Source: Paractinoplanes ovalisporus (GTDB lineage: Bacteria; Actinomycetota; Actinomycetes; Mycobacteriales; Micromonosporaceae). Taken from it: a stretch of 64,000 nucleotides of DNA. The position numbers and the translations under genes were made by a program. The notes under the pieces were generated by a model. It saw only the letters and a list, made by a program, of their open reading frames with translations, was not told the DNA's origin and ran no database searches. The stretch is taken from assembly GCF_016834655.1 (NCBI RefSeq), contig NZ_JAENHP010000027.1, forward strand, positions 62,001 through 126,000. Reading direction: 5' to 3'. Positions 1 through 64,000 of this stretch are shown here, piece after piece; positions within the stretch are counted from its first letter, which is position 1, and each line of letters begins with the position of its first letter.

Positions 1-915
1 AGCGGGGTCGGCGCCCTCGAGGGCTGCCTCGTGGTCGGCGTGGTGGCCGGGGACGCCGGAGCCGGCGGCGGTGCGGTCGTCGACGCCGGCGATCACCAGG
101 GAAGCGCCGTCGCGGGTGACGACCAGGTGGCGGTTGTGCAGGGCCTCCCAGCCCAGCGACGCCATGTGTTCGACCCAGCGCTGGGCGCCGCTAAAGTATT
201 CGTGGTTGCCGGTCACATAGACCCGGGCCATCGACGCGCGGATGTCGGCCAGCGGTGCGGCCTGGCTCAGGCGCTGCGCCACCTCGCCGTCGGCGATGTC
301 TCCGGTGTGGGCGACCACGTCGGCGTCGAGCGTGTTCACCACCTCGGTGACCCGGCGCGACCAGCGGGAACGCTCGATCGGGCCGTAGTGGGTGTCGGTC
401 AGCAGCACCAGGCGCAGACCATCCAGACCCGGGCCCAGGCGGGGCATGACCACCTCGACCCGGCGCACGCGCGGAACCCGCCGGGCCTCCCAGAAGCCCC
501 AGAGCAGCAGCACCACCGACACCACCAGCGCGGCCGCGGAAGCGATGCGGGAGCGGTCGGGGGCGTCGACGCCGGCCACGGCCAGGACCAGGCGCAGCAA
601 CTGGCCGGCGATCGACCAGACGAACAGCTGCCAGACCACGCCCAGCATGGTGTCGGCGACGACCGACGGGCCGTCGCGGTGGTGGCGGCCGTGGCCCAGG
701 AACATCAGGAACGGGAACGCGGCCAGCGCGACCGCGAACACGACCGTGCCGGCCACGAACACGCCGGTGGGCCAGTCGTTGCCCGAGGCCAGCAGCGTCC
801 ACCACGGCACACCGAACAGCAGCAGCAGGACGCCGCCGATGGTCAGCGCGAACCGGATCGCGCGGCCCGGCCGGCGACGGCTCGGTTCGGTCTCGACTGC
901 TTCACCCACAGACAC
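1..915 (-). CDS. Membrane-anchored metallophosphoesterase (3' end outside window)
   Basis: This gene runs off the left edge, so only about 305 codons are visible. The start is probably GTG at 915, with a second in-frame GTG at 909. The N-terminal 125 residues hold four hydrophobic segments. A calcineurin-like phosphoesterase domain follows, with the metal motifs TDTHYG, HTGDIADG and TGNHEYF, the last two in the order typical of this superfamily. Relatives of the YaeI/YkuE type sit in the membrane and hydrolyse phosphate esters with two metal ions; the true substrate is unknown. The sequence shows both the metal ligands and the membrane helices. It reads away from the P-loop kinase next door, which lies 136 bp upstream on the same strand. 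The missing part should hold the last His motif. Confidence 0.88.
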   Translation of the reverse strand, partial: MSVGEAVETEPSRRRPGRAIRFALTIGGVLLLLFGVPWWTLLASGNDWPTGVFVAGTVVFAVALAAFPFLMFLGHGRHHRDGPSVVADTMLGVVWQLFVWSIAGQLLRLVLAVAGVDAPDRSRIASAAALVVSVVLLLWGFWEARRVPRVRRVEVVMPRLGPGLDGLRLVLLTDTHYGPIERSRWSRRVTEVVNTLDADVVAHTGDIADGEVAQRLSQAAPLADIRASMARVYVTGNHEYFSGAQRWVEHMASLGWEALHNRHLVVTRDGASLVIAGVDDRTAAGSGVPGHHADHEAALEGADPA

Positions 916-988
916 GAGTTGAACTATGACACCCCGGACGAGCGAACCGCCGACCGGTGGACAACTGAGGCGGCCGCGAGCAGGTCAG

Positions 989-1034
989 GCGCGCAGAGAG
1001 GGCGGGCGGAGAGCGCGCAGAGAGGGCGGGCGGA
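989..1034. repeat. 22-bp direct repeat, two copies
   Basis: A 22-bp G-rich unit occurs at 989-1010 and again at 1013-1034 without mismatch. Partial copies continue to about 1075. It fills the gap between the kinase gene and the metallophosphoesterase gene and resembles the other short tandem repeats in this window. Confidence 0.75.
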
Positions 1035-1051
1035 AAGGGCACGCGGAGAGG

Positions 1052-1732
1052 TCAGGCGGGCGGACCGCCGACCCGGTGGATGACTGAGGCGGGCACGATC
1101 AGGTCGGCCCGCTCGCGCGTGGCGGCGATCCGTACGGCGTTGCGCTCGTCGGTGCCGGTGGCCCACTCGATCGCGGTGCTCTCGTCCTTGCCGAACCGTT
1201 GGTGCCGCTCGATCAGGCGGCGCAGGCGCTCCGGGTGGTCGAGGTCGGCGTACCAGACCTCGGCGAACAGGTCCCGCAGCGGCCGCCAGGCCGGATCGTC
1301 GAGGAGCAGGTAGTTTCCCTCGCTGACGATCAGCCGGGCCGGCCGTTCGATGCCGATGGCCCCGGCGATGGGCTGCTCGATGACGCGCTCGAACCCGGGG
1401 GCATAGATGATCTCGTCCTCGTCGGCCAGCAGGCGGCGCAGCAGGGCCGCGTAGCCGAGCGGGTCGAACGTGTCCGGCGCGCCCTTGCTGGCCCGGCGGC
1501 CCAGACGTTCCAGTTCGACGTCGGCCAGGTGGTAACCGTCCATCGGCACGTGCGCGACCCAGGCGCCCTCGGTGAGCCCGGGCGGCGGCGTGGGGGCCAG
1601 TGCCGCGACGAGTTCCTCGGCCAGCGTGGTCTTGCCGGCGGCGGGCGGCCCGGCGATGCCGAGGACAGCGCGCCGGCCACCGGACACGAGGTCGCGGGCG
1701 CGGGAGACCAGCGCGTCGAACGTGAGCGTCAT
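1052..1732 (-). CDS. P-loop nucleoside/nucleotide kinase family protein (uridine kinase-like)
   Basis: The product has about 226 residues and a Walker A motif, GPPAAGKTTL, near residue 27. It also has VPMDGYH, typical of the uridine kinase/phosphoribulokinase fold, SEGNYLL (Walker B region) and a basic RLIERHQRFGKD lid near the C-terminus. These proteins phosphorylate small hydroxyl substrates such as nucleosides, pantothenate or sugars. The family is clear but the substrate is not. I chose ATG at 1732; a GTG three codons upstream (1741) is equally possible because neither has a convincing Shine-Dalgarno sequence. No linked pathway gene tells what it phosphorylates. The length matches the family, so it looks intact. 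Confidence 0.88.
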   Translation of the reverse strand: MTLTFDALVSRARDLVSGGRRAVLGIAGPPAAGKTTLAEELVAALAPTPPPGLTEGAWVAHVPMDGYHLADVELERLGRRASKGAPDTFDPLGYAALLRRLLADEDEIIYAPGFERVIEQPIAGAIGIERPARLIVSEGNYLLLDDPAWRPLRDLFAEVWYADLDHPERLRRLIERHQRFGKDESTAIEWATGTDERNAVRIAATRERADLIVPASVIHRVGGPPA

Positions 1733-1828
1733 GTCGATCACCGTAACGCCGGTCGGATCGAGGACTCAGTGGACCCTTCGGCCAGGGAAAAGACCTATAA
1801 GGAGGGCCGGGGGAAACGGGGGAGCACC

Positions 1829-2494
1829 ATGTTCGCTGCTGTTGTGGTGGCCGCTGCGCTGGCCGCCGGCCTGGTGGGCGCACCGGTCGAGCCGCGCGAG
1901 GCGGCCGGCGTCGCGGCCGGGCCGTTCGACGCGGCCGTCGACCGGCGGGGCCGGGTCTACGTGACCGAGGGGGATGCGTTGATCCGGCTCACGCCGAAGG
2001 GCCGCCGGACGACCGTCGCGTCGTTCCCGAGCCGGATGGTGCCGGCGCCGGCGCGGCTGCCCGACGGGACGGCCCGGGGGCGCCCGGTGCGGATGCCGCC
2101 GGTGCCGACCGCGGTCACGCTGGGGCCGGACGGCGCGTTCTATGTGGGCGAGCTGACCGGCTTCCCGTTCCCGCCGGGCCGGGCGCGGGTGTGGCGGGTC
2201 GTGCCGGGCCGGCCGCCCGAGGTGTACGCGGGAGGCTTCACCGCCGTGGTCGACCTCGCGTGGGGGCCGGGCGGGCTCTATGTGCTCGAGATCGCCAAGA
2301 ACGGGCTGCTCAGCGGCGACCGGACGGGGGCGCTGCTGCGGGTCGGCGGAGGCGGCCGGCACGAGACGGTCGCCACCGCGGGGCTGACCGCGCCGTCGGG
2401 ACTGACCATCCGCGACGGCGTGGCCTATGTGACGACATGCGGGGACTGCCCGGGCGAGGGAAGCGTCCGCAGCTTCCGGCTAAACGGCGCTTAG
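1829..2494 (+). CDS. Short secreted ScyD/ScyE-family beta-propeller protein
   Basis: The start is ATG at 1829, preceded by a purine-rich GGGGGAG. The 221-residue product opens with a hydrophobic Ala/Val-rich signal peptide. It carries NHL-like blades, including the family hallmarks FYVGELTGFPFPPG and GFTAVVDLAWGPGGLYVLEI, then GLTAPSGL and a YVTTCGDCPGEG segment. ScyD/ScyE proteins are exported six-bladed propellers of unknown role, usually about 350-400 residues. This copy lacks the first half of the propeller and joins the signal peptide straight to later blades, so it may not close into a full propeller. Its 3' end overlaps the convergent unknown gene by 15 bp. Confidence 0.82.
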   Translation: MFAAVVVAAALAAGLVGAPVEPREAAGVAAGPFDAAVDRRGRVYVTEGDALIRLTPKGRRTTVASFPSRMVPAPARLPDGTARGRPVRMPPVPTAVTLGPDGAFYVGELTGFPFPPGRARVWRVVPGRPPEVYAGGFTAVVDLAWGPGGLYVLEIAKNGLLSGDRTGALLRVGGGGRHETVATAGLTAPSGLTIRDGVAYVTTCGDCPGEGSVRSFRLNGA

Positions 2495-3217
2495 CCCGAG
2501 GCGCAGCCCGGCCACACCGGCGGGGGACAGCGGCCGCGTCGTGGCCCGCGTCAGTTCCTCCCTCACGCTCGCCGGCAGCTCGTCGGCCAGGGAACGCAAC
2601 CGTGGATAGAGGTCGAGCACGTCGCGGTGGGTCAGCGCGCCCAGCCCGATCAGCAGGCCGTTGACCGCGCCCGGCGTGTGCACCAGCTCGGCGCAGAGCT
2701 CACGCCGCCAGTGCGGGTCGTCGACGCGGTTGGCGAACTCGCGGGCGATCCGGTTGCCGGCGGGCGACGGTTCCTCGGGCGCGGCGTGCCGGCCGGCGCG
2801 CGCGGGCACGGGGGCGAGGCGGCAGGCGATGCCGAGCAGCCGGGCCAGCTCGGGCACGGTCAGCACGTCGAGGCCGGCCGCGCAGGTCTCGCAGAGGCGG
2901 TAGTAGGTCGCGGCGTGCACCAGGGTGGCCGGGCGCGGGCAGTCGCCGAGCGGGCCGCACAGCCGGTCGAGGATGATCTCGGCCAGCGTGCCCTCGTGGT
3001 CGAAGCGGCCCACTCCGAAATAGGCGGCGGGGGCACTGCGATATCGGGTCAGGGCGGTCCGGGCGCTCGCGTAACCGTCCGAAGCCACGCTTATGCGAGG
3101 AATACCGCTCTCGGCCTGCATCTGGATCAATCGGAACATATCCCGTCGCCCCCGGGTGGTGAAGGACCGTCGTCGACCGGGGGTACGGTCCAGGCGCCGC
3201 TCCGGTTCACTCGTCAC
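2480..3217 (-). CDS. Unknown protein with Cys-rich helical segment
   Basis: I do not recognise this 245-residue protein. The start is GTG at 3217, which overlaps the last codons of the upstream small membrane protein by 11 bp, suggesting coupled translation; an internal Met at residue 27 is an alternative. It has no membrane helix and no signal peptide. A segment near residues 93-115 holds four cysteines (CGPLGDC, then CETC), which could bind a metal. The C-terminal half is predicted mostly helical and Leu/Arg-rich. A conserved-looking motif, YRSAPAAYFGVGRFDHEGT, lies near residue 60. No enzyme motif is visible. It converges on the ScyD-like gene. Confidence 0.7.
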   Translation of the reverse strand: MTSEPERRLDRTPGRRRSFTTRGRRDMFRLIQMQAESGIPRISVASDGYASARTALTRYRSAPAAYFGVGRFDHEGTLAEIILDRLCGPLGDCPRPATLVHAATYYRLCETCAAGLDVLTVPELARLLGIACRLAPVPARAGRHAAPEEPSPAGNRIAREFANRVDDPHWRRELCAELVHTPGAVNGLLIGLGALTHRDVLDLYPRLRSLADELPASVREELTRATTRPLSPAGVAGLRLGLSAV

Positions 3218-3446
3218 GGCTGCCGGCCGGGAAAATCTGCCGGTCGCGGTGCCCGGTGAGCCGGAAGAAGTCGAAAGTCACGGCGTGCAGCGCATAGATC
3301 GCGGCCGTGATGACGAGAAACATCCCGGCCAGGACGGCGGCGAGGCGGCCGTCGAGGGCCGGCCAGGCGGCCGGAACCAGTGTTGCCCCTAGCACGACGG
3401 CCGCCTGACAAGTAGCCTCCGCGCAGCGCAGCGGATCGAATGTCAT
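3207..3446 (-). CDS. Small two-helix membrane protein
   Basis: The product has about 79 residues if it starts at ATG 3446, which has GGAAGAG upstream; longer readings to 3500 are less likely. Two hydrophobic stretches (VVLGATLVPAAWPAL and AAVLAGMFLVITAAIYAL) should cross the membrane, followed by a short basic tail. The stop codon lies inside the start of the next gene downstream, so the two are probably one unit. The function is unknown. It is divergent from the glycan locus that begins at 3606. Confidence 0.6.
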   Translation of the reverse strand: MTFDPLRCAEATCQAAVVLGATLVPAAWPALDGRLAAVLAGMFLVITAAIYALHAVTFDFFRLTGHRDRQIFPAGSRDE

Positions 3447-3541
3447 AGCCTCACTCTTCCGAGTGGAGATCCCTGCGCGCCTCTGCCCGGAGCGGGACAC
3501 CGAGTACGACTTTCGGCAGAGGGAGGAAAGGCCAAACCCGC

Positions 3542-3575
3542 AACCCTGCGCAAGGGTTCCACCTAGCGTGGAACC
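3542..3575. promoter_or_regulatory. Two overlapping inverted repeats upstream of the glycan operon
   Basis: A perfect 6-bp inverted repeat (AACCCT-N5-AGGGTT, 3542-3558) overlaps a perfect 8-bp one (GGTTCCAC-N5-GTGGAACC, 3555-3575). They end 30 bp before the GTG of the deacetylase gene. The second has the shape of MerR-family operators, which lie between the -35 and -10 boxes; that link is an inference, since no merR gene is in the window. Confidence 0.55.
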
Positions 3576-3605
3576 TCAGACCACAAGGCGTACGAGGACG
3601 ACCGC

Positions 3606-4418
3606 GTGACCGTGACGACGAGGCCAGGCTGGGACACTCTGCCGGCACTCATGTACCACTCCGTGTCCGCCGTCGGCGGGCCGATGCGCGACCTCGCGGT
3701 CCCGCCCGAGCTGCTGCGTGAGCAACTGCAGGCGCTCAGCGCCGCCGGGTACCGCCTGGTCGGTCTCACCGAGGCGCTCGATCTGCTGAACGCCGGCAGC
3801 ACTGAGAAGCTGCTCGCCGTCACGTTCGACGACGGCTACCGCGACTTCCTGACCCAGGGTGTGCCCATCCTGCAGGAGACCGGCACCGGCGCCACCCTCT
3901 ATGCCTCGGTGGGCCACCTGGGCGGCACGGCGGGCTGGCTCGGCCAGTGGGCCCCCGACTTCGGGCCGATGCTCACCTGGGACGAACTGGGCGAGGTCGC
4001 GGCCTCGGGGGTCGAGATCGGCAACCACAGCCTGATCCACCACCCGCTCGACGTCCTCGGGCCCGAGCAGCTGCGCACCGAGATCACCCGCAGCCACCAG
4101 GAGCTCGAGCAGCGGCTGCAGATGAAGGTACGGTCCTTCGCCTACCCGCACGGATACAACAGCCGTCGCGTCCGTGACCTGGTGGCGGCCACCGGGTACG
4201 ACAACGCCACCGAGGTCGGCCGCCGGCTGCACACGCCGGGGGAGAAGCGGCTCGCCGTCCCGCGCCTGCAGCCCACCCCCGACCACAGCGGCGCCGACCT
4301 GGTCGAGCTGGTCAAGCACGGCGAGGCCGGCCTGCTGCCCAGGGTGAAGCAGCTCGCCCAGCCCGGCTGGCGCGTGGTCCGCAAGGTCGCCCGCACGTTC
4401 GGCCGGAACCTGACATGA
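3606..4418 (+). CDS. Polysaccharide deacetylase (NodB-homology, CE4)
   Basis: This 270-residue protein starts at GTG 3606. It has the CE4 motifs in order: TFDDGYRDF (base and metal Asp pair, near residue 75), NHSLIHHP (the two metal His, near 140) and FAYPHGYNS (near 178). Family members remove N- or O-acetyl groups from surface polysaccharides. No signal peptide or membrane helix is obvious, so it either acts in the cytoplasm or leaves by an unusual route. The C-terminus is basic. It is the first gene of a three-gene run with the GH26-like lipoprotein and the beta-helix protein. The inverted repeats just upstream are the likely control point. Confidence 0.9.
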   Translation: MTVTTRPGWDTLPALMYHSVSAVGGPMRDLAVPPELLREQLQALSAAGYRLVGLTEALDLLNAGSTEKLLAVTFDDGYRDFLTQGVPILQETGTGATLYASVGHLGGTAGWLGQWAPDFGPMLTWDELGEVAASGVEIGNHSLIHHPLDVLGPEQLRTEITRSHQELEQRLQMKVRSFAYPHGYNSRRVRDLVAATGYDNATEVGRRLHTPGEKRLAVPRLQPTPDHSGADLVELVKHGEAGLLPRVKQLAQPGWRVVRKVARTFGRNLT

Positions 4419-4455
4419 GCCGCCAGGAGATGACGAACACGAGGCGGAACCTGAC

Positions 4456-5466
4456 ATGACGGGGCCGAAGATGAGACGCCGGAGCCTGCTGGGTCTTCCC
4501 CTCCTGGCCGGAGCCGCGGCCGGCTGCGAGACCTACCGGTCGAACGACGCCGTGCCGCCGGTCGTGTCCCACCCGCCGCCCTCGGCCAGTGCGCCGTCGG
4601 GATCGGCCGCGCCCGTGACCTCGGGCGGCGGACCCGTCCCGCTCGAGCCCGGCAAGGTCATGCTGGGTGCGTACGTGGACCTCAAGGGCCGCAGCGCCAA
4701 CGCCGGGATCGACCTGCGGCGGCGGCAGCTGGGACGCGCCGAGCGCATCGTCCACCGGTACTACTCGTTCACCGACCAGCTGCCGGTGTCGCTGGCCTAC
4801 GTGTCGTCCAAGAGCACGCTGATGATCTCGTGGCGCGGACCCGAGTACAAAGACGTCAACGGCGGCGGTTCGGACAAACTGATCGCCCGCGCCGCAAAGC
4901 GCATGGCTCAGCGCAAAAAGCCCACCCTGATGCGCTGGGCATGGGACATGAATCGCGATTTCTACAAGTGGGGCGGACCCGCCAACAACGGGGACACCAA
5001 GGGCTACATCCAGGCATTTCAGCGGATCCACCGCATCTTCCGCGAGGAGGGTGCGGACAATGTGGCGTGGGTCTGGAGCCCGAACTGGAATTCCCGCCCC
5101 GACGAGGACTGGAATACCTACGCGAACTATTATCCGGGTGATGAATACGTCGACTGGGCCGGTGTGTCGGGTTTCGCCCAGACGCAGTCACCGGGTGACA
5201 TGTTCGACGCGTTCTACGAGACGTACGCCGCCCGGAAGCCCATCATGATCAGCGAGGTCTCGGCGGTGGACCGCGGCGGCAGCACGAAGCCGGACTGGAT
5301 CGCCTCGTACGCCGAGTGGATCAAGGCGCACCCGGCCGTCGGCGCGTCGGTCTGGTTCGACACCGACACCCACCCGTCCTCCCGCGAGAACTGGCGGATC
5401 GACTCGACGGCGGCAACCCTGGCGGCCTACAAGGCGATGTCGAACGACCCCCTCTTCGCCGGGTGA
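4456..5466 (+). CDS. GH26-like glycoside hydrolase lipoprotein with altered acid/base residue
   Basis: This 336-residue protein starts with a Tat-like signal (RRRSLLGL) and a lipobox ending at Cys24, then a Pro/Ser/Ala linker and a beta/alpha-barrel of the GH26 type. In GH26 enzymes the acid/base Glu lies in a motif like RxxHEMNG. Here the segment reads RWAWDMNRDFYKW, with Asp164 where that Glu belongs and Trp where the His belongs. The nucleophile side is normal: PIMISEVSAV, Glu267. VAWVWSPNW also matches the family. GH26-like proteins cut mannans or similar glycans or, when linked to exopolysaccharide genes, trim the polymer. Activity of this copy is uncertain. The stop overlaps the next gene's GTG. 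Confidence 0.87.
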   Translation: MTGPKMRRRSLLGLPLLAGAAAGCETYRSNDAVPPVVSHPPPSASAPSGSAAPVTSGGGPVPLEPGKVMLGAYVDLKGRSANAGIDLRRRQLGRAERIVHRYYSFTDQLPVSLAYVSSKSTLMISWRGPEYKDVNGGGSDKLIARAAKRMAQRKKPTLMRWAWDMNRDFYKWGGPANNGDTKGYIQAFQRIHRIFREEGADNVAWVWSPNWNSRPDEDWNTYANYYPGDEYVDWAGVSGFAQTQSPGDMFDAFYETYAARKPIMISEVSAVDRGGSTKPDWIASYAEWIKAHPAVGASVWFDTDTHPSSRENWRIDSTAATLAAYKAMSNDPLFAG

Positions 5467-6848
5467 GCGGAGCGCATCACCGGTCGAAGCGCTCCAGTCA
5501 TCGCGCCCCGGCCGGTACCCGCCGCCGCTGGCTGGGGCTGATCATGGTGCTGTTGCTCGGTGGCACCGCGGCCGCCGGCTACCGCGCCTACTTCTATGAG
5601 GGCCCGCCCGACGTCGAGGCCGCCGGTCCCGGTCTGTGGGTGTCGACCCGCGGCTCCGACGACGCCGACGGCAGCCCCGGGAAGCCCTGGAAGTCGATCT
5701 CGCACGCGGTCGAGGTGGCGCCGGCCGATTCCAAGATTTTCGTACGGGAGGGCACGTACGCCCCCTTCACCGTCTCGCGGCCCAACCTGACCGTGAGCAG
5801 CGCCCCCGGCGAGCGGGCGACGGTCGAGGGCGTTTCCGGCGTACGGGACGGGATCCTGGTCGCCGCCACCGGGACCACGATCGCCGACGTGACCGTGCAG
5901 GGCTGCGTGCCCAAGCCGAACGCCGACGTGAACATCAACGGCGACCACGGCAGCGGCATCCGCGTGCACAAGACGAGCAAGGTGACGATCCGCGGCGTGA
6001 CCGTGCGGGACAGCCACGGCGAGAACTCGGCCGGTCTGCCCGTGGGCTGTTACGGCATCCTGGTCACCGACTCCAACGACGTGCGGGTCACCGGCTCCGA
6101 GGTGCACAACAACGGCGCCGGCATCGGGGTCACCGGCGGCGGCCGGGGCGTGCTGGTCGACGGCAACAACGTGCACGACCAGGACCGGATCATCCAGAAC
6201 ACCAAGCAGGACAGCGACGACTTCGGCGGCTACGGGCTGTCGGCCACCTTCATCACGGCCAAGCCCGGCCCGATCTTCCGCAACAACACGGTGCGCCGCA
6301 ACCACGGCCCGTCCGAGGACTACGGCATCGACGGCGGCGGCATGGAGATCTACGACGCCGCCAACGTCACCATCACCGGCAACACGTTCGAGGCGAACGA
6401 CGGCGTGATGGAGACCGGCACCGGCAACGGCGGCGGCTGCAACAACAACGTCTTCAGCGACAACAAGGCGATCGGCGGCACCCAGTCCGGGTTCGACAAC
6501 GACACCGGCATGGTGCTGCGTTGCGCGGCCGGGCTGACGGTCAGCAACAACACCTTCGCCGACATGAAGAAGTTCACGTTCCTGCTCGCCACCGGCAGCG
6601 ACTTCGCCGGCAGCATCGAGGGCCTGAAGATCACCGGCAACACGGTGACCCGCAACGACAGCGTGCCGATCTACCGCCTGCAGATCGACGGCGGCGCGTC
6701 GCCCAACATGGTGATCGACAAGAACTTCTACGAGACCGGCGACAACAACTTCTCGATCCTCAACGGCAGCTTCACCGAGGCCTCGGTCCCGTACGACGAG
6801 TGGGTCTCGCGCACGGGCTTCGACAAGGCCTCATCCCTGAAGCGCTAG
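5463..6848 (+). CDS. Membrane-anchored right-handed parallel beta-helix protein
   Basis: The start is GTG at 5463, overlapping the previous stop (GTGA), which gives 461 residues. A basic N-terminus and one hydrophobic segment (LGLIMVLLLGGTAAAG, about residues 24-40) form a signal or anchor. The rest is a pectin-lyase-like fold: GLWVSTRGSDDADGSPGKPW is the usual opening of such proteins, and repeated strands follow with Asn/Gly turns such as VTITGNTFEAND and LTVSNNTFADM. These proteins bind or cleave polysaccharides outside the cell. No lyase active site can be assigned with confidence. Translational coupling to the GH26-like gene suggests both act on the same polymer. It converges on the following gene with a 4-bp overlap. 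Confidence 0.85.
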   Translation: MSGAHHRSKRSSHRAPAGTRRRWLGLIMVLLLGGTAAAGYRAYFYEGPPDVEAAGPGLWVSTRGSDDADGSPGKPWKSISHAVEVAPADSKIFVREGTYAPFTVSRPNLTVSSAPGERATVEGVSGVRDGILVAATGTTIADVTVQGCVPKPNADVNINGDHGSGIRVHKTSKVTIRGVTVRDSHGENSAGLPVGCYGILVTDSNDVRVTGSEVHNNGAGIGVTGGGRGVLVDGNNVHDQDRIIQNTKQDSDDFGGYGLSATFITAKPGPIFRNNTVRRNHGPSEDYGIDGGGMEIYDAANVTITGNTFEANDGVMETGTGNGGGCNNNVFSDNKAIGGTQSGFDNDTGMVLRCAAGLTVSNNTFADMKKFTFLLATGSDFAGSIEGLKITGNTVTRNDSVPIYRLQIDGGASPNMVIDKNFYETGDNNFSILNGSFTEASVPYDEWVSRTGFDKASSLKR

Positions 6849-7210
6849 GGCGCGGTCCAACCGGCGTCCGAGCAGGCCTGGGTGAGGGCGTTGGAGGCCG
6901 TACGCCAGGCCGCGTTGCCCTCGTCCGCGTGCCGGCCCAGCTCCATCGACCGGGTGCGGACGGGATCGTTGTCGCTCTTGGCCGCCGAGGCGGTGACCTT
7001 GTCGGCCAGCGACAGGCGGGCCGAGTTGCTGCGGGCCGAGCCCTGGCCCGCCGCGAAGTCGTCGCAGGCCTGCACGGCGGCGTTGTCGAGAGTGCCCGGA
7101 CCCTCGTCGCCGGCGTCGCGGCCCCGGCTCACGAGCAGCGCCACGACGACCAGGCCGGCGACCACCAGGGCGATGATCTGCGGCCGGCCCAGCTTGAACT
7201 TCAGTTTCAC
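6845..7210 (-). CDS. Unknown single-pass membrane protein
   Basis: The product has 121 residues with a short basic start (MKLKFKLGRPQ), then one strong hydrophobic helix at about residues 11-28. An extracytoplasmic domain of about 90 residues follows, with two cysteines (ACDDF and ACSDAGW) that could form a disulfide. The domain looks helical (AAVQACDDFAAG...). I do not recognise it. It stands alone between the beta-helix gene, which converges on it, and the terminator of the large membrane-protein gene upstream. Confidence 0.72.
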   Translation of the reverse strand: MKLKFKLGRPQIIALVVAGLVVVALLVSRGRDAGDEGPGTLDNAAVQACDDFAAGQGSARSNSARLSLADKVTASAAKSDNDPVRTRSMELGRHADEGNAAWRTASNALTQACSDAGWTAP

Positions 7211-7260
7211 GCCCTCAGGCTATCCGGACACGCGGCACGAAACGCATGTTCATTCACGCA

Positions 7261-7299
7261 AAAGGCCCGCTTCCCGATGCGTACGGGAAACGGGCCTTT
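7261..7299 (-). terminator. Strong hairpin terminator of the glycosyltransferase operon
   Basis: Two 16-nt arms (7261-7276 and 7284-7299) pair with a single mismatch around a 7-nt loop. On the minus strand the stem ends in CCTTTTG. It lies 16 bp after the stop of the large membrane-protein gene. Confidence 0.85.
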
Positions 7300-7314
7300 G
7301 ATCTTGCCGTGGGG

Positions 7315-9747
7315 TTACTGCGTCGTGGTGGCGCCGACCAGCTTGAAGATCGCCACGCCCGGGCCCTGGTAGAAGACCTGCCAGTTGGCCGAGGCCCGCA
7401 GCGCCGAGTCGAGCGACTGCATCGCGTTGTCGTCGGCGGTGCCGAAGTAGTCGGTGTAGTCGTCCATCGCGTCGCTGACCACCAGGTAGTTGGTGGGGTA
7501 GTTCATGTTGCGGATGTACTGCTCGATGTCGGGCAGCCGGGTGCCGTTGATGTTGCCGGTGAACTCCGGGTCGCCGATCAGCGAGATGTCGACCGACACG
7601 TGGCCCTTGTTGTACTCGCCGTAGTTGCTCTCGAGCTTGGTCGGGAAGTTCGGCGCCACCAGCACCAGGCCGGAACCCGGTTCGGCGTTCGCGTAGAAGT
7701 ACTGCGCGGCCTCGATGTCGGTGGCCCGCACCTGGTGCACCATCAGCTGGCCCTGCAGACCCTGCAGACCGGCCAGCAGCAGCACGGCCAGCATCACGCC
7801 CGAGGCGAGCATGGCCGGCACACCGCGGCGGCCCTTGCCGGCCCAGAGCACGCCGATCAGCAGACCGACGAAGGGCATCGAGAACGCGAAGACCCGGTAG
7901 ATCGCCTCGCCGCCGTAGTTGCCGGCGACCAGGGTGACCATCGGCAGGAAGCCGATCAGCGCGGGCACCAGCACCCGGCCCAGCCGCTTGCGGGTCAGGA
8001 ACACCGCGATCAGGGCGGCCAGCCACACGCCGATGGCCAGGGCCCGCGAGACCGTCGCCGAGAACTCCTGCTCGGGCGTGTTCCAGCTGGCCGAGTTGCC
8101 CGAGGCGTTGGACAGCAGGTCGAAGCTGAACAGGCTGTACTGGCTGTTGACCGAGCCCAGGCGGGGCACGAAGAAGATCAGCATGATCGCGACCAGGCCG
8201 ACCAGGAACGTGCGCGGCCGCAGGATGCCCAGGATCGTCAGGGCGAACAGCGGGACCATCATCAGCACCGGGGTGAGCTGGTGGGAGACGACGATCGCGG
8301 CGAACAGCCCGGCCGCGCCGAGGGCGGCGAAGCGACGTGTGCGGGCGTCGGTCTCGATCCGCGCCGGCATCCCCTTCACGGCCCAGGCCCGCAGCCGGCC
8401 GATCCGGCCCTTGGGCTCGCCCTTGATCTCGGGGGCGCCGACCAGCCAACGGGTCACGATCACCCAGAACGCCAGCATCAGCGCGAAGACCAGCGCCTGC
8501 GGCGAGAAGTAGCCGATGTCGACCCACATGCAGGCCTGGAAGAGCAGCACAGCCAGCGCGATGATCCGGCGGTCCTTGGTGAACTGGCGCAGCAGAGCGG
8601 CCGTCATCAGCGAGGTGACCAGCGCGAACAGCAGCGAGGACCAGGCGGCGAAGGAGAGCCCGTCGACCCCGGAGACCTGCGACAGACCGGCCACCGCGGC
8701 GAAGAAGCCGGGCCACTGCTGATAGATGTCGCTGCCGCTGATCAGGCTGCCGTTCTCACGGATGAGGTCGACGACGCCGATGTGCTTGTAGGTCCAGGCG
8801 TATTCGATCGTGCCGTCGAGCAGGGGCACGGTGGCCTGCATGATGATCGGGACGACGATCAGGTGGAGCGACATGACCAGCGGGCGGGCCCGGCCGAACA
8901 GCTCGACCGCGAAGCCGATGAACAGCACCACGACGCCGACCACGAACGGCACGCCGAGCGCCGCGCTGAAGCCGTAGAGGCCGACCTCGTCGGGGGAGAT
9001 CTGGGCCAGCGCGAGAATCCACAGGCCGACACCGGCCGCCAGCGTGACGAACGGGATCGCGGCCAGGGCGACGCCGTTGTCCACCTTGTCGTACGGCTTG
9101 CCGACCCGGCCCAGGATCAGCGGCACCTTGGCCCGGGTGAGGCGGAAGAACTGGACCGCCGAACCGATCAGCGTGACGCCGGACAGCGCGCCCAGCCAGG
9201 CCGTGGGCTCCCAGACCCGCAGCCACAGCGTGAGCGACGACAGGATCGTGACGGTGGCCAGGCTGCCGGCCACGGCCAGGGCCCAGGAGACCAGGCGGTT
9301 GCGCACGTTGGCGACCGACATGATCGCCGAGCCGGGGCCGATCAGGGCCAGCACCAGCAGCAGCATCAGGGTGAGCGGGCCACCGCCGACGACGATGCCG
9401 AGCAGACCGGCGACGGCCGCCACCATGCCCACGAGCGCGAACTCGGGCCGGTGGTCGGCGCCGGACTCGTGGTCGGCCGCGGCCGCCGGCTCCTCCGCCA
9501 GCGCGGTCGCGGTTCCGCCGGTGGTGATCACCGGGGCGGGCATGTAGCGGGTCTGTGACGAGTCGTCGGGACCGACCGGGATCCGGACGGTCTTGTCGCC
9601 GACCTCGAGCCGGGTGGTGGCGTCCTTGTCGACGGTGGAGATCACCGCTGTCGCGTCGGGGGCCGGCTGAGCCTCGCCTGCGGCGCCGAGCACGATCCGG
9701 ACGGTGGCGTCCGGCCGCTCCGGAGTGTCGGACGAGCGTTGCTGCAT
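7315..9747 (-). CDS. Large polytopic membrane protein of the glycan locus (GT-C-like)
   Basis: This 810-residue protein has a polar N-terminal stretch of about 100 residues, then about 14 hydrophobic helices, and ends in a soluble extracytoplasmic domain of about 130 residues (from about residue 680). The topology and the loop NGSLISGSDIYQQWPGFF between early helices resemble GT-C glycosyltransferases or O-antigen polymerase-like proteins, but no defining DxD or similar motif stands out. It is last in a run of same-strand genes with three family 2 glycosyltransferases, 69 bp behind the nearest. It may polymerise, transfer or export the glycan they build. It starts at ATG 9747 with GGAGG about 11 bp upstream. 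The function is inferred from context. Confidence 0.82.
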   Translation of the reverse strand: MQQRSSDTPERPDATVRIVLGAAGEAQPAPDATAVISTVDKDATTRLEVGDKTVRIPVGPDDSSQTRYMPAPVITTGGTATALAEEPAAAADHESGADHRPEFALVGMVAAVAGLLGIVVGGGPLTLMLLLVLALIGPGSAIMSVANVRNRLVSWALAVAGSLATVTILSSLTLWLRVWEPTAWLGALSGVTLIGSAVQFFRLTRAKVPLILGRVGKPYDKVDNGVALAAIPFVTLAAGVGLWILALAQISPDEVGLYGFSAALGVPFVVGVVVLFIGFAVELFGRARPLVMSLHLIVVPIIMQATVPLLDGTIEYAWTYKHIGVVDLIRENGSLISGSDIYQQWPGFFAAVAGLSQVSGVDGLSFAAWSSLLFALVTSLMTAALLRQFTKDRRIIALAVLLFQACMWVDIGYFSPQALVFALMLAFWVIVTRWLVGAPEIKGEPKGRIGRLRAWAVKGMPARIETDARTRRFAALGAAGLFAAIVVSHQLTPVLMMVPLFALTILGILRPRTFLVGLVAIMLIFFVPRLGSVNSQYSLFSFDLLSNASGNSASWNTPEQEFSATVSRALAIGVWLAALIAVFLTRKRLGRVLVPALIGFLPMVTLVAGNYGGEAIYRVFAFSMPFVGLLIGVLWAGKGRRGVPAMLASGVMLAVLLLAGLQGLQGQLMVHQVRATDIEAAQYFYANAEPGSGLVLVAPNFPTKLESNYGEYNKGHVSVDISLIGDPEFTGNINGTRLPDIEQYIRNMNYPTNYLVVSDAMDDYTDYFGTADDNAMQSLDSALRASANWQVFYQGPGVAIFKLVGATTTQ

Positions 9748-9816
9748 TGGTTCTGGGCCTCCGTCGTGGCGCTGGGGCCGGCACGCCTCACGGGCTATGC
9801 ATGCCGGTCGATGTTT

Positions 9817-11154
9817 CTATGCCTGGGTCGCGCGTACCTTAGCCCGTGCCGCGCGCCGGGACGTGAAGTAGGCTCGCGGCCCGGCCAGCATGCCACGCCG
9901 GTTCGCCGAGAGCAGTTCCTGCGGGAAGTCTTCGCGGATGGTCGCAGTTCGGGCAGTGTCCTTGCCGGTCATGTCCTTCAGCGCGCTCGGCACGAGCCGG
10001 ATCAGCGGGAAGATCAGGGCCGGGCGGGACATCAGCAGGCTCGTGTACGCGGCGACCAGGCCGGTGCCGTAGCCGACCATCTGCTTGCGCAGGCCCTCGA
10101 GGTCGCGCCGGTGGTAGTGCCGGGTGACCGCGCTGGGCTGATAGACGATCGTCCCGCCGGTGAGCAGCACCTGGGTGAACGCCAGGGTGTCCTCGGAGCC
10201 CATGGCCGGGGTGCCGGCGCCGAGAGCGGTGTCGAACAGGCCGATCCGCTCGATCACGCCGGGCCGGAAGGTCATGTTGGCGCCGGTGCCGAACGGCGGC
10301 AGCGGGTAGAGCGGGCTCTGGACATGCTTCGTGTCGGGCCCGAACCGGTCGGGCTTGAACCCGCGGCCCTTGCTGTGCCCGCCGAACTGCTCGAACCAGA
10401 TCTGCGCCTTGGTCTCGAGCTCGGCCGGCACGATCACGCCGGAGACGACGTCGGCCTCGGGGTGCTCGTGCAGCGCCCGGGCGACCTCGGCCAGCCAGTG
10501 GGCGTCGGCCTCCTCGTCGTCGTCGAGCCACGCGAGGATCTGACCGGGGGCGGCCTTGACCGCGGTGTTGCGGGCGAACGACAGGCCGGCCTTGGGCTCC
10601 ACGATGTAGTCGACCGGGCCCCGGGCGGCGGCGGCCTTGACGACCTCGGCCGTACGGTCGCTGACCGGCGCGTTGTCGACGACCAGCACGCGGAACGCGG
10701 GGTATTCCTGAGCGAGCAGGCTGTCGAGGCACTTGGCCAGCTCGACCGGGTGTTCCCGGGTGCAGACCACGACGGTGATGTGCGGGGCCGTGGTGAGCAC
10801 GGCCCGCCGCTTGGCCAGGAACTCCGGCTCGCTGGCCGGGTTGACGCCGTGCACCGGCACCGGCCCGTCGCCGAGGCGCGCGCGGACGGAATCGCCCAGC
10901 TCGGCCTCGACGGCCGCGGCCAGGTCGGCCGGTTGCAGGCCGGCGGCGGGGATGTCGAGCAGCAGGAAGCCCAGCGGCTCGGAGAACAGCCGGACCAGCA
11001 GCCACGCCTGCTCGGCGCGGCGGCCGTCGGGCTGCACGGCCGGGATCAGCGGCAACGGCTGCGCGAGTTCCAGGTCGCGGACGATGCCGGGCAGGTAGTT
11101 GTCACCGGGGGTGCGCTGCGCCGGGATCACGCTGCGGCCGAGATCGGCGCTCAT
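9817..11154 (-). CDS. Family 2 glycosyltransferase with N-terminal extension
   Basis: The start is ATG 11154, whose A overlaps the stop of the upstream transferase (ATGA), giving 445 residues. The first 130 residues form an extra domain (LLVRLFSEPLGFLLLDIP). A GT-A domain follows: VVVCTREHPVELAKCLDSL, then the DxD-type segment AWLDDDEEAD and, later, GSEDTLAF, which fits the acceptor-side acidic motif. Such enzymes move a sugar from a nucleotide donor to a growing glycan at the inner face of the membrane. A later hydrophobic stretch, SRPALIFPLIRLVP, may touch the membrane. Translational coupling with the next transferase suggests they act in sequence. Confidence 0.9.
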   Translation of the reverse strand: MSADLGRSVIPAQRTPGDNYLPGIVRDLELAQPLPLIPAVQPDGRRAEQAWLLVRLFSEPLGFLLLDIPAAGLQPADLAAAVEAELGDSVRARLGDGPVPVHGVNPASEPEFLAKRRAVLTTAPHITVVVCTREHPVELAKCLDSLLAQEYPAFRVLVVDNAPVSDRTAEVVKAAAARGPVDYIVEPKAGLSFARNTAVKAAPGQILAWLDDDEEADAHWLAEVARALHEHPEADVVSGVIVPAELETKAQIWFEQFGGHSKGRGFKPDRFGPDTKHVQSPLYPLPPFGTGANMTFRPGVIERIGLFDTALGAGTPAMGSEDTLAFTQVLLTGGTIVYQPSAVTRHYHRRDLEGLRKQMVGYGTGLVAAYTSLLMSRPALIFPLIRLVPSALKDMTGKDTARTATIREDFPQELLSANRRGMLAGPRAYFTSRRAARAKVRATQA

Positions 11155-12107
11155 CGGGCGGGCTCCAGAACCTTGGGGGCCCGCTTGGCGGCGACCGTCT
11201 CGACGACGCCGCCCCAGCCGGCCGCGGCCACACCGGCGACGATGCCGCCGGCGCGCAGGAAGTTGTCGGCGCCCTTGCCGGTCAGGCCGGCGCCCAGGTT
11301 GCGCAGCGCCGCCTTGGGCAGCGACCACAGATAGGAGCGCTCGGCGCCCAGGGTGTCGCTGCCGCCGTCGTCGAGGCCGGCCATCTGCACCTTGCCCCGG
11401 CCCTCGGCGTAGCAGCGCTTGACGAACCAGGGGAACGTCGAGCGATTGGCGGGCACCTCGTGCCGGATCATCGCGCCCGGGACGTACATCCACTGGCCGC
11501 CGGCGTGCGCGCTCATGCGCAGGCAGAGCTCGGTGTCCTCGGGGCGGTTGCGGTCACCCAGCTTGCCGAAGCCGACCCGGAAGCCGCCGACCGCGTCGAA
11601 CACCTCGCGGCGCACGACCATGCTGGCCGACCACACGTTGCGGATCGGCGAGGTCTCGGTGGGCATGCCGGCGTAGGAACCGCCGACCGCCCACAGGAAC
11701 TCGGCCGGCATCCACCGGGGCTCCTTGCCCTCCCAGGCGGGGGTGATGCCCCCGCCCGTGCCGACCACGCGCGGGTCGGCGAAGGGCTCGATCAGCCGGC
11801 CCAGCCACTCCGGGCCGGCTGTGATGTCGTCGTCCATGAAGGCGACGAGGGCGGTCTTCGCGTGGAAGGCGCCGGTGTTGCGGTTGCCGGAGACGCCCTT
11901 GGCGTAGGCGTTCTCGAGGACGGTCACCCCCGGCAGGTCCCGCTGGATGCGGCGGAACAGGTCGGGGTTGTGATCGACGACCACGACGACCTCGGCGGGC
12001 TCGTTCGCCTGCGACGTGGCGCAGGCGATCGTCCGCACGAGCGAGGACCAGCGTTCCTCCGTATGGGTCGGAATCACGATGGTCGTGTCGAGGGGGGTGG
12101 ATTCCAC
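11151..12107 (-). CDS. Family 2 glycosyltransferase
   Basis: This 318-residue GT-A protein has TTIVIPTHTEERW at the start, VSGNRNTGAF, and the donor-metal motif FMDDDITAGPEW near residue 92. RPEDTELCLRM follows near residue 195, the usual acidic acceptor motif of family 2. Near the C-terminus a Gly/Ala-rich hydrophobic segment (GGIVAGVAAAGWGGVV) may sit against the membrane. It ends inside the start codon of the next transferase (ATGA), so their translation is coupled. The sugar and linkage cannot be told from sequence. Confidence 0.9.
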   Translation of the reverse strand: MESTPLDTTIVIPTHTEERWSSLVRTIACATSQANEPAEVVVVVDHNPDLFRRIQRDLPGVTVLENAYAKGVSGNRNTGAFHAKTALVAFMDDDITAGPEWLGRLIEPFADPRVVGTGGGITPAWEGKEPRWMPAEFLWAVGGSYAGMPTETSPIRNVWSASMVVRREVFDAVGGFRVGFGKLGDRNRPEDTELCLRMSAHAGGQWMYVPGAMIRHEVPANRSTFPWFVKRCYAEGRGKVQMAGLDDGGSDTLGAERSYLWSLPKAALRNLGAGLTGKGADNFLRAGGIVAGVAAAGWGGVVETVAAKRAPKVLEPAR

Positions 12108-12150
12108 GGGAAGCGTCTCCTGAGCGAGGGGTGGGGACGGGTCTCGGGGG

Positions 12151-13077
12151 TCAGCTGAGGGGCTTGATGTCGGTGCTCACGGCACCGACCTCGTCACGCT
12201 GGCGCGGGACCTGGGGGAGCGACTCGGCCGTGGTGCTCAGGCCGTGGGCGCGGCTGCCCGGCTGCTGGTGCACGATGACGCCACCCGGGCGGCGCTCGCC
12301 GGTGCGCTTGTTGCGGCGCATGCGGCCGTACTCGCTGAAGATCGTGCGCAGCACGCGGAAGCCGTCGCGGAAGGTGTTGAGGTTGGTCTCGCCGTGGATG
12401 CGGCGGTGCTCGATGCTGCCGACCTCGCCGACCTTCATCCCGTCGACTGCGGCCCGGATGTTGATCATCGTCTCGATCTCGAAGCCGTCGCCCCAGTGCT
12501 TGGTGCCGTCGGTCTTCTTGGGCAGACGCACGTCGGGCAGGTCGAGCACGGGCACGACGCTGGCCCAGAACGCGTTGTAGCCGTAGCAGAGGTCGGTGAA
12601 CTTCGTCCCGAACAGGACGTTGACCACCAGGTTGAGGCCGTCGTTGCCGAGCTTGCGCAGCTTGGTGATGTCGTGGCTGTGGCCGCCGTGGTTGAACCGG
12701 CTGCCCTTCACGAAGTCGGCGCCGTCGGTCAGCTTCTGCACGAACAGCGGGATCTCGGCCGGGTCGGTCGAGCCGTCGGCGTCGATCATCACGATGATGT
12801 CGCCGGTGCAGGCGGCGAAGCCACAGGCGAGCGCGTTGCCCTTGCCCGTACGGGTCTGGTGCACCACGACGACGTCGGGGCGCAGCTCCTTGGCGACCTC
12901 GACGGTGCGGTCCTTCGAGCCGCCGTCGACCAGAACCACCTCGTCGATGTTCGCCGGCAGCTTGGCGAAGACGTGCGGGAGGTTCCGCTCCTCGTTGAGG
13001 GTCGGAATCACCACGCTCACGGTCGGTGACGTTCCTCCGTCACCCCTCGTGTTCGTGGCGGGCGTCGAAAACTCCAT
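12151..13077 (-). CDS. Family 2 glycosyltransferase (dolichol-phosphate mannosyltransferase-like)
   Basis: I placed the start at ATG 13077 because GGGAAGGG lies just upstream; an upstream start at 13161 would add 28 residues without support. The 308-residue product shows SVVIPTLNEERNLPHVF, LVDGGSKDRT, a TGKGNALACGF loop and MIDADGSTDPAEIP. This is the pattern of DPM1/GtrB-like transferases, which load a sugar on a polyprenyl phosphate. No C-terminal membrane helices follow, so it resembles the short soluble type. It is first in the leftward operon that ends with the large membrane protein. The 500-bp gap ahead should hold the promoter. Confidence 0.9.
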   Translation of the reverse strand: MEFSTPATNTRGDGGTSPTVSVVIPTLNEERNLPHVFAKLPANIDEVVLVDGGSKDRTVEVAKELRPDVVVVHQTRTGKGNALACGFAACTGDIIVMIDADGSTDPAEIPLFVQKLTDGADFVKGSRFNHGGHSHDITKLRKLGNDGLNLVVNVLFGTKFTDLCYGYNAFWASVVPVLDLPDVRLPKKTDGTKHWGDGFEIETMINIRAAVDGMKVGEVGSIEHRRIHGETNLNTFRDGFRVLRTIFSEYGRMRRNKRTGERRPGGVIVHQQPGSRAHGLSTTAESLPQVPRQRDEVGAVSTDIKPLS

Positions 13078-13289
13078 GTCGGTCCCTTCCCGGGGCGGCA
13101 AAGCGGTTCGATCGGCAAATCTGGCGGCAAGAAGCGTAGGGCTTTCGCTTCTGTCGACCAACGTAGCAAGCCGCTACCAAGCGTCAACTGTCCGAAAAGA
13201 CAGCGTAGAGGCGGCTGGGTGGATCATTGTCGCCAACCGTATGACCGCGGTGTATTCACACGGACAACTGGAGAGGATTTTCGTCACAT

Positions 13290-13306
13290 CGTTACCGGCG
13301 GTAACG
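13290..13306. promoter_or_regulatory. Perfect 7-bp inverted repeat in the glycan promoter gap
   Basis: CGTTACC-N3-GGTAACG lies about 213 bp upstream of the leftward transferase operon and 276 bp upstream of the small zinc-motif gene. The gap 13078-13581 is less GC-rich than its surroundings and holds no coding sequence that I can support. The repeat is a candidate operator for the flanking divergent units. Confidence 0.5.
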
Positions 13307-13581
13307 GACATATTGGAGCTCAAATGGCGTGTCACCCATCAAGGCGACAAGGTGCGCATAGTTGAGCCTAGATGGATGATTACGGTCATGTCCTTAATGC
13401 CGGATTACTCCATGTGAAGTGGGCCACCGCATACAAACGTAACTCTCCGTACGTAATGGGTTGCCGTTCGGTTGCCGGTCCATCGACGGATGGCAGCGTC
13501 CTGACCTGGGTATACATCGATCGGCGCGGGAATCCGCCCGGCCCCCGTAGCCCTCCGGGCCGCCTTACCGTTGGTGAGACG

Positions 13582-13722
13582 ATGAACGCTGATGAAGCAG
13601 TGTGTGTCTGCGGGCATGCGGCCCGTGTCCACCAGCACTACCGGCAAGGAACCGAATGCGCCCTGTGTGCGTGTCCTCGCTTCCGGCGGGCGACCTGGTG
13701 GCGCCGGCTGCTGTCGCGCTGA
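13582..13722 (+). CDS. 46-residue Cys/His-rich protein (probable zinc knuckle)
   Basis: The start is ATG 13582 with GGTGAG upstream. The small product reads VCVCGHAARVHQHYRQG, then CALCACPRF, and ends in a basic WWRRLLSR. Four to five cysteines and three to four histidines are spaced like a treble-clef or zinc knuckle. Many actinomycetes carry similar tiny CxCGH...CxxCxC proteins of unknown role. It lies between the divergent glycosyltransferase operon and the sulfotransferase. The basic tail could touch nucleic acid, but that is a guess. Confidence 0.68.
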   Translation: MNADEAVCVCGHAARVHQHYRQGTECALCACPRFRRATWWRRLLSR

Positions 13723-13857
13723 GACAAGCCGCGCGGGAAGCCGGGGCGCATCGCGGAAAGCCGGGGGATGCGAAAACCTACTAGTTCTGTAGGCTAAGTC
13801 TCACTTCGAGCGAGAAGTCGCAGCTCCGCGACGTCTCCGCACGACAGGAGGGACCGC

Positions 13858-14793
13858 ATGGCACTTCCCGACTTCCTGATCGCCGGCGTGCCCAAGGCGG
13901 GTACGACCGCCCTGCACGCGGCGCTCACCGGCCACCCCGAGCTCTTCCTGCCGCAGGTCAAGGAGCCGAAGTTCTTCCTCTCGGACGGACCGCCCCCGGC
14001 CCGCGGCGGGCCCGGTGACGTGCAGACCTATCAGGAACACGTCTGGCGGCTATCCGACTACGAGGCGCTGTTCGCCCCGGCCCCGCCCGGCGCCCGGCTC
14101 GGCGAGGCGACCCCGTTCTACCTGCACGATCTCGCCTCGCACGAGCGGATCAAGGCACTCGTCCCGTCGGCCCGGATGATCGTGCTGCTGCGCGACCCGG
14201 TCGACCGCGCCCACTCGAACTGGACTCACCTGTGGAACGCCGGGCTCGAACCGGAAGCGGACTTTCTCACAGCGTGTCGTGCCGAGCCCGGGCGTGTTGC
14301 GGCGGGCTGGGCCGCCTTCTGGCACTACGTGGGCCTCGGCCGCTACGGCGCACAGGTGCGCCACCTCTACGAGCACTTTCCCCGGGAGCAGGTGCTCCTG
14401 CTGCGCTACAAGGACCTCAAGGACCAGCCGGCGGCCACCCTCGACCGGGTCTGCGAGTTTCTCGGTGTGCGCACCGGGGTGCTGACCGCGGTGCCGCGCG
14501 AGAATGTGAACCGTCACGTCGTCGAGGACAACGGCCTGAACCAGGTTCTGCGCTTTCTCCTCCGCTCCGGGGGCACTTTCGGGCACCGGTTCCCCGTTCC
14601 GCTGCGCCTGGCCGCCCGGGGGCCGTTGCTGACGCTGCTGCACCGCAAGACCGGGAACCGGCCGGTCACCACGCCGGAGGAGCGGGCGGCCCTGCTGCCG
14701 CTGTTCGCCGAGGACATCGCGCTGCTGACCGAGGTCACGGGGGAGTCGTACGACGACTGGCTCTCGGTCGACCGACACGCCGCGCCGCGCTAG
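13858..14793 (+). CDS. PAPS-dependent sulfotransferase
   Basis: The start is ATG 13858 behind a strong AGGAGG. The 311-residue protein has the 5'-phosphosulfate loop PKAGTTAL (residues 12-19) and the 3'-phosphate site [11 protein letters not shown] (Arg112, Ser120). It also has KEPKFF near residue 38 and RYKDL later, all typical of the heparan/glycolipid sulfotransferase type. It moves sulfate from PAPS to a hydroxyl of a glycan or glycolipid in the cytoplasm. No PAPS synthesis genes are in the window. Its place beside three glycosyltransferases and three polysaccharide-active proteins suggests that the locus makes a sulfated glycan; this is an inference. Confidence 0.9.
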
Positions 14794-14860
14794 ACCCCGG
14801 CCGCACCGCCCTTGCCCATACTCTTCGCAGTGCCAACGACGACACGTTTGGGAGCCCGAT

Positions 14861-15772
14861 TTGTCCACCGGAACCGTGACCATGCCGCTGCCACGCTGGG
14901 AAGAATCGACCGTCGTGGTCGAGCCGCCCGGTGACGAGCCCGGCGCCTGGTCGGGCGCCCCCAGCTCGATCGTCGCGGACGGTCACGTCTATCTGGCCTA
15001 CCGGCTCCGGCTCCCGATCGGCGAGGGGCGCGGCATCGCGAACGTGGTCGCGCGCTCGGCCGACGGTGTGACGTTCGAGACGGTGGCCGAGGTCACCAAG
15101 GACCAGTTCGACGCGGAATCACTCGAACGGCCGGCCCTGGTCCGTACGCCGGAGGGCCGTTGGCGGCTCTACGTGAGCGCGGCAACCCCCGGCACCAAAC
15201 ACTGGCGGGTCGAACTGCTCGAGGCGGACACCCCTGAGGGCCTGGCCACGGCCACGCCGCAGGTGGTGCTGGCCGGTGACGAGACGGTGGGTGTCAAAGA
15301 CCCGGTGATCCACCACGACGCGTACGGATGGCACCTCTGGGCCTCCGTGCACCCGCTGGAGAGCTGGGACGACGCCGACCGGATGACCACCGAGTACGCG
15401 ACCAGCCCGGACGGCGTGCACTGGACGTGGCGGGGCACGGCGCTGGCCGGGCGGCCGGGGGAGTGGGACGCCCGGGGCGTACGGGTCTCGTCGGTCTCGG
15501 TGGACGGCGACGAGATCACCGTGACCTACGACGGGCGCGCCACCGCGAGGGAGAACTGGGAGGAGCGCACCGGTGTCGCCCGCGGCAAGCGCCTGGCCGA
15601 CGGCAGCTTCGGCGAGCTCACGGCCGAACCCGGCGAGCCCCTGGGCAGCCCGCACGCGCCCTACGGCCTGCGCTATCTGAGCCTGGTCGACCGGCCCGAC
15701 GGCCGCCGCCGCGTCTACTACGAGGCGACCCGGGCCGACGGCGCGCACGACCTGCGCACGGAATTGATCTGA
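14861..15772 (+). CDS. Five-bladed-propeller glycosidase-like protein (GH43/GH32-type fold)
   Basis: The start is TTG 14861, 67 bp after the sulfotransferase gene. The product has 303 residues. Repeated features such as [54 protein letters not shown] and [14 protein letters not shown] are blade signatures of beta-fructosidase/arabinosidase-type propellers. A possible catalytic Asp is in VKDPVIHH. It has no signal peptide, which is odd for a polysaccharide hydrolase and suggests that it acts inside the cell or is a binding protein. Which family it belongs to is uncertain. Confidence 0.75.
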
Positions 15773-15835
15773 CGCGTTACCGCAGGTAGTCGGGGATGTT
15801 AGCGCGATCACGATTACCCGGGCCGGGTGCCCGGA

Positions 15836-15914
15836 GATCGACGTCGATCCTCTAGCTTGGGAACCGACGCCAGGTGCGCGCGGTAAACGGCCGCACCGTC
15901 GGTGGCGGGGTCCC
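15836..15914 (+). promoter_or_regulatory. Palindrome and structured leader of the response-regulator gene
   Basis: A perfect 14-bp palindrome (15836-15849) is followed by a nested set of pairings: GGGA (15859) with TCCC (15911), CGCCA (15868) with TGGCG (15903), and GGTGCG (15873) with CGCACC (15892), around a loop containing GGTAAACGG. A second inverted repeat, GGAGCGG-N8-CCGCTCC, lies further down. The gap 15773-16076 holds no gene; it is probably a long 5' leader. No known riboswitch class fits. Confidence 0.45.
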
Positions 15915-16076
15915 TCCCACAAGGAGCGGCTCCGCCATTTTCTTTGCGGGAGGGGGCGCGGAGCGGCAACCGGTCCGCTCCCTCCCCGCACCTCGTGATC
16001 TTCTCCGACCCCCGCGGGCCCCGCCGATGGTGGCACTCGACAGAGAACACCGCCGCGGATCAAGGGGAGAGATCAC

Positions 16077-16538
16077 ATGGCACCGGTTTCCATCGTTCCG
16101 ACGTTCGTCGCTCCGGAGCTCGCCTACCCCGCGCCGGTCGCGGACTGGGTGACCGACCTCGCCGAGCCGACCATTCTGGTCGCCGACGACGACGAGGACG
16201 TGCGTGAGCTGGTCACCAGCAAGCTGGTCGCGGCCGGCTACCGGGTGATCACGGCCGACGACGGTGCCTCCGCGCTGCGTCAGGTCGTCACCGAGCAGCC
16301 CGACATGGTGATCCTCGACGTCTCGATGCCCGGCCTCGACGGTCTCAGCGTCTGTTACGAGCTGCACTCGTCGGCCGACACCGCGCAGATCCCGGTGCTG
16401 ATGATGAGCGGGCACTCCCGCCAGGTCGACATCGACCTCGGCCTGACCGTCGGCGCCGACGACTACCTGGTCAAGCCGTTCAACCCGGCCGACCTGGTCC
16501 AGCGCGTCCGCTGGCTGCTCATGGCCAACGAGGACTAG
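16077..16538 (+). CDS. Single-domain response regulator
   Basis: The start is ATG 16077 behind AGGGGAG. The 153 residues hold a receiver domain from about residue 32: the acidic cluster VADDDED, the phosphoacceptor Asp81 in VILDVSMPG, the switch Ser in MMSG and the Lys in YLVKPF. A 30-residue N-terminal tail of unknown use precedes it. There is no output domain, so it must act through a partner protein or as a phosphate relay. No histidine kinase is nearby. A long structured leader precedes the gene. It converges on the M20 peptidase gene with a 4-bp overlap. Confidence 0.93.
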   Translation: MAPVSIVPTFVAPELAYPAPVADWVTDLAEPTILVADDDEDVRELVTSKLVAAGYRVITADDGASALRQVVTEQPDMVILDVSMPGLDGLSVCYELHSSADTAQIPVLMMSGHSRQVDIDLGLTVGADDYLVKPFNPADLVQRVRWLLMANED

Positions 16539-17605
16539 ACAGACTTCAGAAAAGAGCGCAGAGCGTTCCCGTACGGGGTGAGCGTCGTCAGATCGGCGTA
16601 CTCGCTCGCCCCGTGCTGCCCGTCGCCGCCCGGCCCGAAGATGACCGCGTCGACACCGGCCGCCGTCCAGTGCCGGCCGTCGGCGGCGCCGTGCTTGGCC
16701 AGCAGCGTTCCCTCGTAACCCACCGACCGTGCCGCTGCCCGCAACAGAGAGACCTCGTGGCTGTCCGGGTCGGCGTGATGCGGGTGGCCCAGCGCCTCCA
16801 CCTCGGCCGCGACGCCGGTGACCGTGCTCAGATGCGCCGCGACCTGCTCGGCCGTCCGCCCGGTGAAGTCGGTGTCTTCGGCCGGGAAGCGGACGTCGAT
16901 CCACGCGGTCGCTTCGTCCGGCACCTGGTTGACGGCCCGGTTCGGTGTGTCGATGCGGGCCACGTTCACCGTCGTGCGCCACACCTCGGCCGCCGGTGAC
17001 GGGTAGCGCGCGAGCAGCCGCCCGACCGCCTCGACGATCGTGACCAGCGCGTTCGACCCGAGCCAGGGGTAAGCGGCGTGGGCCGCCGTGCCGTGCGCGG
17101 TGAGCCGCACGTGGGCCAGCCCGCGCGACTCGGTCACGATCCGCAGCCGGCTCTGCTCGCCGATGACCACGAAGTCCCCGCGGACGCCCTGGGCGATCTG
17201 GTGGGCGGTGCCGTCCAGCCCGCCGACCTCCTCGTCGGTGACCAGCTGGAGGGCGATCGGGAGGTCGCCCGCGAGCTCGTCGAACACCTCGGTCATGACC
17301 AGGGCGGCGACCTTCATGTCGTGGGCGCCCCGGCCATAGAGGCAGTCTCCCTCGACGCGCGGCTCGAACTGCGCGGGCGCGGCCGGGACGACGTCGAGGT
17401 GGGCGTTGAGCACGACCCGGAACCGGCTCACCCCGGGCGGGTGGACGAGGGCGCTGGGCTTGCCGTTCGACTCGAACCGCCGTACGGCGAAACCGCTCTT
17501 GACCTGGGCCAGCACGAACTCGAGGGCGCGGGCCAGCTGATCGGGCCGGTCCGAGGTGGACGGGATGGCGATGAGCTCGCACGCCCGCGTGATCAGGCTG
17601 TCCAT
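16535..17605 (-). CDS. M20-family metallopeptidase (ArgE/DapE type)
   Basis: This 356-residue protein has the M20 metal ligands: NAHLDVVP (near residue 68), GRGAHDMK (the shared Asp near 95) and the Glu pair in TDEEVGG (near 125). A dimerisation domain follows. The last His motif, FGPGGDGQHGASEY, is near residue 332. These two-zinc enzymes remove N-acyl groups or cleave short peptides (acetylornithine, succinyl-diaminopimelate, carnosine-like substrates). The exact substrate is unclear, and no arginine or lysine genes flank it. It is intact and of family length. Confidence 0.9.
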   Translation of the reverse strand: MDSLITRACELIAIPSTSDRPDQLARALEFVLAQVKSGFAVRRFESNGKPSALVHPPGVSRFRVVLNAHLDVVPAAPAQFEPRVEGDCLYGRGAHDMKVAALVMTEVFDELAGDLPIALQLVTDEEVGGLDGTAHQIAQGVRGDFVVIGEQSRLRIVTESRGLAHVRLTAHGTAAHAAYPWLGSNALVTIVEAVGRLLARYPSPAAEVWRTTVNVARIDTPNRAVNQVPDEATAWIDVRFPAEDTDFTGRTAEQVAAHLSTVTGVAAEVEALGHPHHADPDSHEVSLLRAAARSVGYEGTLLAKHGAADGRHWTAAGVDAVIFGPGGDGQHGASEYADLTTLTPYGNALRSFLKSV

Positions 17606-18009
17606 CCCTGGCAGCCTGTCACGACGGGCAGCGTTCCGGGTGGACCCCCACGGGTTGGACCCGGGCTGTATGCTCGCTCGCGACCGAACGGGGGAGGTCC
17701 GGCGACCGGAGCCACATCGATGGCCCGGATCGGCAGGGTGCGCGCATTTTCGGTCGCGTATTCCGTGCGTAATCTCCCCGCAACAATCGGTCAGCTCCGC
17801 ATGCGACCGAAATCTAGTGCGGTCGACAATGCACTTAATGCACGGTTAATTCTCCCCACTCTGTTGCGTCGTCAAGAAAATGACCGTCGGCCCGTGCCCG
17901 GAACGCGCGTGGTGCCTGATCACCGTCCGTGGTGGTCGATCACGGAGAGTGTGGCGCGGTGACTGCCTGAGATCGCCTGATGATCGTCGCCGCGTGATAG
18001 ACATGCGCG
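17606..18009. other. Gene-free gap with inverted and direct repeats upstream of tetR
   Basis: No coding sequence is supported in these 404 bp. The less GC-rich middle holds a long-range inverted repeat, TTTCGGTCGC (17748-17757) and GCGACCGAAA (17803-17812). It also holds two direct AATGCAC copies at 17828 and 17837, one helical turn apart. These look like protein-binding sites for a regulator of the flanking genes. Confidence 0.5.
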
Positions 18010-18612
18010 GTGCGGGAGGGGCAGCGGGCGGCGCGCCGGCGTGAGGACGTGCTGGCCGCCGCGTGTGCCGTCGTGGCCGAGCGAGGGGCCGACGCGACCC
18101 GTTTCTCCGATGTGACCGCGGTGACCGGGGTCGGGGTGTCCACCCTGCAGTACTACTTCGGAAGCCGCGAAGACATGCTGATCGCGGTGTTCCGGCTGTC
18201 CGCCCGCATGGACTTCGACCAGGTGACCGCGCGCCTCGAGGGTGAGACCGACCCGTGGCGGCGGCTGGTGGTGATCGCCTCCTACCTGACCGGCGCGGTG
18301 GGCAGCGACATCTCGTGGCGGGTGTGGGTCGAGTCGTGGCGGTGGGCCCTGCGCGACGCCGGGCTGCGGGCCGAGGTGCTGGGCGACTACACCCGATGGC
18401 GGGAGCTGCTGGCGGCCGAGATCGAGGCCGGCGTACGCGGGAGGGCCTTCACCACCCGGGCCGCGCCCCTCGACGTGGCCCGGCAGGCGCTCGCGCTCAT
18501 CGACGGCCTGGCGCTGCCGGTGGTGCTCGGCGATCCCGCCGTGGACCGCGACGCGGCCGCCGGGTTGCTGATCGACGCGCTGGCCCGCCTGACCGGGCGC
18601 GTTCAGGAGTAG
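18010..18612 (+). CDS. TetR-family transcriptional regulator
   Basis: The start is GTG 18010; the product has 200 residues. The N-terminal helix-turn-helix is clear: REDVLAAACAVVAERGADATRFSDVTAVTGVGVSTLQYYFGSREDML in outline, with STLQYYF as the recognition helix. The C-terminal ligand and dimer domain is Trp-rich (SWRVWVESWRWALRD). The closest style is TetR proteins of the BetI group. The target is unknown; the repeats in the 400-bp gap just upstream may be its own operator. It converges on the gntR gene with a 10-bp overlap. Confidence 0.92.
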   Translation: MREGQRAARRREDVLAAACAVVAERGADATRFSDVTAVTGVGVSTLQYYFGSREDMLIAVFRLSARMDFDQVTARLEGETDPWRRLVVIASYLTGAVGSDISWRVWVESWRWALRDAGLRAEVLGDYTRWRELLAAEIEAGVRGRAFTTRAAPLDVARQALALIDGLALPVVLGDPAVDRDAAAGLLIDALARLTGRVQE

Positions 18613-19163
18613 TCACTGCCGTACAGGTGCCGGCCGGGGTGGTCGCGGAACAGCAGGCAGTGGTTGTCGTCCTCGGGGCCCGGGGTGCGCACGGCCGGGC
18701 AGTTCGGGATGGCGTTGATCTCGGAGGCGCACAGTGTCCACTGCACCCACCAGCCGGTGCCGGCCGCGTGCTGGCCCAGCCCGGCGTGCGCGCCCTCGTG
18801 CGGATGTTCCAGCTCGCAGTGCAGCACCCGGTCGAGCCCGTGGGCCGGGCGGGGCAGCCGGCTGAGCCAGCCGACCTGCTGACGGTCGAGCTCGATGCGG
18901 GCCGGGCAGCGCTGCGCGTCGATGACGGCCAGGCTCGTGACGAAGTTGCCGGCGCCCTTGCGCGAACTGATCAGCCCCTCGGTGCGCAGCACCCGGAGAG
19001 CGGACTGGACGGTCGTACGGGCGACGCGGTGCGAGCCGGCGAGCGTGTGCTCGGACGGCAGCTTGGCGCCGACGGTCAGGCTGCCGGTGAAGATCTGGTG
19101 TCTCAGCTCGGCCGCGATCTGCTGGTACGGAGAGAGTGCCGTGTCGGGGGACATGCAAGGCAT
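18603..19163 (-). CDS. GntR-family regulator with unusual His/Cys-rich C-terminal domain
   Basis: The product has about 186 residues if it starts at ATG 19163 (other starts at 19154 and 19190). The winged helix is typical: SPYQQIAAELRHQI, then LPSEHTLAGSHRVARTTVQ and LRTEGLISSRKGAGNFV. The C-terminal 110 residues do not look like the usual UTRA or FCD domains. They are rich in His and Cys and in pairs such as GWWVQW, with a probable ligand-binding role. The gene lies 82 bp behind the agmatinase-family gene on the same strand, so the two likely form an operon. The 7-bp-arm palindrome before that operon is the natural binding site. Confidence 0.85.
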   Translation of the reverse strand: MPCMSPDTALSPYQQIAAELRHQIFTGSLTVGAKLPSEHTLAGSHRVARTTVQSALRVLRTEGLISSRKGAGNFVTSLAVIDAQRCPARIELDRQQVGWLSRLPRPAHGLDRVLHCELEHPHEGAHAGLGQHAAGTGWWVQWTLCASEINAIPNCPAVRTPGPEDDNHCLLFRDHPGRHLYGSDYS

Positions 19164-19245
19164 GCTGCGTGGCTGATCAGGGTGGAACAAGTGCGCAACC
19201 GCGACTGTCTGTCACGACCGCCGGGCCGGCACCGAGGGCTGCGGA

Positions 19246-20292
19246 TCACTCACCGAGGGCGGTCGCCCCGCCCTGCGAGCCGCGGCCCTCGAGCAGCGGC
19301 GTGGCCCGGTTCCAGCGGGGCCCACCTGCGTCTTTGCGGCGCCGGGCGATGCCCGACAGGGCCTCCAGGACGACCCGGTTGCCGAGCATCGCGGTGATGT
19401 CCGCATGGTCGAACGGGGGTGCCACCTCGACGATGTCCATGCCTACTACGGGTAATTCGTGGCAGATCCGCGAGACGCTGTCGAGAAGTTGGCGCGCGGT
19501 GAAGCCACCCGGCTCCGGCGTGCCCGTGCCCGGGGCGTGGCCGGGGTCGCAGACGTCGATGTCGACCGAGAGGAAGACGCCGTCGCAGTCGTCGAGCGCG
19601 ATCTCGAACGCCCGGTCGAGCACGGTGTCGAGGCCGCGGTCGACGATCTCGCTCATGTGGAACGAGTTCATGCCCTGGTCGGCCATCCAGTCGAGGGTCT
19701 CCGGACCGGGCCAGTAGCCGCGCAGGCCCAACTGCAGAAAGCGGTCCCCCCGTACGGCGCCCGACTCGATCAGACGCCGCATGGGCTGCCCATGGCCGTA
19801 CAGGGAACCGAATTCGATGTCCCCGGTGTCCGCGTGCGCGTCGAAATGGATGACCGAGACGCGCCCGGCCCCGTGGTGACGGGCCACGCCGGCCACATCG
19901 GGCCAGGTGACGGTGTGGTCGCCGCCCAGGATCAGCGGGATCGCGCCGTGTGCGGTGACGAACGCGACGGCGTCCTCGATCGTGTCGCAGCTGCGCTGGA
20001 TCTCGCCGCTGAACACCTCGAGGTCGCCCGCGTCCTTGACGGTCAGGTCGCCGCCGAGGGCGTCGACCCGCATCGCCATGTGCGGCCGGGAGCCGTCGTG
20101 CGGCAGATAGTCGGTGCCCCGGATGACCTGCGGGCCGAAGCGGGCGCCGGGCCGGTGCGACGTGCCGCCGTCGAAGGGCGCGCCGAGGATGACCACGTCG
20201 GCGTCCGCGTACGTCGCCGGTTCCTCCCAGTCGCAGGCGGGCACCCCGAGGAACGTGTAATCGGGTCCGAACATCGGTCCGTAGCGCGTCAC
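19246..20292 (-). CDS. speB: Agmatinase/ureohydrolase-family enzyme
   Basis: This 348-residue protein carries the binuclear manganese motifs of ureohydrolases: LILGGDHTVTWP, HFDAHADTGD and SVDIDVCDPGHAPGTGTPE. Early residues (GAPFDGGTSHRPGARFGP) are also typical. The family hydrolyses agmatine, guanidinobutyrate, arginine or related guanidino compounds to urea plus an amine. The exact substrate cannot be read from sequence, so the symbol names the family only. It is first in a likely operon with the gntR gene behind it. An 18-bp palindrome lies 7 bp upstream of its ATG. Confidence 0.88.
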   Translation of the reverse strand: MTRYGPMFGPDYTFLGVPACDWEEPATYADADVVILGAPFDGGTSHRPGARFGPQVIRGTDYLPHDGSRPHMAMRVDALGGDLTVKDAGDLEVFSGEIQRSCDTIEDAVAFVTAHGAIPLILGGDHTVTWPDVAGVARHHGAGRVSVIHFDAHADTGDIEFGSLYGHGQPMRRLIESGAVRGDRFLQLGLRGYWPGPETLDWMADQGMNSFHMSEIVDRGLDTVLDRAFEIALDDCDGVFLSVDIDVCDPGHAPGTGTPEPGGFTARQLLDSVSRICHELPVVGMDIVEVAPPFDHADITAMLGNRVVLEALSGIARRRKDAGGPRWNRATPLLEGRGSQGGATALGE

Positions 20293-20299
20293 GCCAGGG

Positions 20300-20317
20300 A
20301 CTGTATCGCCATACAGT
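20300..20317. promoter_or_regulatory. Palindromic operator of the agmatinase-gntR operon
   Basis: ACTGTAT-N4-ATACAGT is a perfect inverted repeat ending 8 bp before the agmatinase start. A second, imperfect copy (GGTACAG-N5-CTGTCCC) follows at 20323-20341. The GT...AC spacing fits GntR-family sites. It also lies in the promoter gap of the divergent protein kinase gene, so it could control both. Confidence 0.6.
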
Positions 20318-20390
20318 GACCGGGTACAGCGTTTCTGTCCCGGGATCGACGGGTACCGCCAGCAGACGATCTAACCCGGGAGGGCGGACA

Positions 20391-21356
<966 letters not shown>

Positions 21357-21359
21357 GCG

Positions 21360-22229
21360 TCATCCGCTGCGGGGAACCACGACCAGGGGCCGGCACGCGC
21401 GCCGGATGAGCCGGGTCGACACCCCGCCGAGCAGCACCCGCCGGGCCGGGCCGTAGCCGCGGGAACCGCAGTAGAGCACGTCCACGTCGGTCAGGTCAGC
21501 CAGCGTGTCGACCACGTCGCCCGCGACCACCTGCCATTCGGCCGTGACGCCGGGCACCGCCTCGGCCGCCTTGCGCAGCGACGCCTCGTACGTCTCGCGG
21601 GCCGTGTCGAGGAACGCCCGTTCGACGTCCTCGCCGATCAGGAACGGCAGCGACGCGTCCCCCTCGGCGACCACGGTGTAGAGCTTGAGCGTGTCCCCGG
21701 TGCGGCGGGCGGTCTCGGCCGCGACCCGCAGCGCGGCCCGGCCGTCCGGCGTGTCCACGTACGCCACCCCGATGCGGCGCCGCTCGGCCGGCGGGGCGGG
21801 CATCGACGCCGGGGCGATGGCGACCGGGCAGACGCTGCCGGCGAGCAGGCGCTCGGCGGTGCTGCCGGCCATCAGGCGCTCCTTGGTGGCGTGCCGGCCC
21901 GACCCGATCACCAGCATCGCCGCCTGGGTCTGCTCGGCCAGGTCGTGCAGCCCGTGCGCGGCCGACGACGACGACACCATGCGGTAGGTGACCTCGCCGG
22001 GCGCGTCCTCCAGGGTCTTGCGGGCGTCGTCGAGCACCCGCTGGGCGGCGCGGTGCCGGTCGGCGACCCATTCGGCGTCCACCCGGCCCGAGCCGAGGGC
22101 GGCCGGCGCCGGGTGCACGACGGCGACCAGCAGCGGCGCTTCCAGGGCCTCGGCGAACCAGCGGCCCAGGGCCAGGGCGTCCTCGGCAGTGGGGCCGCCG
22201 TCGACTCCCGCTATCACCGGGCCGGTCAT
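21360..22229 (-). CDS. Universal stress protein with two Usp domains
   Basis: These 289 residues form two tandem Usp folds. The first starts with VIAGVDGGPTAEDAL and ends with a nucleotide-loop motif, VIGSGRHATKERLMAGSTAERLL. The second starts with RIGVAYVDTPDGRAAL and ends with YCGSRGYGPARRVLLGG, keeping the GxxG...GS-like ATP-binding pattern in part. It overlaps the permease gene by ATGA and follows it, so the two are translated together. Usp domains bind ATP and often tune transporters, which fits this pairing. The kinase gene converges on it. Confidence 0.92.
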   Translation of the reverse strand: MTGPVIAGVDGGPTAEDALALGRWFAEALEAPLLVAVVHPAPAALGSGRVDAEWVADRHRAAQRVLDDARKTLEDAPGEVTYRMVSSSSAAHGLHDLAEQTQAAMLVIGSGRHATKERLMAGSTAERLLAGSVCPVAIAPASMPAPPAERRRIGVAYVDTPDGRAALRVAAETARRTGDTLKLYTVVAEGDASLPFLIGEDVERAFLDTARETYEASLRKAAEAVPGVTAEWQVVAGDVVDTLADLTDVDVLYCGSRGYGPARRVLLGGVSTRLIRRACRPLVVVPRSG

Positions 22230-23704
22230 GACGGATCACCGTCCTCCGGCGTACGGGGATCGGACTCGCGGGCCCAGCCCGGGGTGGCGGACTGCTCGCG
22301 GCGCAGGCGGGAGTTCTTGTAGCCGTACAGCCAGTAGATGACCACGCCGATCACCAGCCACACGACGAACCGGACCCAGGTGTCCCAGGGCAGGTCGCTC
22401 ATCAGGTAGACCGCGAACGCGATGCCGAGGATCGGCAGCACCGGCGACCACGGCACCCGGTAGGGCCGGGGCATGTCGGGGCGGGTGCGGCGCAGCACGA
22501 TCACGCCGATGTTGACCAGCACGAACGCGAACAGCGTGCCGATGTTGACCAGCTTGACGATCTCGCTCAGCGGCACCAGCGCGGCCAGGATCGCGATCAG
22601 CACGCCGAGAATCATGGTCAGCCGGGCCGGGGTGCCGTACCGCTGGTTGACCTGGGCCAGACGCTGGGGGAGCAGGCCGTCGCGGCACATCGCGAAGAAG
22701 ATGCGGGTCTGGCCGTACATGATGACCAGCACCACGCTGGTGATGGCGACGACCGCGCCGAGCGCGAGGATCGCGGCCGCCCAGCTGATGCCGGCGCCCT
22801 GGTCGAGCGCGGCCGCCAGCGGCGCGTCGCTGCCCTCGAGCTGGTCCGGCGAGGCGATGCCGATCGCCCCGACCGCGGTCAGCACATAGAAGATCGTGCA
22901 GATGACCAACGAGCCGATGATGGCCAGGGGCAGGTCACGGGCCGGCTGCTTGGCCTCCTCGCTGCCGGTCGAGACCGCGTCGAAGCCGATGTAGGCGAAG
23001 AAGATCACCGCCGCCGCCGCGGTCACCCCGTCCACTCCGTCGGGGGCGAACGGCTGGAAGTTGCCGGTGCCGAAGTTCGCGAACGCCACCACGATGAAGA
23101 ACAGCAGGACGACCAGCTTGACCGCGACCATCACCAGGTTGACCCGGGCGCTCTCGGTCACGCCCCGGATCAGCAGGAACGTGATGGCCAGGACCACGAA
23201 CACGGCCGGCAGGTTGAAGATGCCGCCGTCCTCGGGGGATTTCGCAATCGCGTCGGGCAGGGCCACCCCGAACGCGGCGTCGAGGAACGCGTTCAGGTTG
23301 CCGCCCCAGCCGACGGCGATCGCCGCCACCGAGACCCCGTACTCCAGGATCAGGTCCCATCCGATGATCCAGGCGACCAGTTCGCCCAGGGTCGCGTACG
23401 TGTAGGTGTAGGCGCTGCCGGCCACCGGGATCGACGACGCCAGCTCCGCATACGACAGCGCCGAGAACGCACAGGCGACCGCGGCCAGCACGAAGGACAG
23501 GATCACCGCGGGCCCGGCTATGCCCGCCCCCTCACCGATCACGACGAAGATGCCGGTGCCGATGATCGCGCCGACGCCCATCGCGGTCAGATGCGTGGCA
23601 CCGACTGCTTTCTTGAGGCCGTGCCCCTCCTCCGCCGTCTCGGTGATGAGGGATCTGACGTCGCGCACCGCGAAGATGCCCGGCCGTCCCGAGGTCGTGG
23701 CCAT
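22226..23704 (-). CDS. APC-family amino acid permease (cationic amino acid transporter-like)
   Basis: This 492-residue protein has about 12-14 membrane helices. The opening helix motif MGVGAIIGTGIFVVIGEGAG is the substrate and sodium/proton site of APC transporters. FFAYIGFDAVSTGSEEAKQP in helix 6 is also typical of the CAT/YfnA branch. It probably imports amino acids by proton coupling. The start at ATG 23704 has a fitting upstream region. The universal stress gene begins inside its stop. The agmatinase gene two genes away may hint at arginine-like substrates, but this is weak. Confidence 0.92.
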   Translation of the reverse strand: MATTSGRPGIFAVRDVRSLITETAEEGHGLKKAVGATHLTAMGVGAIIGTGIFVVIGEGAGIAGPAVILSFVLAAVACAFSALSYAELASSIPVAGSAYTYTYATLGELVAWIIGWDLILEYGVSVAAIAVGWGGNLNAFLDAAFGVALPDAIAKSPEDGGIFNLPAVFVVLAITFLLIRGVTESARVNLVMVAVKLVVLLFFIVVAFANFGTGNFQPFAPDGVDGVTAAAAVIFFAYIGFDAVSTGSEEAKQPARDLPLAIIGSLVICTIFYVLTAVGAIGIASPDQLEGSDAPLAAALDQGAGISWAAAILALGAVVAITSVVLVIMYGQTRIFFAMCRDGLLPQRLAQVNQRYGTPARLTMILGVLIAILAALVPLSEIVKLVNIGTLFAFVLVNIGVIVLRRTRPDMPRPYRVPWSPVLPILGIAFAVYLMSDLPWDTWVRFVVWLVIGVVIYWLYGYKNSRLRREQSATPGWARESDPRTPEDGDPS

Positions 23705-23921
23705 GTCTGCCCTCCCGTCATCGGCTCCCGCCTATGTGACTTTGGGCATACGTCCCGTCACTCCGCAACCGCACAGCAAGATCGGGCAGGTCCGACATGT
23801 GCCCGGGGGCAGTCGCGCACCGGGTGTCCGCTGTGGCACCGGAAACGCGCGGCAGCCTGCGGGAGTAGCGAAACCAGAGGTACGGTGGCCACGGAGCCAC
23901 AGGGGTGACGGAGGTTCGGCG

Positions 23922-24272
23922 GTGGGCGAGGCGGTGATGACGACGCGGCGTCAGGCGGACGGCGCGATCGTCGTCGATGTGCGAGGCAGCCTCGACGCGG
24001 CCACGGTCGGCGCCCTGCGCGAGACGCTGCTCGGCACGATCCAGCGCGAGCGCCCGGTGACCCTGATCGTCGACCTCACGTTCGTCACGTTCATGGATTC
24101 CCAGGGCATCGGCACCCTGGTCACGGGTTACAACGTGGCCCGCGAGGTGGGCACGAAATTCGTGCTGCGCAACCCCAGCGAGTTCGTGCACCGCCAGCTT
24201 CGGGTGACCGGCCTGGCCGAGATGTTCGGGCTGCCCCCGTCGTCGTCGCCGAGCCAGTCCTACACCCCCTGA
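23922..24272 (+). CDS. STAS-domain anti-sigma factor antagonist-like protein
   Basis: I chose GTG 23922 because GGAGG lies 7 bp upstream; this gives 116 residues. The core reads VVDVRGSLDAATVGALRETL, then LIVDLTFVTFMDSQGIGTLV. The Ser in MDSQG is at the place phosphorylated by anti-sigma kinases in SpoIIAA/RsbV proteins. Such proteins release a sigma factor by binding its anti-sigma kinase when unphosphorylated. No RsbW-like kinase is next to it, so its partner must be elsewhere. It is divergent from the permease gene. Confidence 0.88.
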   Translation: MGEAVMTTRRQADGAIVVDVRGSLDAATVGALRETLLGTIQRERPVTLIVDLTFVTFMDSQGIGTLVTGYNVAREVGTKFVLRNPSEFVHRQLRVTGLAEMFGLPPSSSPSQSYTP

Positions 24273-24325
24273 AACAGCTCCGCCGATGACGAGCGGCCGC
24301 ACTCCGCGGCGGCTAATGTGCGTTC

Positions 24326-25087
24326 ATGGAGCGCAGGGCCGCCACTCTGCGGCGTGACCCCGACTGGTGGACCCTTCCGGCCGCGACCGGATCCTGGTCG
24401 AGCCTCGAACTTTCCGTGAAGGCGCTGCGGGCCGACCTGGCCGTGCGCGTCTGGTCGCCGGCCGAAGCCACCGGGCGGGTGCTGGTCGCCCACGACGGGC
24501 CCGACTACGACAAACACGCCGACCTGGGCCGTTACGTCGCCGCCTCGATCACCGCCGGCCGCATCGAACCCTGCCACGTCGTGCTGCTCCCGGCCGGGGA
24601 CCGCTTCGAGTGGTATGCGGCCCTCCCGGCGTACGGGCGCGCCCTGGGTCTGGAAATCCTGCCCGAGCTGGCCGATCGGTTCTCCGGTGGAGCGCCCGTG
24701 GTGACGGCCGGCGCGAGTCTCGGCGCTTTGGCCCTGCTGCACTGCCAGCGCCGCTACCCCGACCTGTTCGCCGGTCTGTTCCTGCAGTCCGGCAGTTTCT
24801 TCCAGCCCCGCTTCGACAAACAGGAGACCGGCTTCGCGCGCTACCTGCCGATCGTGCGCTTCACCGGGCGGGTGCTGCGGGCCGGACGCGGTCCCGCCGT
24901 GCCGACGACGATCACTTGCGGCAGGCTCGAGGAGAACCTCGCGAACAACCGGAGCATGGCCGAGGCGCTGCGCGGGCAGGGTTACCCGGTCACCTTCGCG
25001 CAGATCGAAGGCGGTCACGACTGGCCGGCCTGGCGCGACGCCCTCGATCCGCACCTCACATCGCTGTTGAGACGAGTCTGGCCTTGA
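24326..25087 (+). CDS. Esterase D/Fes-like alpha/beta hydrolase
   Basis: This 253-residue protein has the nucleophile elbow GASLGALALL (Ser near residue 134), a possible acid region, and the His in GGHDWPAWRDAL. The order VLVAHDGPDYD - AGASLG - GGHDW is that of putative esterases related to enterochelin esterase. Its gene is 16 bp ahead of an ATP-grasp ligase gene, so the two are one operon. The hydrolase may release, edit or recycle the ligase's product. There is no signal peptide, so it acts in the cytoplasm. Confidence 0.88.
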   Translation: MERRAATLRRDPDWWTLPAATGSWSSLELSVKALRADLAVRVWSPAEATGRVLVAHDGPDYDKHADLGRYVAASITAGRIEPCHVVLLPAGDRFEWYAALPAYGRALGLEILPELADRFSGGAPVVTAGASLGALALLHCQRRYPDLFAGLFLQSGSFFQPRFDKQETGFARYLPIVRFTGRVLRAGRGPAVPTTITCGRLEENLANNRSMAEALRGQGYPVTFAQIEGGHDWPAWRDALDPHLTSLLRRVWP

Positions 25088-25103
25088 TCCAGGGGAGGCA
25101 ACC

Positions 25104-26336
25104 GTGGCGGACGTCGAGCACACCATCGGACTTCTACTCGGAACGGAAGACGACTGGCCCCGGGCCTACGAGGCCCTGCTGCGCCGCCTCGGGGTGGTGA
25201 ACGGACCGGACGGCAAGAGTCACCGGGTCTCGTCCGAGCGGGTCACCATCGAGCCGTTCAACCTGCGCTACAAGCCCCGCCACGAGCTGGTCATCGACCG
25301 GCTGGCCTACTGGTACTACCACCCTCGCGAGTGGCTCAAGAAAATCGCGCTGATGGATGACGTGTACCTGCTGAACAGCCCGTTCACGTTCCAGTCGATG
25401 GAGAAGCACGCGGCCTACTGCGCGATGATGCGGCTCGGGCTCAAGGTGCCCGAGACGGTGCTGGTGCCGTACAAGAACCCTCTGGACAACAGCCGGTACG
25501 CGTACACGGCGGCCCGCTACAACCAGGCGTTCGACCTGGACGAGACGGCGGCGCAGGTCGGCTATCCGATGTTCATGAAGCCCTACGACGGCGGCGCCTG
25601 GGTCGGCGTCTCCAAGATCCGTAATCCGCAGGAGCTGCACGCCGCGTACGACGCCTCGGGGGAGCGGCTGATGCATCTGCAGGCCTCGGTCGAGGACTAC
25701 GACGTGTTCGCCCGGTCGCTGACCATCGGCCCCGAGACGATGGTCATGAAGTTCCGCCCCGAGCAGCCCATGCACGCCCGCTACGAGGTCGACCACGGCT
25801 TCCTCAACGCCGAGCAGGGCGACGAGGTGGTCACGATCTCGCGGCTGGTCAACGCGTTCTTCCGGTGGGAGTTCAACTCGTGCGAGTCGCTGGTGCGCGG
25901 CACCGACGTGCACCCGATCGACTACGCCAACGCCTGCCCCGACGTGGCGGTCACCTCGCTGCACTACTACTTCCCGTGGGCCATGGCCGCCCTGGTCCGG
26001 TGGTCGGTGTTCTGCGTGGTGACCGGGCGTAAGCCGCGCCTCGACACCGACACGTCGGCCTATTTTGCGATCGGGGACGACCCTTCGCTTTCGTACGGGG
26101 AAAAGCTCGCCGGCTACCGCAAGCTGGCCGATGACTACTTCGAGGCCGACCGGTACGCCGACTTCTGCGACCGCTATCTGGGCAACGTCGACGAGATCGT
26201 CTACGACTGGGTGAACTCCGAGGAGTTCCGGTCGCTGTTGCGCGAGACCGTTCGGGCTACGTATCCGGTGCATGAGCATGAGAAGTTCCAGGCGCACTTC
26301 GGTGGGCTGCTCGACGCTTGGGTCCGTGACCACTGA
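25104..26336 (+). CDS. ATP-grasp ligase-like protein of unknown substrate
   Basis: This 410-residue protein starts at GTG 25104. The ATP-grasp pattern is visible: GYPMFMKPYDGGAWVGVSKI (nucleotide-binding Lys and glycine loop), ERLMHLQASVEDYDVFAR and, later, VNAFFRWEFNSCESLV with DVHPIDYANACPDVAVTSLHYY towards the metal site. Family members join an acid to an amine or a thiol, as in RimK or D-Ala-D-Ala ligase. An N-terminal region (RYKPRHELVIDRLAYWYYHPREWLKK) is specific to this subgroup. The esterase gene just upstream is its likely partner. A 13-bp tandem repeat follows the stop. Confidence 0.85.
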   Translation: MADVEHTIGLLLGTEDDWPRAYEALLRRLGVVNGPDGKSHRVSSERVTIEPFNLRYKPRHELVIDRLAYWYYHPREWLKKIALMDDVYLLNSPFTFQSMEKHAAYCAMMRLGLKVPETVLVPYKNPLDNSRYAYTAARYNQAFDLDETAAQVGYPMFMKPYDGGAWVGVSKIRNPQELHAAYDASGERLMHLQASVEDYDVFARSLTIGPETMVMKFRPEQPMHARYEVDHGFLNAEQGDEVVTISRLVNAFFRWEFNSCESLVRGTDVHPIDYANACPDVAVTSLHYYFPWAMAALVRWSVFCVVTGRKPRLDTDTSAYFAIGDDPSLSYGEKLAGYRKLADDYFEADRYADFCDRYLGNVDEIVYDWVNSEEFRSLLRETVRATYPVHEHEKFQAHFGGLLDAWVRDH

Positions 26337-26358
26337 ATTTTTCTGACTTGTCGGATTT

Positions 26359-26449
26359 GCTCGCTTTGCGGGCTCGCTTTGCGGGCTCGCTTTGCGGGCT
26401 CGCTTTGCGGGCTCGCTTTGTCGGCTCGCTTTGTCGGCTCGCTTTGTCG
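26359..26449. repeat. Seven tandem 13-bp repeats
   Basis: The unit GCTCGCTTTGCGG occurs four times, then changes to GCTCGCTTTGTCG for three more, giving a homogenised block at each end. It lies between the ATP-grasp stop (26336) and the DUF5990 start (26490). No gene is supported here. Confidence 0.9.
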
Positions 26450-26489
26450 GCTCGTCGTTCTGTCGGACCCCCGGGCTAGGGTCGTTCTC

Positions 26490-26933
26490 GTGCTGATCCG
26501 GCTGCTCGGTAATGACCTGCCCGCCCACCGCGGTGGGGGCCAGGCCGATGCTCTGCGCCTGGCCAACGTGCACGTCGGGGTGCAGCGGCAGCGTGACGTG
26601 GTCTCGCGCTTCCCGGCGTGGGCGGCGTCGGCCGAGTGGGAGTTCGAGATCACCTCGCGCGAGATCGACGAGCTGCTCGACGTGGGCGGGCCCTGGGTGC
26701 ACGGGCGGCCGGGGGCCCGGTTCCTCTATCTGAGCTGGGGCAACGTCAGCGGCGACGAGTTCCACATGTTCCGGCGGGCCAAGCTCATGTTCGGTGACGT
26801 GCCGACCGCCGTTCTGCGTGGCGCCCACGACGGCGCGGGCGTGCTGACCGGGTCGCTCGGGCTCACCGACGCGGCCGGTGACCCGGTCTGTGCCCGGGTG
26901 CGGCCGCCCGCGATCGTCTGGGAGCTGCGATGA
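26490..26933 (+). CDS. DUF5990 family protein
   Basis: The start is GTG 26490; the product has 147 residues. The family pattern is clear: IRLLGNDLPAHRGGG, NVHVGVQRQRDVV, then GPWVHGRPGARFLYLSWGNV and MFRRAKLMFGDVPTAVL. This is a small beta-rich domain seen in actinomycetes, with no known activity. It overlaps the SNF2 gene by ATGA and precedes the SWIM gene, so all three are one operon. The genes may serve one DNA-linked function, but that is an inference from position. Confidence 0.85.
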   Translation: MLIRLLGNDLPAHRGGGQADALRLANVHVGVQRQRDVVSRFPAWAASAEWEFEITSREIDELLDVGGPWVHGRPGARFLYLSWGNVSGDEFHMFRRAKLMFGDVPTAVLRGAHDGAGVLTGSLGLTDAAGDPVCARVRPPAIVWELR

Positions 26934-29900
26934 CCGACCTGGTCGCGGCCGAGACGCGGGTGTTGCACGGGTTCGTCGGGCGTGACGGCTCGCTCAACCT
27001 CTGGGGCGAGGGGCCGTCCTTCGCGTTGCCGGCCTCGCTGCTGCCGGCGGGGGAGGAGCGATCGGCCACCCTCGTGCTGCCCTCGACCAGCGCCGGGCCG
27101 CTGCCGTCGCCGTTCCTCGGCGTGCCGCCCCGCCGCGGCACCCCGAAACTGCGGGCCTGGCCGGTGCCGGCGGTGACCGTCCCGTTCCTCGACGCCGACG
27201 TGGCGGCCGAGTTCGACGGGCGGCTCGGCCGCTCGGTCGAGTGGATGATCGAGCTCTGCGAGTTCGCGGCCGACCTGGTCCGCCGCGGGCGGGTGCTGCC
27301 CGCCGTCCACCCCCACGGCCCGACCGCCCGCTGGCGGCCCGTGCTCACCGGCTTCGACACCGTCCACCGCGACGACCTGCTGCGGCGGATGCCCGCGGCC
27401 GCCCGGGCCGAACGCGCCCGCCCCGGTGACGTGGCCGGGCTGCCCGCCGAAGACGCCCTGGCCGCCGCCCTCGAACGCCTCGTCGACGGTCTGGTCCGCA
27501 CCCGGCTGGCCGAGGCCGGCGTGCAGCTAGGCGAGGGCTGGCTGGCCGCGCTCACCGGCGAACCCGGGTTCTCCGCCGCCCCCGCCCTCGTCGACGAGCT
27601 GGCCGACCGCCTCGACGCCTGGCACACCAGCGCGGTCACCGGGGCCGCGGTGCGGCTCTGCTTCCGGCTCAGCCACCTGGCCGAGCTCGAACCCGACGAA
27701 CCCGACGCCGTGAACCCCGACCCGGCTGTCGTCCCGGCCCGCGACGCGTGGCTGCTCGAGTTCCTGCTCCAGGCGGTCGACGAACCCAGCGCGATGGTCA
27801 CCGCGGCCGACGTCTGGCGCGACAGCTACGCCCCGCTGCGCCGCTGGACCAGCCACCCGCAGGAACGCCTGCTGGGCGCGCTCGGCCGGGCCGCCCGGCT
27901 CTACCCCGACCTCGAGGCGGCGCTGCGGGTGCCCCGCCCGGTCGACATGGTGCTCGACACCGAGGAGGCCCACCGCTTCCTCACCCACGCGGCCACGCTC
28001 GAAGAGGCGGGCCACGGTGTTCTGCTGCCGGCCTGGTGGCGCGACAAGCCCGGCCTCGGGTTCGGCCTCAACCTGCGCCCCCGCGACCCGATCCCGGCCG
28101 TGCTGCGCGACCAGGCGGCCGATCTCGCCCACCTCGTCGACTACGACTGGGGGCTGGCCCTGGGCGGGCGCGTGCTCACCTCGGAGGAACTGGCCGACCT
28201 CGCCAAGGCCAAGGTTCCGCTCGTGCGGCTGAGGGGCCGCTGGGTCTACCTCGATGCCGACCGCCTCGACGCCGGGCTGCGCTTCCTCGCGCGTGGCGGC
28301 GGCACGATGACCGCGGGCAACGCGCTGCGCACGATCAAACTGCTGCCGCCCGAGGATCTGCCGCTGCCGGTGACCGCCGTCAGCGGCGAAGGGTGGGCGG
28401 CGCGGTTGCTCTCGGGCGAGCTCGAGGGGGAGTTGGAGCTGCTCGACACGCCCGCTGCGTTCGAGGGGGAGCTCCGGGCGTACCAGCGAAGGGGTTTCTC
28501 CTGGCTGGCCTTCCTCGATCGGCTCGGGCTCGGGGCATGCCTGGCCGACGACATGGGGCTGGGCAAGACCATTCAGTTGATCGCCCTGCTGTTGCACCGG
28601 CGGCCGGGGCCGGTTCTGCTCATCTGTCCGCTGTCGGTGATCGGCAACTGGCAGCGGGAGTTCGCCCGTTTCGCGCCATCCCTGACCGTGCACGTGCTGC
28701 ACGGCGCTGACCGCCATGTCGGTGCTCTTTCTTCCGGGTTCGCTGCTTCCTTCTCTGGGTCCGCTGATTCTTCTTCCAGGCCTGCTGCTTCCTCTTCCGG
28801 GTCTGCCGCTTCTCCTTCCGGGCCCGCTTCCTTCTCCGGGCCCGCTTCCTTCTCCGGGCCCGCTTCCTTCTCCGGGCCCGCTTCCTTCTCCGGGCCCGCT
28901 TCCTCTTCCTCCGCCGCTTCCGCCGACGTTGTGCTCACGACGTACTCGACCGCGGTCCGCGACGCCGACCTGCTTTCCGCGGTGCAGTGGGACCGGGTCG
29001 TGCTTGATGAGGCCCAGCATGTGAAGAACAGCGCCGGGGCGGCCGCGCGCGCGATCCGCCGCTTCCCGTCGCGCATGCGGATCGCGCTGACCGGCACGCC
29101 GGTGGAGAACCGCCTGGCCGAACTGTGGTCGATCCTCGACTACCTCAATCCGGGTGTGCTCGCCTCGGCCCACACGTTCCGCGCCCGCTTCGCCGTGCCC
29201 ATCGAGCGCTACGCCGACGAGGAGGCGGCCGCGCGGCTGCGCCAGGCGACCCGGCCCTACCTGCTGCGCCGCGTCAAGAACGATCCGATCGTCATCAACG
29301 ACCTGCCCGACAAGCAGCACGTCCGCCACCTGTGCGGGCTCACCGGGGAACAGTCGACGCTCTACCGCGCGATCCTCGACGAGATGACCACCAAGCTCGA
29401 CGAGACCACCGAGCGGTGGAACAAGGGCATCGTGCTGGCCGGGATGACCAAGCTGAAGCAGGCCTGCGTCCACCCGGCGCTGCTGCTCGGCGACGGGTCA
29501 CCGCTGCCCGGCCGCTCGGGCAAGCTGGAACGCCTCGAAGAGATCGTCGACGGCGCCCTCGCGCAGGGTGAGAGCGTTCTGTGCTTCACCCAGTTCGCCA
29601 AGTTCGGCGCCATGCTGACACCCCACCTGGCGGCCCGGTTCGGGGTGACGGTGCGCTACCTGCACGGTGGCGTCGCGCGGGGCGCCCGCGACGAGATGGT
29701 CGCCGCGTTCCAGGCTTCCTCCGGGCCCGAGATCTTCGTGCTGTCGCTGAAGGCCGGCGGCACCGGGCTCAACCTGACCGCGGCCAACCACGTGGTGCAC
29801 GTCGACCGCTGGTGGAACCCGGCGACCGAGGCCCAGGCGACCGACCGCGCGTTCCGGATCGGCCAGCGCCGCGACGTCACCGTGCACACGCTGGTCTGCC

Positions 29901-30055
29901 TGGGCACGCTCGAGGAACGCATCGACCGGCTGCTCGCCGACAAGGGCGTGCTGGCCGAACGCGTGGTCGGCAACGGCGAGGGCTGGCTGACCGCACTGTC
30001 CACCACGGAGCTGCGGGAGCTGCTCACCCTCGCGCCGGAGGCCATCGTTGACTGA
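26930..30055 (+). CDS. SNF2-family DNA translocase/helicase with inserted repeat loop
   Basis: This 1041-residue protein has an N-terminal SNF2-associated region of about 480 residues, then the two-lobed ATPase. Motif I is ADDMGLGKTIQ (near residue 540), Ia is LICPLSVIGNW, II is VLDEAQHVKN (near 690), III is ALTGTPVENRL, and the later motifs include SLKAGGTGLNLT and RWWNPATEAQATDRAFRIGQ. It should remodel protein-DNA complexes using ATP. Between motifs Ia and II, where relatives have a short turn, about 68 residues of Ser/Ala/Gly/Pro repeats are inserted (about residues 597-665). The reading frame and all motifs survive. It overlaps both neighbours. Confidence 0.95.
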   Translation: MTDLVAAETRVLHGFVGRDGSLNLWGEGPSFALPASLLPAGEERSATLVLPSTSAGPLPSPFLGVPPRRGTPKLRAWPVPAVTVPFLDADVAAEFDGRLGRSVEWMIELCEFAADLVRRGRVLPAVHPHGPTARWRPVLTGFDTVHRDDLLRRMPAAARAERARPGDVAGLPAEDALAAALERLVDGLVRTRLAEAGVQLGEGWLAALTGEPGFSAAPALVDELADRLDAWHTSAVTGAAVRLCFRLSHLAELEPDEPDAVNPDPAVVPARDAWLLEFLLQAVDEPSAMVTAADVWRDSYAPLRRWTSHPQERLLGALGRAARLYPDLEAALRVPRPVDMVLDTEEAHRFLTHAATLEEAGHGVLLPAWWRDKPGLGFGLNLRPRDPIPAVLRDQAADLAHLVDYDWGLALGGRVLTSEELADLAKAKVPLVRLRGRWVYLDADRLDAGLRFLARGGGTMTAGNALRTIKLLPPEDLPLPVTAVSGEGWAARLLSGELEGELELLDTPAAFEGELRAYQRRGFSWLAFLDRLGLGACLADDMGLGKTIQLIALLLHRRPGPVLLICPLSVIGNWQREFARFAPSLTVHVLHGADRHVGALSSGFAASFSGSADSSSRPAASSSGSAASPSGPASFSGPASFSGPASFSGPASFSGPASSSSAASADVVLTTYSTAVRDADLLSAVQWDRVVLDEAQHVKNSAGAAARAIRRFPSRMRIALTGTPVENRLAELWSILDYLNPGVLASAHTFRARFAVPIERYADEEAAARLRQATRPYLLRRVKNDPIVINDLPDKQHVRHLCGLTGEQSTLYRAILDEMTTKLDETTERWNKGIVLAGMTKLKQACVHPALLLGDGSPLPGRSGKLERLEEIVDGALAQGESVLCFTQFAKFGAMLTPHLAARFGVTVRYLHGGVARGARDEMVAAFQASSGPEIFVLSLKAGGTGLNLTAANHVVHVDRWWNPATEAQATDRAFRIGQRRDVTVHTLVCLGTLEERIDRLLADKGVLAERVVGNGEGWLTALSTTELRELLTLAPEAIVD
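28820..28909. repeat. Five 18-bp repeats inside the SNF2 gene
   Basis: The unit GGGCCCGCTTCCTTCTCC repeats five times without a break (the last copy has changes near its end). It encodes Gly-Pro-Ala-Ser-Phe-Ser. Looser C/T-rich sequence flanks it on both sides (28720-28925). Confidence 0.95.
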
Positions 30056-31034
30056 GCTGCCGGTGGCCTTCCTGGGAACCTTCGAGTCGTTGCGGATGGG
30101 GCCGACGTTCGCGCGGGGGCGGCGCGACGAGCGGGCCGGGCACGTTCGCAGCCTGACCATCTCGTCCAGCCTGGTGGTGGCGCAGGTGCGCGGGCCCGAC
30201 GATCCGCGGGCGTTCCGGTCGCGGATCGCGGTGCGGGCGTTCGGGGCGTCCGAGTGGGCGGCGGTGTCGTCGGCGCTGGCCGGGGAGGCCAGGTTCGTGG
30301 CCCAGCTGCTCGACGGGCGGATGCCGGGCGGGATCGGCGAGGTGTTCTCGTCGGCCGGGTTGAGCCTGGTGCCGTTGTCGCTCGACGAGGTGGCGATGGA
30401 CTGCACATGCGAGCGGTGGCCGATGCCGTGCGTGCATCTGGCGGCGACCTGTTATGCGCTGGCGCGCAGCTTCCAGGAGGATCCGTTCGGTGCCTTCGCC
30501 TGGCGGGGGCGGGGGCGGGACGAGCTGCTGACCCACCTGCGGGAGTTGCGCGGTGCCATAGCCGTGACGCGGGACAATCCGGGCTCTGCCTCGCGGGGCG
30601 CTTCCGCTTCGCGCGCCGCTTCTTCCGGCCCGGCTTCCTCCTCCGTTTCCCCCGACGCCGCCTCCTCCACTTCCGCCGGGGCCGGGTTCTCCGCTCCCGC
30701 CGGGGCGGCCTTTGGAGGTGCCACCTCCACGTCCTCGGCGGGTTCTTCCGCGCCCGGGGGCCCCTCTTCTTCCCACCCTGCTGAACCTCCCTTCTCCGAC
30801 CCCGCTGGGCCTCCCTTCTCCGACTCTCCGGAGGCTGATCTCGGGGAGAGCCTGGGCGAGGTGGCCGATTTCTGGGGCTCGTCGTTGCCGGCGGCGGTGC
30901 CGACGGGCGCGCGGCCCGGGGGCGTGACCAGGCCGGACACGCTGCTCGACCAACTCGATCCGCCGCCGCTGGCCGAGGGCGGGCGGCCGATCGTGGACGT
31001 CCTGCGGCCCGCCTATCTGGCGCTGCCCTCCTAG
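30048..31034 (+). CDS. SWIM zinc-finger protein with low-complexity tail
   Basis: The start is TTG 30048, inside the SNF2 stop region; the product has 328 residues. The SWIM finger reads DCTCERWPMPCVHLAATCY (near residues 114-132), matching CxCx(n)CxH. SWIM domains bind DNA or proteins and commonly pair with SNF2 ATPases in bacteria. After about residue 180 the protein turns into Ser/Ala/Pro/Gly-rich sequence, with a repeated PPFSDPAG-like element, up to residue 265. A short conserved end (DTLLDQLDPPPL...YLAL) follows. It is translated with the SNF2 gene. Confidence 0.9.
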   Translation: MTELPVAFLGTFESLRMGPTFARGRRDERAGHVRSLTISSSLVVAQVRGPDDPRAFRSRIAVRAFGASEWAAVSSALAGEARFVAQLLDGRMPGGIGEVFSSAGLSLVPLSLDEVAMDCTCERWPMPCVHLAATCYALARSFQEDPFGAFAWRGRGRDELLTHLRELRGAIAVTRDNPGSASRGASASRAASSGPASSSVSPDAASSTSAGAGFSAPAGAAFGGATSTSSAGSSAPGGPSSSHPAEPPFSDPAGPPFSDSPEADLGESLGEVADFWGSSLPAAVPTGARPGGVTRPDTLLDQLDPPPLAEGGRPIVDVLRPAYLALPS

Positions 31035-31194
31035 CGCCGTCCGGCTGCTCCTCCGCTGTTTTGCTGAGCGCTCCCTCCGCTGTTCGGACAGTGGTGATCC
31101 ACTAACGAAGTACACGCTCCGAAACCTTCCCGTGACATTCTGTGCACGTGGTGTCCTTCTCGAGGCATAGCGTTTTGTCAAGAGAAGGTGTGAT

Positions 31195-31779
31195 ATGAAC
31201 CGTATTACCCGAATGCTTACGGTCACCGGCCTCGGCCTGATCGCGGGTGTCACCATGGGTGCGGGTCCGGCCATGGCGGCCACCGGGACTGACGCCGGCA
31301 CGTCGAAGACGTCCAGCGCCTCCCAGGACAACCGTCGTGACCGTGTTGTCGGGTACTACCGCAGCTACGGCGCGTGCGTCATCGCCGGCCGTATCGGTGA
31401 GCGTTTCGACCGCTGGGACGACTTCGACTGCGACCGCGTGGGTCGCCGTACGTTCGCCCTCGAGGTCAGCTGGGACCGCGACTGGCGCTGGAACGACCGC
31501 GGCCACGGCCGCCCGTGGTTCCACGACCGTGACCGTGACCACCGTGACCGCGACCACCGCGACCGCGACCACCGTGACCGTGACCGTGACCGTGACCGCG
31601 ACCGCGACCGTGACGGCGACCGTGACCGTGACGGCGACCGTGACCGTGGTGGCGACCGTGACCGTGGTGGCGACCGTGACCGTGGTGGCGACCGCGACCG
31701 TGGTGGCGACCGCGACCGTGGTGGCGACCGGGACCGTGGCGGCATGGACAGCGACCGGGCCGACCGCCCCGCTGCCTGA
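31195..31779 (+). CDS. Secreted protein with Arg-Asp repeat tail
   Basis: The start is ATG 31195 behind GAGAAGG. A clean signal peptide (MNRITRMLTVTGLGLIAG...AMAA) is cleaved near residue 29. A 75-residue middle part holds two cysteines (YGACVIAG and DFDCDRVG) and many aromatic residues. The last 90 residues are Arg/Asp/Gly: HRDRD, then RDRD, then six or more GGDRDR units. Alternating charges make this a soluble, strongly zwitterionic, disordered tail, perhaps for binding metal or wall polymer. It is followed by a strong hairpin. The role is unknown. The opposite frames are also open here because of the repeats, but they lack a signal peptide and a ribosome site. Confidence 0.85.
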   Translation: MNRITRMLTVTGLGLIAGVTMGAGPAMAATGTDAGTSKTSSASQDNRRDRVVGYYRSYGACVIAGRIGERFDRWDDFDCDRVGRRTFALEVSWDRDWRWNDRGHGRPWFHDRDRDHRDRDHRDRDHRDRDRDRDRDRDRDGDRDRDGDRDRGGDRDRGGDRDRGGDRDRGGDRDRGGDRDRGGMDSDRADRPAA

Positions 31780-31794
31780 CAACATCAGTAGCAC

Positions 31795-31828
31795 GACGAG
31801 CCACGGCCTCTCGGGGCCGTGGCTCGTC
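31795..31828 (+). terminator. Perfect 14-bp hairpin after the Arg-Asp gene
   Basis: GACGAGCCACGGCC (31795-31808) and its exact complement (31815-31828) pair around a 6-nt loop, 15 bp past the stop. There is no T-run, as is common for actinomycete terminators. Confidence 0.8.
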
Positions 31829-31901
31829 CACGTTCTCCACCTGCGACGGCTCGCACCGACACCGCGGGCGGTGACGTCCGCACGGCGCCGGGCGGCATCG
31901 T

Positions 31902-32015
31902 CGTCCCGCGGCCCGGTTGTCGTCCCGCGGCCCGGTTGTCGTCCCGCGGCCCGATTGTCGTCCCGCGGCCCGGTTGTCGTCCCACAGCCCGGTCGTCTGG
32001 CCGCGGTCTGGTCGT
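31902..32015. repeat. Six tandem 19-bp repeats decaying to the right
   Basis: The unit CGTCCCGCGGCCCGGTTGT is exact or nearly so in the first four copies (31902-31977) and then drifts in the next two. It sits in the gap before the convergent zinc-ribbon SDR gene and is not coding. Confidence 0.9.
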
Positions 32016-32046
32016 CAGGCCACGGTATCGAGTCGGTCGGGTTCGG

Positions 32047-33513
32047 CTACCAGGCGATCGGGGCGTAGTCCTTCAGGAAGATGCCGTACAGGTCTTCGCC
32101 GGCCTCGCCGCGGACGATCGGGTCATAGACGCGGGCCGCACCGTCGACCAGGTCGAGCGGGGCGTGGAAGCCCTCCTCGGCCAGGCGCATCTTGGTCGGG
32201 TGGGGACGTTCGTCGGTGATCCAGCCGGTGTCGACGCTGGTCATCAGGATGCCGTCGGCGAACATGTCGACCGCGCTGGTGCGGGTCAGCATGTTGAGCG
32301 CGGCCTTGGCCATGTTGGTGTGCGGGTGACCGGCACCCTTGTAGCCACGGCTGAAGATGCCCTCCATGGCCGACACGTTCACCACGTACCGGCGGGGGAA
32401 GGGTGACTGCTTCATCGCCTCGCGCAGCCGGCTGACCAGCACGAACGGCGCCGTCACGTTGCACAGCTGCACCTCGAGCAGTTCGAGCGGGTCGACCTCG
32501 TGCACCCGGTCGCTCCAGCTGTTCGTCGGCGTGGTGTCGGGCACCAGGCCGCCGGCGTCGATCGCGACCGAACGGGCGGTCAGCGCCATCTCGGTGATCT
32601 GCTGCGGCGTCAGCACGGGCGCACCCGTGGTCAGCGCGGCGGCCGGTGAGACGCCCGCGGTGCCGAAATATTCCAGCTCGGGCAGCGGCCCGTTCGGCAG
32701 CGACTCCGCTTCGGCGGCGGCGATGGCCGCGTACGAGCCGGGGGTGCGCCGGACCGTCTGGGCCGCGTTGTTGATGATGATGTCGAGGTGGCCGCGCGCG
32801 GCGACCGAGTCGGCGAGGCCCACGACCTGGGCCGGGTCGCGCAGATCGAGCCCGACCACCCGCAGCCGGTGCATCCAGTCGCCGCTGTCGGGCATGGCCG
32901 AGAACCGGCGTACGGCGTCGTGCGGGAACCGCGTCGTGATGGTCAGATCGGCCCCGTCCCGCAGCAGCCGGAGCGCGATGTACATGCCGATCTTGGCCCG
33001 CCCACCGGTCAGCAGCGCCCGCCGCCCCGCGAGGTCGGTCCGCGCGTCCCGCCGCTCGTGATTGAGCACGGCGCACGTCGGGCAGAGCTGGTGATAGAAC
33101 GCGTCGACCTGCGTGTACCGCTGCTTGCACACGTAGCAGCCGCGAGCCTGGTGCAGCACGCCCGCGGTGGCCGCCTTGACGCTGGACCGCAGCGGGATCC
33201 CCGCGGTCTCGTCGTCGATGCGCCCCGGAGCCCCGGTCGCGGTCGCCTCGGTGACCGCCCGGTCGTTGGCCAGGATCGCGTCACGGCGCTCCCGCCGGCG
33301 CTTGTGCTTCACCGTCTTGAACAGGGCAGCGGTGGCCCGCCGCACCGCCACGGCGTCGGGGTGCTCCGTGGGAAGTGCTTCCACCTCAGCGATCACCGCA
33401 AGACACAGCGCCAGCCGCTCGGCGTCCACGCCCGCGGTCGTCGTTCCGGCGTCCACGCCGGCGGTCGTCGTTTCGGCGTCCACGTCCGCGGTCGTCGTTG
33501 CTTCGCCCATCAT
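32047..33513 (-). CDS. Zinc-ribbon SDR oxidoreductase lacking the catalytic Tyr
   Basis: These 488 residues begin with a short repeat (TTTAGVDAx, three copies), a helical stretch, then a zinc ribbon with Cys126, Cys129, Cys144 and Cys147. A Rossmann SDR domain follows. The cofactor loop is TGGRAKIG rather than TGxxxGIG; IINNAAQT is the NNAG equivalent, and Ser381 is in VVNVSAMEG. In SDRs a Tyr lies four residues before the active Lys. Here HPHTNMAKAAL puts Thr399 before Lys403. HPHTNMAK is probably the family's own motif, so the chemistry is likely changed rather than broken. The substrate is unknown. An alternative start is at 33510. Confidence 0.87.
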   Translation of the reverse strand: MMGEATTTADVDAETTTAGVDAGTTTAGVDAERLALCLAVIAEVEALPTEHPDAVAVRRATAALFKTVKHKRRRERRDAILANDRAVTEATATGAPGRIDDETAGIPLRSSVKAATAGVLHQARGCYVCKQRYTQVDAFYHQLCPTCAVLNHERRDARTDLAGRRALLTGGRAKIGMYIALRLLRDGADLTITTRFPHDAVRRFSAMPDSGDWMHRLRVVGLDLRDPAQVVGLADSVAARGHLDIIINNAAQTVRRTPGSYAAIAAAEAESLPNGPLPELEYFGTAGVSPAAALTTGAPVLTPQQITEMALTARSVAIDAGGLVPDTTPTNSWSDRVHEVDPLELLEVQLCNVTAPFVLVSRLREAMKQSPFPRRYVVNVSAMEGIFSRGYKGAGHPHTNMAKAALNMLTRTSAVDMFADGILMTSVDTGWITDERPHPTKMRLAEEGFHAPLDLVDGAARVYDPIVRGEAGEDLYGIFLKDYAPIAW

Positions 33514-33635
33514 CCGAACAAATTCCGTCCTTCAAATCCCGATCCGTCGCTGGAACTGTACTGAGCCCGCCGACTGATCGACCGCCCAACTCCCACCTGA
33601 AGAACTTCCCGCCCAGCTCCCGACCCCGCCCGGGG

Positions 33636-34433
33636 TCATCGGGCGGTCAGCGTGGCCATCTTGGCCGCGTCCGGGCTGCCCGGCTCGGCTGTGAGAAGCA
33701 CCAGGCGCAGCTCGGCGTCGTGCACGGTGAGAATTTCGCAGTCCAGGGTGACCTCGCCGACCAGCGGGTTCATGACGGTCTTGCGCTGGCCACCGTGACG
33801 GGCGACGACCGGTTGCTCCCACAGCGCGGCGAACCGGTCGCTGACCCGGCGCAGTTCGGCGACCAGGGCGGGTATCCGCGGGTCGGCGGGGTAGCGGGAT
33901 GCGGTCTCGCGCAGATCGGCCACGAGCGATTGCTCGTGCCGCTCGAAGTCCGGGATCCGGACCGGCAGGTCGTCGGTGGCGAAGATCAGCCAGGGGGAGT
34001 TGCGGCGGCGCCCGGTGATGGTGTCCGGGTCCTGGAACAGCCGCGCCCAGGCCCGGTTCGCGGTCAGCAGCGTCCAGGTCAGGTCATAGACGGCCAGGGG
34101 CGCCTCGGTGAGGCGCTCGGCCATCCGCAGCACGCCCGGCGTGACGTGCCGGGGCACGGTCCCGTCCGGGGGCAGATGGTGTCCGGCCAGGCGGGCCAGC
34201 AGGTCGTACTCCTCGCGGTTGAGCCGCAGTGCCCGCGCCAGCGCGCGGATGACGTCGATGCTCGGGCGGGCCCGGTCCTGTTCCATGCGTTTGATGTAGT
34301 CGGTGGAAACGCCCGCCAGCGTGGCCAGTTCCGCGCGGCGTAGTCCCGGGGTGCGTCGCGCTTGGTCACCGACGGGCAGGCCGGCGCTGTCCGGACTCAC
34401 CCGGCGTCGCCACGCCTGCAGGACCGGGCCCAT
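33636..34433 (-). CDS. XRE-type regulator with MmyB-like ligand domain
   Basis: I chose ATG 34433, with GGAG six bases upstream, giving 265 residues; in-frame ATGs at 34439 and 34448 are possible. The helix-turn-helix is RRTPGLRRAELATLAGVSTDYIKRMEQ in outline, with the usual MmyB lead-in. The C-terminal PAS-like domain (LAVYDLTWTLLTANRAWARLFQD and NPLVGEVTLDCEILTVHDAELRLVLLTAEPGS) matches MmyB-like proteins, which may bind fatty acids. It faces the alpha/beta hydrolase gene across 117 bp and is probably its repressor. Confidence 0.92.
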   Translation of the reverse strand: MGPVLQAWRRRVSPDSAGLPVGDQARRTPGLRRAELATLAGVSTDYIKRMEQDRARPSIDVIRALARALRLNREEYDLLARLAGHHLPPDGTVPRHVTPGVLRMAERLTEAPLAVYDLTWTLLTANRAWARLFQDPDTITGRRRNSPWLIFATDDLPVRIPDFERHEQSLVADLRETASRYPADPRIPALVAELRRVSDRFAALWEQPVVARHGGQRKTVMNPLVGEVTLDCEILTVHDAELRLVLLTAEPGSPDAAKMATLTAR

Positions 34434-34550
34434 GGTCATCTCCGCCATCTGTTGATCATGCCCTCTTCCGGCTGTATTCCCTCTGAGGGGGACGAGCCGG
34501 GCCCCCTTCCCGCAGCATGACGGGGCGCCACCGTGGAGAAGGAGGCCGGC

Positions 34551-35504
34551 ATGAGTGATCCTGTCTCCGAAGCCGGAACCATCCCCGTGAACGACTCGAC
34601 CCCGATCCTCGCGTACGGTCCGCTGGTCCTCGATGTGCCGGGGCGCCCGGTGCCCCTGGCGATGAAGGTCTCCGCCCCGGCGACCGGCACCGGCCTGCCG
34701 ATCATCCTGCTGTCGCACGGGCACGGCATGACGACGTTCCTGTCGTCGCTGCGCGGCTACGGACCCCTCGCGGACTTCTTCGCCGCCCACGGCTTCGTGG
34801 TCGTCCAGCCCACCCACCTCGACTCCACCGCGCTCGGGCTGCGCGAGAGCGACCACCCGGAAGCGCCGACGTTCTGGAAGTCGCGCCCGGCCGAGATCAG
34901 TTTCATCATCGACCACCTCGACGACATCGAGGCCGCCGTGCCCGGGCTGGCCGGCCGCCTGGACACGACGCGCGTCGCGGCCGTCGGGCACTCGCTGGGC
35001 GGGCACACCGTGGCGCTGCTGCGTGGCATGCAGACCAGGGATCCGGCCGACGGCAGCACCGTGCGCGTGCCCGACGAGCGCATCAAGGCCGCTGTCATCA
35101 TCGCGACGCCCGGTGAGGCGGACGAGCAGACCAACCAGGACATGCTGAACAACTACCCGGTCAACAAGTACAACGACTTCAGCACCATGGGCATGGACGC
35201 GCTGGTGGTGGCCGGCGACAAGGACCTGAATCCGATGTTCTCCGACCGGCTCAGCTACCGGTGGGACGCCTACACCCGGGCCCCGGGCCCGAAGACGCTG
35301 CTCATGGTGCACGGCGCCGAGCACATCTTCGGTGGCATCTCCGGCTACGACGCGTCCGAGACCACCGACGAGGATCCGGAGCGCGTCTCCACGCTGCGGG
35401 CGCTGATCTGGGCGTACCTGCGCAGTCAGCTCTATCCGGACGACCCGGCCTGGAACCGGGCCCTCGCCGCGATGGGCGACTTTGGCACGGTGGAGGCGAA
35501 GTAG
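34551..35504 (+). CDS. Alpha/beta hydrolase (chlorophyllase/dienelactone hydrolase-like)
   Basis: The start is ATG 34551 behind AAGGAGG; the product has 317 residues. ILLSHGHGMTTF is the oxyanion region, VAAVGHSLGGHTVALL holds the nucleophile Ser, and LMVHGAEHIFGGISGYDASE holds the His. The acid is likely in VVAGDKDLNP. The fold matches plant chlorophyllase-like and lipase-like bacterial hydrolases of the cytoplasm. The divergent MmyB-type regulator gene should control it; such pairs are very common in actinomycetes. Confidence 0.9.
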   Translation: MSDPVSEAGTIPVNDSTPILAYGPLVLDVPGRPVPLAMKVSAPATGTGLPIILLSHGHGMTTFLSSLRGYGPLADFFAAHGFVVVQPTHLDSTALGLRESDHPEAPTFWKSRPAEISFIIDHLDDIEAAVPGLAGRLDTTRVAAVGHSLGGHTVALLRGMQTRDPADGSTVRVPDERIKAAVIIATPGEADEQTNQDMLNNYPVNKYNDFSTMGMDALVVAGDKDLNPMFSDRLSYRWDAYTRAPGPKTLLMVHGAEHIFGGISGYDASETTDEDPERVSTLRALIWAYLRSQLYPDDPAWNRALAAMGDFGTVEAK

Positions 35505-35508
35505 AGCG

Positions 35509-36420
35509 TCACGTCAGGGCGGGGAGGGCGGCGACGGTCTCGTGCAACGACTGGACCAGGGCCTCGGTCAGGGGATTGGGACGGCGGCGCTGAGGGGTGA
35601 CGATGCCGATGTAGCGGCACGGGCACGGCGGCGCCAGCGGGACGGTGGCCAGGCCGCCCTGGGCTGCGGTCAGGGCCACCTGGGGGATCATGCTGATGCC
35701 CACGTCGGCGCGGACCAGGGACTGGGCGAAGACGTAGTCGGTGCCCCGGCAGGCCGTGCGGATCTCGTAGCCGGCCAGGGCCGCGTAGTGGTCGAGCATG
35801 TCGACGATCTCCAGGCAGCCGTGGACCCAGCGCTCGCCGGCCAGCTCGGCGATCGTCAGGGACTCGCGGGACGCCAGCCGGTGGCCGTCGGGCAGGACGA
35901 TCCACATCGGGTCGTCCAGCAGCGGGGTCCAGGTGAGGCCGGAGCGGTCTCCCCGCCGTACGGGGGGAAGGTCGTCGAAGTGATAGACGAGAGCGAGGTC
36001 GGCGGCGCCCGACCGCACGAGGGGGAGGGCGTCGGCGGGCTCGTTCTCCAGCACCGTGAGCTCGACGCCGGGACGCTCGGCGGCGAACCGGGTCAGCGCC
36101 GGCGGCAACAGACGCTGCCCGCCGCTGGTGAACGTGGCCACGGTCAGGCTGTCGGGCGTGCCCAGGCGGGCGATCTCGCGTTCGGCCTGGGAGAGCTCGG
36201 CGGCGATGGCGTCACCGGCCTCGACCAGCACCCGGCCCGCGTTGGTCAGGTCGACCCCGCGCGTGCTGCGGATCACCACCGCGGCGCCCAGTTCCCGTTC
36301 CAGCGCGCTGATCTGCTGCGACACCGCCGAAGGGGTCAGGCGGAGCGAGGCGGCCGCCTGGTTGAAGCTGCCCAGCCGCGCCACCTCGCGCAGCACGGCC
36401 ACACGGCGTACGTCGATCAT
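35509..36420 (-). CDS. LysR-family transcriptional regulator
   Basis: These 303 residues show the winged helix LREVARLGSFNQAAASLRLTPSAVSQQISALERELG in outline and a periplasmic-binding-like effector domain (SLTVATFTSGGQRLLPPAL and onward). The residues SFNQAA and SAVSQQIS are the classic recognition part. It is divergent from the EamA transporter gene with a 70-bp gap that carries a LysR box, so the transporter is its likely target. It ends 4 bp from the hydrolase stop. Confidence 0.93.
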   Translation of the reverse strand: MIDVRRVAVLREVARLGSFNQAAASLRLTPSAVSQQISALERELGAAVVIRSTRGVDLTNAGRVLVEAGDAIAAELSQAEREIARLGTPDSLTVATFTSGGQRLLPPALTRFAAERPGVELTVLENEPADALPLVRSGAADLALVYHFDDLPPVRRGDRSGLTWTPLLDDPMWIVLPDGHRLASRESLTIAELAGERWVHGCLEIVDMLDHYAALAGYEIRTACRGTDYVFAQSLVRADVGISMIPQVALTAAQGGLATVPLAPPCPCRYIGIVTPQRRRPNPLTEALVQSLHETVAALPALT

Positions 36421-36440
36421 AAGCTCACCTTAGGGCGGAT

Positions 36441-36455
36441 GTAGAAAGTCGCTAC
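36441..36455. promoter_or_regulatory. LysR-type T-N11-A box between lysR and the transporter gene
   Basis: GTAG-N7-CTAC contains the T-N11-A pattern of LysR operators and lies midway in the 70-bp divergent gap. It is 35 bp from the GTG of the transporter gene. Confidence 0.6.
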
Positions 36456-36490
36456 TACCGCTTAATACCGTACGGGGGCAGGGTCGAGAT

Positions 36491-37465
36491 GTGAATCGTC
36501 GCGCCTGGCTTCTCTTCCTCGCCGTCTCCGTCCTCTGGGGCATCCCCTACTTCCTGATCAAGGTCGCCATCGAGGACCTCTCGCCGATGCTTGTCGTCGC
36601 GGGCCGGGTCGGGATCGCCGCGCTCGTGCTCCTGCCGATCGCCGCCGCCCGCGGATCCCTGGCGAAGCTACGCGGCCGCATGGGCTGGGTCGTCGTGCTG
36701 TCGGTGGTGCACATTCTCGGGCCGTTCCTGCTCATCACGTACGGCGAGACCCATATCAGCTCGTCCCTGACCGGCCTGCTCATCGCCGTCGAACCGGTCG
36801 CGATCGCCCTGCTCATGCTGCGTTCCGAGCGGCTCGCCCCGATCCGCGTGACGGGCCTGGTGCTCGGCTTCGGCGGCGTGGCGCTGCTCGTCGGCCTCGA
36901 CCTCTCCGGCGACCGGCTCGGCCTGCTGGGCGCCGGCATGGTGCTGGTGGCGGCGATCAGCTATGCGGTCGCCACGATGCTCGTGCAGCGCCGCCTCGCC
37001 GACGTGCCGGCCGAGTCGCTGGTCGGGGCCACGACCGGCATCACCACACTCGCGCTGCTGCCGTTCGCCGCCTTTTCACTTCCTTCCCATTCCGTACGCA
37101 CCGAGGCCTGGGCTTCGCTGGCTGCGCTCGGCCTGTTCTGCACGGCTCTCGCGCTGCTGGCGTTCTACCAGCTCATCGGCGAGGTCGGCTCGACCCGGGC
37201 GGGCCTGGTGACATACGTGAACCCGGTCGTCGCGGTCCTGCTCGGCGTCGTGCTGCTCAACGAGAGCTTCGGCCTCAGCACGCTCGCCGGGTTCGCCCTG
37301 GTGGCGGCGGGTTGCTGGCTGTCGACGCGGCCGGTCCCCGAGATCGCCGCTCCGGTCGGCACCGAGCCGGTGGTCGTTGCTCCGGTCGTCGCCGAGCCGG
37401 TGGTCGCCGAGCCGGTGGTCGCTGCCACCGAGAATCGCGACCCCGTCCAGACCACCCGTCCCTGA
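36491..37465 (+). CDS. EamA/DMT-family transporter
   Basis: The start is GTG 36491; the product has 324 residues and ten membrane helices in two EamA repeats. FLAVSVLWGIPYFLIKVAIEDLSPM in outline opens repeat one and VLVAAISYAVATMLVQRRLA opens repeat two. These proteins export amino acids, metabolites or drugs. After the last helix come about 40 residues with a Val-Pro-Glu repeat (VAEPVVAEPVVA), again a low-complexity tail. The divergent LysR protein is the likely regulator, and a good hairpin lies 128 bp downstream. Confidence 0.92.
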   Translation: MNRRAWLLFLAVSVLWGIPYFLIKVAIEDLSPMLVVAGRVGIAALVLLPIAAARGSLAKLRGRMGWVVVLSVVHILGPFLLITYGETHISSSLTGLLIAVEPVAIALLMLRSERLAPIRVTGLVLGFGGVALLVGLDLSGDRLGLLGAGMVLVAAISYAVATMLVQRRLADVPAESLVGATTGITTLALLPFAAFSLPSHSVRTEAWASLAALGLFCTALALLAFYQLIGEVGSTRAGLVTYVNPVVAVLLGVVLLNESFGLSTLAGFALVAAGCWLSTRPVPEIAAPVGTEPVVVAPVVAEPVVAEPVVAATENRDPVQTTRP

Positions 37466-37592
37466 GACACACGCCCGAGCCCGGGTGCCCCCGCCGGTGC
37501 TCCGCGCTGGACAGCCGACGATGAGAACGCCCCGAGCGCGGGTGCGTCCGCCATGGCGGAAACGCCCGAGCGCGGGTGCGGCCCCCAGGAAC

Positions 37593-37646
37593 GACGTGGC
37601 CGAGCGACTCCCGCGCCAGCGAGCCGCTCGGCCACGTCCCCTTTTT
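37593..37646 (+). terminator. Intrinsic terminator with T-run
   Basis: GACGTGGCCGAGCG (37593-37606) pairs perfectly with CGCTCGGCCACGTC (37625-37638), followed by CCCTTTTT. It closes the EamA transcript just ahead of the SDR gene. Three dispersed copies of ACGCCCGAGCGCGGGTGC-like sequence (37471, 37526 and 37561) lie between the stop and this hairpin. Confidence 0.88.
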
Positions 37647-37688
37647 CCTCGATGCCTTTTCCCCCGAAGTCCGCATAGGGTGACCGGC

Positions 37689-38426
37689 ATGGGCCAGCGG
37701 ATTCTGATCACCGGCGCACGGCGGGGAATCGGGGCGGCCATCGCCGTCGGCCTGGCCCGCCCCGGCCACAAACTTCTGCTGCACCACCTGGCCGCCGCCG
37801 ACGAGGCCGAGGGCGTCGCCCGTCTCTGCCGCGACCTCGGCGCCGAAGCCACCCTGCTCGACGCCGACCTGGCCGACCCGGGCGCCGTCCGGGACCTGGC
37901 CGACCGCGCCGGCCCGGTCGACGTGCTGATCAACAACGCGGCCAAGGCGTCCAACACCGACTTCGCGGCGCTGCCGCTGGCCGAATGGCAGCAGACGTTC
38001 GCGGTCAACGTCACCGCGCCCATGCTGCTCGCCCAGGCGTTGAGCCCCGGCATGGCCGAGCGGGGCTGGGGTCGCATCGTCAACATCGTTTCCCCGACCG
38101 TACGGCTGGGTGGCCCGTCCGGCGCCGCGTATGTGTCGAGCAAGGCGGCCCTGATCGGTCTCACCCGTTCCCTGGCCCGCGCACTCGGCCCCGCCTGCGT
38201 CACCGTGAACGCGCTGTCACCGGGCGCCATCCGCACCGAGGGCGAGGTCGAACTGGCCGCCGGCCGCGACGAACAGGCCCACGCCCCCATCGTGGCGTCC
38301 CAGGCCCTGCCGCGCGCCCTCGTCCCCGAAGACGTGGTGGCCGCCGTACGCCTCCTGGTCTCGGACGGTTCCGGCGCGATCACCGGTCAGGTCCTCGAGG
38401 TCGGCGGGGGCCTGGTCTTCCGCTGA
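37689..38426 (+). CDS. SDR-family oxidoreductase (FabG-like)
   Basis: The start is ATG 37689; the product has 245 residues. It is a classical short-chain dehydrogenase: ITGARRGIGAAIAV is the cofactor loop, VLINNAAKA follows, Ser is in VNIVSPTVRLGG, and Tyr-Lys is in AAYVSSKAALIGLTR. The C-terminal SGAITGQVLEVGGGLVFR is typical of the FabG/3-oxoacyl reductase group. The substrate is unknown. It follows the EamA terminator and has no other partner in the window. Confidence 0.93.
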   Translation: MGQRILITGARRGIGAAIAVGLARPGHKLLLHHLAAADEAEGVARLCRDLGAEATLLDADLADPGAVRDLADRAGPVDVLINNAAKASNTDFAALPLAEWQQTFAVNVTAPMLLAQALSPGMAERGWGRIVNIVSPTVRLGGPSGAAYVSSKAALIGLTRSLARALGPACVTVNALSPGAIRTEGEVELAAGRDEQAHAPIVASQALPRALVPEDVVAAVRLLVSDGSGAITGQVLEVGGGLVFR

Positions 38427-38427
38427 G

Positions 38428-38458
38428 CAGCCCGCGCCCGGAGTCGCCGATCGGGCTG
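38428..38458 (+). terminator. Possible hairpin terminator after the SDR gene
   Basis: CAGCCCG (38428-38434) and CGGGCTG (38452-38458) pair across a 17-nt loop, starting at the SDR stop. The convergent MMPL gene ends 51 bp further on. There is no T-run. Confidence 0.4.
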
Positions 38459-38508
38459 TGTCCGGCGCGGGTGGGTGTTTGTCCGGCGTGGAAGCGTTGC
38501 GCTGACGG

Positions 38509-41500
38509 TTACTCGGCCTGGTCTTCGCTCTCGGGCTTGCGGCGCGGGGCCGGGACCTGGTCGGCGAGCGTGGCCGGACGCCGGGCCGGCTTGTGCTCGG
38601 CCAGGCTCTCCGGGCGCTTGCGCTCGCCGGTGGGACGGCGGGTCCGGCTGTACTGGGCCAGGTCGGCCGGCCGCGACTCGCGCAGGTGGTCGCCGAGGTC
38701 GGCCGGGCGTGTCGTTCGCAGGTGGTCGCCCAGGTCGGCCGGGCGGCGCTGCGCGGGCACGGCCGGAGCCGCGGGTGCTTCGACCGGGTCGACCGAGTAC
38801 GGCTGTTCGCCGCGCAGGGCTGGGCGGAGCAGTGGCGACGGCTCGTCGGCCGGGGCCGTCGGTCGCTGCGGGAGTGGTTCCCCGAACGGCCGTTGCGCCA
38901 GCGGTTCGACGGCGTCGCGCTGCGGGGGCAGGCCCGCGCTGGCACTGGGCAGGGGCTCGACCGGCCGGCGCTGGGGGAGGGGCGCCGGATTGTCGCGCTG
39001 GGGGAGCGGTTCGGTGGCCCGCTGCGGGGCGAATGGCTCCGCTACCTGTCGCTGAGGCAGGGGTTCCGCGTTGCCGCGCTGAGAAACCGGCTCCGCCACC
39101 TGTCGCTGAGGCAGAGGGTCGGTGGTTCCGCGCTGGGGGAGCGGATCGGTGGCCCGCTGCGGGGCGAACGGTCCCGCGGCCTCGGGCTTCGGGAACGGCT
39201 CGGCCGGGCGGCGCTGGGGGAGCGGCTCCCCGAACTGGCGCGACGGGGTGGGCCGGTCGTACGGCGCCGGGCCCGGGTCCTCGGGCATGGGGGCCGGCTC
39301 GTCGAAGATGGTCCGGCGGGGCGGGACCGGGGGCTCGTCCGCCCGGCGGGCCGGGAACAGGTCCGAGAGGCGGGTCGCCGTGCCGCTTCCGCTTGTGGGC
39401 GGCTCGATCGGGGATGCGGGCGGCTCCGCGGCGGGTGTGCGCCGGGAAAGCGGCTCGCGCCGGGGCAGCGGTTCAGCGATCGGCTCGGCGGAGGCGACCG
39501 GTACGGCCGGGGCCGACGCCGGAGTCTCGAACCGCCGGCTCTCGCCGGGCGTGGCGTCGAACGGCTGGTTGCCGGCCGGCGTGGCCTCGAACGGCCGGGT
39601 CCGGTTGGGCGGGACGTCGGAGGGGCGGGTCTCGGCCGGGCGGGTGTTGGCCGTCGTGCTCTCGGTGGGCCGAGAGCCAGTGGGCCTGACCTCGGCGGGC
39701 TTGGCCTCGGCGGGGGCGTTCTCGATGGGCTTGGCTTCGGCGGGGGCGGCGGAAGATTCGAGGCGGCGGACCCGGGCGAGGTCGGGGGCCGGCATGCGAC
39801 GGGTCGACTCGAGGCCGGGCAGCTGGAGCTTGCGGGTGGCGTCGAGGTCGGGGGCGTCGAAGCTGCGGGTGACGGCCAGGTCGGACTCGGCGACCTCCGG
39901 TTCGGCGGCCGGGGCGATCGGGTCGAGTTCGGGTGTGGCGATCGCGCCGGAGGTTTCCGGGTCGGGGGACTCGAAAGCCCGTACGGCGGCGAGGTTCGGC
40001 GCCTCGAAGATCGCGGTGGCGTCCACATCGGGCAGCGCCAGGTTGCGGGTGCGCTCGAAGTCGGGGCGGTCGCCGAAGTAGGGGACCGGGGGCTCCGAGG
40101 GCTCGGCGGGCAGTTGCAGCGAGCTTGCGAACGTCCCCGCCGACGACGGCGCGAAGAAGAAATCGTCCGGCGCCGAGTAGTCGGTGTATGTGCTCAACGA
40201 CTCCGACCGGTACACGCCCGGCTCGGGGTTCCACGGCACCGGCAGGTTCAGGGAGGCGGCGGCGAGCGGCGGATCCGGCTCGACATCCTCGTCCGGTTCC
40301 TCCACTCGGAAACTCGCGGCAACCGGATCGTCCTCGACGATCTCGGCCACAACGGGCTCGTCGTCCTCGAGCACCTCGGCCACGACAGGTTCGTCCCCGC
40401 CGTAGTTCCCGACCGCCGCCCCGATCTCGATCCCGCTCCCGGTCCCGGTCGGCGTGTCCTTCTCGGCTGTGGACGCGCTCCGCGTGGCGTCTTCGACGGT
40501 GGCCGCTACGGGAGGGTCGGTCTGGGCTGTGGAAGCGGCGGGCGTGTCGGTTCCGAACGGCGCGCGGGAGCCGGCTGTGGGTGCGGCGGGTGTGTCGGTT
40601 TCGAACGGCGCGCGGGAGTCGGCTGTGGGTGCGGTGTGCGTGTCGGTTTCGAACGGCGTACTTGAGTCGGCCGTGGTGGCGGTCGATTCGTTGGAGTCAG
40701 CCCTGGTCGCGGCCGGCTTTACGTCGACGGTGGCGGCTTCAGCCACGAGCGCTTCGACGTCCGGCGATTTTTGGGGCGTCTCGGTGAGCGGCTCGTCCTC
40801 AGGCGTGACCGCAGCCGAGTCGCGGACCGAGGAATCCGAAGGGACCAGGCGGTCGTCGTCGTCCGCCGGAGCCGGTTCGGTCTCAGCCGGAAGTGGGTCT
40901 GTGGCCGACGACTTCGCATCGCCGGAGTCCTCACCGGCGTCTTTGCTCGAGACGGGCGCGACGCGGGCGACGGCCACAATCGGTACCTCGTCCGCTGCGG
41001 CCTCCGACGATGCTTCCGCGGACGCCTTCCCAGACACGTTCCCGGACGGCGCTTCCTTGGACGCCAACGGAGCAACACCGGGCGTCGCGCCGCTTGATGC
41101 CGCGTCCTCGGAGGGCGCGTCGTTACTGGAAGGCGTGGCGCTCGCAGGCTCGTCCTCGGAGGGGGCGTCGCTGGACGTTGCATCGGCGGAGGGCGCGTCG
41201 GTGGAGGGCGCGGCGTTCGCGGGCTCATCTTCGGAGAGGGCGTCGCGGGATCCAGCGTCGCTGGAGGGCGTGGCGCTCGTGAGCTCGTCTTCGGAAGGCT
41301 TGTCGCCGAGCGCTGCCTCGACGGAGGGCGCGTCGCTGGAGGGCGTGGCGCCCGCGGGCTCGTCGTCCGAGGGCACGTCGCCGGCCGGTGCGTCACTGGA
41401 AGGCGTGGCTTCCGTGGGCCCGTCCTCGGACGGCGCGTCGCTGGAAGCTGTGGCGCTGGAAGGCGTGGCGCTGGAAGGCGTGGCGCTCGTGGGCCCGTCC

Positions 41501-43965
41501 TCGGCCGGTGCATCGCCGGCAGACGCGGCCCCCACCGGCGCGTCCTCGACGATCTCCGCCTCGACGTGGTCCTCGTCCGCGGACCCGGCATTCACGGCGG
41601 CGGGCGTGTCTTCGATGATCTCGGCGTCGACGACGTCGTCCTCGACCGGCGAAGGATCGGCCCCGACCCGGGGGATGACCTGGGTCGCGACCTCCTGCGA
41701 CGGCAGCTTCTTGTTGACCATCCCGGGCGGCAGCAGCAACACTCCGGCCGCTTCCCGGTCCCACTCGGCCCGCTTCGCGGTCGGCCCCGGCGGCAGCGCC
41801 AGCACCACCGTCGACTCGCCCACACTGTGCCGCCCCGCAGGCAGCGCCGGCATCTCCTCGCCGGCGTGCTCCGCCAGCCCGGCCCGCTCCTGCAACCGCC
41901 GCAACGGTCCGGGCGCCCACCAGGCCGCGTTCCCCAGCAGGCCCAGCACCGCCGGCACCAGCAGCATGCGGACGACCGTCGCGTCCAGGAACAGCGCCAC
42001 GATCATGCCGACGCCCACGAACCGCATCGTCGTCACCGACGACAGCGCGAACGCCCCGGTCACCACGATCAGCAGCAACGCGGCCGCGCTGATCACCCGG
42101 CCGGTGCGGGCCAGGCCGACCGTCACCGCCTCGTTCGTGGTGGCGCCGTGGGTGCGGGCCTCCACCATGCGCGAGAGCAGGAACACCTCGTAGTCGGTGG
42201 ACAGACCGAACACCACGGCCGCCATCAGCACGACGATCCCGGCCTCGAGCGGCGCCGGCGTCACGCCCAGCCAGCTCGCGCCGTGGCCCTCCTGGAAGAT
42301 CCAGACCAGGACGCCGAACGTCGCGCTGAGGCTGAGCGCGCTCATCACCACGGCCTTGATCGGCAGCAGGATCGAGCCGAAGGCCAGGAACATCAGGATC
42401 AGGGTGGCGCCGACGAGCAGGCCGACCATCCACGGCAGCTTGGCCGCGGTGGCCGAGAGACTGTCGACGTTGCGGGCCGTGGTGCCGCCGACCAGCAGTT
42501 CGGCGCCGTTGGGCACCGGCAGCGACCGGATGTCGTCGACGACCTGGCGGGCCTCGACGCTGAACGGGTCGGTCGAGGTGAGCACGGCGTTGAAGACGGT
42601 GACCTCGCCGGCGCGCTGGGCCGGGCCGAGCTGGGCGATGCCGGGGATCTGGCGCAGCGTCACCGCGAAGGCCGAGGTGTCGGCGCCGCCGCGCAGCACG
42701 ATCGGCATGCCGTCACCGGTGAACTGCGGGTAGTCCGCCTTCAGGGTCTCGATCGCGACGCGGGCCGGGTCACCGGCGGGCAGCGTCCGTTCGTCGGCCT
42801 CGCCGAAGCGGACCCCGGCGATCGGCGCGGCCAGGATCAGCAGCACGGCCAGGATGGGCAGCACGACGATCACCGGGCGGCGCAGCACGGCGGCCGCGAG
42901 CTTGCCCCAGAACGACTCCTCGGGCGACACGTTCTTGCGGCCGGGCAGCCGGATCGGCAGCTTGTCGACGCGCGGGCCGAGCAGCGCGAGCATCGCCGGC
43001 AACAGGGTCAGCGAGAGCAGCGCGGCCAGGCCGACCGCGGCCAGACCCCCGTACGCGAGGGACTTGAGGAAGCCCTGCGGGAACAGCAGCAGACCGGCGA
43101 GCGCGATCATGAGCAGGGTGGCCGAGAAGACGACCGTGCGTCCGGCGGTCGCGACGGTGCGGCGTACGGCTTCGGACGGCGTACGGCCGGCGTTCTGTTC
43201 CTCGCGGAACCGGCCGACCATGAACAGGCCGTAGTCGATGGCCATGCCCAGGCCGAGCAGGCTGGCGACGTTGACCGCGAACGAGTTGACCTCGTGTACG
43301 TTGGCCACCGCGTGCAGCACGCCGAGCGAACCCAGCACGGCCGCGCCGCCGACCAGCACCGGCAGGGAGGCGGCGACGAGCGAGCCGAACAGGAACAGCA
43401 GCAGGATCAGCACGACCGGCAGCGAGATGATCTCGGCGCGGGCGAGGTCCTGGGTGGAGCGGGTGGAGGTGGCGTCGGCCAGCACGACCCCGCCGGAGAG
43501 CTGCACCTTCGTGCCGGCGACGGCGAACTTGTCGTCGATCTCGCGGTACGCGTCGAGCTTGGCGCCGTCGTCCGCACCGGCCAGCGTGACGATCGCGATG
43601 CCGCTGGTCTTGTCCTTGGCCGCGAACTGCGACGACTTCGTCTGCCAGTACGAGGTGGTGCCGACGACCGCCGACTTGGGCAGCAACGCGAGGCGGGTCC
43701 GGATCTGCTTGCCGAGCTCGACGTCGTCGATCTTGACCTTGTCGGGGGTGTAGAGCACGACCACGTCGCCGCCCTGCGCTCCGAACGCCTTCTCGACCGC
43801 CTCGGCCGCCTGCGACGACTCGCTGTTCGGGTCGTTGTAGCCGCCCTCGGTGAGCTGGCCGAAAACACCGAGCCCCCAGATGCCCGCGCCGATCACCGCG
43901 ACGAGCGCGACGGACAGCACCGGCCACCGGAAGCGGGCGACCCACGATCCCCAGCCCGCGAACAC
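38509..43965 (-). CDS. MMPL-family transporter with about 1,100-residue disordered tail
   Basis: This 1818-residue protein has two parts. Residues 1 to about 700 are an MMPL/RND transporter with about 12 helices: an ATSTRSTQDLARAEI-like periplasmic loop, then GLGMAIDYGLFMVGRFREE with the proton-relay Asp-Tyr pair in the middle of the first repeat and VFGLSTDYEVFLLSRMVEA in the second. Relatives export lipids or antibiotics. From about residue 750 the protein is Pro/Glu/Ala/Ser-rich, with many near-copies of SEDEPASATPSSDAPS and RPAEPLPQR-like units, and has no domain I know. The single frame stays open for 5.4 kb, which supports a real fusion. Confidence 0.85.
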   Translation of the reverse strand: MFAGWGSWVARFRWPVLSVALVAVIGAGIWGLGVFGQLTEGGYNDPNSESSQAAEAVEKAFGAQGGDVVVLYTPDKVKIDDVELGKQIRTRLALLPKSAVVGTTSYWQTKSSQFAAKDKTSGIAIVTLAGADDGAKLDAYREIDDKFAVAGTKVQLSGGVVLADATSTRSTQDLARAEIISLPVVLILLLFLFGSLVAASLPVLVGGAAVLGSLGVLHAVANVHEVNSFAVNVASLLGLGMAIDYGLFMVGRFREEQNAGRTPSEAVRRTVATAGRTVVFSATLLMIALAGLLLFPQGFLKSLAYGGLAAVGLAALLSLTLLPAMLALLGPRVDKLPIRLPGRKNVSPEESFWGKLAAAVLRRPVIVVLPILAVLLILAAPIAGVRFGEADERTLPAGDPARVAIETLKADYPQFTGDGMPIVLRGGADTSAFAVTLRQIPGIAQLGPAQRAGEVTVFNAVLTSTDPFSVEARQVVDDIRSLPVPNGAELLVGGTTARNVDSLSATAAKLPWMVGLLVGATLILMFLAFGSILLPIKAVVMSALSLSATFGVLVWIFQEGHGASWLGVTPAPLEAGIVVLMAAVVFGLSTDYEVFLLSRMVEARTHGATTNEAVTVGLARTGRVISAAALLLIVVTGAFALSSVTTMRFVGVGMIVALFLDATVVRMLLVPAVLGLLGNAAWWAPGPLRRLQERAGLAEHAGEEMPALPAGRHSVGESTVVLALPPGPTAKRAEWDREAAGVLLLPPGMVNKKLPSQEVATQVIPRVGADPSPVEDDVVDAEIIEDTPAAVNAGSADEDHVEAEIVEDAPVGAASAGDAPAEDGPTSATPSSATPSSATASSDAPSEDGPTEATPSSDAPAGDVPSDDEPAGATPSSDAPSVEAALGDKPSEDELTSATPSSDAGSRDALSEDEPANAAPSTDAPSADATSSDAPSEDEPASATPSSNDAPSEDAASSGATPGVAPLASKEAPSGNVSGKASAEASSEAAADEVPIVAVARVAPVSSKDAGEDSGDAKSSATDPLPAETEPAPADDDDRLVPSDSSVRDSAAVTPEDEPLTETPQKSPDVEALVAEAATVDVKPAATRADSNESTATTADSSTPFETDTHTAPTADSRAPFETDTPAAPTAGSRAPFGTDTPAASTAQTDPPVAATVEDATRSASTAEKDTPTGTGSGIEIGAAVGNYGGDEPVVAEVLEDDEPVVAEIVEDDPVAASFRVEEPDEDVEPDPPLAAASLNLPVPWNPEPGVYRSESLSTYTDYSAPDDFFFAPSSAGTFASSLQLPAEPSEPPVPYFGDRPDFERTRNLALPDVDATAIFEAPNLAAVRAFESPDPETSGAIATPELDPIAPAAEPEVAESDLAVTRSFDAPDLDATRKLQLPGLESTRRMPAPDLARVRRLESSAAPAEAKPIENAPAEAKPAEVRPTGSRPTESTTANTRPAETRPSDVPPNRTRPFEATPAGNQPFDATPGESRRFETPASAPAVPVASAEPIAEPLPRREPLSRRTPAAEPPASPIEPPTSGSGTATRLSDLFPARRADEPPVPPRRTIFDEPAPMPEDPGPAPYDRPTPSRQFGEPLPQRRPAEPFPKPEAAGPFAPQRATDPLPQRGTTDPLPQRQVAEPVSQRGNAEPLPQRQVAEPFAPQRATEPLPQRDNPAPLPQRRPVEPLPSASAGLPPQRDAVEPLAQRPFGEPLPQRPTAPADEPSPLLRPALRGEQPYSVDPVEAPAAPAVPAQRRPADLGDHLRTTRPADLGDHLRESRPADLAQYSRTRRPTGERKRPESLAEHKPARRPATLADQVPAPRRKPESEDQAE

Positions 43966-44028
43966 GTCAACCCCTCTGATCGTTCTTCACTACCGCCGGA
44001 TCCCGGCTGGAGTGTTTATGAGACCACT

Positions 44029-44922
44029 TCATGAAAGCGTCGCCGCTTCCAGGGCTACCCCTCCGCAACCTTTCCCGTACGCGGAGTCGGTGTTCCACGT
44101 CAGCCGCACCTGGCCGGATCTCGGCGCCTGGTACGCGACGGTGACCACCGCGGTGCGCAGCGTGCCACCGGGGTTGTCGAGAACGGTAGAGCCGGTCGAG
44201 TCGCCGGTGGTCAGCCGCGCGGTCAGCTTTCCGCGACCGGAGACCACTCCGAGGTAGATCTTGAGGATGCGCGGGGTGGTCCCGGCCGGTGCCGTGAGCG
44301 TGAACCCGTTGCCCTCGCCGCAGGTGCGGATGCCGGTCTTCGTGCCGGCCGCGGTCGCCACCGGGTCGCCACCGGTCCAGGTGAACGCCTGCGGGCTCAG
44401 CGAGTGCCGGAAGCGGGGCGCGGTCGGGGCGCCCTCCAGGATGCGGAATTTGCCGCCCTTGTCGCGTTCGAGGGAGAACGTGCCTTCGAGCCCCCAGTGC
44501 ACCCAGTCGCTCTCGCCGTCCTCGGAAAGATCGACCTTTTCCGGTACGGGACCTTGAGCGACCCGCAGCACGTCGCGTGACGGGGGCGGGGCGCTGGTCG
44601 CGGGCGTCGTGCTGGGCGACGGCTTCGGAGTCGGGCTGAGCAGTGGGATCAGACCCTGGTCGCTGGGCAGGGTGGGCGGCCGCACGTCGCCGAGTGCGGG
44701 GGCCGGCGGCGCCTCCTCCGGGCCGCTGTTGAGCCCTCGGGCGGCGACGAAGCCGAAACCGATCACGACGAGCACCCCGGCCAGGATCACCGCGGCCGAG
44801 GAGAGATATTCCTTGTACGGGTGGCCGGCCGCGCGCTGCGGTGCCGGCTCGGGGGCCCGGTGGCGGACTCCGGGGTGATCGGCCCGATGACCCCGGCGGC
44901 GACCATCGTCGGTCGACGGCAA
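44029..44922 (-). CDS. Membrane-anchored protein with beta-sandwich-like domain
   Basis: These 297 residues have a polar basic start, a single helix (SAAVILAGVLVVIGFGFVAA, about residues 42-61), a Pro/Ser/Thr linker and a C-terminal domain of about 170 residues outside the cell. Features such as WVHWGLEGTFSLERDKGG, GIRTCGEGNGFTL, GGTLRTAVVTVAY and SAYGKGCGGVALEAA point to a carbohydrate-binding-like beta sandwich with two conserved Cys. The family is unknown to me. It precedes the MMPL gene by 63 bp on the same strand, so they may be expressed together. Confidence 0.75.
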   Translation of the reverse strand: MPSTDDGRRRGHRADHPGVRHRAPEPAPQRAAGHPYKEYLSSAAVILAGVLVVIGFGFVAARGLNSGPEEAPPAPALGDVRPPTLPSDQGLIPLLSPTPKPSPSTTPATSAPPPSRDVLRVAQGPVPEKVDLSEDGESDWVHWGLEGTFSLERDKGGKFRILEGAPTAPRFRHSLSPQAFTWTGGDPVATAAGTKTGIRTCGEGNGFTLTAPAGTTPRILKIYLGVVSGRGKLTARLTTGDSTGSTVLDNPGGTLRTAVVTVAYQAPRSGQVRLTWNTDSAYGKGCGGVALEAATLS

Positions 44923-45164
44923 CCGACCCTCCTGAAGTGCGTATCTGATATCTGAAACGGGTGGTCACAGCGCGAACAAAGGTGTGTGAGTGCTAAACAA
45001 TGTCACTTCGATGCGTGACGGTGTAGAGCGAAATCAGTGATCAGCCGGATGGGCGACCACCCCCATCGGCGGTTCGGCCGAGGTTTGCGGTGGGCTTCGT
45101 CACCGGTACGGGTACCGTGTCCGAAGTTTCCGGCCGACGCCGATAACAGGAGAGTCGACGACAT

Positions 45165-45776
45165 ATGAGCACCGAGACCGCCCGACCCATCACCGGCGAC
45201 ACGGCGAAGCGCCGCTCCCAGGCCATCGCCGGAGCCGTTGCCGGGGTGGCCGTCATCGCCGTCCTGGTGACCGTTTTTGTCACCGTCCGCGGTGGCGACT
45301 CCGGTGAACCGGCCGCCGCGCCCGCCCCCGTCGCAACGTCCGCGCAGCCCGAGGCCGTCGAGCCGGCCCCCGAGGCGCAGCCGTCCGAGGCCGTTCCGGG
45401 CGCGCCTGCCCCGGTGCAGACCCCGCCCGAGCTGTCGAAGGAGCCGGTCGTCAAGGGCGGCACCGGCACGGTCACCGAGCTCAAGGTGACCCCGCTGGTC
45501 GCCGGTCGCGGTCCCGCGGTCAAGGCCGGGCAGACCGTCACCGCCAACTACGTGCTGGTCAGCTACAAGACCGGCCAGATCATCGACTCGTCCTGGCAGC
45601 GCGGCGAGCCGTTCAGCACCCCGATCGGCGCCGGCCGTGTCATCGAGGGCTGGGACAAGGGCATCCCCGGCCAGAAGGTCGGCAGCCGCATCCAGATCGA
45701 CGTCCCGGCCGCCATGGCGTACGGCGCGGAGCAAGGCGACCTGCGCTTCGTGGTCGACATCCTGGCCGCGCAGTAG
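45165..45776 (+). CDS. Membrane-anchored FKBP-type peptidyl-prolyl isomerase
   Basis: The start is ATG 45165 behind a GGAGAG-type site; the product has 203 residues. One helix (IAGAVAGVAVIAVLVTVFVTV) and a Pro/Ala linker lead to an FKBP domain: GQTVTANYVLVSYKTGQIID, FSTPIGAGRVIEGWDKGIPG and IDVPAAMAYG. These residues line the FK506/proline pocket (Val-Ile-Trp). The enzyme should speed folding of exported proteins at the membrane. The gene is divergent from the anchored beta-sandwich gene over a 242-bp gap in which I see no other gene. Confidence 0.92.
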   Translation: MSTETARPITGDTAKRRSQAIAGAVAGVAVIAVLVTVFVTVRGGDSGEPAAAPAPVATSAQPEAVEPAPEAQPSEAVPGAPAPVQTPPELSKEPVVKGGTGTVTELKVTPLVAGRGPAVKAGQTVTANYVLVSYKTGQIIDSSWQRGEPFSTPIGAGRVIEGWDKGIPGQKVGSRIQIDVPAAMAYGAEQGDLRFVVDILAAQ

Positions 45777-45884
45777 GTCAGAGGTCGGCGACCACGATGT
45801 CGAGCTGACGGGGGCGGCCCGCCGCGACGGGCTGCTCCTCGACGGTGTCCTCGAGGCCGCGCCGTGCGGCGTAGGCGCCGGAGA

Positions 45885-46229
45885 TCAGTCGGACTCCCGC
45901 CCGACCAGCGCGTCACCCACCGTCGGATACACCGCGAGCCGCGGGGTCAGGCCGACCGTGTCGAGCAGCCCGCCCAGGAACTCGCCGGGCGCGGCCAGAC
46001 GTAACCAGCCCCCGCCGGCGGCCGCCCGGTTGTGACCGACGATCAGCGCGCTCAGACCGGTCGAGTCACAGAACTCGATGCCGGACAGGTCGATCACCAC
46101 CCGCGGCGCCGGTCGGTCCAGCACCTGGTCGAGCGTGGTTGTCAGGGTTGTTCCGCTGTCGATGTCAAGATTGCCCCGGACCGTGACGACCACTGAGTCG
46201 TCCGCGTTCCCCACCACGGACACGTGCAC
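45885..46229 (-). CDS. STAS-domain anti-sigma factor antagonist-like protein
   Basis: I placed the start at GTG 46229 with GGGAGG five bases upstream, giving 114 residues. The core is [21 protein letters not shown] and [20 protein letters not shown]; the Ser in DST is the phosphorylation site of SpoIIAA-like proteins. It is the second STAS protein in the window and also has no kinase partner beside it. It is divergent from the pgm gene. Confidence 0.9.
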
Positions 46230-46372
46230 GGCGACCTCCCGCCCTCGAGATGAAGTCGGCCTACCTTCTGCCCAATCGACCACCAAAAGTCACGTGGTCC
46301 CGGCACGCCGTGCCGCGCGGATCGGGTATCTATACGCTCCAAGGCAGGTCCACGCACACAGGGAGGCCACCC

Positions 46373-48016
<1,644 letters not shown>

Positions 48017-48028
48017 TCCCTCAGATTT

Positions 48029-48086
48029 CGCGTCCGGCAGCCGACAGGAGGGCGGTAAGGACCTACCGACTCCGGCATTGGACGCG
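48029..48086 (+). promoter_or_regulatory. Structured leader just before the GGDEF-EAL gene
   Basis: CGCGTCC (48029-48035) pairs with GGACGCG (48080-48086), which ends one base before the ATG. Inside are an AGGAGG at 48046 and a small hairpin, CGGTA-N6-TACCG (48053-48068). If it forms, the outer stem would hide the start region. No known riboswitch class fits. Confidence 0.45.
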
Positions 48087-48087
48087 A

Positions 48088-50394
48088 ATGACTCAACCCG
48101 TGCGGCCCGCCGCCCGGCGTGCGGGTAACGGGCTCGTACCGTTGCTGATCGCAGCGGCCTGCTTCGTGACCGTCGCCGTGTGGCTGGTGGTGCGCGATCC
48201 GCAGGCCGTGTTCCTGGGTTATGTCTGGGGCCCGATCGCCATGCTCGCGGCGGCGTGGTCGTTGCAGCGCATCGGGTCCATGGTGATGCTGCCGCGCGTG
48301 GTGCGGGCGTTCTGGCGCCAGCTCAGCCACGCCGCGATCATCCTGTTCCTCAGCTGCGGCACCGCGCTGGCGCTGGCGAACAACAACGCCGGCATGTCCC
48401 TCTACGTCGCCGTCCCGATGCTGACCGGCATGTTCTGGACGATGTCGGCCTTTCTGCGGCTGCCGCTGGGCGACCGTACGGCGATCGGCTGGGCCCGGGT
48501 ACTGCTCGACGGCGCGACCGTGGCCGTCGCCGGGGGGATGCTCTTCTGGTACGTCGTGCTGAGCTCGGCGCCGCCCGGCACCGACCTGGCCACGCGCGCC
48601 GCGGCCGGCACGGTCGGTGTCGCCGGACTGCTCTGTCTCGTCGTCCTCGGCAAGGCGGCCGGTCACGCCGGCGGGCCGATCGAACCGGTCGCGCTACGCC
48701 TGCTGGCCGTCGCCCCGATGGTCGCGGTCGCCCTCGCCGTGCTGCTCATCGCGGGCAGCGACTCCGCCCGTCTGATGCTCTCGGTGATCGGCAGCCCGCT
48801 GGTCGCGTTGTCGTTCGCCTCGGCCGCCTACCGGCAACGCCTGGTGCTGAGCCGTCCCGCGGCCGAAGCCCCGGCCCCTTCCCGCCGTCGCTCGCGGGCC
48901 GAGCTGGTGCCGCTGTTCGCCGTCGCGCTGATGGCCGTCCTGGTCTCCTACGTGTCGGTCGATGAGATGACCTCCCGGCAACGCACCCTCATCTTCGGCT
49001 CGGTGGTGATCGCGGTCCTGGTGGCGACCCGGGTCCTGATCGGCCTGCGCGACAACCGGCGGATGCTGGCCGGCCTGCACGAGCAGCAGGCCGAGCTGAA
49101 ACGGCTCGCCATGACCGACTCGCTGACCGGGCTGGCCAACCGCACCCGGTTCGTCACCGTGCTCACCGAACGCCTCGCCGCGCACAAGCCGGCCACCGTG
49201 CTGCTGATCGACATCGACGACTTCAAAATGGTCAACGACACCATGGGTCCCGCCCTCGGTGACCAGCTGCTCTACCAGGTGGCTCAGCGGCTGCGCGAGA
49301 ACAGCGCCACCCGCGAGCTGCCGGCCCGCCTCGGCGGCGACGAGTTCGCCGTGCTGCTCGACGTCGAAGAGGTCACCTCGGCCGAGGAGGCCGCCGCCCG
49401 CATCCTGCAGGCCCTCGCCGAGCCGTTCCGGGTCGGCGAGCACCACCTGCTGGCCCACGCCAGCCTCGGCGTCGCCATCGCCGGCCCGGGCGACACCGCC
49501 GACGAGGTGATGCGCAACGCCGACATCGCCATGTACGCGGCCAAGGAAGGCGGCAAGGCGGCCTGGACCCGGTTCGAGCCGCGCATGCGTCAGGACGTGG
49601 TCAACCACGCCCGCCTGGGCAGCGAACTGCACAACGCGATCATCCGGCGCGAGCTGTTCCTGCTCTACCAGCCCGTCTTCGACATCGTCACCGGCCGCCT
49701 GCACGGGGTCGAGGCGCTGGTGCGCTGGCAGCACCCGACGCGCGGGTTCGTCTCGCCGGGCGACTTCATCCCGGTCGCCGAACGGTCCGGGCTGATCGTG
49801 CCGCTCGGCTCGTGGGTGCTGCGCGAGGCCTGCGAGCAGCTGGCCCGCTGGCACTCCGACCACGGCGACGGCGCGATCAAGGCGATCAACGTGAACGTGG
49901 CGGTCCGTCAGCTGCGCGAGTCCGGCTTCGTCGACGAGGTCGCGGCCGTGCTCAGCGAGACCGGGCTGCTGCCGCAGAACCTGGTGCTGGAGGTGACCGA
50001 GTCGTCGGTCGCGGACGGCCGGCAGGTGCGCGAGACGCTGCACGCGCTGCACGAGATGGGGGTGCGGCTGGCGCTGGACGACTTCGGCACCGGGCATTCG
50101 TCGCTCAGCCTGCTGCGGGCGTTCCCGGTCGACGTCCTCAAACTGGACAAGTCGTTCGTCGACGGCATCACCGACGGCGAGGACCGGGGGCGGCTCGCGG
50201 TGGCCGCGGCGGTGGCTCAGCTGGCGGAGTATCTGCAGCTCAGCGCGGTGGCCGAGGGCATCGAGAGCGAGGCCCAGCTGGAGCGGCTGCGCGACATGGG
50301 GTACCGGTTGGGGCAGGGGTTCTTCATGGCTAAGCCGCTGGCCGCCGACGAGGCCGGCGCACTGATGAGCACGCCGGCCTCGATCGTCGCCTAG
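48088..50394 (+). CDS. Membrane GGDEF-EAL c-di-GMP protein
   Basis: These 768 residues begin with about eight to ten membrane helices (to about residue 320). A GGDEF domain follows with intact LGGDEF (residues 416-420) and no RxxD inhibitory site before it. The EAL domain has EALVRW (542-544), the catalytic Glu in LVLEVTES, the LDDFGTGHSSL metal loop, a Lys in VLKLDKSFV and AEGIESEAQLE. Both the diguanylate cyclase and phosphodiesterase halves look intact, so direction depends on regulation. The membrane part is a possible sensor. The start ATG 48088 has no close Shine-Dalgarno site, and its leader can fold. The end overlaps the convergent gnd gene by 4 bp. Confidence 0.95.
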   Translation: MTQPVRPAARRAGNGLVPLLIAAACFVTVAVWLVVRDPQAVFLGYVWGPIAMLAAAWSLQRIGSMVMLPRVVRAFWRQLSHAAIILFLSCGTALALANNNAGMSLYVAVPMLTGMFWTMSAFLRLPLGDRTAIGWARVLLDGATVAVAGGMLFWYVVLSSAPPGTDLATRAAAGTVGVAGLLCLVVLGKAAGHAGGPIEPVALRLLAVAPMVAVALAVLLIAGSDSARLMLSVIGSPLVALSFASAAYRQRLVLSRPAAEAPAPSRRRSRAELVPLFAVALMAVLVSYVSVDEMTSRQRTLIFGSVVIAVLVATRVLIGLRDNRRMLAGLHEQQAELKRLAMTDSLTGLANRTRFVTVLTERLAAHKPATVLLIDIDDFKMVNDTMGPALGDQLLYQVAQRLRENSATRELPARLGGDEFAVLLDVEEVTSAEEAAARILQALAEPFRVGEHHLLAHASLGVAIAGPGDTADEVMRNADIAMYAAKEGGKAAWTRFEPRMRQDVVNHARLGSELHNAIIRRELFLLYQPVFDIVTGRLHGVEALVRWQHPTRGFVSPGDFIPVAERSGLIVPLGSWVLREACEQLARWHSDHGDGAIKAINVNVAVRQLRESGFVDEVAAVLSETGLLPQNLVLEVTESSVADGRQVRETLHALHEMGVRLALDDFGTGHSSLSLLRAFPVDVLKLDKSFVDGITDGEDRGRLAVAAAVAQLAEYLQLSAVAEGIESEAQLERLRDMGYRLGQGFFMAKPLAADEAGALMSTPASIVA

Positions 50395-51833
50395 GCGTTC
50401 GTCTCGGGACGGCCCTCAGCGGCCCAGAGGGTGTGGAACGCGCCCTCCTTGTCTACGCGGCGGTAGGTGTGGGCTCCGAAGAAGTCGCGCTGGCCCTGGA
50501 TCAGGGCGGCGGGCAGGCGGGCGGCGCGCAGGCCGTCGTAGTAGGCCAGGGCCGACGCGAAGCCGGGGGCGGGGATGCCCTGCTGGGCGGCCGTTGCCAC
50601 CACTCGGCGCCAGGCGTCCTGGGCGCCGCTGACGGCGTCGAGGAAGTAGCTGTCGACGAGCAAGGTGGCCAGCTCGGGCTGCTTGTCGTACGCCTGCTTG
50701 ATGAAGTCGAGGAACTTGGCGCGGATGATGCAGCCGTCCCGCCAGATCTTCGCCATCGCGCCCGGGTCGATCGACCAGTCGTACTCCTTGCTGGCCGCCT
50801 GGATCTGCTGGAAGCCCTGCGCGTAGGCCACGATCTTGGAGGCGAACAGCGCCTGCTCGACGTCGGCCTGCAGGTCACCGTCGTGCGAACCGCCCTGAGC
50901 GGACGGGCCGGGCAGGGCCGCGTCGGCCGCCGCCTTGCGCACGTCGGGACCGCCGGACAGGGCCCGGGCGAACACCGACTCGGCGATGCCGCTGACCGGC
51001 ACGCCCAGGTCGAGGGCGGCCTGCACGGTCCAGCGGCCGGTGCCCTTCTGCTCGGCCTGGTCGACCACGATGTCGACGAACGGCTGGCCCGTCTCGGCGT
51101 CGACCTGCTTGAGCACCTCGGCCGTGATCTCGATCAGGTAGGACCCCAGCCGGCCCTCGTTCCAGCCCTTGAACACCTCGGCGATCTCGGACGGGGAGTG
51201 CCCGCCGACCTGACGCAGCAGGTCGTACGCCTCGGCGATGAGCTGCATGTCGGCGTACTCGATGCCGTTGTGCACCATCTTGACGAAGTGCCCGGCGCCG
51301 TCCGGCCCCACGTGCACGCAGCACGGCTCCCCGTCGACCTTGGCCGAGATGTCCTCCAGCAGCGGGCCGAGCGCCTCGTACGACTCCGGCGAACCGCCCG
51401 GCATGATGCTGGGGCCGTGCAGCGCCCCCTCCTCACCACCCGAGACGCCGGTGCCCACGAAGTGCAGGCCGCGCTCCTTGAGCGCCGCCTCGCGCCGGCG
51501 CGTGTCCAGGTAGTGCGCGTTGCCCGCGTCGATGAGCATGTCGCCCTCTTCGAGCAGAGGCGCGAACTCGTCGATCACGGCGTCGGTGGGCCCCCCGGCC
51601 TTCACCATGATGATCACGCGACGCGGCCGCTCGAGGCTGGCCACGAACTCCTCGGCGGTCTCGGCCGGGATGAACTTGCCCTCGCTACCGAACTCCTCGA
51701 CCAGCTCCTTGGTGCGTCCGTAGGAGCGGTTGTGCACGGCCACGGTGTGCCCGTGCCGGGCGAAGTTGCGAGCCAGGTTCCGTCCCATCACCGCGAGGCC
51801 GGTGACCCCGATCTGTGCCTTCTCCGACATCAT
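50391..51833 (-). CDS. gndA: 6-phosphogluconate dehydrogenase (decarboxylating)
   Basis: The product has about 480 residues; the start is ATG 51833 (GTG 51839 and ATG 51830 are alternatives, with GGGAAGGG upstream). GVTGLAVMGRNLARNFARHG is the NADP loop, and the substrate motifs VSGGEEGALHGPSIMPGG and HFVKMVHNGIEYADMQ follow, with the catalytic Lys and the HNGIEY pocket. The C-terminal helical domain has the usual IIRAKFLDFIK. It oxidises 6-phosphogluconate to ribulose 5-phosphate in the pentose phosphate pathway. The long NADP-dependent form is a good fit. Confidence 0.97.
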   Translation of the reverse strand: MMSEKAQIGVTGLAVMGRNLARNFARHGHTVAVHNRSYGRTKELVEEFGSEGKFIPAETAEEFVASLERPRRVIIMVKAGGPTDAVIDEFAPLLEEGDMLIDAGNAHYLDTRRREAALKERGLHFVGTGVSGGEEGALHGPSIMPGGSPESYEALGPLLEDISAKVDGEPCCVHVGPDGAGHFVKMVHNGIEYADMQLIAEAYDLLRQVGGHSPSEIAEVFKGWNEGRLGSYLIEITAEVLKQVDAETGQPFVDIVVDQAEQKGTGRWTVQAALDLGVPVSGIAESVFARALSGGPDVRKAAADAALPGPSAQGGSHDGDLQADVEQALFASKIVAYAQGFQQIQAASKEYDWSIDPGAMAKIWRDGCIIRAKFLDFIKQAYDKQPELATLLVDSYFLDAVSGAQDAWRRVVATAAQQGIPAPGFASALAYYDGLRAARLPAALIQGQRDFFGAHTYRRVDKEGAFHTLWAAEGRPETNA

Positions 51834-52005
51834 TGACACCCTTCCCTAGCAGCAAGCCACGCCGCCTATTCTTACGGCTTCGTTGCGATCAAGGTTCACC
51901 GCCGTACCACGCTGTGAGCACGGTGGGATTCTGCGCCGGTGTGCCTCGCGGTGGCCTAAGATCGCGCGGCGGTAGGGTGGGGTTCATGCCGAGCCGGACA
52001 CGCCC

Positions 52006-52320
52006 ATGAGGCGGGGCGAGATCTGGACCATCGGCAACCGCACCGACCTGCGCTATCGCGTTCTCGTGCTCTCCGCCGACTCGTACAACGAACGCAAGAA
52101 CGCCTCCCCCTTCTGCGCCCCCATCGTCCGCCAGCGCGGTGTGACCGAGCTGCCGCCGCACGCGGTGGCCCTCACCGAACAGGATCCGATCACCGGTGTC
52201 GTGGTGGTCAACCGGATGCGCCGGCTGCCCGCCTCCGTCGGCGCGGAACGTATCGGCATGGTCACCGGAGCGAGCATGGCACGCCTGACCGACGCGATGC
52301 GGGCCCTCTTCGAACTTTGA
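52006..52320 (+). CDS. PemK/MazF-like protein without antitoxin
   Basis: The product has 104 residues from ATG 52006. MRRGEIWTIG, RYRVLVLSADSYN, the APIV strand and GVVVVNRMRRLPAS fit the MazF/PemK endoribonuclease fold. A tiny frame (MPSRTRP, ATG 51987) ends on its ATG (ATGA). That frame is too short for an antitoxin but could set up coupled translation. I see no antitoxin gene on either side, so this may be a solitary relative with another function. The preceding gnd gene is divergent. Confidence 0.82.
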   Translation: MRRGEIWTIGNRTDLRYRVLVLSADSYNERKNASPFCAPIVRQRGVTELPPHAVALTEQDPITGVVVVNRMRRLPASVGAERIGMVTGASMARLTDAMRALFEL

Positions 52321-52520
52321 TCTTTTGGCCGCCGTGGGCCGTTTCCCTGTTCACGGAAGCCGGTCGAACCCTCGACCCACTCCATCGGGTCACACCCGGT
52401 CGGGTGACCGGTGGGCCGTCACGCCGCAGGTAGCGGGCGGTCCGGATGAACGGCCGATGACGACCCCGGTTCCGCTGACGTATTCAAGTAACCGTAAGCG
52501 GCGGAAGGGGAGGATGGGGC

Positions 52521-54392
52521 GTGACACAGGCGTACGCGGCGGCGGTGGAGAGCCTGCGTCCGAGCGCGCCGGCCGGCACCAGTGAGGCCGCGCGCCTGAC
52601 CGTCGAACGGGCCGTCGGCCTGCTCGCCGGGCGTGCGCGGTGCCGTCTCGCCGAGGCCCACCGTCATCTGCTGCGCATGGCCGCCGAGGAGGACCGCGCT
52701 CTGCTCGAGGTCGCGAGCGGGGTCATCCGCCTGCTCGACGTCTCCGACCCCGACACCGGCATCGTCTCGGGCCTCGACACCAGCCGCCCCGAGGTGCGTC
52801 TGCCGGCTCCCGTACGCCGTTTCGCGCCCTGGATCGGCATGGTGCAACGGGTTCTGGACGTGGCGCCCGGCATGTCGTCGTATCTGAGCGCCGAACGCGG
52901 TCCCGACGGCCGCCTGGTCGACCTGACCTGGGCCGCGGTGAGCCCCGAGGCCGTCGCCCCGAACGGCTTGCGCGGCGCCCAGCTGCTCGGGCTACGCATC
53001 TCGGAACACTTCCCCGAGGTCGTCGCGAGCGACCGCTGGGCCGTCTACCAGCACGTCCTCGACAGCGGCGCGCCCTCCGTGCTCGGCCCGTTCCGGCACA
53101 TGGACGGCACCTACACCGTGCGCGCCCACCGGCTCGGTGAGGGCCTGCTGCTCAACTGGACCCGGCACGACGAGCGCGCGGCCGGTCTCGCCGAGCGGCT
53201 GGCCAGCACCGAACGTCTCGGCAACCTCGGCTGGGGCGAATGGGACCTGGTCAGCGGCGAGGTCTACTGGTCCGACCACCTCTACCGGATCTTCGGGCGC
53301 GACCCGCGGCTGGGCCCGGCCGACCCGAACACCCCCGACGGGTCCGGCCTCGAGGAGGACGAGCCCCTGCGCGTCGCGGCCAAGGCCCAGCTCGACCGGG
53401 GCGACCGGGTCGACGTGATCACCCGGGTCCGCGTCAACGGGCGGATCAAGCATCTGCGTACGGTGGCCGACGCCGTCCGTGACGCCGGCGGCCGGCCCCT
53501 GCGGATCTTCGGCATCGTGCAGGACGTCACCGAGCAGGAGACCGGCGCCAAGCGGCTGGCCGAGGTGGAGCGCCAGCTCGACGAGCAGCGCCGCAGCCTG
53601 GCCGCCGAGCACGAGCTGGCCGCCCGTCTCCAGCGCATCATCCTGCCCCTCCCCGAGGGCCCGATCGTGCTGCCGGGGCTGAAGGTCGCGCTGCGCTACC
53701 TGCCGGCCGGTCAGGAGAGCCTGGTCGGCGGCGACTGGTACCACGCGGCCGAGCTGCGGGACGGCTCGGTGCTGCTGGCCGTGGGCGACGTGGCCGGCCA
53801 CGGCACCCAGGCCGCCACCGCGATGGCCCAGCTGCGGCACGCGCTGCGCGCCCTGGCCGTCACCACCAGCGACCCCGGCCAGTTGCTGGGCCACCTCAAC
53901 AAGCTGACCTGCGACCTGGAACGCGAGTCGCCCGAGATGGCGGCCACGGCCGTGGTCGCCCGCTTCGACCCGGCCCGGCACGAGATCGTCTGGGCCCAGG
54001 CCGGTCACCCGCCGCCGCTGCTGAGCCGGGGCGGTCGCACCAGGGTCCTCGACCGCCCCGCCGGCCCGATGCTCGGCGTGGTCGAGGAGGCGGTCTACCC
54101 GACCGCCCGGCTCGACTTCCGCGTCGGCGACGTGCTGCTGCTCTACACCGACGGCCTGGTCGAGCACCGGCGCCGCGGCCCCGACGACGGCCTGGCCTCG
54201 GTGATCGCCACGGTCGACGAGGCCGTGCGGGCCTCACCCGACCAGCCGCTGACCCAGTTGCTGGCCCGGCTGCGGCAGACCAACCCCGACGACGACACCT
54301 GCATCCTGGCCGCCCGGCCGGTTACCGGAGAGACCCAGGACCTGCGCAGATATCTCACCGGCGCTACCAAAAAGTCGGATCTCGGCCGCTGA
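52521..54392 (+). CDS. ANTAR-PAS-PP2C (SpoIIE/RsbU-like) phosphatase
   Basis: These 623 residues start at GTG 52521. The order is unusual: an ANTAR-type helix bundle comes first (ARLTVERAVGLLAGRARCRLAEAHRHLL in outline, residues 24-60). Two PAS-like domains follow (LGEWDL-like WGEWDLVSGEVYWSDHLYRIFG near 238), then a coiled coil, then a PP2C domain from about residue 375 with SLVGGDWYHA, VGDVAGHGTQAA and YTDGLVEHRR. ANTAR domains bind RNA and normally sit at the C-terminus. The phosphatase should act on a phosphorylated STAS protein; two such genes lie within 30 kb. The gene lies 19 bp ahead of the LacI-like/GGDEF gene. Confidence 0.92.
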   Translation: MTQAYAAAVESLRPSAPAGTSEAARLTVERAVGLLAGRARCRLAEAHRHLLRMAAEEDRALLEVASGVIRLLDVSDPDTGIVSGLDTSRPEVRLPAPVRRFAPWIGMVQRVLDVAPGMSSYLSAERGPDGRLVDLTWAAVSPEAVAPNGLRGAQLLGLRISEHFPEVVASDRWAVYQHVLDSGAPSVLGPFRHMDGTYTVRAHRLGEGLLLNWTRHDERAAGLAERLASTERLGNLGWGEWDLVSGEVYWSDHLYRIFGRDPRLGPADPNTPDGSGLEEDEPLRVAAKAQLDRGDRVDVITRVRVNGRIKHLRTVADAVRDAGGRPLRIFGIVQDVTEQETGAKRLAEVERQLDEQRRSLAAEHELAARLQRIILPLPEGPIVLPGLKVALRYLPAGQESLVGGDWYHAAELRDGSVLLAVGDVAGHGTQAATAMAQLRHALRALAVTTSDPGQLLGHLNKLTCDLERESPEMAATAVVARFDPARHEIVWAQAGHPPPLLSRGGRTRVLDRPAGPMLGVVEEAVYPTARLDFRVGDVLLLYTDGLVEHRRRGPDDGLASVIATVDEAVRASPDQPLTQLLARLRQTNPDDDTCILAARPVTGETQDLRRYLTGATKKSDLGR

Positions 54393-54411
54393 CGGCCCGC
54401 ATCGCGAGATC

Positions 54412-56295
54412 ATGGCGGCCGTGGGGGGTCGCACGTACGCTGTCCTGTCGCCCTTCGTCGGGGGCGACTACTACGGCACCATCATCGCGGGGGCGAACGA
54501 GGCGGCCGTGCGCGCCGGCGACCGCCTGCTCGCGTTGCAGACCCTCGACCCCGGCTCGTACAACGCCGACCGCAGTGGCGTGCCCGACTACCGGCGGCCG
54601 GTGGCGTGGGGCCACCTGGCCGGGGTGATCGTGCTGGCCGGCGCGGTCCACGAGTCGTACGCGCAGTCGTTGCGCTCGGCCCGGATCCCGGTGGTCACGG
54701 TCGGTCACTCGATGCAGGGGTGCTCGGCCGTGTTCGCCGACAACCGGTTCGGCGTACGGGCGGCGGTCAGTCACCTGATCGGCCACGGTCACGAGCGGAT
54801 CGCGTTCGCCGGGCATCTCGCCCACCACGACGTGCGGGAACGTCACGAGGGCTATGACAGCGCGCTGATGGAGCACGGCGTGGTCCCGCCGCACGACCTG
54901 CTCCTCGACACCGGCGACAACCACGAGGCGGGCGCCGAGGTGATCGCCGAGCAGCTGCTCGCGGCGGCCAAGCCGGCCACGGCCGTGGTCTGCGGCACCG
55001 ACCGCAACGCGATGGGCCTGATCCGCCGGCTGGCCGAGCTGGGCCGCACCGTCCCCGGGGACATCGCGGTGATCGGCTTCGACGACCTGGCCGGCGCCAC
55101 CTACATGCGGCCCAGCCTGTCCACCGTCCGGCAGCCCGCGGGCGAGATCGGCTCGGCCGCCGTCGGGCTGCTGGCCGACCTGGCCGACCAGCCCCGCATG
55201 CCGCGGACGGTGCGCCGCGTGCCGACCAGCTTCGTGCGCCGCGACTCCTGTGGCTGCCCGCCCAGCGGCCTGCCGGTCACCGAGGACCTGACCCGCTATC
55301 TGTTCGGACAGGTCTGCTATCTGCAGGAGACGTTGAACATCCAGCACGAGCTCGGCATCGACCTGCTCGGCGCGCACGACAACGACCCCCGCGAGCTGGG
55401 CTGGCTGAAACGCACCACCGCCCTCGCCGGCTGCCTCGCCCTGTGGCACGACGGTGTGGTGCCGGCCCTCGACACCGAACTGCGGATCGAGGGGGAGTAC
55501 CCGGCCGGCCACGACCTGATCGGCGCGACCATGCCGGTGAGCGAGTTCCCGCCGCCCCGGTTGTTCGAGCTGGCCGACGGCTCGGCCGGTCAGGCCGTCT
55601 TCGTCGTGCCGGTGCGCTCCTCCAGCCGTGACTGGGGTGTGCTGGCCGCGGTCGGTCAGATCCAGGAGAGCACCCCGCCCGGCAGCGAGATGATGAACCA
55701 GTCGGGCGCCCTGCTCGCCGCTTCCCTCGACCGCGGCGCGATGGTGGCCGCGCTGCGCGAACAGGAGGAACAGCTGCGCGACGCGGCCCTGCACGACCCG
55801 CTCACCGGCCTGCCCAACCGGGTGCTGCTGGCCGACCGGATGCGCCAGGCCGGGTTGCGGGTTCTGCGGCAGCCCGGTCACCGGTTCGCGGTGCTGCTGC
55901 TCGACCTCAACGGGTTCAAGGCGGTCAACGACTCGCTCGGGCACGCGGCCGGCGACGTGCTGCTCATCGAGGTGGCGCAGCGGCTGACCGGCCTGCTGCG
56001 CGAGTCGGACACCGTGGCCCGGCTCGGCGGTGACGAGTTCGTGGTGCTGCTCGACGGGCTGCCCGCCGACGGCACCGAGCGGCTGGTCAAGGAGACCATC
56101 GCCGCCCGGCTGACCGAGCCCTACGCCATCGACGGCGGCCGGGTCACGGTCGGTGTCAGCATCGGCGTGGCCCTCAGCAACGACAGCGCCGACCCCGACA
56201 CGCTGCTGCGCGAGGCCGACGCCGCGATGTACCGGGCCAAGCTCGCCTCTAAGGCAGGGTCCAGCTCTGGCTCGACGCTCCCGAGCACGCGCTGA
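54412..56295 (+). CDS. LacI-like sugar-binding domain fused to GGDEF
   Basis: These 627 residues start at ATG 54412. The N-terminal 290 residues are a LacI/periplasmic-binding-like domain (YAVLSPFVGGDYYGTIIAGANEAA; VIGFDDLAGATYMRPSLSTVRQP) with no DNA-binding helix-turn-helix before it and no signal peptide, so it works in the cytoplasm. A GAF-like middle part leads to a GGDEF domain with LGGDEF at 539-543. RESD five residues before it is an intact RxxD inhibitory site. A ligand could thus switch c-di-GMP synthesis directly. The stop overlaps the convergent lectin gene by 47 bp. It is probably co-transcribed with the phosphatase. Confidence 0.93.
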   Translation: MAAVGGRTYAVLSPFVGGDYYGTIIAGANEAAVRAGDRLLALQTLDPGSYNADRSGVPDYRRPVAWGHLAGVIVLAGAVHESYAQSLRSARIPVVTVGHSMQGCSAVFADNRFGVRAAVSHLIGHGHERIAFAGHLAHHDVRERHEGYDSALMEHGVVPPHDLLLDTGDNHEAGAEVIAEQLLAAAKPATAVVCGTDRNAMGLIRRLAELGRTVPGDIAVIGFDDLAGATYMRPSLSTVRQPAGEIGSAAVGLLADLADQPRMPRTVRRVPTSFVRRDSCGCPPSGLPVTEDLTRYLFGQVCYLQETLNIQHELGIDLLGAHDNDPRELGWLKRTTALAGCLALWHDGVVPALDTELRIEGEYPAGHDLIGATMPVSEFPPPRLFELADGSAGQAVFVVPVRSSSRDWGVLAAVGQIQESTPPGSEMMNQSGALLAASLDRGAMVAALREQEEQLRDAALHDPLTGLPNRVLLADRMRQAGLRVLRQPGHRFAVLLLDLNGFKAVNDSLGHAAGDVLLIEVAQRLTGLLRESDTVARLGGDEFVVLLDGLPADGTERLVKETIAARLTEPYAIDGGRVTVGVSIGVALSNDSADPDTLLREADAAMYRAKLASKAGSSSGSTLPSTR

Positions 56296-57154
56296 CCGTG
56301 GTGGTGGCGCCGGCCCGGCCCGGGTCGGTCAGGCAGCCGCCGCCGGACGAGTTGATCAGCGTGCCGCCGTCGCCGGCCCGCCACTGGGACGAGTCGCCGC
56401 CACCGCAGTCGGTGATCCGTACGGTGCCGTCACCGGTCGACTGCGCGCATTTGTCGTTCACCCGCAGCGTGCCGTCGGTGGCCAGGGTGAACGACTGGTA
56501 GGGCACCGACATGCAACCGGCGACGTTGACGGGACTGCCGTTCGAGCCGAACAGGCTGCCCAGAGCGAGGCAGCGGCCGCTGGAAGCGGTGATCGACCCG
56601 GTGCGGTCCGAGGCCGGCGGGGCCAGGGTCGGATCGGCGGTCGGCTCGCTGGGCGGGACCGACGCCGACGGCGGCTGGCTGGCCGGGACCAGCGGCTGCT
56701 GCGAGGTGCTGGGCGAAGCCGATGCGCTGGCCGAGGCACTCGCCGAGGCGCTGGCCGACGCGGTGGCACCCGGGCCGACGCTCTGCTGCTGGAGCGGGTC
56801 GAGCGGCGCCTGACCGGGCGCGGCGGGCAGGGCCGCGCCGGGCTGGGGGAGCCCCGGGTCGGCGGCCGGCCCGAAGATCAGCCAGCCGACCAGGCCGATG
56901 GCGAGCGCGGCGCCGCCGACGTAGATGCCGGCCCGGGTCAGCGGGTGCAGGGTCAGACGCGGCTTCTTCGGCTCGGCCGGGGGCTCGTCCTCGACGGCCG
57001 GCTGGATCAGCGTGTCGGCCTCCTCGCCCGGCGGGTCGCCCGGCTCCGGCCACGTCTCGGCGGTCTCGTCGGCCGGGCGCTCGGCCTCGGCCACGGCCTT
57101 CACGTAAGGGCGCACCAGCACCGGATCTTCGCGACTCGCGCCGTTCTCCGCCAT
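56249..57154 (-). CDS. Membrane-anchored ricin-B-type lectin protein
   Basis: I chose ATG 57154, which has GGGGAG upstream, giving 301 residues. An acidic cytoplasmic start and one helix (GIYVGGAALAIGLVGWLIFG) lead to a linker of Ser/Ala and Pro repeats (ASASASASAS) and a C-terminal beta-trefoil: GRCLALGS, QSFTLATDG, RVNDKCAQ, SQWRAGDG, GGCLTDPG and SQSWTLP. The QxW/QxF pattern marks a CBM13/ricin-B fold, which binds sugars. It likely binds wall or environmental glycans. The 3' end overlaps the GGDEF-chimera gene. Confidence 0.88.
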   Translation of the reverse strand: MAENGASREDPVLVRPYVKAVAEAERPADETAETWPEPGDPPGEEADTLIQPAVEDEPPAEPKKPRLTLHPLTRAGIYVGGAALAIGLVGWLIFGPAADPGLPQPGAALPAAPGQAPLDPLQQQSVGPGATASASASASASASASASPSTSQQPLVPASQPPSASVPPSEPTADPTLAPPASDRTGSITASSGRCLALGSLFGSNGSPVNVAGCMSVPYQSFTLATDGTLRVNDKCAQSTGDGTVRITDCGGGDSSQWRAGDGGTLINSSGGGCLTDPGRAGATTTVSACSGASSQSWTLP

Positions 57155-57294
57155 ACCCACTCCCCGAGCCCGAGATCCACCATGGACCGGTAGCAGAACA
57201 TACGCCATATCGGGCCGGATCGATCACCCCATTCCGGACTTTAACCGTACGTATTGGTCTGATCATTTCTTGGTGAGTGGCGTATGGTGCCCGG

Positions 57295-58464
57295 ATGCCG
57301 CCGACCCCTCGGATGGCGTGGCTCGACGCGCTGCGGGCCGTGGCCGTGCTCCTCGTCCTCTATGCGCACGCGAGCCGCTACGTGCTCACCGACGTTCGCG
57401 CGGTGACGGCCGAGTGGCTGCACGCCGGTCCGGCCGGGGTCATGCTGTTTTTCCTGGTCAGCGGCTACATCATCCCGGCCTCGCTGGAGCGGCACGGCAA
57501 CCTGCGCCGGTTCTGGATCGGCCGGGCGGGCCGGCTGCTCCCGCTCTATGCGGTGGTCACCGTCGCCGTCGTGCTGCTCGGCTTCTACCGTCCGGCCGAT
57601 CCGGCGACGGCCGCGGTGGCCCACGCGACCATGGTTCCGTTCCTGCTCGGTGAGCCGTTGGCGACGCCGGTGTTCTGGACGCTCGCCTTCGAGATGGTGT
57701 TCTATCTGCTGGTCACGGCCTTGTTCGCCGTACGGCTCCAGCGCGCCGACGCGGTCATGGCCGTGCTGCTGACGATCTGCGCGGTGCTGACCGCCCCGCT
57801 GGCTCCGAACGCGGTGCGCACGCCGTACGCCGCACTGGTGCTCGTGGCCGGGCTGGCGCTCGTGCTGAGCGGGCGCCGGTGGGCGGTGACCGCGGGTGGC
57901 CTGACCCTGGGCGGGCTGGCGCTGACCCTGGTGATCGCGGGCGGCCAACCCGCGCACGCCTGGGACGGTCTGCTGGTGGTGGCCGTGATGTTCGCCGGCA
58001 CCACGATCTATCGCGCCGACACCGGGCAGACCGGGTGGTGGACGGTGGCCGTGGTGGCACCCGTCGTGGCGGCCGGGCTGCTGGCCAACTGGTTCGCCGA
58101 ACTCGTGTCGCTCGACGCTCTGACCCCACGCTACATGGCCCGGTCGGTCATCACGCTGCTGGTGTTCGCGGGGGCGTTCGCCGTGGGCATGCTGACCCGC
58201 CGGTGGCGTACGCCGTCGTGGCTGGCGACCCTCGGAGTGATCAGCTACTCCGTCTACCTCACCCACTACCTGCTGTTGCTCGTGATGCGGCCACTGCTCG
58301 TGCATGACGCGCTCGTCATCGCGTACGGGGGAACGGTTTTGATCGTCTCGTGGGTGACGCACCGTTATGTCGAGCTGCCCGGTCAGAGGTGGGCGCGCCG
58401 AATGTCGGACGTATGGGATGAACCGGGCCGGGTACAGCAGACCCATGCACCGGTACGGGGATGA
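57295..58464 (+). CDS. OafA/acyltransferase-3 family membrane protein
   Basis: The start is ATG 57295 (a GTG at 57277 is the alternative); the product has about 389 residues. About ten membrane helices match acyltransferase family 3: MAWLDALRAVAVLLVLYAHASRY with the active-site His in the first segment, then GVMLFFLVSGYIIPASLER and GRLLPLY. They add acetyl or other acyl groups to surface sugars or lipids. The stop overlaps the next gene's start by 20 bp. It might act on the glycans of this cell, but no direct link is seen. Confidence 0.92.
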   Translation: MPPTPRMAWLDALRAVAVLLVLYAHASRYVLTDVRAVTAEWLHAGPAGVMLFFLVSGYIIPASLERHGNLRRFWIGRAGRLLPLYAVVTVAVVLLGFYRPADPATAAVAHATMVPFLLGEPLATPVFWTLAFEMVFYLLVTALFAVRLQRADAVMAVLLTICAVLTAPLAPNAVRTPYAALVLVAGLALVLSGRRWAVTAGGLTLGGLALTLVIAGGQPAHAWDGLLVVAVMFAGTTIYRADTGQTGWWTVAVVAPVVAAGLLANWFAELVSLDALTPRYMARSVITLLVFAGAFAVGMLTRRWRTPSWLATLGVISYSVYLTHYLLLLVMRPLLVHDALVIAYGGTVLIVSWVTHRYVELPGQRWARRMSDVWDEPGRVQQTHAPVRG

Positions 58465-59953
58465 GGTGGCGGCGATCGCCCGGCCCCTGCACGACGAGGG
58501 GGACCTGGACGTCCTGATCGACCGGGTGGGCGACGCCCGCGTCGTGATGATCGGCGAGGCCAGCCACGGGACGCACGAGTACTACACGTGGCGGGCGGCT
58601 CTGACCCGGCGCCTGATCGCCGAGCGTGGCTTCTCGTTCGTGGCGGTCGAGGGCGACTGGCCCGACTGCGAACGGGTCAACGCGGCCGTCCGCGGGGGAG
58701 ACGCCACTCCGATGGAGGCGCTGGTCGGTTATGAGCGCTGGCCGACCTGGATGTGGGCCAACGAGGAGGTCGTCGACTTCGCCGAGTGGTTGCGCTCCTA
58801 CAACGCCGCTTTGCCCGCCGACGCTTCGCGTCGCGCTTCCGGATCTGGCTCCTCCGCCTTCACCGTCTCCTCTTCCCTTTCTCCAACCTCCTCTTCCGCG
58901 ACTTCCCTTTCCCCAACTTCCTCTTCCGCGACTTCCCTTTCCCCAACTTCCTCTTCCGCGACTTCCCTTTCCCCAACTTCCTCTTCCGCGACTTTCCTTT
59001 CTCCAACTTCCTCTTCCGCGCCTTCCCCTTCCACTACTTCCTCCTCCACCTCCTTCCGCGCGGACAAATCCGACAAAATTGGATTTCATGGGCTCGACGT
59101 CTATTCGATGTGGGAGTCGTTGCGCGAAGTGCTCGTGTGGCTGCGCGAGAACGACCCCGACCAGGTCGAGCCGGCGCTGCACGCGTATCACTGCCTGGCC
59201 TCGTACTCGGAGGACCCGCAGTCGTACGCGTGGGCGACCAAGTTCCTGCGGGCGAGTTGCGAGGACGACGTCGTACGGATGCTGATCGACCTGCGCGGAC
59301 GTGACCTCGCGGTGTGGCAGAACGCCGAGGTCGTGGCGGGCGCCGAGCACTACTACCGGGCGATGGTCCACGGCGGCCCGCACTCGTGGAACGTGCGCGA
59401 CCGGCACATGGACGCGACGCTGGCCCGGCTGCTCGACCACTACGGCGAGGGCTCGAAGGCCGTGGTGTGGGCGCACAACACCCACGTCGGCGACGCGAAC
59501 GCGACCGACCAGGCGACGCTGGGCGAGGTGACGATCGGGTCGCTGGCCCGCGAACGGTTCGGCGCCGACCAGGTGGTGCTGGTCGGCCTCGGCAGTCATC
59601 GCGGCTCGGTGATCGCCGGCCGGACGTGGGGCGCGCCGATGGCCGAGTTGCGGGTGCCGCCCGGGCGGCCCGGTTCGCTCGAGGACATCCTGCATGCGAC
59701 CGCCCCGAAGCAGGCGTTGTTCGTTTTCCCGCCGCTCGCCGAGCGTCCCGACCTGCTGGTCGACGAGGTCGCGCACCGGGCGATCGGCGTCGTCTACCGG
59801 CCCGAGCAGGAGCGGTTGGGCAACTACGTGCCGTCGGTGCTGGGCGACCGGTACGACGCGTTCCTCTGGTTCGACGAAACACGCGCGCTGCGGCCGTTGC
59901 ATCCGCTGCACATCGACACGCACGAGTTCGAGACGTACCCGACCGGCGTCTGA
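58445..59953 (+). CDS. Erythromycin esterase-family protein with inserted repeat loop
   Basis: The start is ATG 58445; the product has 502 residues. The family motifs are intact: MIGEASHGTHEYYTWR (catalytic His), VAVEGDWPDCERVN, KIGFHGLDVYSMWESL, VVWAHNTHVGDA and NYVPSVLGDRYDAFLWFDE. Family members open macrolide lactones or act on other small substrates; resistance cannot be assumed. Between LRSYNAALP (residue 120) and GFHGLD (211) relatives have under ten residues. Here about 80 residues of SLSPTSSSAT repeats are inserted (residues 127-208). The frame is kept. The acyltransferase gene overlaps upstream. The gene ends at the edge of the long repeat field. Confidence 0.93.
   Translation: MHRYGDEVAAIARPLHDEGDLDVLIDRVGDARVVMIGEASHGTHEYYTWRAALTRRLIAERGFSFVAVEGDWPDCERVNAAVRGGDATPMEALVGYERWPTWMWANEEVVDFAEWLRSYNAALPADASRRASGSGSSAFTVSSSLSPTSSSATSLSPTSSSATSLSPTSSSATSLSPTSSSATFLSPTSSSAPSPSTTSSSTSFRADKSDKIGFHGLDVYSMWESLREVLVWLRENDPDQVEPALHAYHCLASYSEDPQSYAWATKFLRASCEDDVVRMLIDLRGRDLAVWQNAEVVAGAEHYYRAMVHGGPHSWNVRDRHMDATLARLLDHYGEGSKAVVWAHNTHVGDANATDQATLGEVTIGSLARERFGADQVVLVGLGSHRGSVIAGRTWGAPMAELRVPPGRPGSLEDILHATAPKQALFVFPPLAERPDLLVDEVAHRAIGVVYRPEQERLGNYVPSVLGDRYDAFLWFDETRALRPLHPLHIDTHEFETYPTGV
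58874..59023. repeat. Five 30-bp repeats inside the erythromycin esterase-family gene
   Basis: Five units of 30 bp, beginning TCCCTTTCTCCAACCTCC, encode SLSPTSSSAT and are nearly identical. The coding strand is almost entirely C and T over this run. Confidence 0.95.
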
Positions 59954-60600
59954 ATCTCGCTCATCCACATCCTGCTGCGCGTTCGCTCGTTCGCTCGTTC
60001 GCTCGTTCGCTCGTTCGCTCGTTCGCGTTCGCTCGTTCGCGCCGCGCAGGTTGACGTAGAGCTGGCCGTCGGGGAAGCGGCGTTCGCTCGTCCGCTCGTC
60101 CAGTTGGCCTGCGTTCGCTCGTCCGCGCGTCCAGCCGGTCTGCGTGCTTGCTGGTTTGCACGTTTGCTCGTTCGCGTGTCCAGCTGGCCTGCGTGCTTGC
60201 GCGTTTGCGCGTTTGCGCGTTCGCGTGTCCAGCTGGCCTGCGCGTTCGCTCGTCCGCGCGTCCAGCCGGTCTGCGTGCTTGCTGGTTTGCGCGTTTACTC
60301 GTTCGCGCGTCCAGCTGGCCTGCGCGTTTGGTCGTTTGCGCGTTTGCTCGTTCGCGCGCTCAGGCGGTCTGCGCGTTCGCGCGTTCGCTCGTTTGGGCGT
60401 TCGCGCGTCCAGCCGGTCTGCGCGTTCGCTGGTTTGCGCGTTGCGCGTTCGCGCGTCCAGCTGGTCTGCGTACTTGCTGGTTTGCGCGTTTGCGCGTCCA
60501 GCCGGTCTGCGCGTTTGGTCGTTTGCACGCTTGCTCGTTCGCGCGTTCGGCTCTCTGCGCGTTTAGCTGCTCGCTCGCTTGGTCGGTCTTCCATGCTGAT
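59954..60600. repeat. Non-coding repeat field (8-bp units, then a dispersed CCAGCYGGYCTGCG core)
   Basis: After the esterase-family stop, five perfect 8-bp TTCGCTCG units (59982-60021) lead into a 500-bp stretch. There, about ten copies of a core close to CGTCCAGCYGGYCTGCG are spaced irregularly by CGTTTGCGCGTTTGCTCG-type filler. Long frames are open across it, but they encode only repetitive Arg/Ala/Val/Leu text without a start signal, so I call no gene here apart from a 14-codon fossil at 60040. Confidence 0.85.
60040..60082 (-). pseudogene. Fossil of an NB-ARC/AfsR-type regulator (14 codons)
   Basis: On the minus strand these 43 bp read RRFPDGQLYVNLRG, a hallmark segment that follows the P-loop in SARP/AfsR-like NB-ARC regulators. 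Repeat sequence starts directly on both sides, and no other part of such a gene is present. It looks like a fragment left by decay or captured by repeat growth. Confidence 0.7.
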
Positions 60601-60603
60601 CGC

Positions 60604-60651
60604 TTGACAAGCTTGGGTGCGGGCGTATTCTCAACCTATCAGTTTATAAAC
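60604..60651 (+). promoter_or_regulatory. Promoter and palindromic operator of the ArsR-SRPBCC operon
   Basis: TTGACA (60604-60609) is followed after 16 bp by TATTCT (60626-60631). A perfect 10-bp palindrome, GTTTATAAAC (60642-60651), sits just after the expected start of transcription and 12 bp before the ATG. This is a good place for ArsR autorepression. Confidence 0.7.
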
Positions 60652-60663
60652 CAGGTGGTTGTC

Positions 60664-61005
60664 ATGCAGGATTCGATCGACGGTGTCTTCGCTGCTCTCG
60701 CCGACCCGACCCGGCGCGCGATCCTCGATCGCCTCGCCTCGGGCGACGCGACTGCGGGCGAGCTCGCCGCCGGCTTCCCCATCAGCGCCCAGGCCGTCTC
60801 CAAACACCTGAACGTGCTCGAGGCGGCGGGCCTGATCGTCCGCACCCGTGAGGCGCAGCGGCGCTGGTGCCGCATCGTGCCGGCGCAGGTGCGCGCGGTC
60901 TCCGTGTGGGCCGAGCAATACCGGCGGCTGTGGGAGGAGCGGTACGACGCACTCGACGACTACCTGGGCCGGCTCCAGGAAACCCCGACCGAGGAGGACC
61001 AGTGA
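60664..61005 (+). CDS. ArsR-family winged-helix repressor
   Basis: The start is ATG 60664; the product has 113 residues. The fold is clear: IDGVFAALADPTRRAILDRLASGDATAGELAAGFPISAQAVSKHLNVLEAAGLI in outline. The metal-binding ELCVCDL motif of arsenic sensors is absent, so it is of the non-metal kind that often pairs with SRPBCC genes (SdpR-like). It overlaps the SRPBCC gene by GTGA. The palindrome before its ATG is probably its own operator. Confidence 0.93.
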   Translation: MQDSIDGVFAALADPTRRAILDRLASGDATAGELAAGFPISAQAVSKHLNVLEAAGLIVRTREAQRRWCRIVPAQVRAVSVWAEQYRRLWEERYDALDDYLGRLQETPTEEDQ

Positions 61006-61460
61006 CCATCAACGTCCAGACCCCGACCGACACCACCCTCGTCATGAGCCGCACGTTCGCCGCGCCGCGCGACCTCGTGTTCGCCTGCCACACCCAGCCC
61101 GAGCACCTCCGTCACTGGTGGGGCCGGGGCAACCCGCTCGACGTCGAGATCGACTTCCGGGTCGGCGGCAAGTGGCGCTTCGTCGAGCACGCGGACGGCC
61201 AGGAGCACGCGTTCCGGGGCGAGATCAAGGCGATCGACGCGCCGAACAGCTTCTCGTGGACGTTCGAATACGAGCCGATGGCCGGCCACATCCTCACCGA
61301 GCAGTACGTGTTCACCGAGGAGGGCGGCAAGACCACGGTCACGTCGTCGTCCACGTTCGACAGCAAGGAAGACCGCGACGGCATGATCCAGTCCGGCATG
61401 GAGGCCGGCGCCGAACAGTCCTACGCGGCCCTGGACGACTACCTCGCCAAGCTGGCTTGA
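61002..61460 (+). CDS. SRPBCC (AHSA1-like) protein
   Basis: The start is GTG 61002, overlapping the ArsR stop (GTGA), with GAGGAGG just upstream; the product has 152 residues. MSRTFAAPRDLVFACHTQPEHLRHWWG begins the START-like fold in outline, and VDFRVGGKWRF-type and SFSWTFEYEPM strands follow. Its hydrophobic pocket can bind a small ligand; AHSA1 relatives may also assist Hsp90. The role is unknown. A perfect hairpin follows 34 bp after the stop. Confidence 0.93.
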   Translation: MTINVQTPTDTTLVMSRTFAAPRDLVFACHTQPEHLRHWWGRGNPLDVEIDFRVGGKWRFVEHADGQEHAFRGEIKAIDAPNSFSWTFEYEPMAGHILTEQYVFTEEGGKTTVTSSSTFDSKEDRDGMIQSGMEAGAEQSYAALDDYLAKLA

Positions 61461-61493
61461 GAAGCCCGCCGGTGACCTGAGGCGCCCCGCCGG

Positions 61494-61520
61494 TGAGCGG
61501 CCGCGTTGTGCGGCCGCTCA
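61494..61520 (+). terminator. Perfect 11-bp hairpin after the SRPBCC gene
   Basis: TGAGCGGCCGC pairs exactly with GCGGCCGCTCA around GTTGT, 34 bp past the stop. There is no T-run. Confidence 0.8.
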
Positions 61521-61612
61521 TCGACGTCGTAACTCGTTGCGGCTGCTCGCTTTTCCGTCGCATTGCTGCCGCTCACCTCGCAGTTGCGGCTTCGCTTCCC
61601 GTCGCGTTGCTG

Positions 61613-61894
61613 CCGCTCGCGTCGCTGTCACACTGTTGTGACTGTTGCAGTTTGACGCGCCGATGTTTGCCTTGATGTCACATTGGTGCGGCTGTTTGCG
61701 TCGCGTCGGGTCGCGTCGCGTCGGGTCGCGTCGCTTCGGGTCGGGCCGCTTCGGGTCGCGTCGGGTCGCGACGGGTCGCGTCGCGTCGGGTCGCGTCGCG
61801 TCGGGGTCGGGCCGCGTCGGGTCGGGCCGCGTCGGGTCGGGCCGCGTCGGGTCGCGTCGCAGCCGCTCGCGCTGCCGTCACACCGTTGCGACTG
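61613..61894. repeat. GTCGC/GGGTC repeat block between two 32-bp direct repeats
   Basis: A block of (GTCGCGTCGG)-like repeats (about 61697-61860) lies between two copies of a 32-bp sequence starting CCGCTCGC (61613-61644 and 61863-61894; 27 of 32 bases alike). The rest of the gap 61461-61906 holds the SRPBCC terminator and looser repeats of GTTGCTGCCGCTC. No gene is supported. Confidence 0.85.
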
Positions 61895-61906
61895 GTCGCA
61901 TGACTG

Positions 61907-62320
61907 TCAGGTGGCTCGGATCAGCGCCACCACGGGGATTGTCCGGGTGACCTTGGCCTGGTAGTCGTCCCAGCCCGGGTTGTCGGCCACCGCCCGCTGC
62001 CAGGCCTCGTCGCGCTCGTCGGCGGGCAAGGGTTCGGCGAGGGCTTCGTACGTGTGGGAACCGGTTTCGATCGTCACCCGCGGATTCGCCCGCACATTGT
62101 GGAACCAGTCCGGGTTGCCCGGAGCGCCACCGGCCGAGGCGATGACCAGAATGCGGTCGGGCCCGTCCCGCAGGAAACCCAGCGGCGTGGTGTGCGCGGC
62201 GCCGGAGCGGGCGCCCCGGGTCGTGAGAAGGATGAGTTCGCTGCCCTCGAACATGCCGCCCACACGGCCCTGATTGGCTCGGAACTCGTCGATGATCTGC
62301 TGGTTGAAAGGGTTGGGCAT
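61907..62320 (-). CDS. Ddn-like F420-dependent nitroreductase-family protein
   Basis: I chose ATG 62320 (AGAGAG upstream), giving 137 residues; longer readings upstream look non-coding. MFEGSELILLTTRGARSGAAHTTPLG and ILVIASAGGAPGNPDWFHNVRANPRVTIET match the deazaflavin-dependent nitroreductase family typified by Ddn. These proteins use reduced coenzyme F420 to reduce quinones or other substrates at the membrane. F420 use fits an actinomycete host. The start faces away from a 311-bp gap. Confidence 0.9.
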   Translation of the reverse strand: MPNPFNQQIIDEFRANQGRVGGMFEGSELILLTTRGARSGAAHTTPLGFLRDGPDRILVIASAGGAPGNPDWFHNVRANPRVTIETGSHTYEALAEPLPADERDEAWQRAVADNPGWDDYQAKVTRTIPVVALIRAT

Positions 62321-62631
62321 TCGGTCGCTCTCTGCTTGTCGTGTCTGCTGAAGGCGTCGTGCGGCAGCGCGTCCCGTTGACGGCGCTGCGCTCTTGAAGG
62401 CACCGCACCACTGGGGGCGTGCCTTGACGGCGGAAGCAGAAAGCAGAGGCGGGCCGCGAGCCCGGCCGCGGGTCAAACGACGGCCGGGTGCCCCACTCGG
62501 TAATGGCCCATGGCCGACCCGGCAGTCACGCCCGACACGATAACCACCGAACTCGTCATCTCGCCACCAGGGTGGTGTTGGTCCTCCGGGCGCCTCGCGG
62601 ATTTTCGCGCGAGCGCGGCTACGGTGACCGG
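62321..62631. other. Divergent gap between the Ddn-like and MazF-like genes
   Basis: No gene is supported. The gap carries one 7-bp inverted repeat, AAGGCAC (62397) with GTGCCTT (62419), and should hold promoters for both flanking genes. I see no other structure. Confidence 0.5.
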
Positions 62632-63045
62632 ATGGAGCGGGGTGAAGTGTGGCTGGCCGATGTGAACGGGCTGGAACCCGTAGTGGTGGTCGGCGCCGGG
62701 GACGGCGACGAGTTCCGCGCTATGTATGTGGTTCCGGCGGCCACTGCCGAACAACGGCGCGGCTTTGATTTTCTCGACCCGGCCGAGCTGATCATCCGTG
62801 ACGCTGACGGCCCGGCCGCGTCGAGCGGGGGCTCAGGGAGGATCACGGGGATCGAGGTTCCGCTCGGGGCGGATGAAGGCCTTGATCCGGCCGGCGTGGT
62901 GCGGCTGGCGCTTCCCCGTGAGGGGCACGTTTTCTGCACCTGGCAGGTCACGTTGCGGCCCGAAGATCTCGTCGAGCGACTGGGCCGGTTGTCCGCCGAG
63001 AAGCTGCGGATGCTCGACGCCGCGCTCCGGCTGAGCGGCACCTGA
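62632..63045 (+). CDS. MazF/PemK-like protein with long C-terminus
   Basis: The product has 137 residues from ATG 62632. The N-terminus MERGEVWLADVNGLEPVVVVG, then MYVVPAATAEQR and ITGIEVPLG resembles MazF-fold proteins, but the key RNase residues are poorly kept and a C-terminal helix (SAEKLRMLDAALRL) is added. No antitoxin-like gene is beside it. It may be a non-toxic relative. The repeat at 63117-63184 follows its stop. Confidence 0.7.
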   Translation: MERGEVWLADVNGLEPVVVVGAGDGDEFRAMYVVPAATAEQRRGFDFLDPAELIIRDADGPAASSGGSGRITGIEVPLGADEGLDPAGVVRLALPREGHVFCTWQVTLRPEDLVERLGRLSAEKLRMLDAALRLSGT

Positions 63046-63116
63046 GCCGGCGGGCAGCGAGGTCGAGGCAGCGACCGATGGCGGGCGCGAAACGGCGCGG
63101 GGCCCGGGAGAACGCG

Positions 63117-63184
63117 GGCGCGAGACGGCGCGGTGCGCGAGACGGCGGGGTGCGCGAGACGGCGCGGTGCGCGAGACGGCGCGG
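63117..63184. repeat. Four tandem 17-bp repeats
   Basis: A unit of about TGCGCGAGACGGCGCGG repeats four times (63117-63184), with looser copies from 63085. It is the gap between the MazF-like and methyltransferase genes, which converge. Confidence 0.9.
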
Positions 63185-63194
63185 AGCGGCCCGG

Positions 63195-63983
63195 CTACGA
63201 GACGGGCGTCGTCATGGAGGCGACCGTCAGGTTGACGCGGGTGGTCAGGGTCATGGGCCACTCGTGGGAAGTGGATACGGCGGCTGTGGCCTCGGGGCGC
63301 TGCGATTCGGGGATCGACTCGATGACCTGGCTTCCCATGTGGGAACCGATCCAGCGCACCAGCTGGGTGGCGTCGGTGAAAGTGCTTTCGACGGATACCT
63401 CGGTGGTCTCGGTGTGGGCGAAACCGGCCGCCGTGGTGGCCTCGCGCAACGTCTCGGGCGAGTTGAACATGGCGTGCAGGGACGGGCGTTCCGGCGGGGC
63501 CGGGGCGAAGCTGCTCAGCAGGCGCAACGTTGCGGGGTAGCGCGGGTCGTGGGCCGCGAACGAGCTGAACGCCAGGCGGCCGCCGGGGCGCAGCAGGGCT
63601 CGGTGGTTCCGCAAGGCGGCCGGTGGGTCGGGCAGGAAGAACAGGACCAGGGCGGCGGTGACGAGGTCGAAGGACGCGGTGGGGAAGTCGGGTGCCTGCG
63701 CATCTCCCCATTGGACGGTCACCTGGGGCAGGCCGGCGGTGGCGGCCGCGGTTCGGGAGACCATGCCGGGGGCGAAGTCGATTCCGGTCACGTGGCCGGT
63801 GGGGCCGACCGCTTCGGCCGACGCCAGCAACGCGGCGCCGCGGCCGCAGCCGGCGTCGAGGACGTGTTCGCCGGGCTTCGGTGCGGCCGCGGCGATCAGG
63901 GCGGCGGCCAGCGGGGTGAAGAAGTCGACGCCCACGCTGTCGTAGCGGGAGGCGACCCGGTCGAAGATGTCGGCGACGCTCAT
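63195..63983 (-). CDS. Class I SAM-dependent methyltransferase
   Basis: This 262-residue protein has the SAM site HVLDAGCGRGAALL (motif I, near residue 43), the acidic HVTGIDFAPGM (motif II region), VQWGDAQAPDFPTASFDLVTAALVLFFL (motif IV area) and LLRPGGRLAFSSF. This is the UbiE/COQ5-like group that methylates small molecules. The substrate is unknown. It begins near the right edge, so its promoter and upstream neighbour are outside the window. Confidence 0.93.
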   Translation of the reverse strand: MSVADIFDRVASRYDSVGVDFFTPLAAALIAAAAPKPGEHVLDAGCGRGAALLASAEAVGPTGHVTGIDFAPGMVSRTAAATAGLPQVTVQWGDAQAPDFPTASFDLVTAALVLFFLPDPPAALRNHRALLRPGGRLAFSSFAAHDPRYPATLRLLSSFAPAPPERPSLHAMFNSPETLREATTAAGFAHTETTEVSVESTFTDATQLVRWIGSHMGSQVIESIPESQRPEATAAVSTSHEWPMTLTTRVNLTVASMTTPVS

Positions 63984-64000
63984 CGGCTCAGCATGTCAGC

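Follow-up and report, generated by a model that had tools for sequence, protein, structure and literature searches.

A 41-bp NB-ARC fragment in an apparently young intergenic repeat field of Paractinoplanes ovalisporus: probable filler DNA from an unlinked gene of the same genome

The window analysed here is a stretch of 64,000 nucleotides (G000:C19:62001-126000) from the genome of Paractinoplanes ovalisporus, which comprises 11.42 Mb in 62 contigs. Between a gene of the erythromycin esterase family and an ArsR-family regulator gene it carries a field of short repeats of about 640 bp, and enclosed in these repeats is a short piece which reads as part of an NB-ARC protein on the minus strand. 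The features of the locus are the following:

58367..59953, plus strand: erythromycin-esterase-family gene (ORF; Pfam PF05139, E 2.5e-111), whose stop codon abuts the repeat field
58808..59080, plus strand: repeat insertion inside the esterase reading frame; a short linker stands in its place in 10/10 relatives
59954..60597, no strand: repeat field with the fragment, between the esterase stop and the ArsR promoter region; absent in 10/10 same-genus genomes
59980..60040, no strand: array of the 8-bp unit CGTTCGCT, left of the fragment (TRF, 7.9 copies)
60041..60081, minus strand: putatively captured fragment with the NB-ARC motif RFPDGQLYVNLRG; 40/41 bases identical to G000:C11:960554-960594
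60080..60569, no strand: overlapping arrays, mainly of 31/33/41/49/82/131-bp units, right of the fragment (TRF)
60664..61005, plus strand: ArsR-family regulator downstream of the field (Pfam PF12840/PF01022); upstream region conserved in relatives (alignment)
61454..61905, no strand: repeat field downstream of an AHSA1-family gene, right edge uncertain; the spacers of the relatives differ

The initial annotation of this DNA had described a regulator motif of 14 codons at about 60040..60082, flanked by short repeats. The motif RRFPDGQLYVNLRG is indeed present on the minus strand of window positions 60041-60082, and short repeats adjoin on both sides, namely the 8-bp array (59980-60040) and the 31/49/131-bp units from 60080 onward. 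The NB-ARC character of the read was borne out, its length was not: the extent common to the window and the best-matching gene of the own genome, located on contig C11, is RFPDGQLYVNLRG with 13 codons (41 bp), and the first R of the window motif is completed from field sequence (RRFPDG in the window versus GRFPDG in the C11 gene). The fragment represents a piece of the RFPDGQLYVNLRG stretch of AfsR/SARP-type regulators with BTAD-NB-ARC-TPR architecture. Unlike these regulators it is, with its 41 bp, too short to encode a domain, and it is probably without function.

Searching the own genome with a 40-mer of the fragment and up to three mismatches yielded four places, the window included. One of them, C11:960554-960593, has a single mismatch, those on C7 and C13 have three each; all three lie inside or beside NB-ARC matches, and the backward-read 40-mer, which served as control, gave no place in the own genome. 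BLAST of the whole field against the own genome likewise led to C11 (41 bp, 98%, among the best 40 of 88 candidates scored). The place is part of an intact ORF of 916 aa (G000:C11:959614-962364) on another contig than the window, for which a domain search gave BTAD, NB-ARC and TPR matches and which we take to be an AfsR/SARP-type regulator gene. The copy in a live regulator by which the initial annotation would have recognised capture does exist, near-identical (40/41) rather than identical. A chance match was ruled out by the empty backward control and by the expected number of exact 36-base matches in the own genome, which is about 2e-12 under a simple independent-base model.

The motif is widespread among NB-ARC genes. 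At least 35 NB-ARC matches were found in the own genome (best 150 of 328 candidates scored), and 26 stretches in a wider contig collection covering about 85,000 species contain the exact 36-mer; all of them translate as the motif in an NB-ARC-like context. Two of these stretches reach 41 exact bases, and one, L161 from Nonomuraea, spans exactly the 41 bases of the window. Within 67 genomes of the genus the exact 40-mer is confined to the window, copies with at most two mismatches occur in 13 genomes (own included; 15 places altogether), and a single mismatch to the 40-mer was found at four places in the 66 other genomes. A match to some NB-ARC gene, on which the first reading depended, is thus provided by C11, C7 and C13 as well as by the 26/26 exact stretches. 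Since the best-scoring genus relative of the C11 gene is only 69% identical (four candidates scored per genome), the single mismatch between fragment and gene cannot be polarised. On the basis of these matches the C11 gene is the likely, although not the proven, source of the fragment.

In a base-by-base alignment of window and C11 the homology ends sharply on both sides of the 41 bp and does not extend beyond this core, as it would in a decayed gene. When exactly 60041-60081 are left out, 23 bases of the resulting 24-base junction agree with the repeat at 60015, so that the insert interrupts the array without visible loss or addition; the repeats blur the ends at which microhomology or small additions would show. 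Two properties of filler insertions are present, namely the match to a distant place of the own genome (40/41 to C11:960554-960594) and a surrounding sequence which is restored without the insert (23/24 bases). The near-identical copy in a live gene, the sharp ends and the restored repeat support the earlier suggestion that the fragment was copied from elsewhere.

For the comparison with relatives a query comprising esterase, field and ArsR gene was used, some part of which matched in 60 of the 67 genomes. All counts refer to the ten best-matching relatives, in which both flanks are situated on one locus. Field and fragment are missing in all ten, with left break points at window positions 59953-59966 and right ones at 60591-60625. 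A junction alignment of these ten together with G003 and G052 revealed that a short spacer separates the esterase stop codon from the conserved ArsR upstream region. The distance between the flanking genes is larger in G015 (about 1.8 kb), G006 and G009 (both about 4.4-4.9 kb); in these spacers, which were partly covered, no 18-base motif core was detected, and the listed open frames contain no DGQL. Among the relatives compared, none has the field without the fragment. The flanking esterase and ArsR genes differ by 10-18% from those of the ten relatives. The absence from 10/10 relatives suggests that this lineage most likely acquired the field of about 640 bp, fragment included, that the fragment would represent a capture and that the site had never housed an NB-ARC gene.

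Next to the field the window has two further repeat insertions. The insertion in the esterase frame amounts to net 255 bp compared to G001, corresponding to 85 codons, and is in frame. For the field at 61454-61905 both flanks were seen in six of the ten relatives (right break points 61812-61917), which carry other spacers instead: 7 bp in G007, 14 in G029, none in G048, 65 in G001, 206 in G042 and 768 in G002. Fields of at least 150 bp occur at 7.7 and 14.1 per 100 kb in stretches of the own genome (G000), at 8.5 in G001 and at 9.5 and 3.0 in two stretches of G029. With this similar density in the sampled relatives G001 and G029, it was ruled out that repeat fields are peculiar to the own genome. 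Non-repetitive islands listed in these relatives number six in G029 and zero in G001.

Contig C11 (1.2 Mb) and the window together contain 132 fields of at least 120 bp, 91 of them mostly outside a crude coding mask. These 91 fields comprise 25 non-repetitive islands (18 according to an earlier island definition), and 33 islands (25 + 8) were searched against the whole genome, with the best 40 of 235, 148 and 64 candidates scored. Among these best-scored candidates two of the 33 islands, one of which was preselected, had another copy reaching 40 bp and 95%; the eight additional islands had no such copy in the own genome, and the remaining ones gave weaker or shorter own-genome matches only. 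The second capture is C11:2630-2677 (L100, G000:C11:1-20000) with a length of 48 bp, 46 of which are identical to C11:1271576-1271623, inside an ORF of 197 aa that was read as GNAT-like without a domain search. The field around it (about C11:2582-2994) is cleanly absent from G041, and in G007 and G048 it is missing along with an adjoining small gene; the other five loci compared cover the left flank only.

Two local passes complemented this search. In the first, 182 fields from C11 (1.2 Mb) and the window were compared with those stretches and other loci, which resulted in 31 hits in five fields; those reaching 40 bp and 95% led to the known C11 gene and, on C6, to a simple CGTTCGCT array, and the reversed control gave no hits. 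The wider pass, in which 297 fields were compared with 2.05 Mb of the genome (18%), delivered eight hits in seven fields, two of them of at least 40 bp and 95% and identical with the two captures, while the reversed control yielded three hits of 29-31 bp. For a comparison with controls the thresholds 28 bp/90%, 35 bp/93% and 40 bp/95% were applied. Hits numbered 7, 2 and 2 for all 297 fields, 5, 2 and 2 for the 147 mostly non-coding fields, 9-11, 0-2 and 0 for random non-field segments (three samples of 297) and 57, 7 and 4 for 483 other intergenic runs. At 28 bp/90% there is no excess in fields (5/147 versus 57/483), and the longest match class alone points to fields. Calculated per base, the 40 bp/95% class has two matches in 29.1 kb of mostly non-coding fields against four in 263.9 kb of other intergenic sequence, an enrichment which is not significant (Poisson P 0.07, one case preselected). 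By alignment reading, these four long intergenic matches are a gene-end copy, an ABC-transporter stretch, which counted as intergenic through the crude mask, and a hairpin pair counted twice.

Some other duplicated stretches were observed in the course of these comparisons. A 51-bp copy with 50 identical bases, which covers a gene end and its downstream stretch outside any field, links C22:431418-431468 and G000:C22:23984-24034. The positions G000:C11:1059502-1059545 and C22:83919-83962 have a hairpin-like sequence of 44 bp in common, intergenic according to the crude mask, and in a repeat field at G000:C22:51164-51237 a palindrome-like stretch matches its own other strand.

With two of 33 islands, frequent capture in fields was not found; captures in fields are rare. 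The initial annotation had also regarded the fragment as a marker for how such fields arise. The second capture speaks for this use, whereas two islands out of 33, one of them preselected, and the non-significant enrichment speak against it, and we retain the idea tentatively.

We consider it probable that the fragment is filler DNA from the unlinked C11 gene, taken up via Ku/LigD end joining in a young repeat field. The lineage would have gained the intergenic field after its split from the sampled relatives, and a double-strand break would then have arisen in the array. A 41-bp piece of the C11 gene (G000:C11:959614-962364) would have been copied or ligated into this break, which Ku/LigD end joining may have healed while taking in short endogenous DNA. 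We infer the C11 gene as source, the involvement of a break and end joining as the route; filler DNA at a healed break is consistent with the sharp ends, the length of 41-48 bp, the endogenous source and the position within a repeat array. For Ku, three matches over the cut-off are present in the own genome; for the LigD polymerase there are four, of which three exceed the curated cut-off. Moreover, 3 of 89 bases distinguish the two captures from their sources, which is below the 10-18% divergence of the flanking genes and fits captures younger than the split from the relatives.

Replication template switching instead of end joining, by which the arrays would have been built and the fragment inserted, is a possible but doubtful route. 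Nested arrays of mixed unit length fit slippage and template switching, but a jump to a distant contig to copy 41 bp is untypical of short-range template switching. We regard it as rather unlikely that the fragment was captured not from the C11 gene but from a foreign or since-lost NB-ARC gene, such as incoming DNA or a deleted paralog. Such a donor has to be reckoned with because conservation of the motif extends from the residues to the codons, and the foreign gene in L161 (41/41) and the four one-mismatch places in other genus genomes speak in its favor. Hits of this kind, however, turned up in a search space of 66 other genomes and about 85,000 species, and for the second capture, too, the own genome supplies the best match. 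A rough estimate, derived from the four one-mismatch places in 66 genomes with an assumed 35 NB-ARC genes each, puts at about 6% the chance that some unrelated gene out of the 35 NB-ARC matches of the own genome would fit equally well.

According to the other alternative of the initial annotation, a resident NB-ARC gene was destroyed in place by repeat growth. The reading frame kept on the minus strand of the fragment would agree with a remnant of this kind, but the short spacer in 10/10 relatives, the homology limited to 41 bp with sharp ends, the repeat restored by removing these 41 bp and the lack of the 18-base motif core in the partly covered spacers of G015, G006 and G009 render it very improbable. 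A longer NB-ARC remnant at the site, which decay would have left in a relative, was found in none of the ten compared, and decay of a resident gene was discarded on account of synteny and the restored repeat. That the fragment was kept for a function, for instance as antisense to NB-ARC transcripts, is hardly conceivable, since the 36 exact bases common to fragment and one gene are countered by a second capture from an unrelated gene and by the lineage-specific nature of the fields.

Filler DNA at a healed break, as preferred here, has parallels in other organisms. In Streptomyces ambofaciens, an actinobacterium with several NHEJ-like genes, PMC5869714 describes short own-genome pieces at repair points: after I-SceI breaks three KanS clones carried own-genome inserts of 42, 83 and 30 bp, and for one of them the match was the 5' end of a transposase gene lying in the terminal inverted repeats (PMC5869714). 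In S. ambofaciens the break was an induced one, with two of the three sources near it (PMC5869714), whereas the fragment described here is natural, lies in a repeat field, and its repair route is deduced. Eukaryotic templated insertions or filler DNA are likewise short copies of distant loci at breaks, as far as described in the accessible parts of PMC11724301 and PMC2567098; they involve other polymerases and ligases, whereas the present case concerns a bacterium and is known from sequence alone. Our literature search on intergenic tandem repeats in Actinoplanes found no paper. Judging by its match and its junction, the fragment is most likely a naturally arisen endogenous filler insertion, a repair product whose kind is already known.

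The bacterial filler insertions which we found in print stem from induced breaks. The question arises whether break repair has built the repeat fields in the large genomes of actinobacteria, for which two cases are too few to make a claim. Tentatively, the fast-turnover intergenic repeat fields of the genus might be break-prone sites which grow via error-prone repair and occasionally keep pieces of 40-50 bp from distant genes, an idea of which we are far from certain. A natural case with an identifiable source, a re-closing repeat and a second case would open a way to reading past repair events from genome sequence. If the idea is true, the fields would constitute a natural archive of past end joining in wild actinobacteria, which could be dated against the source genes.
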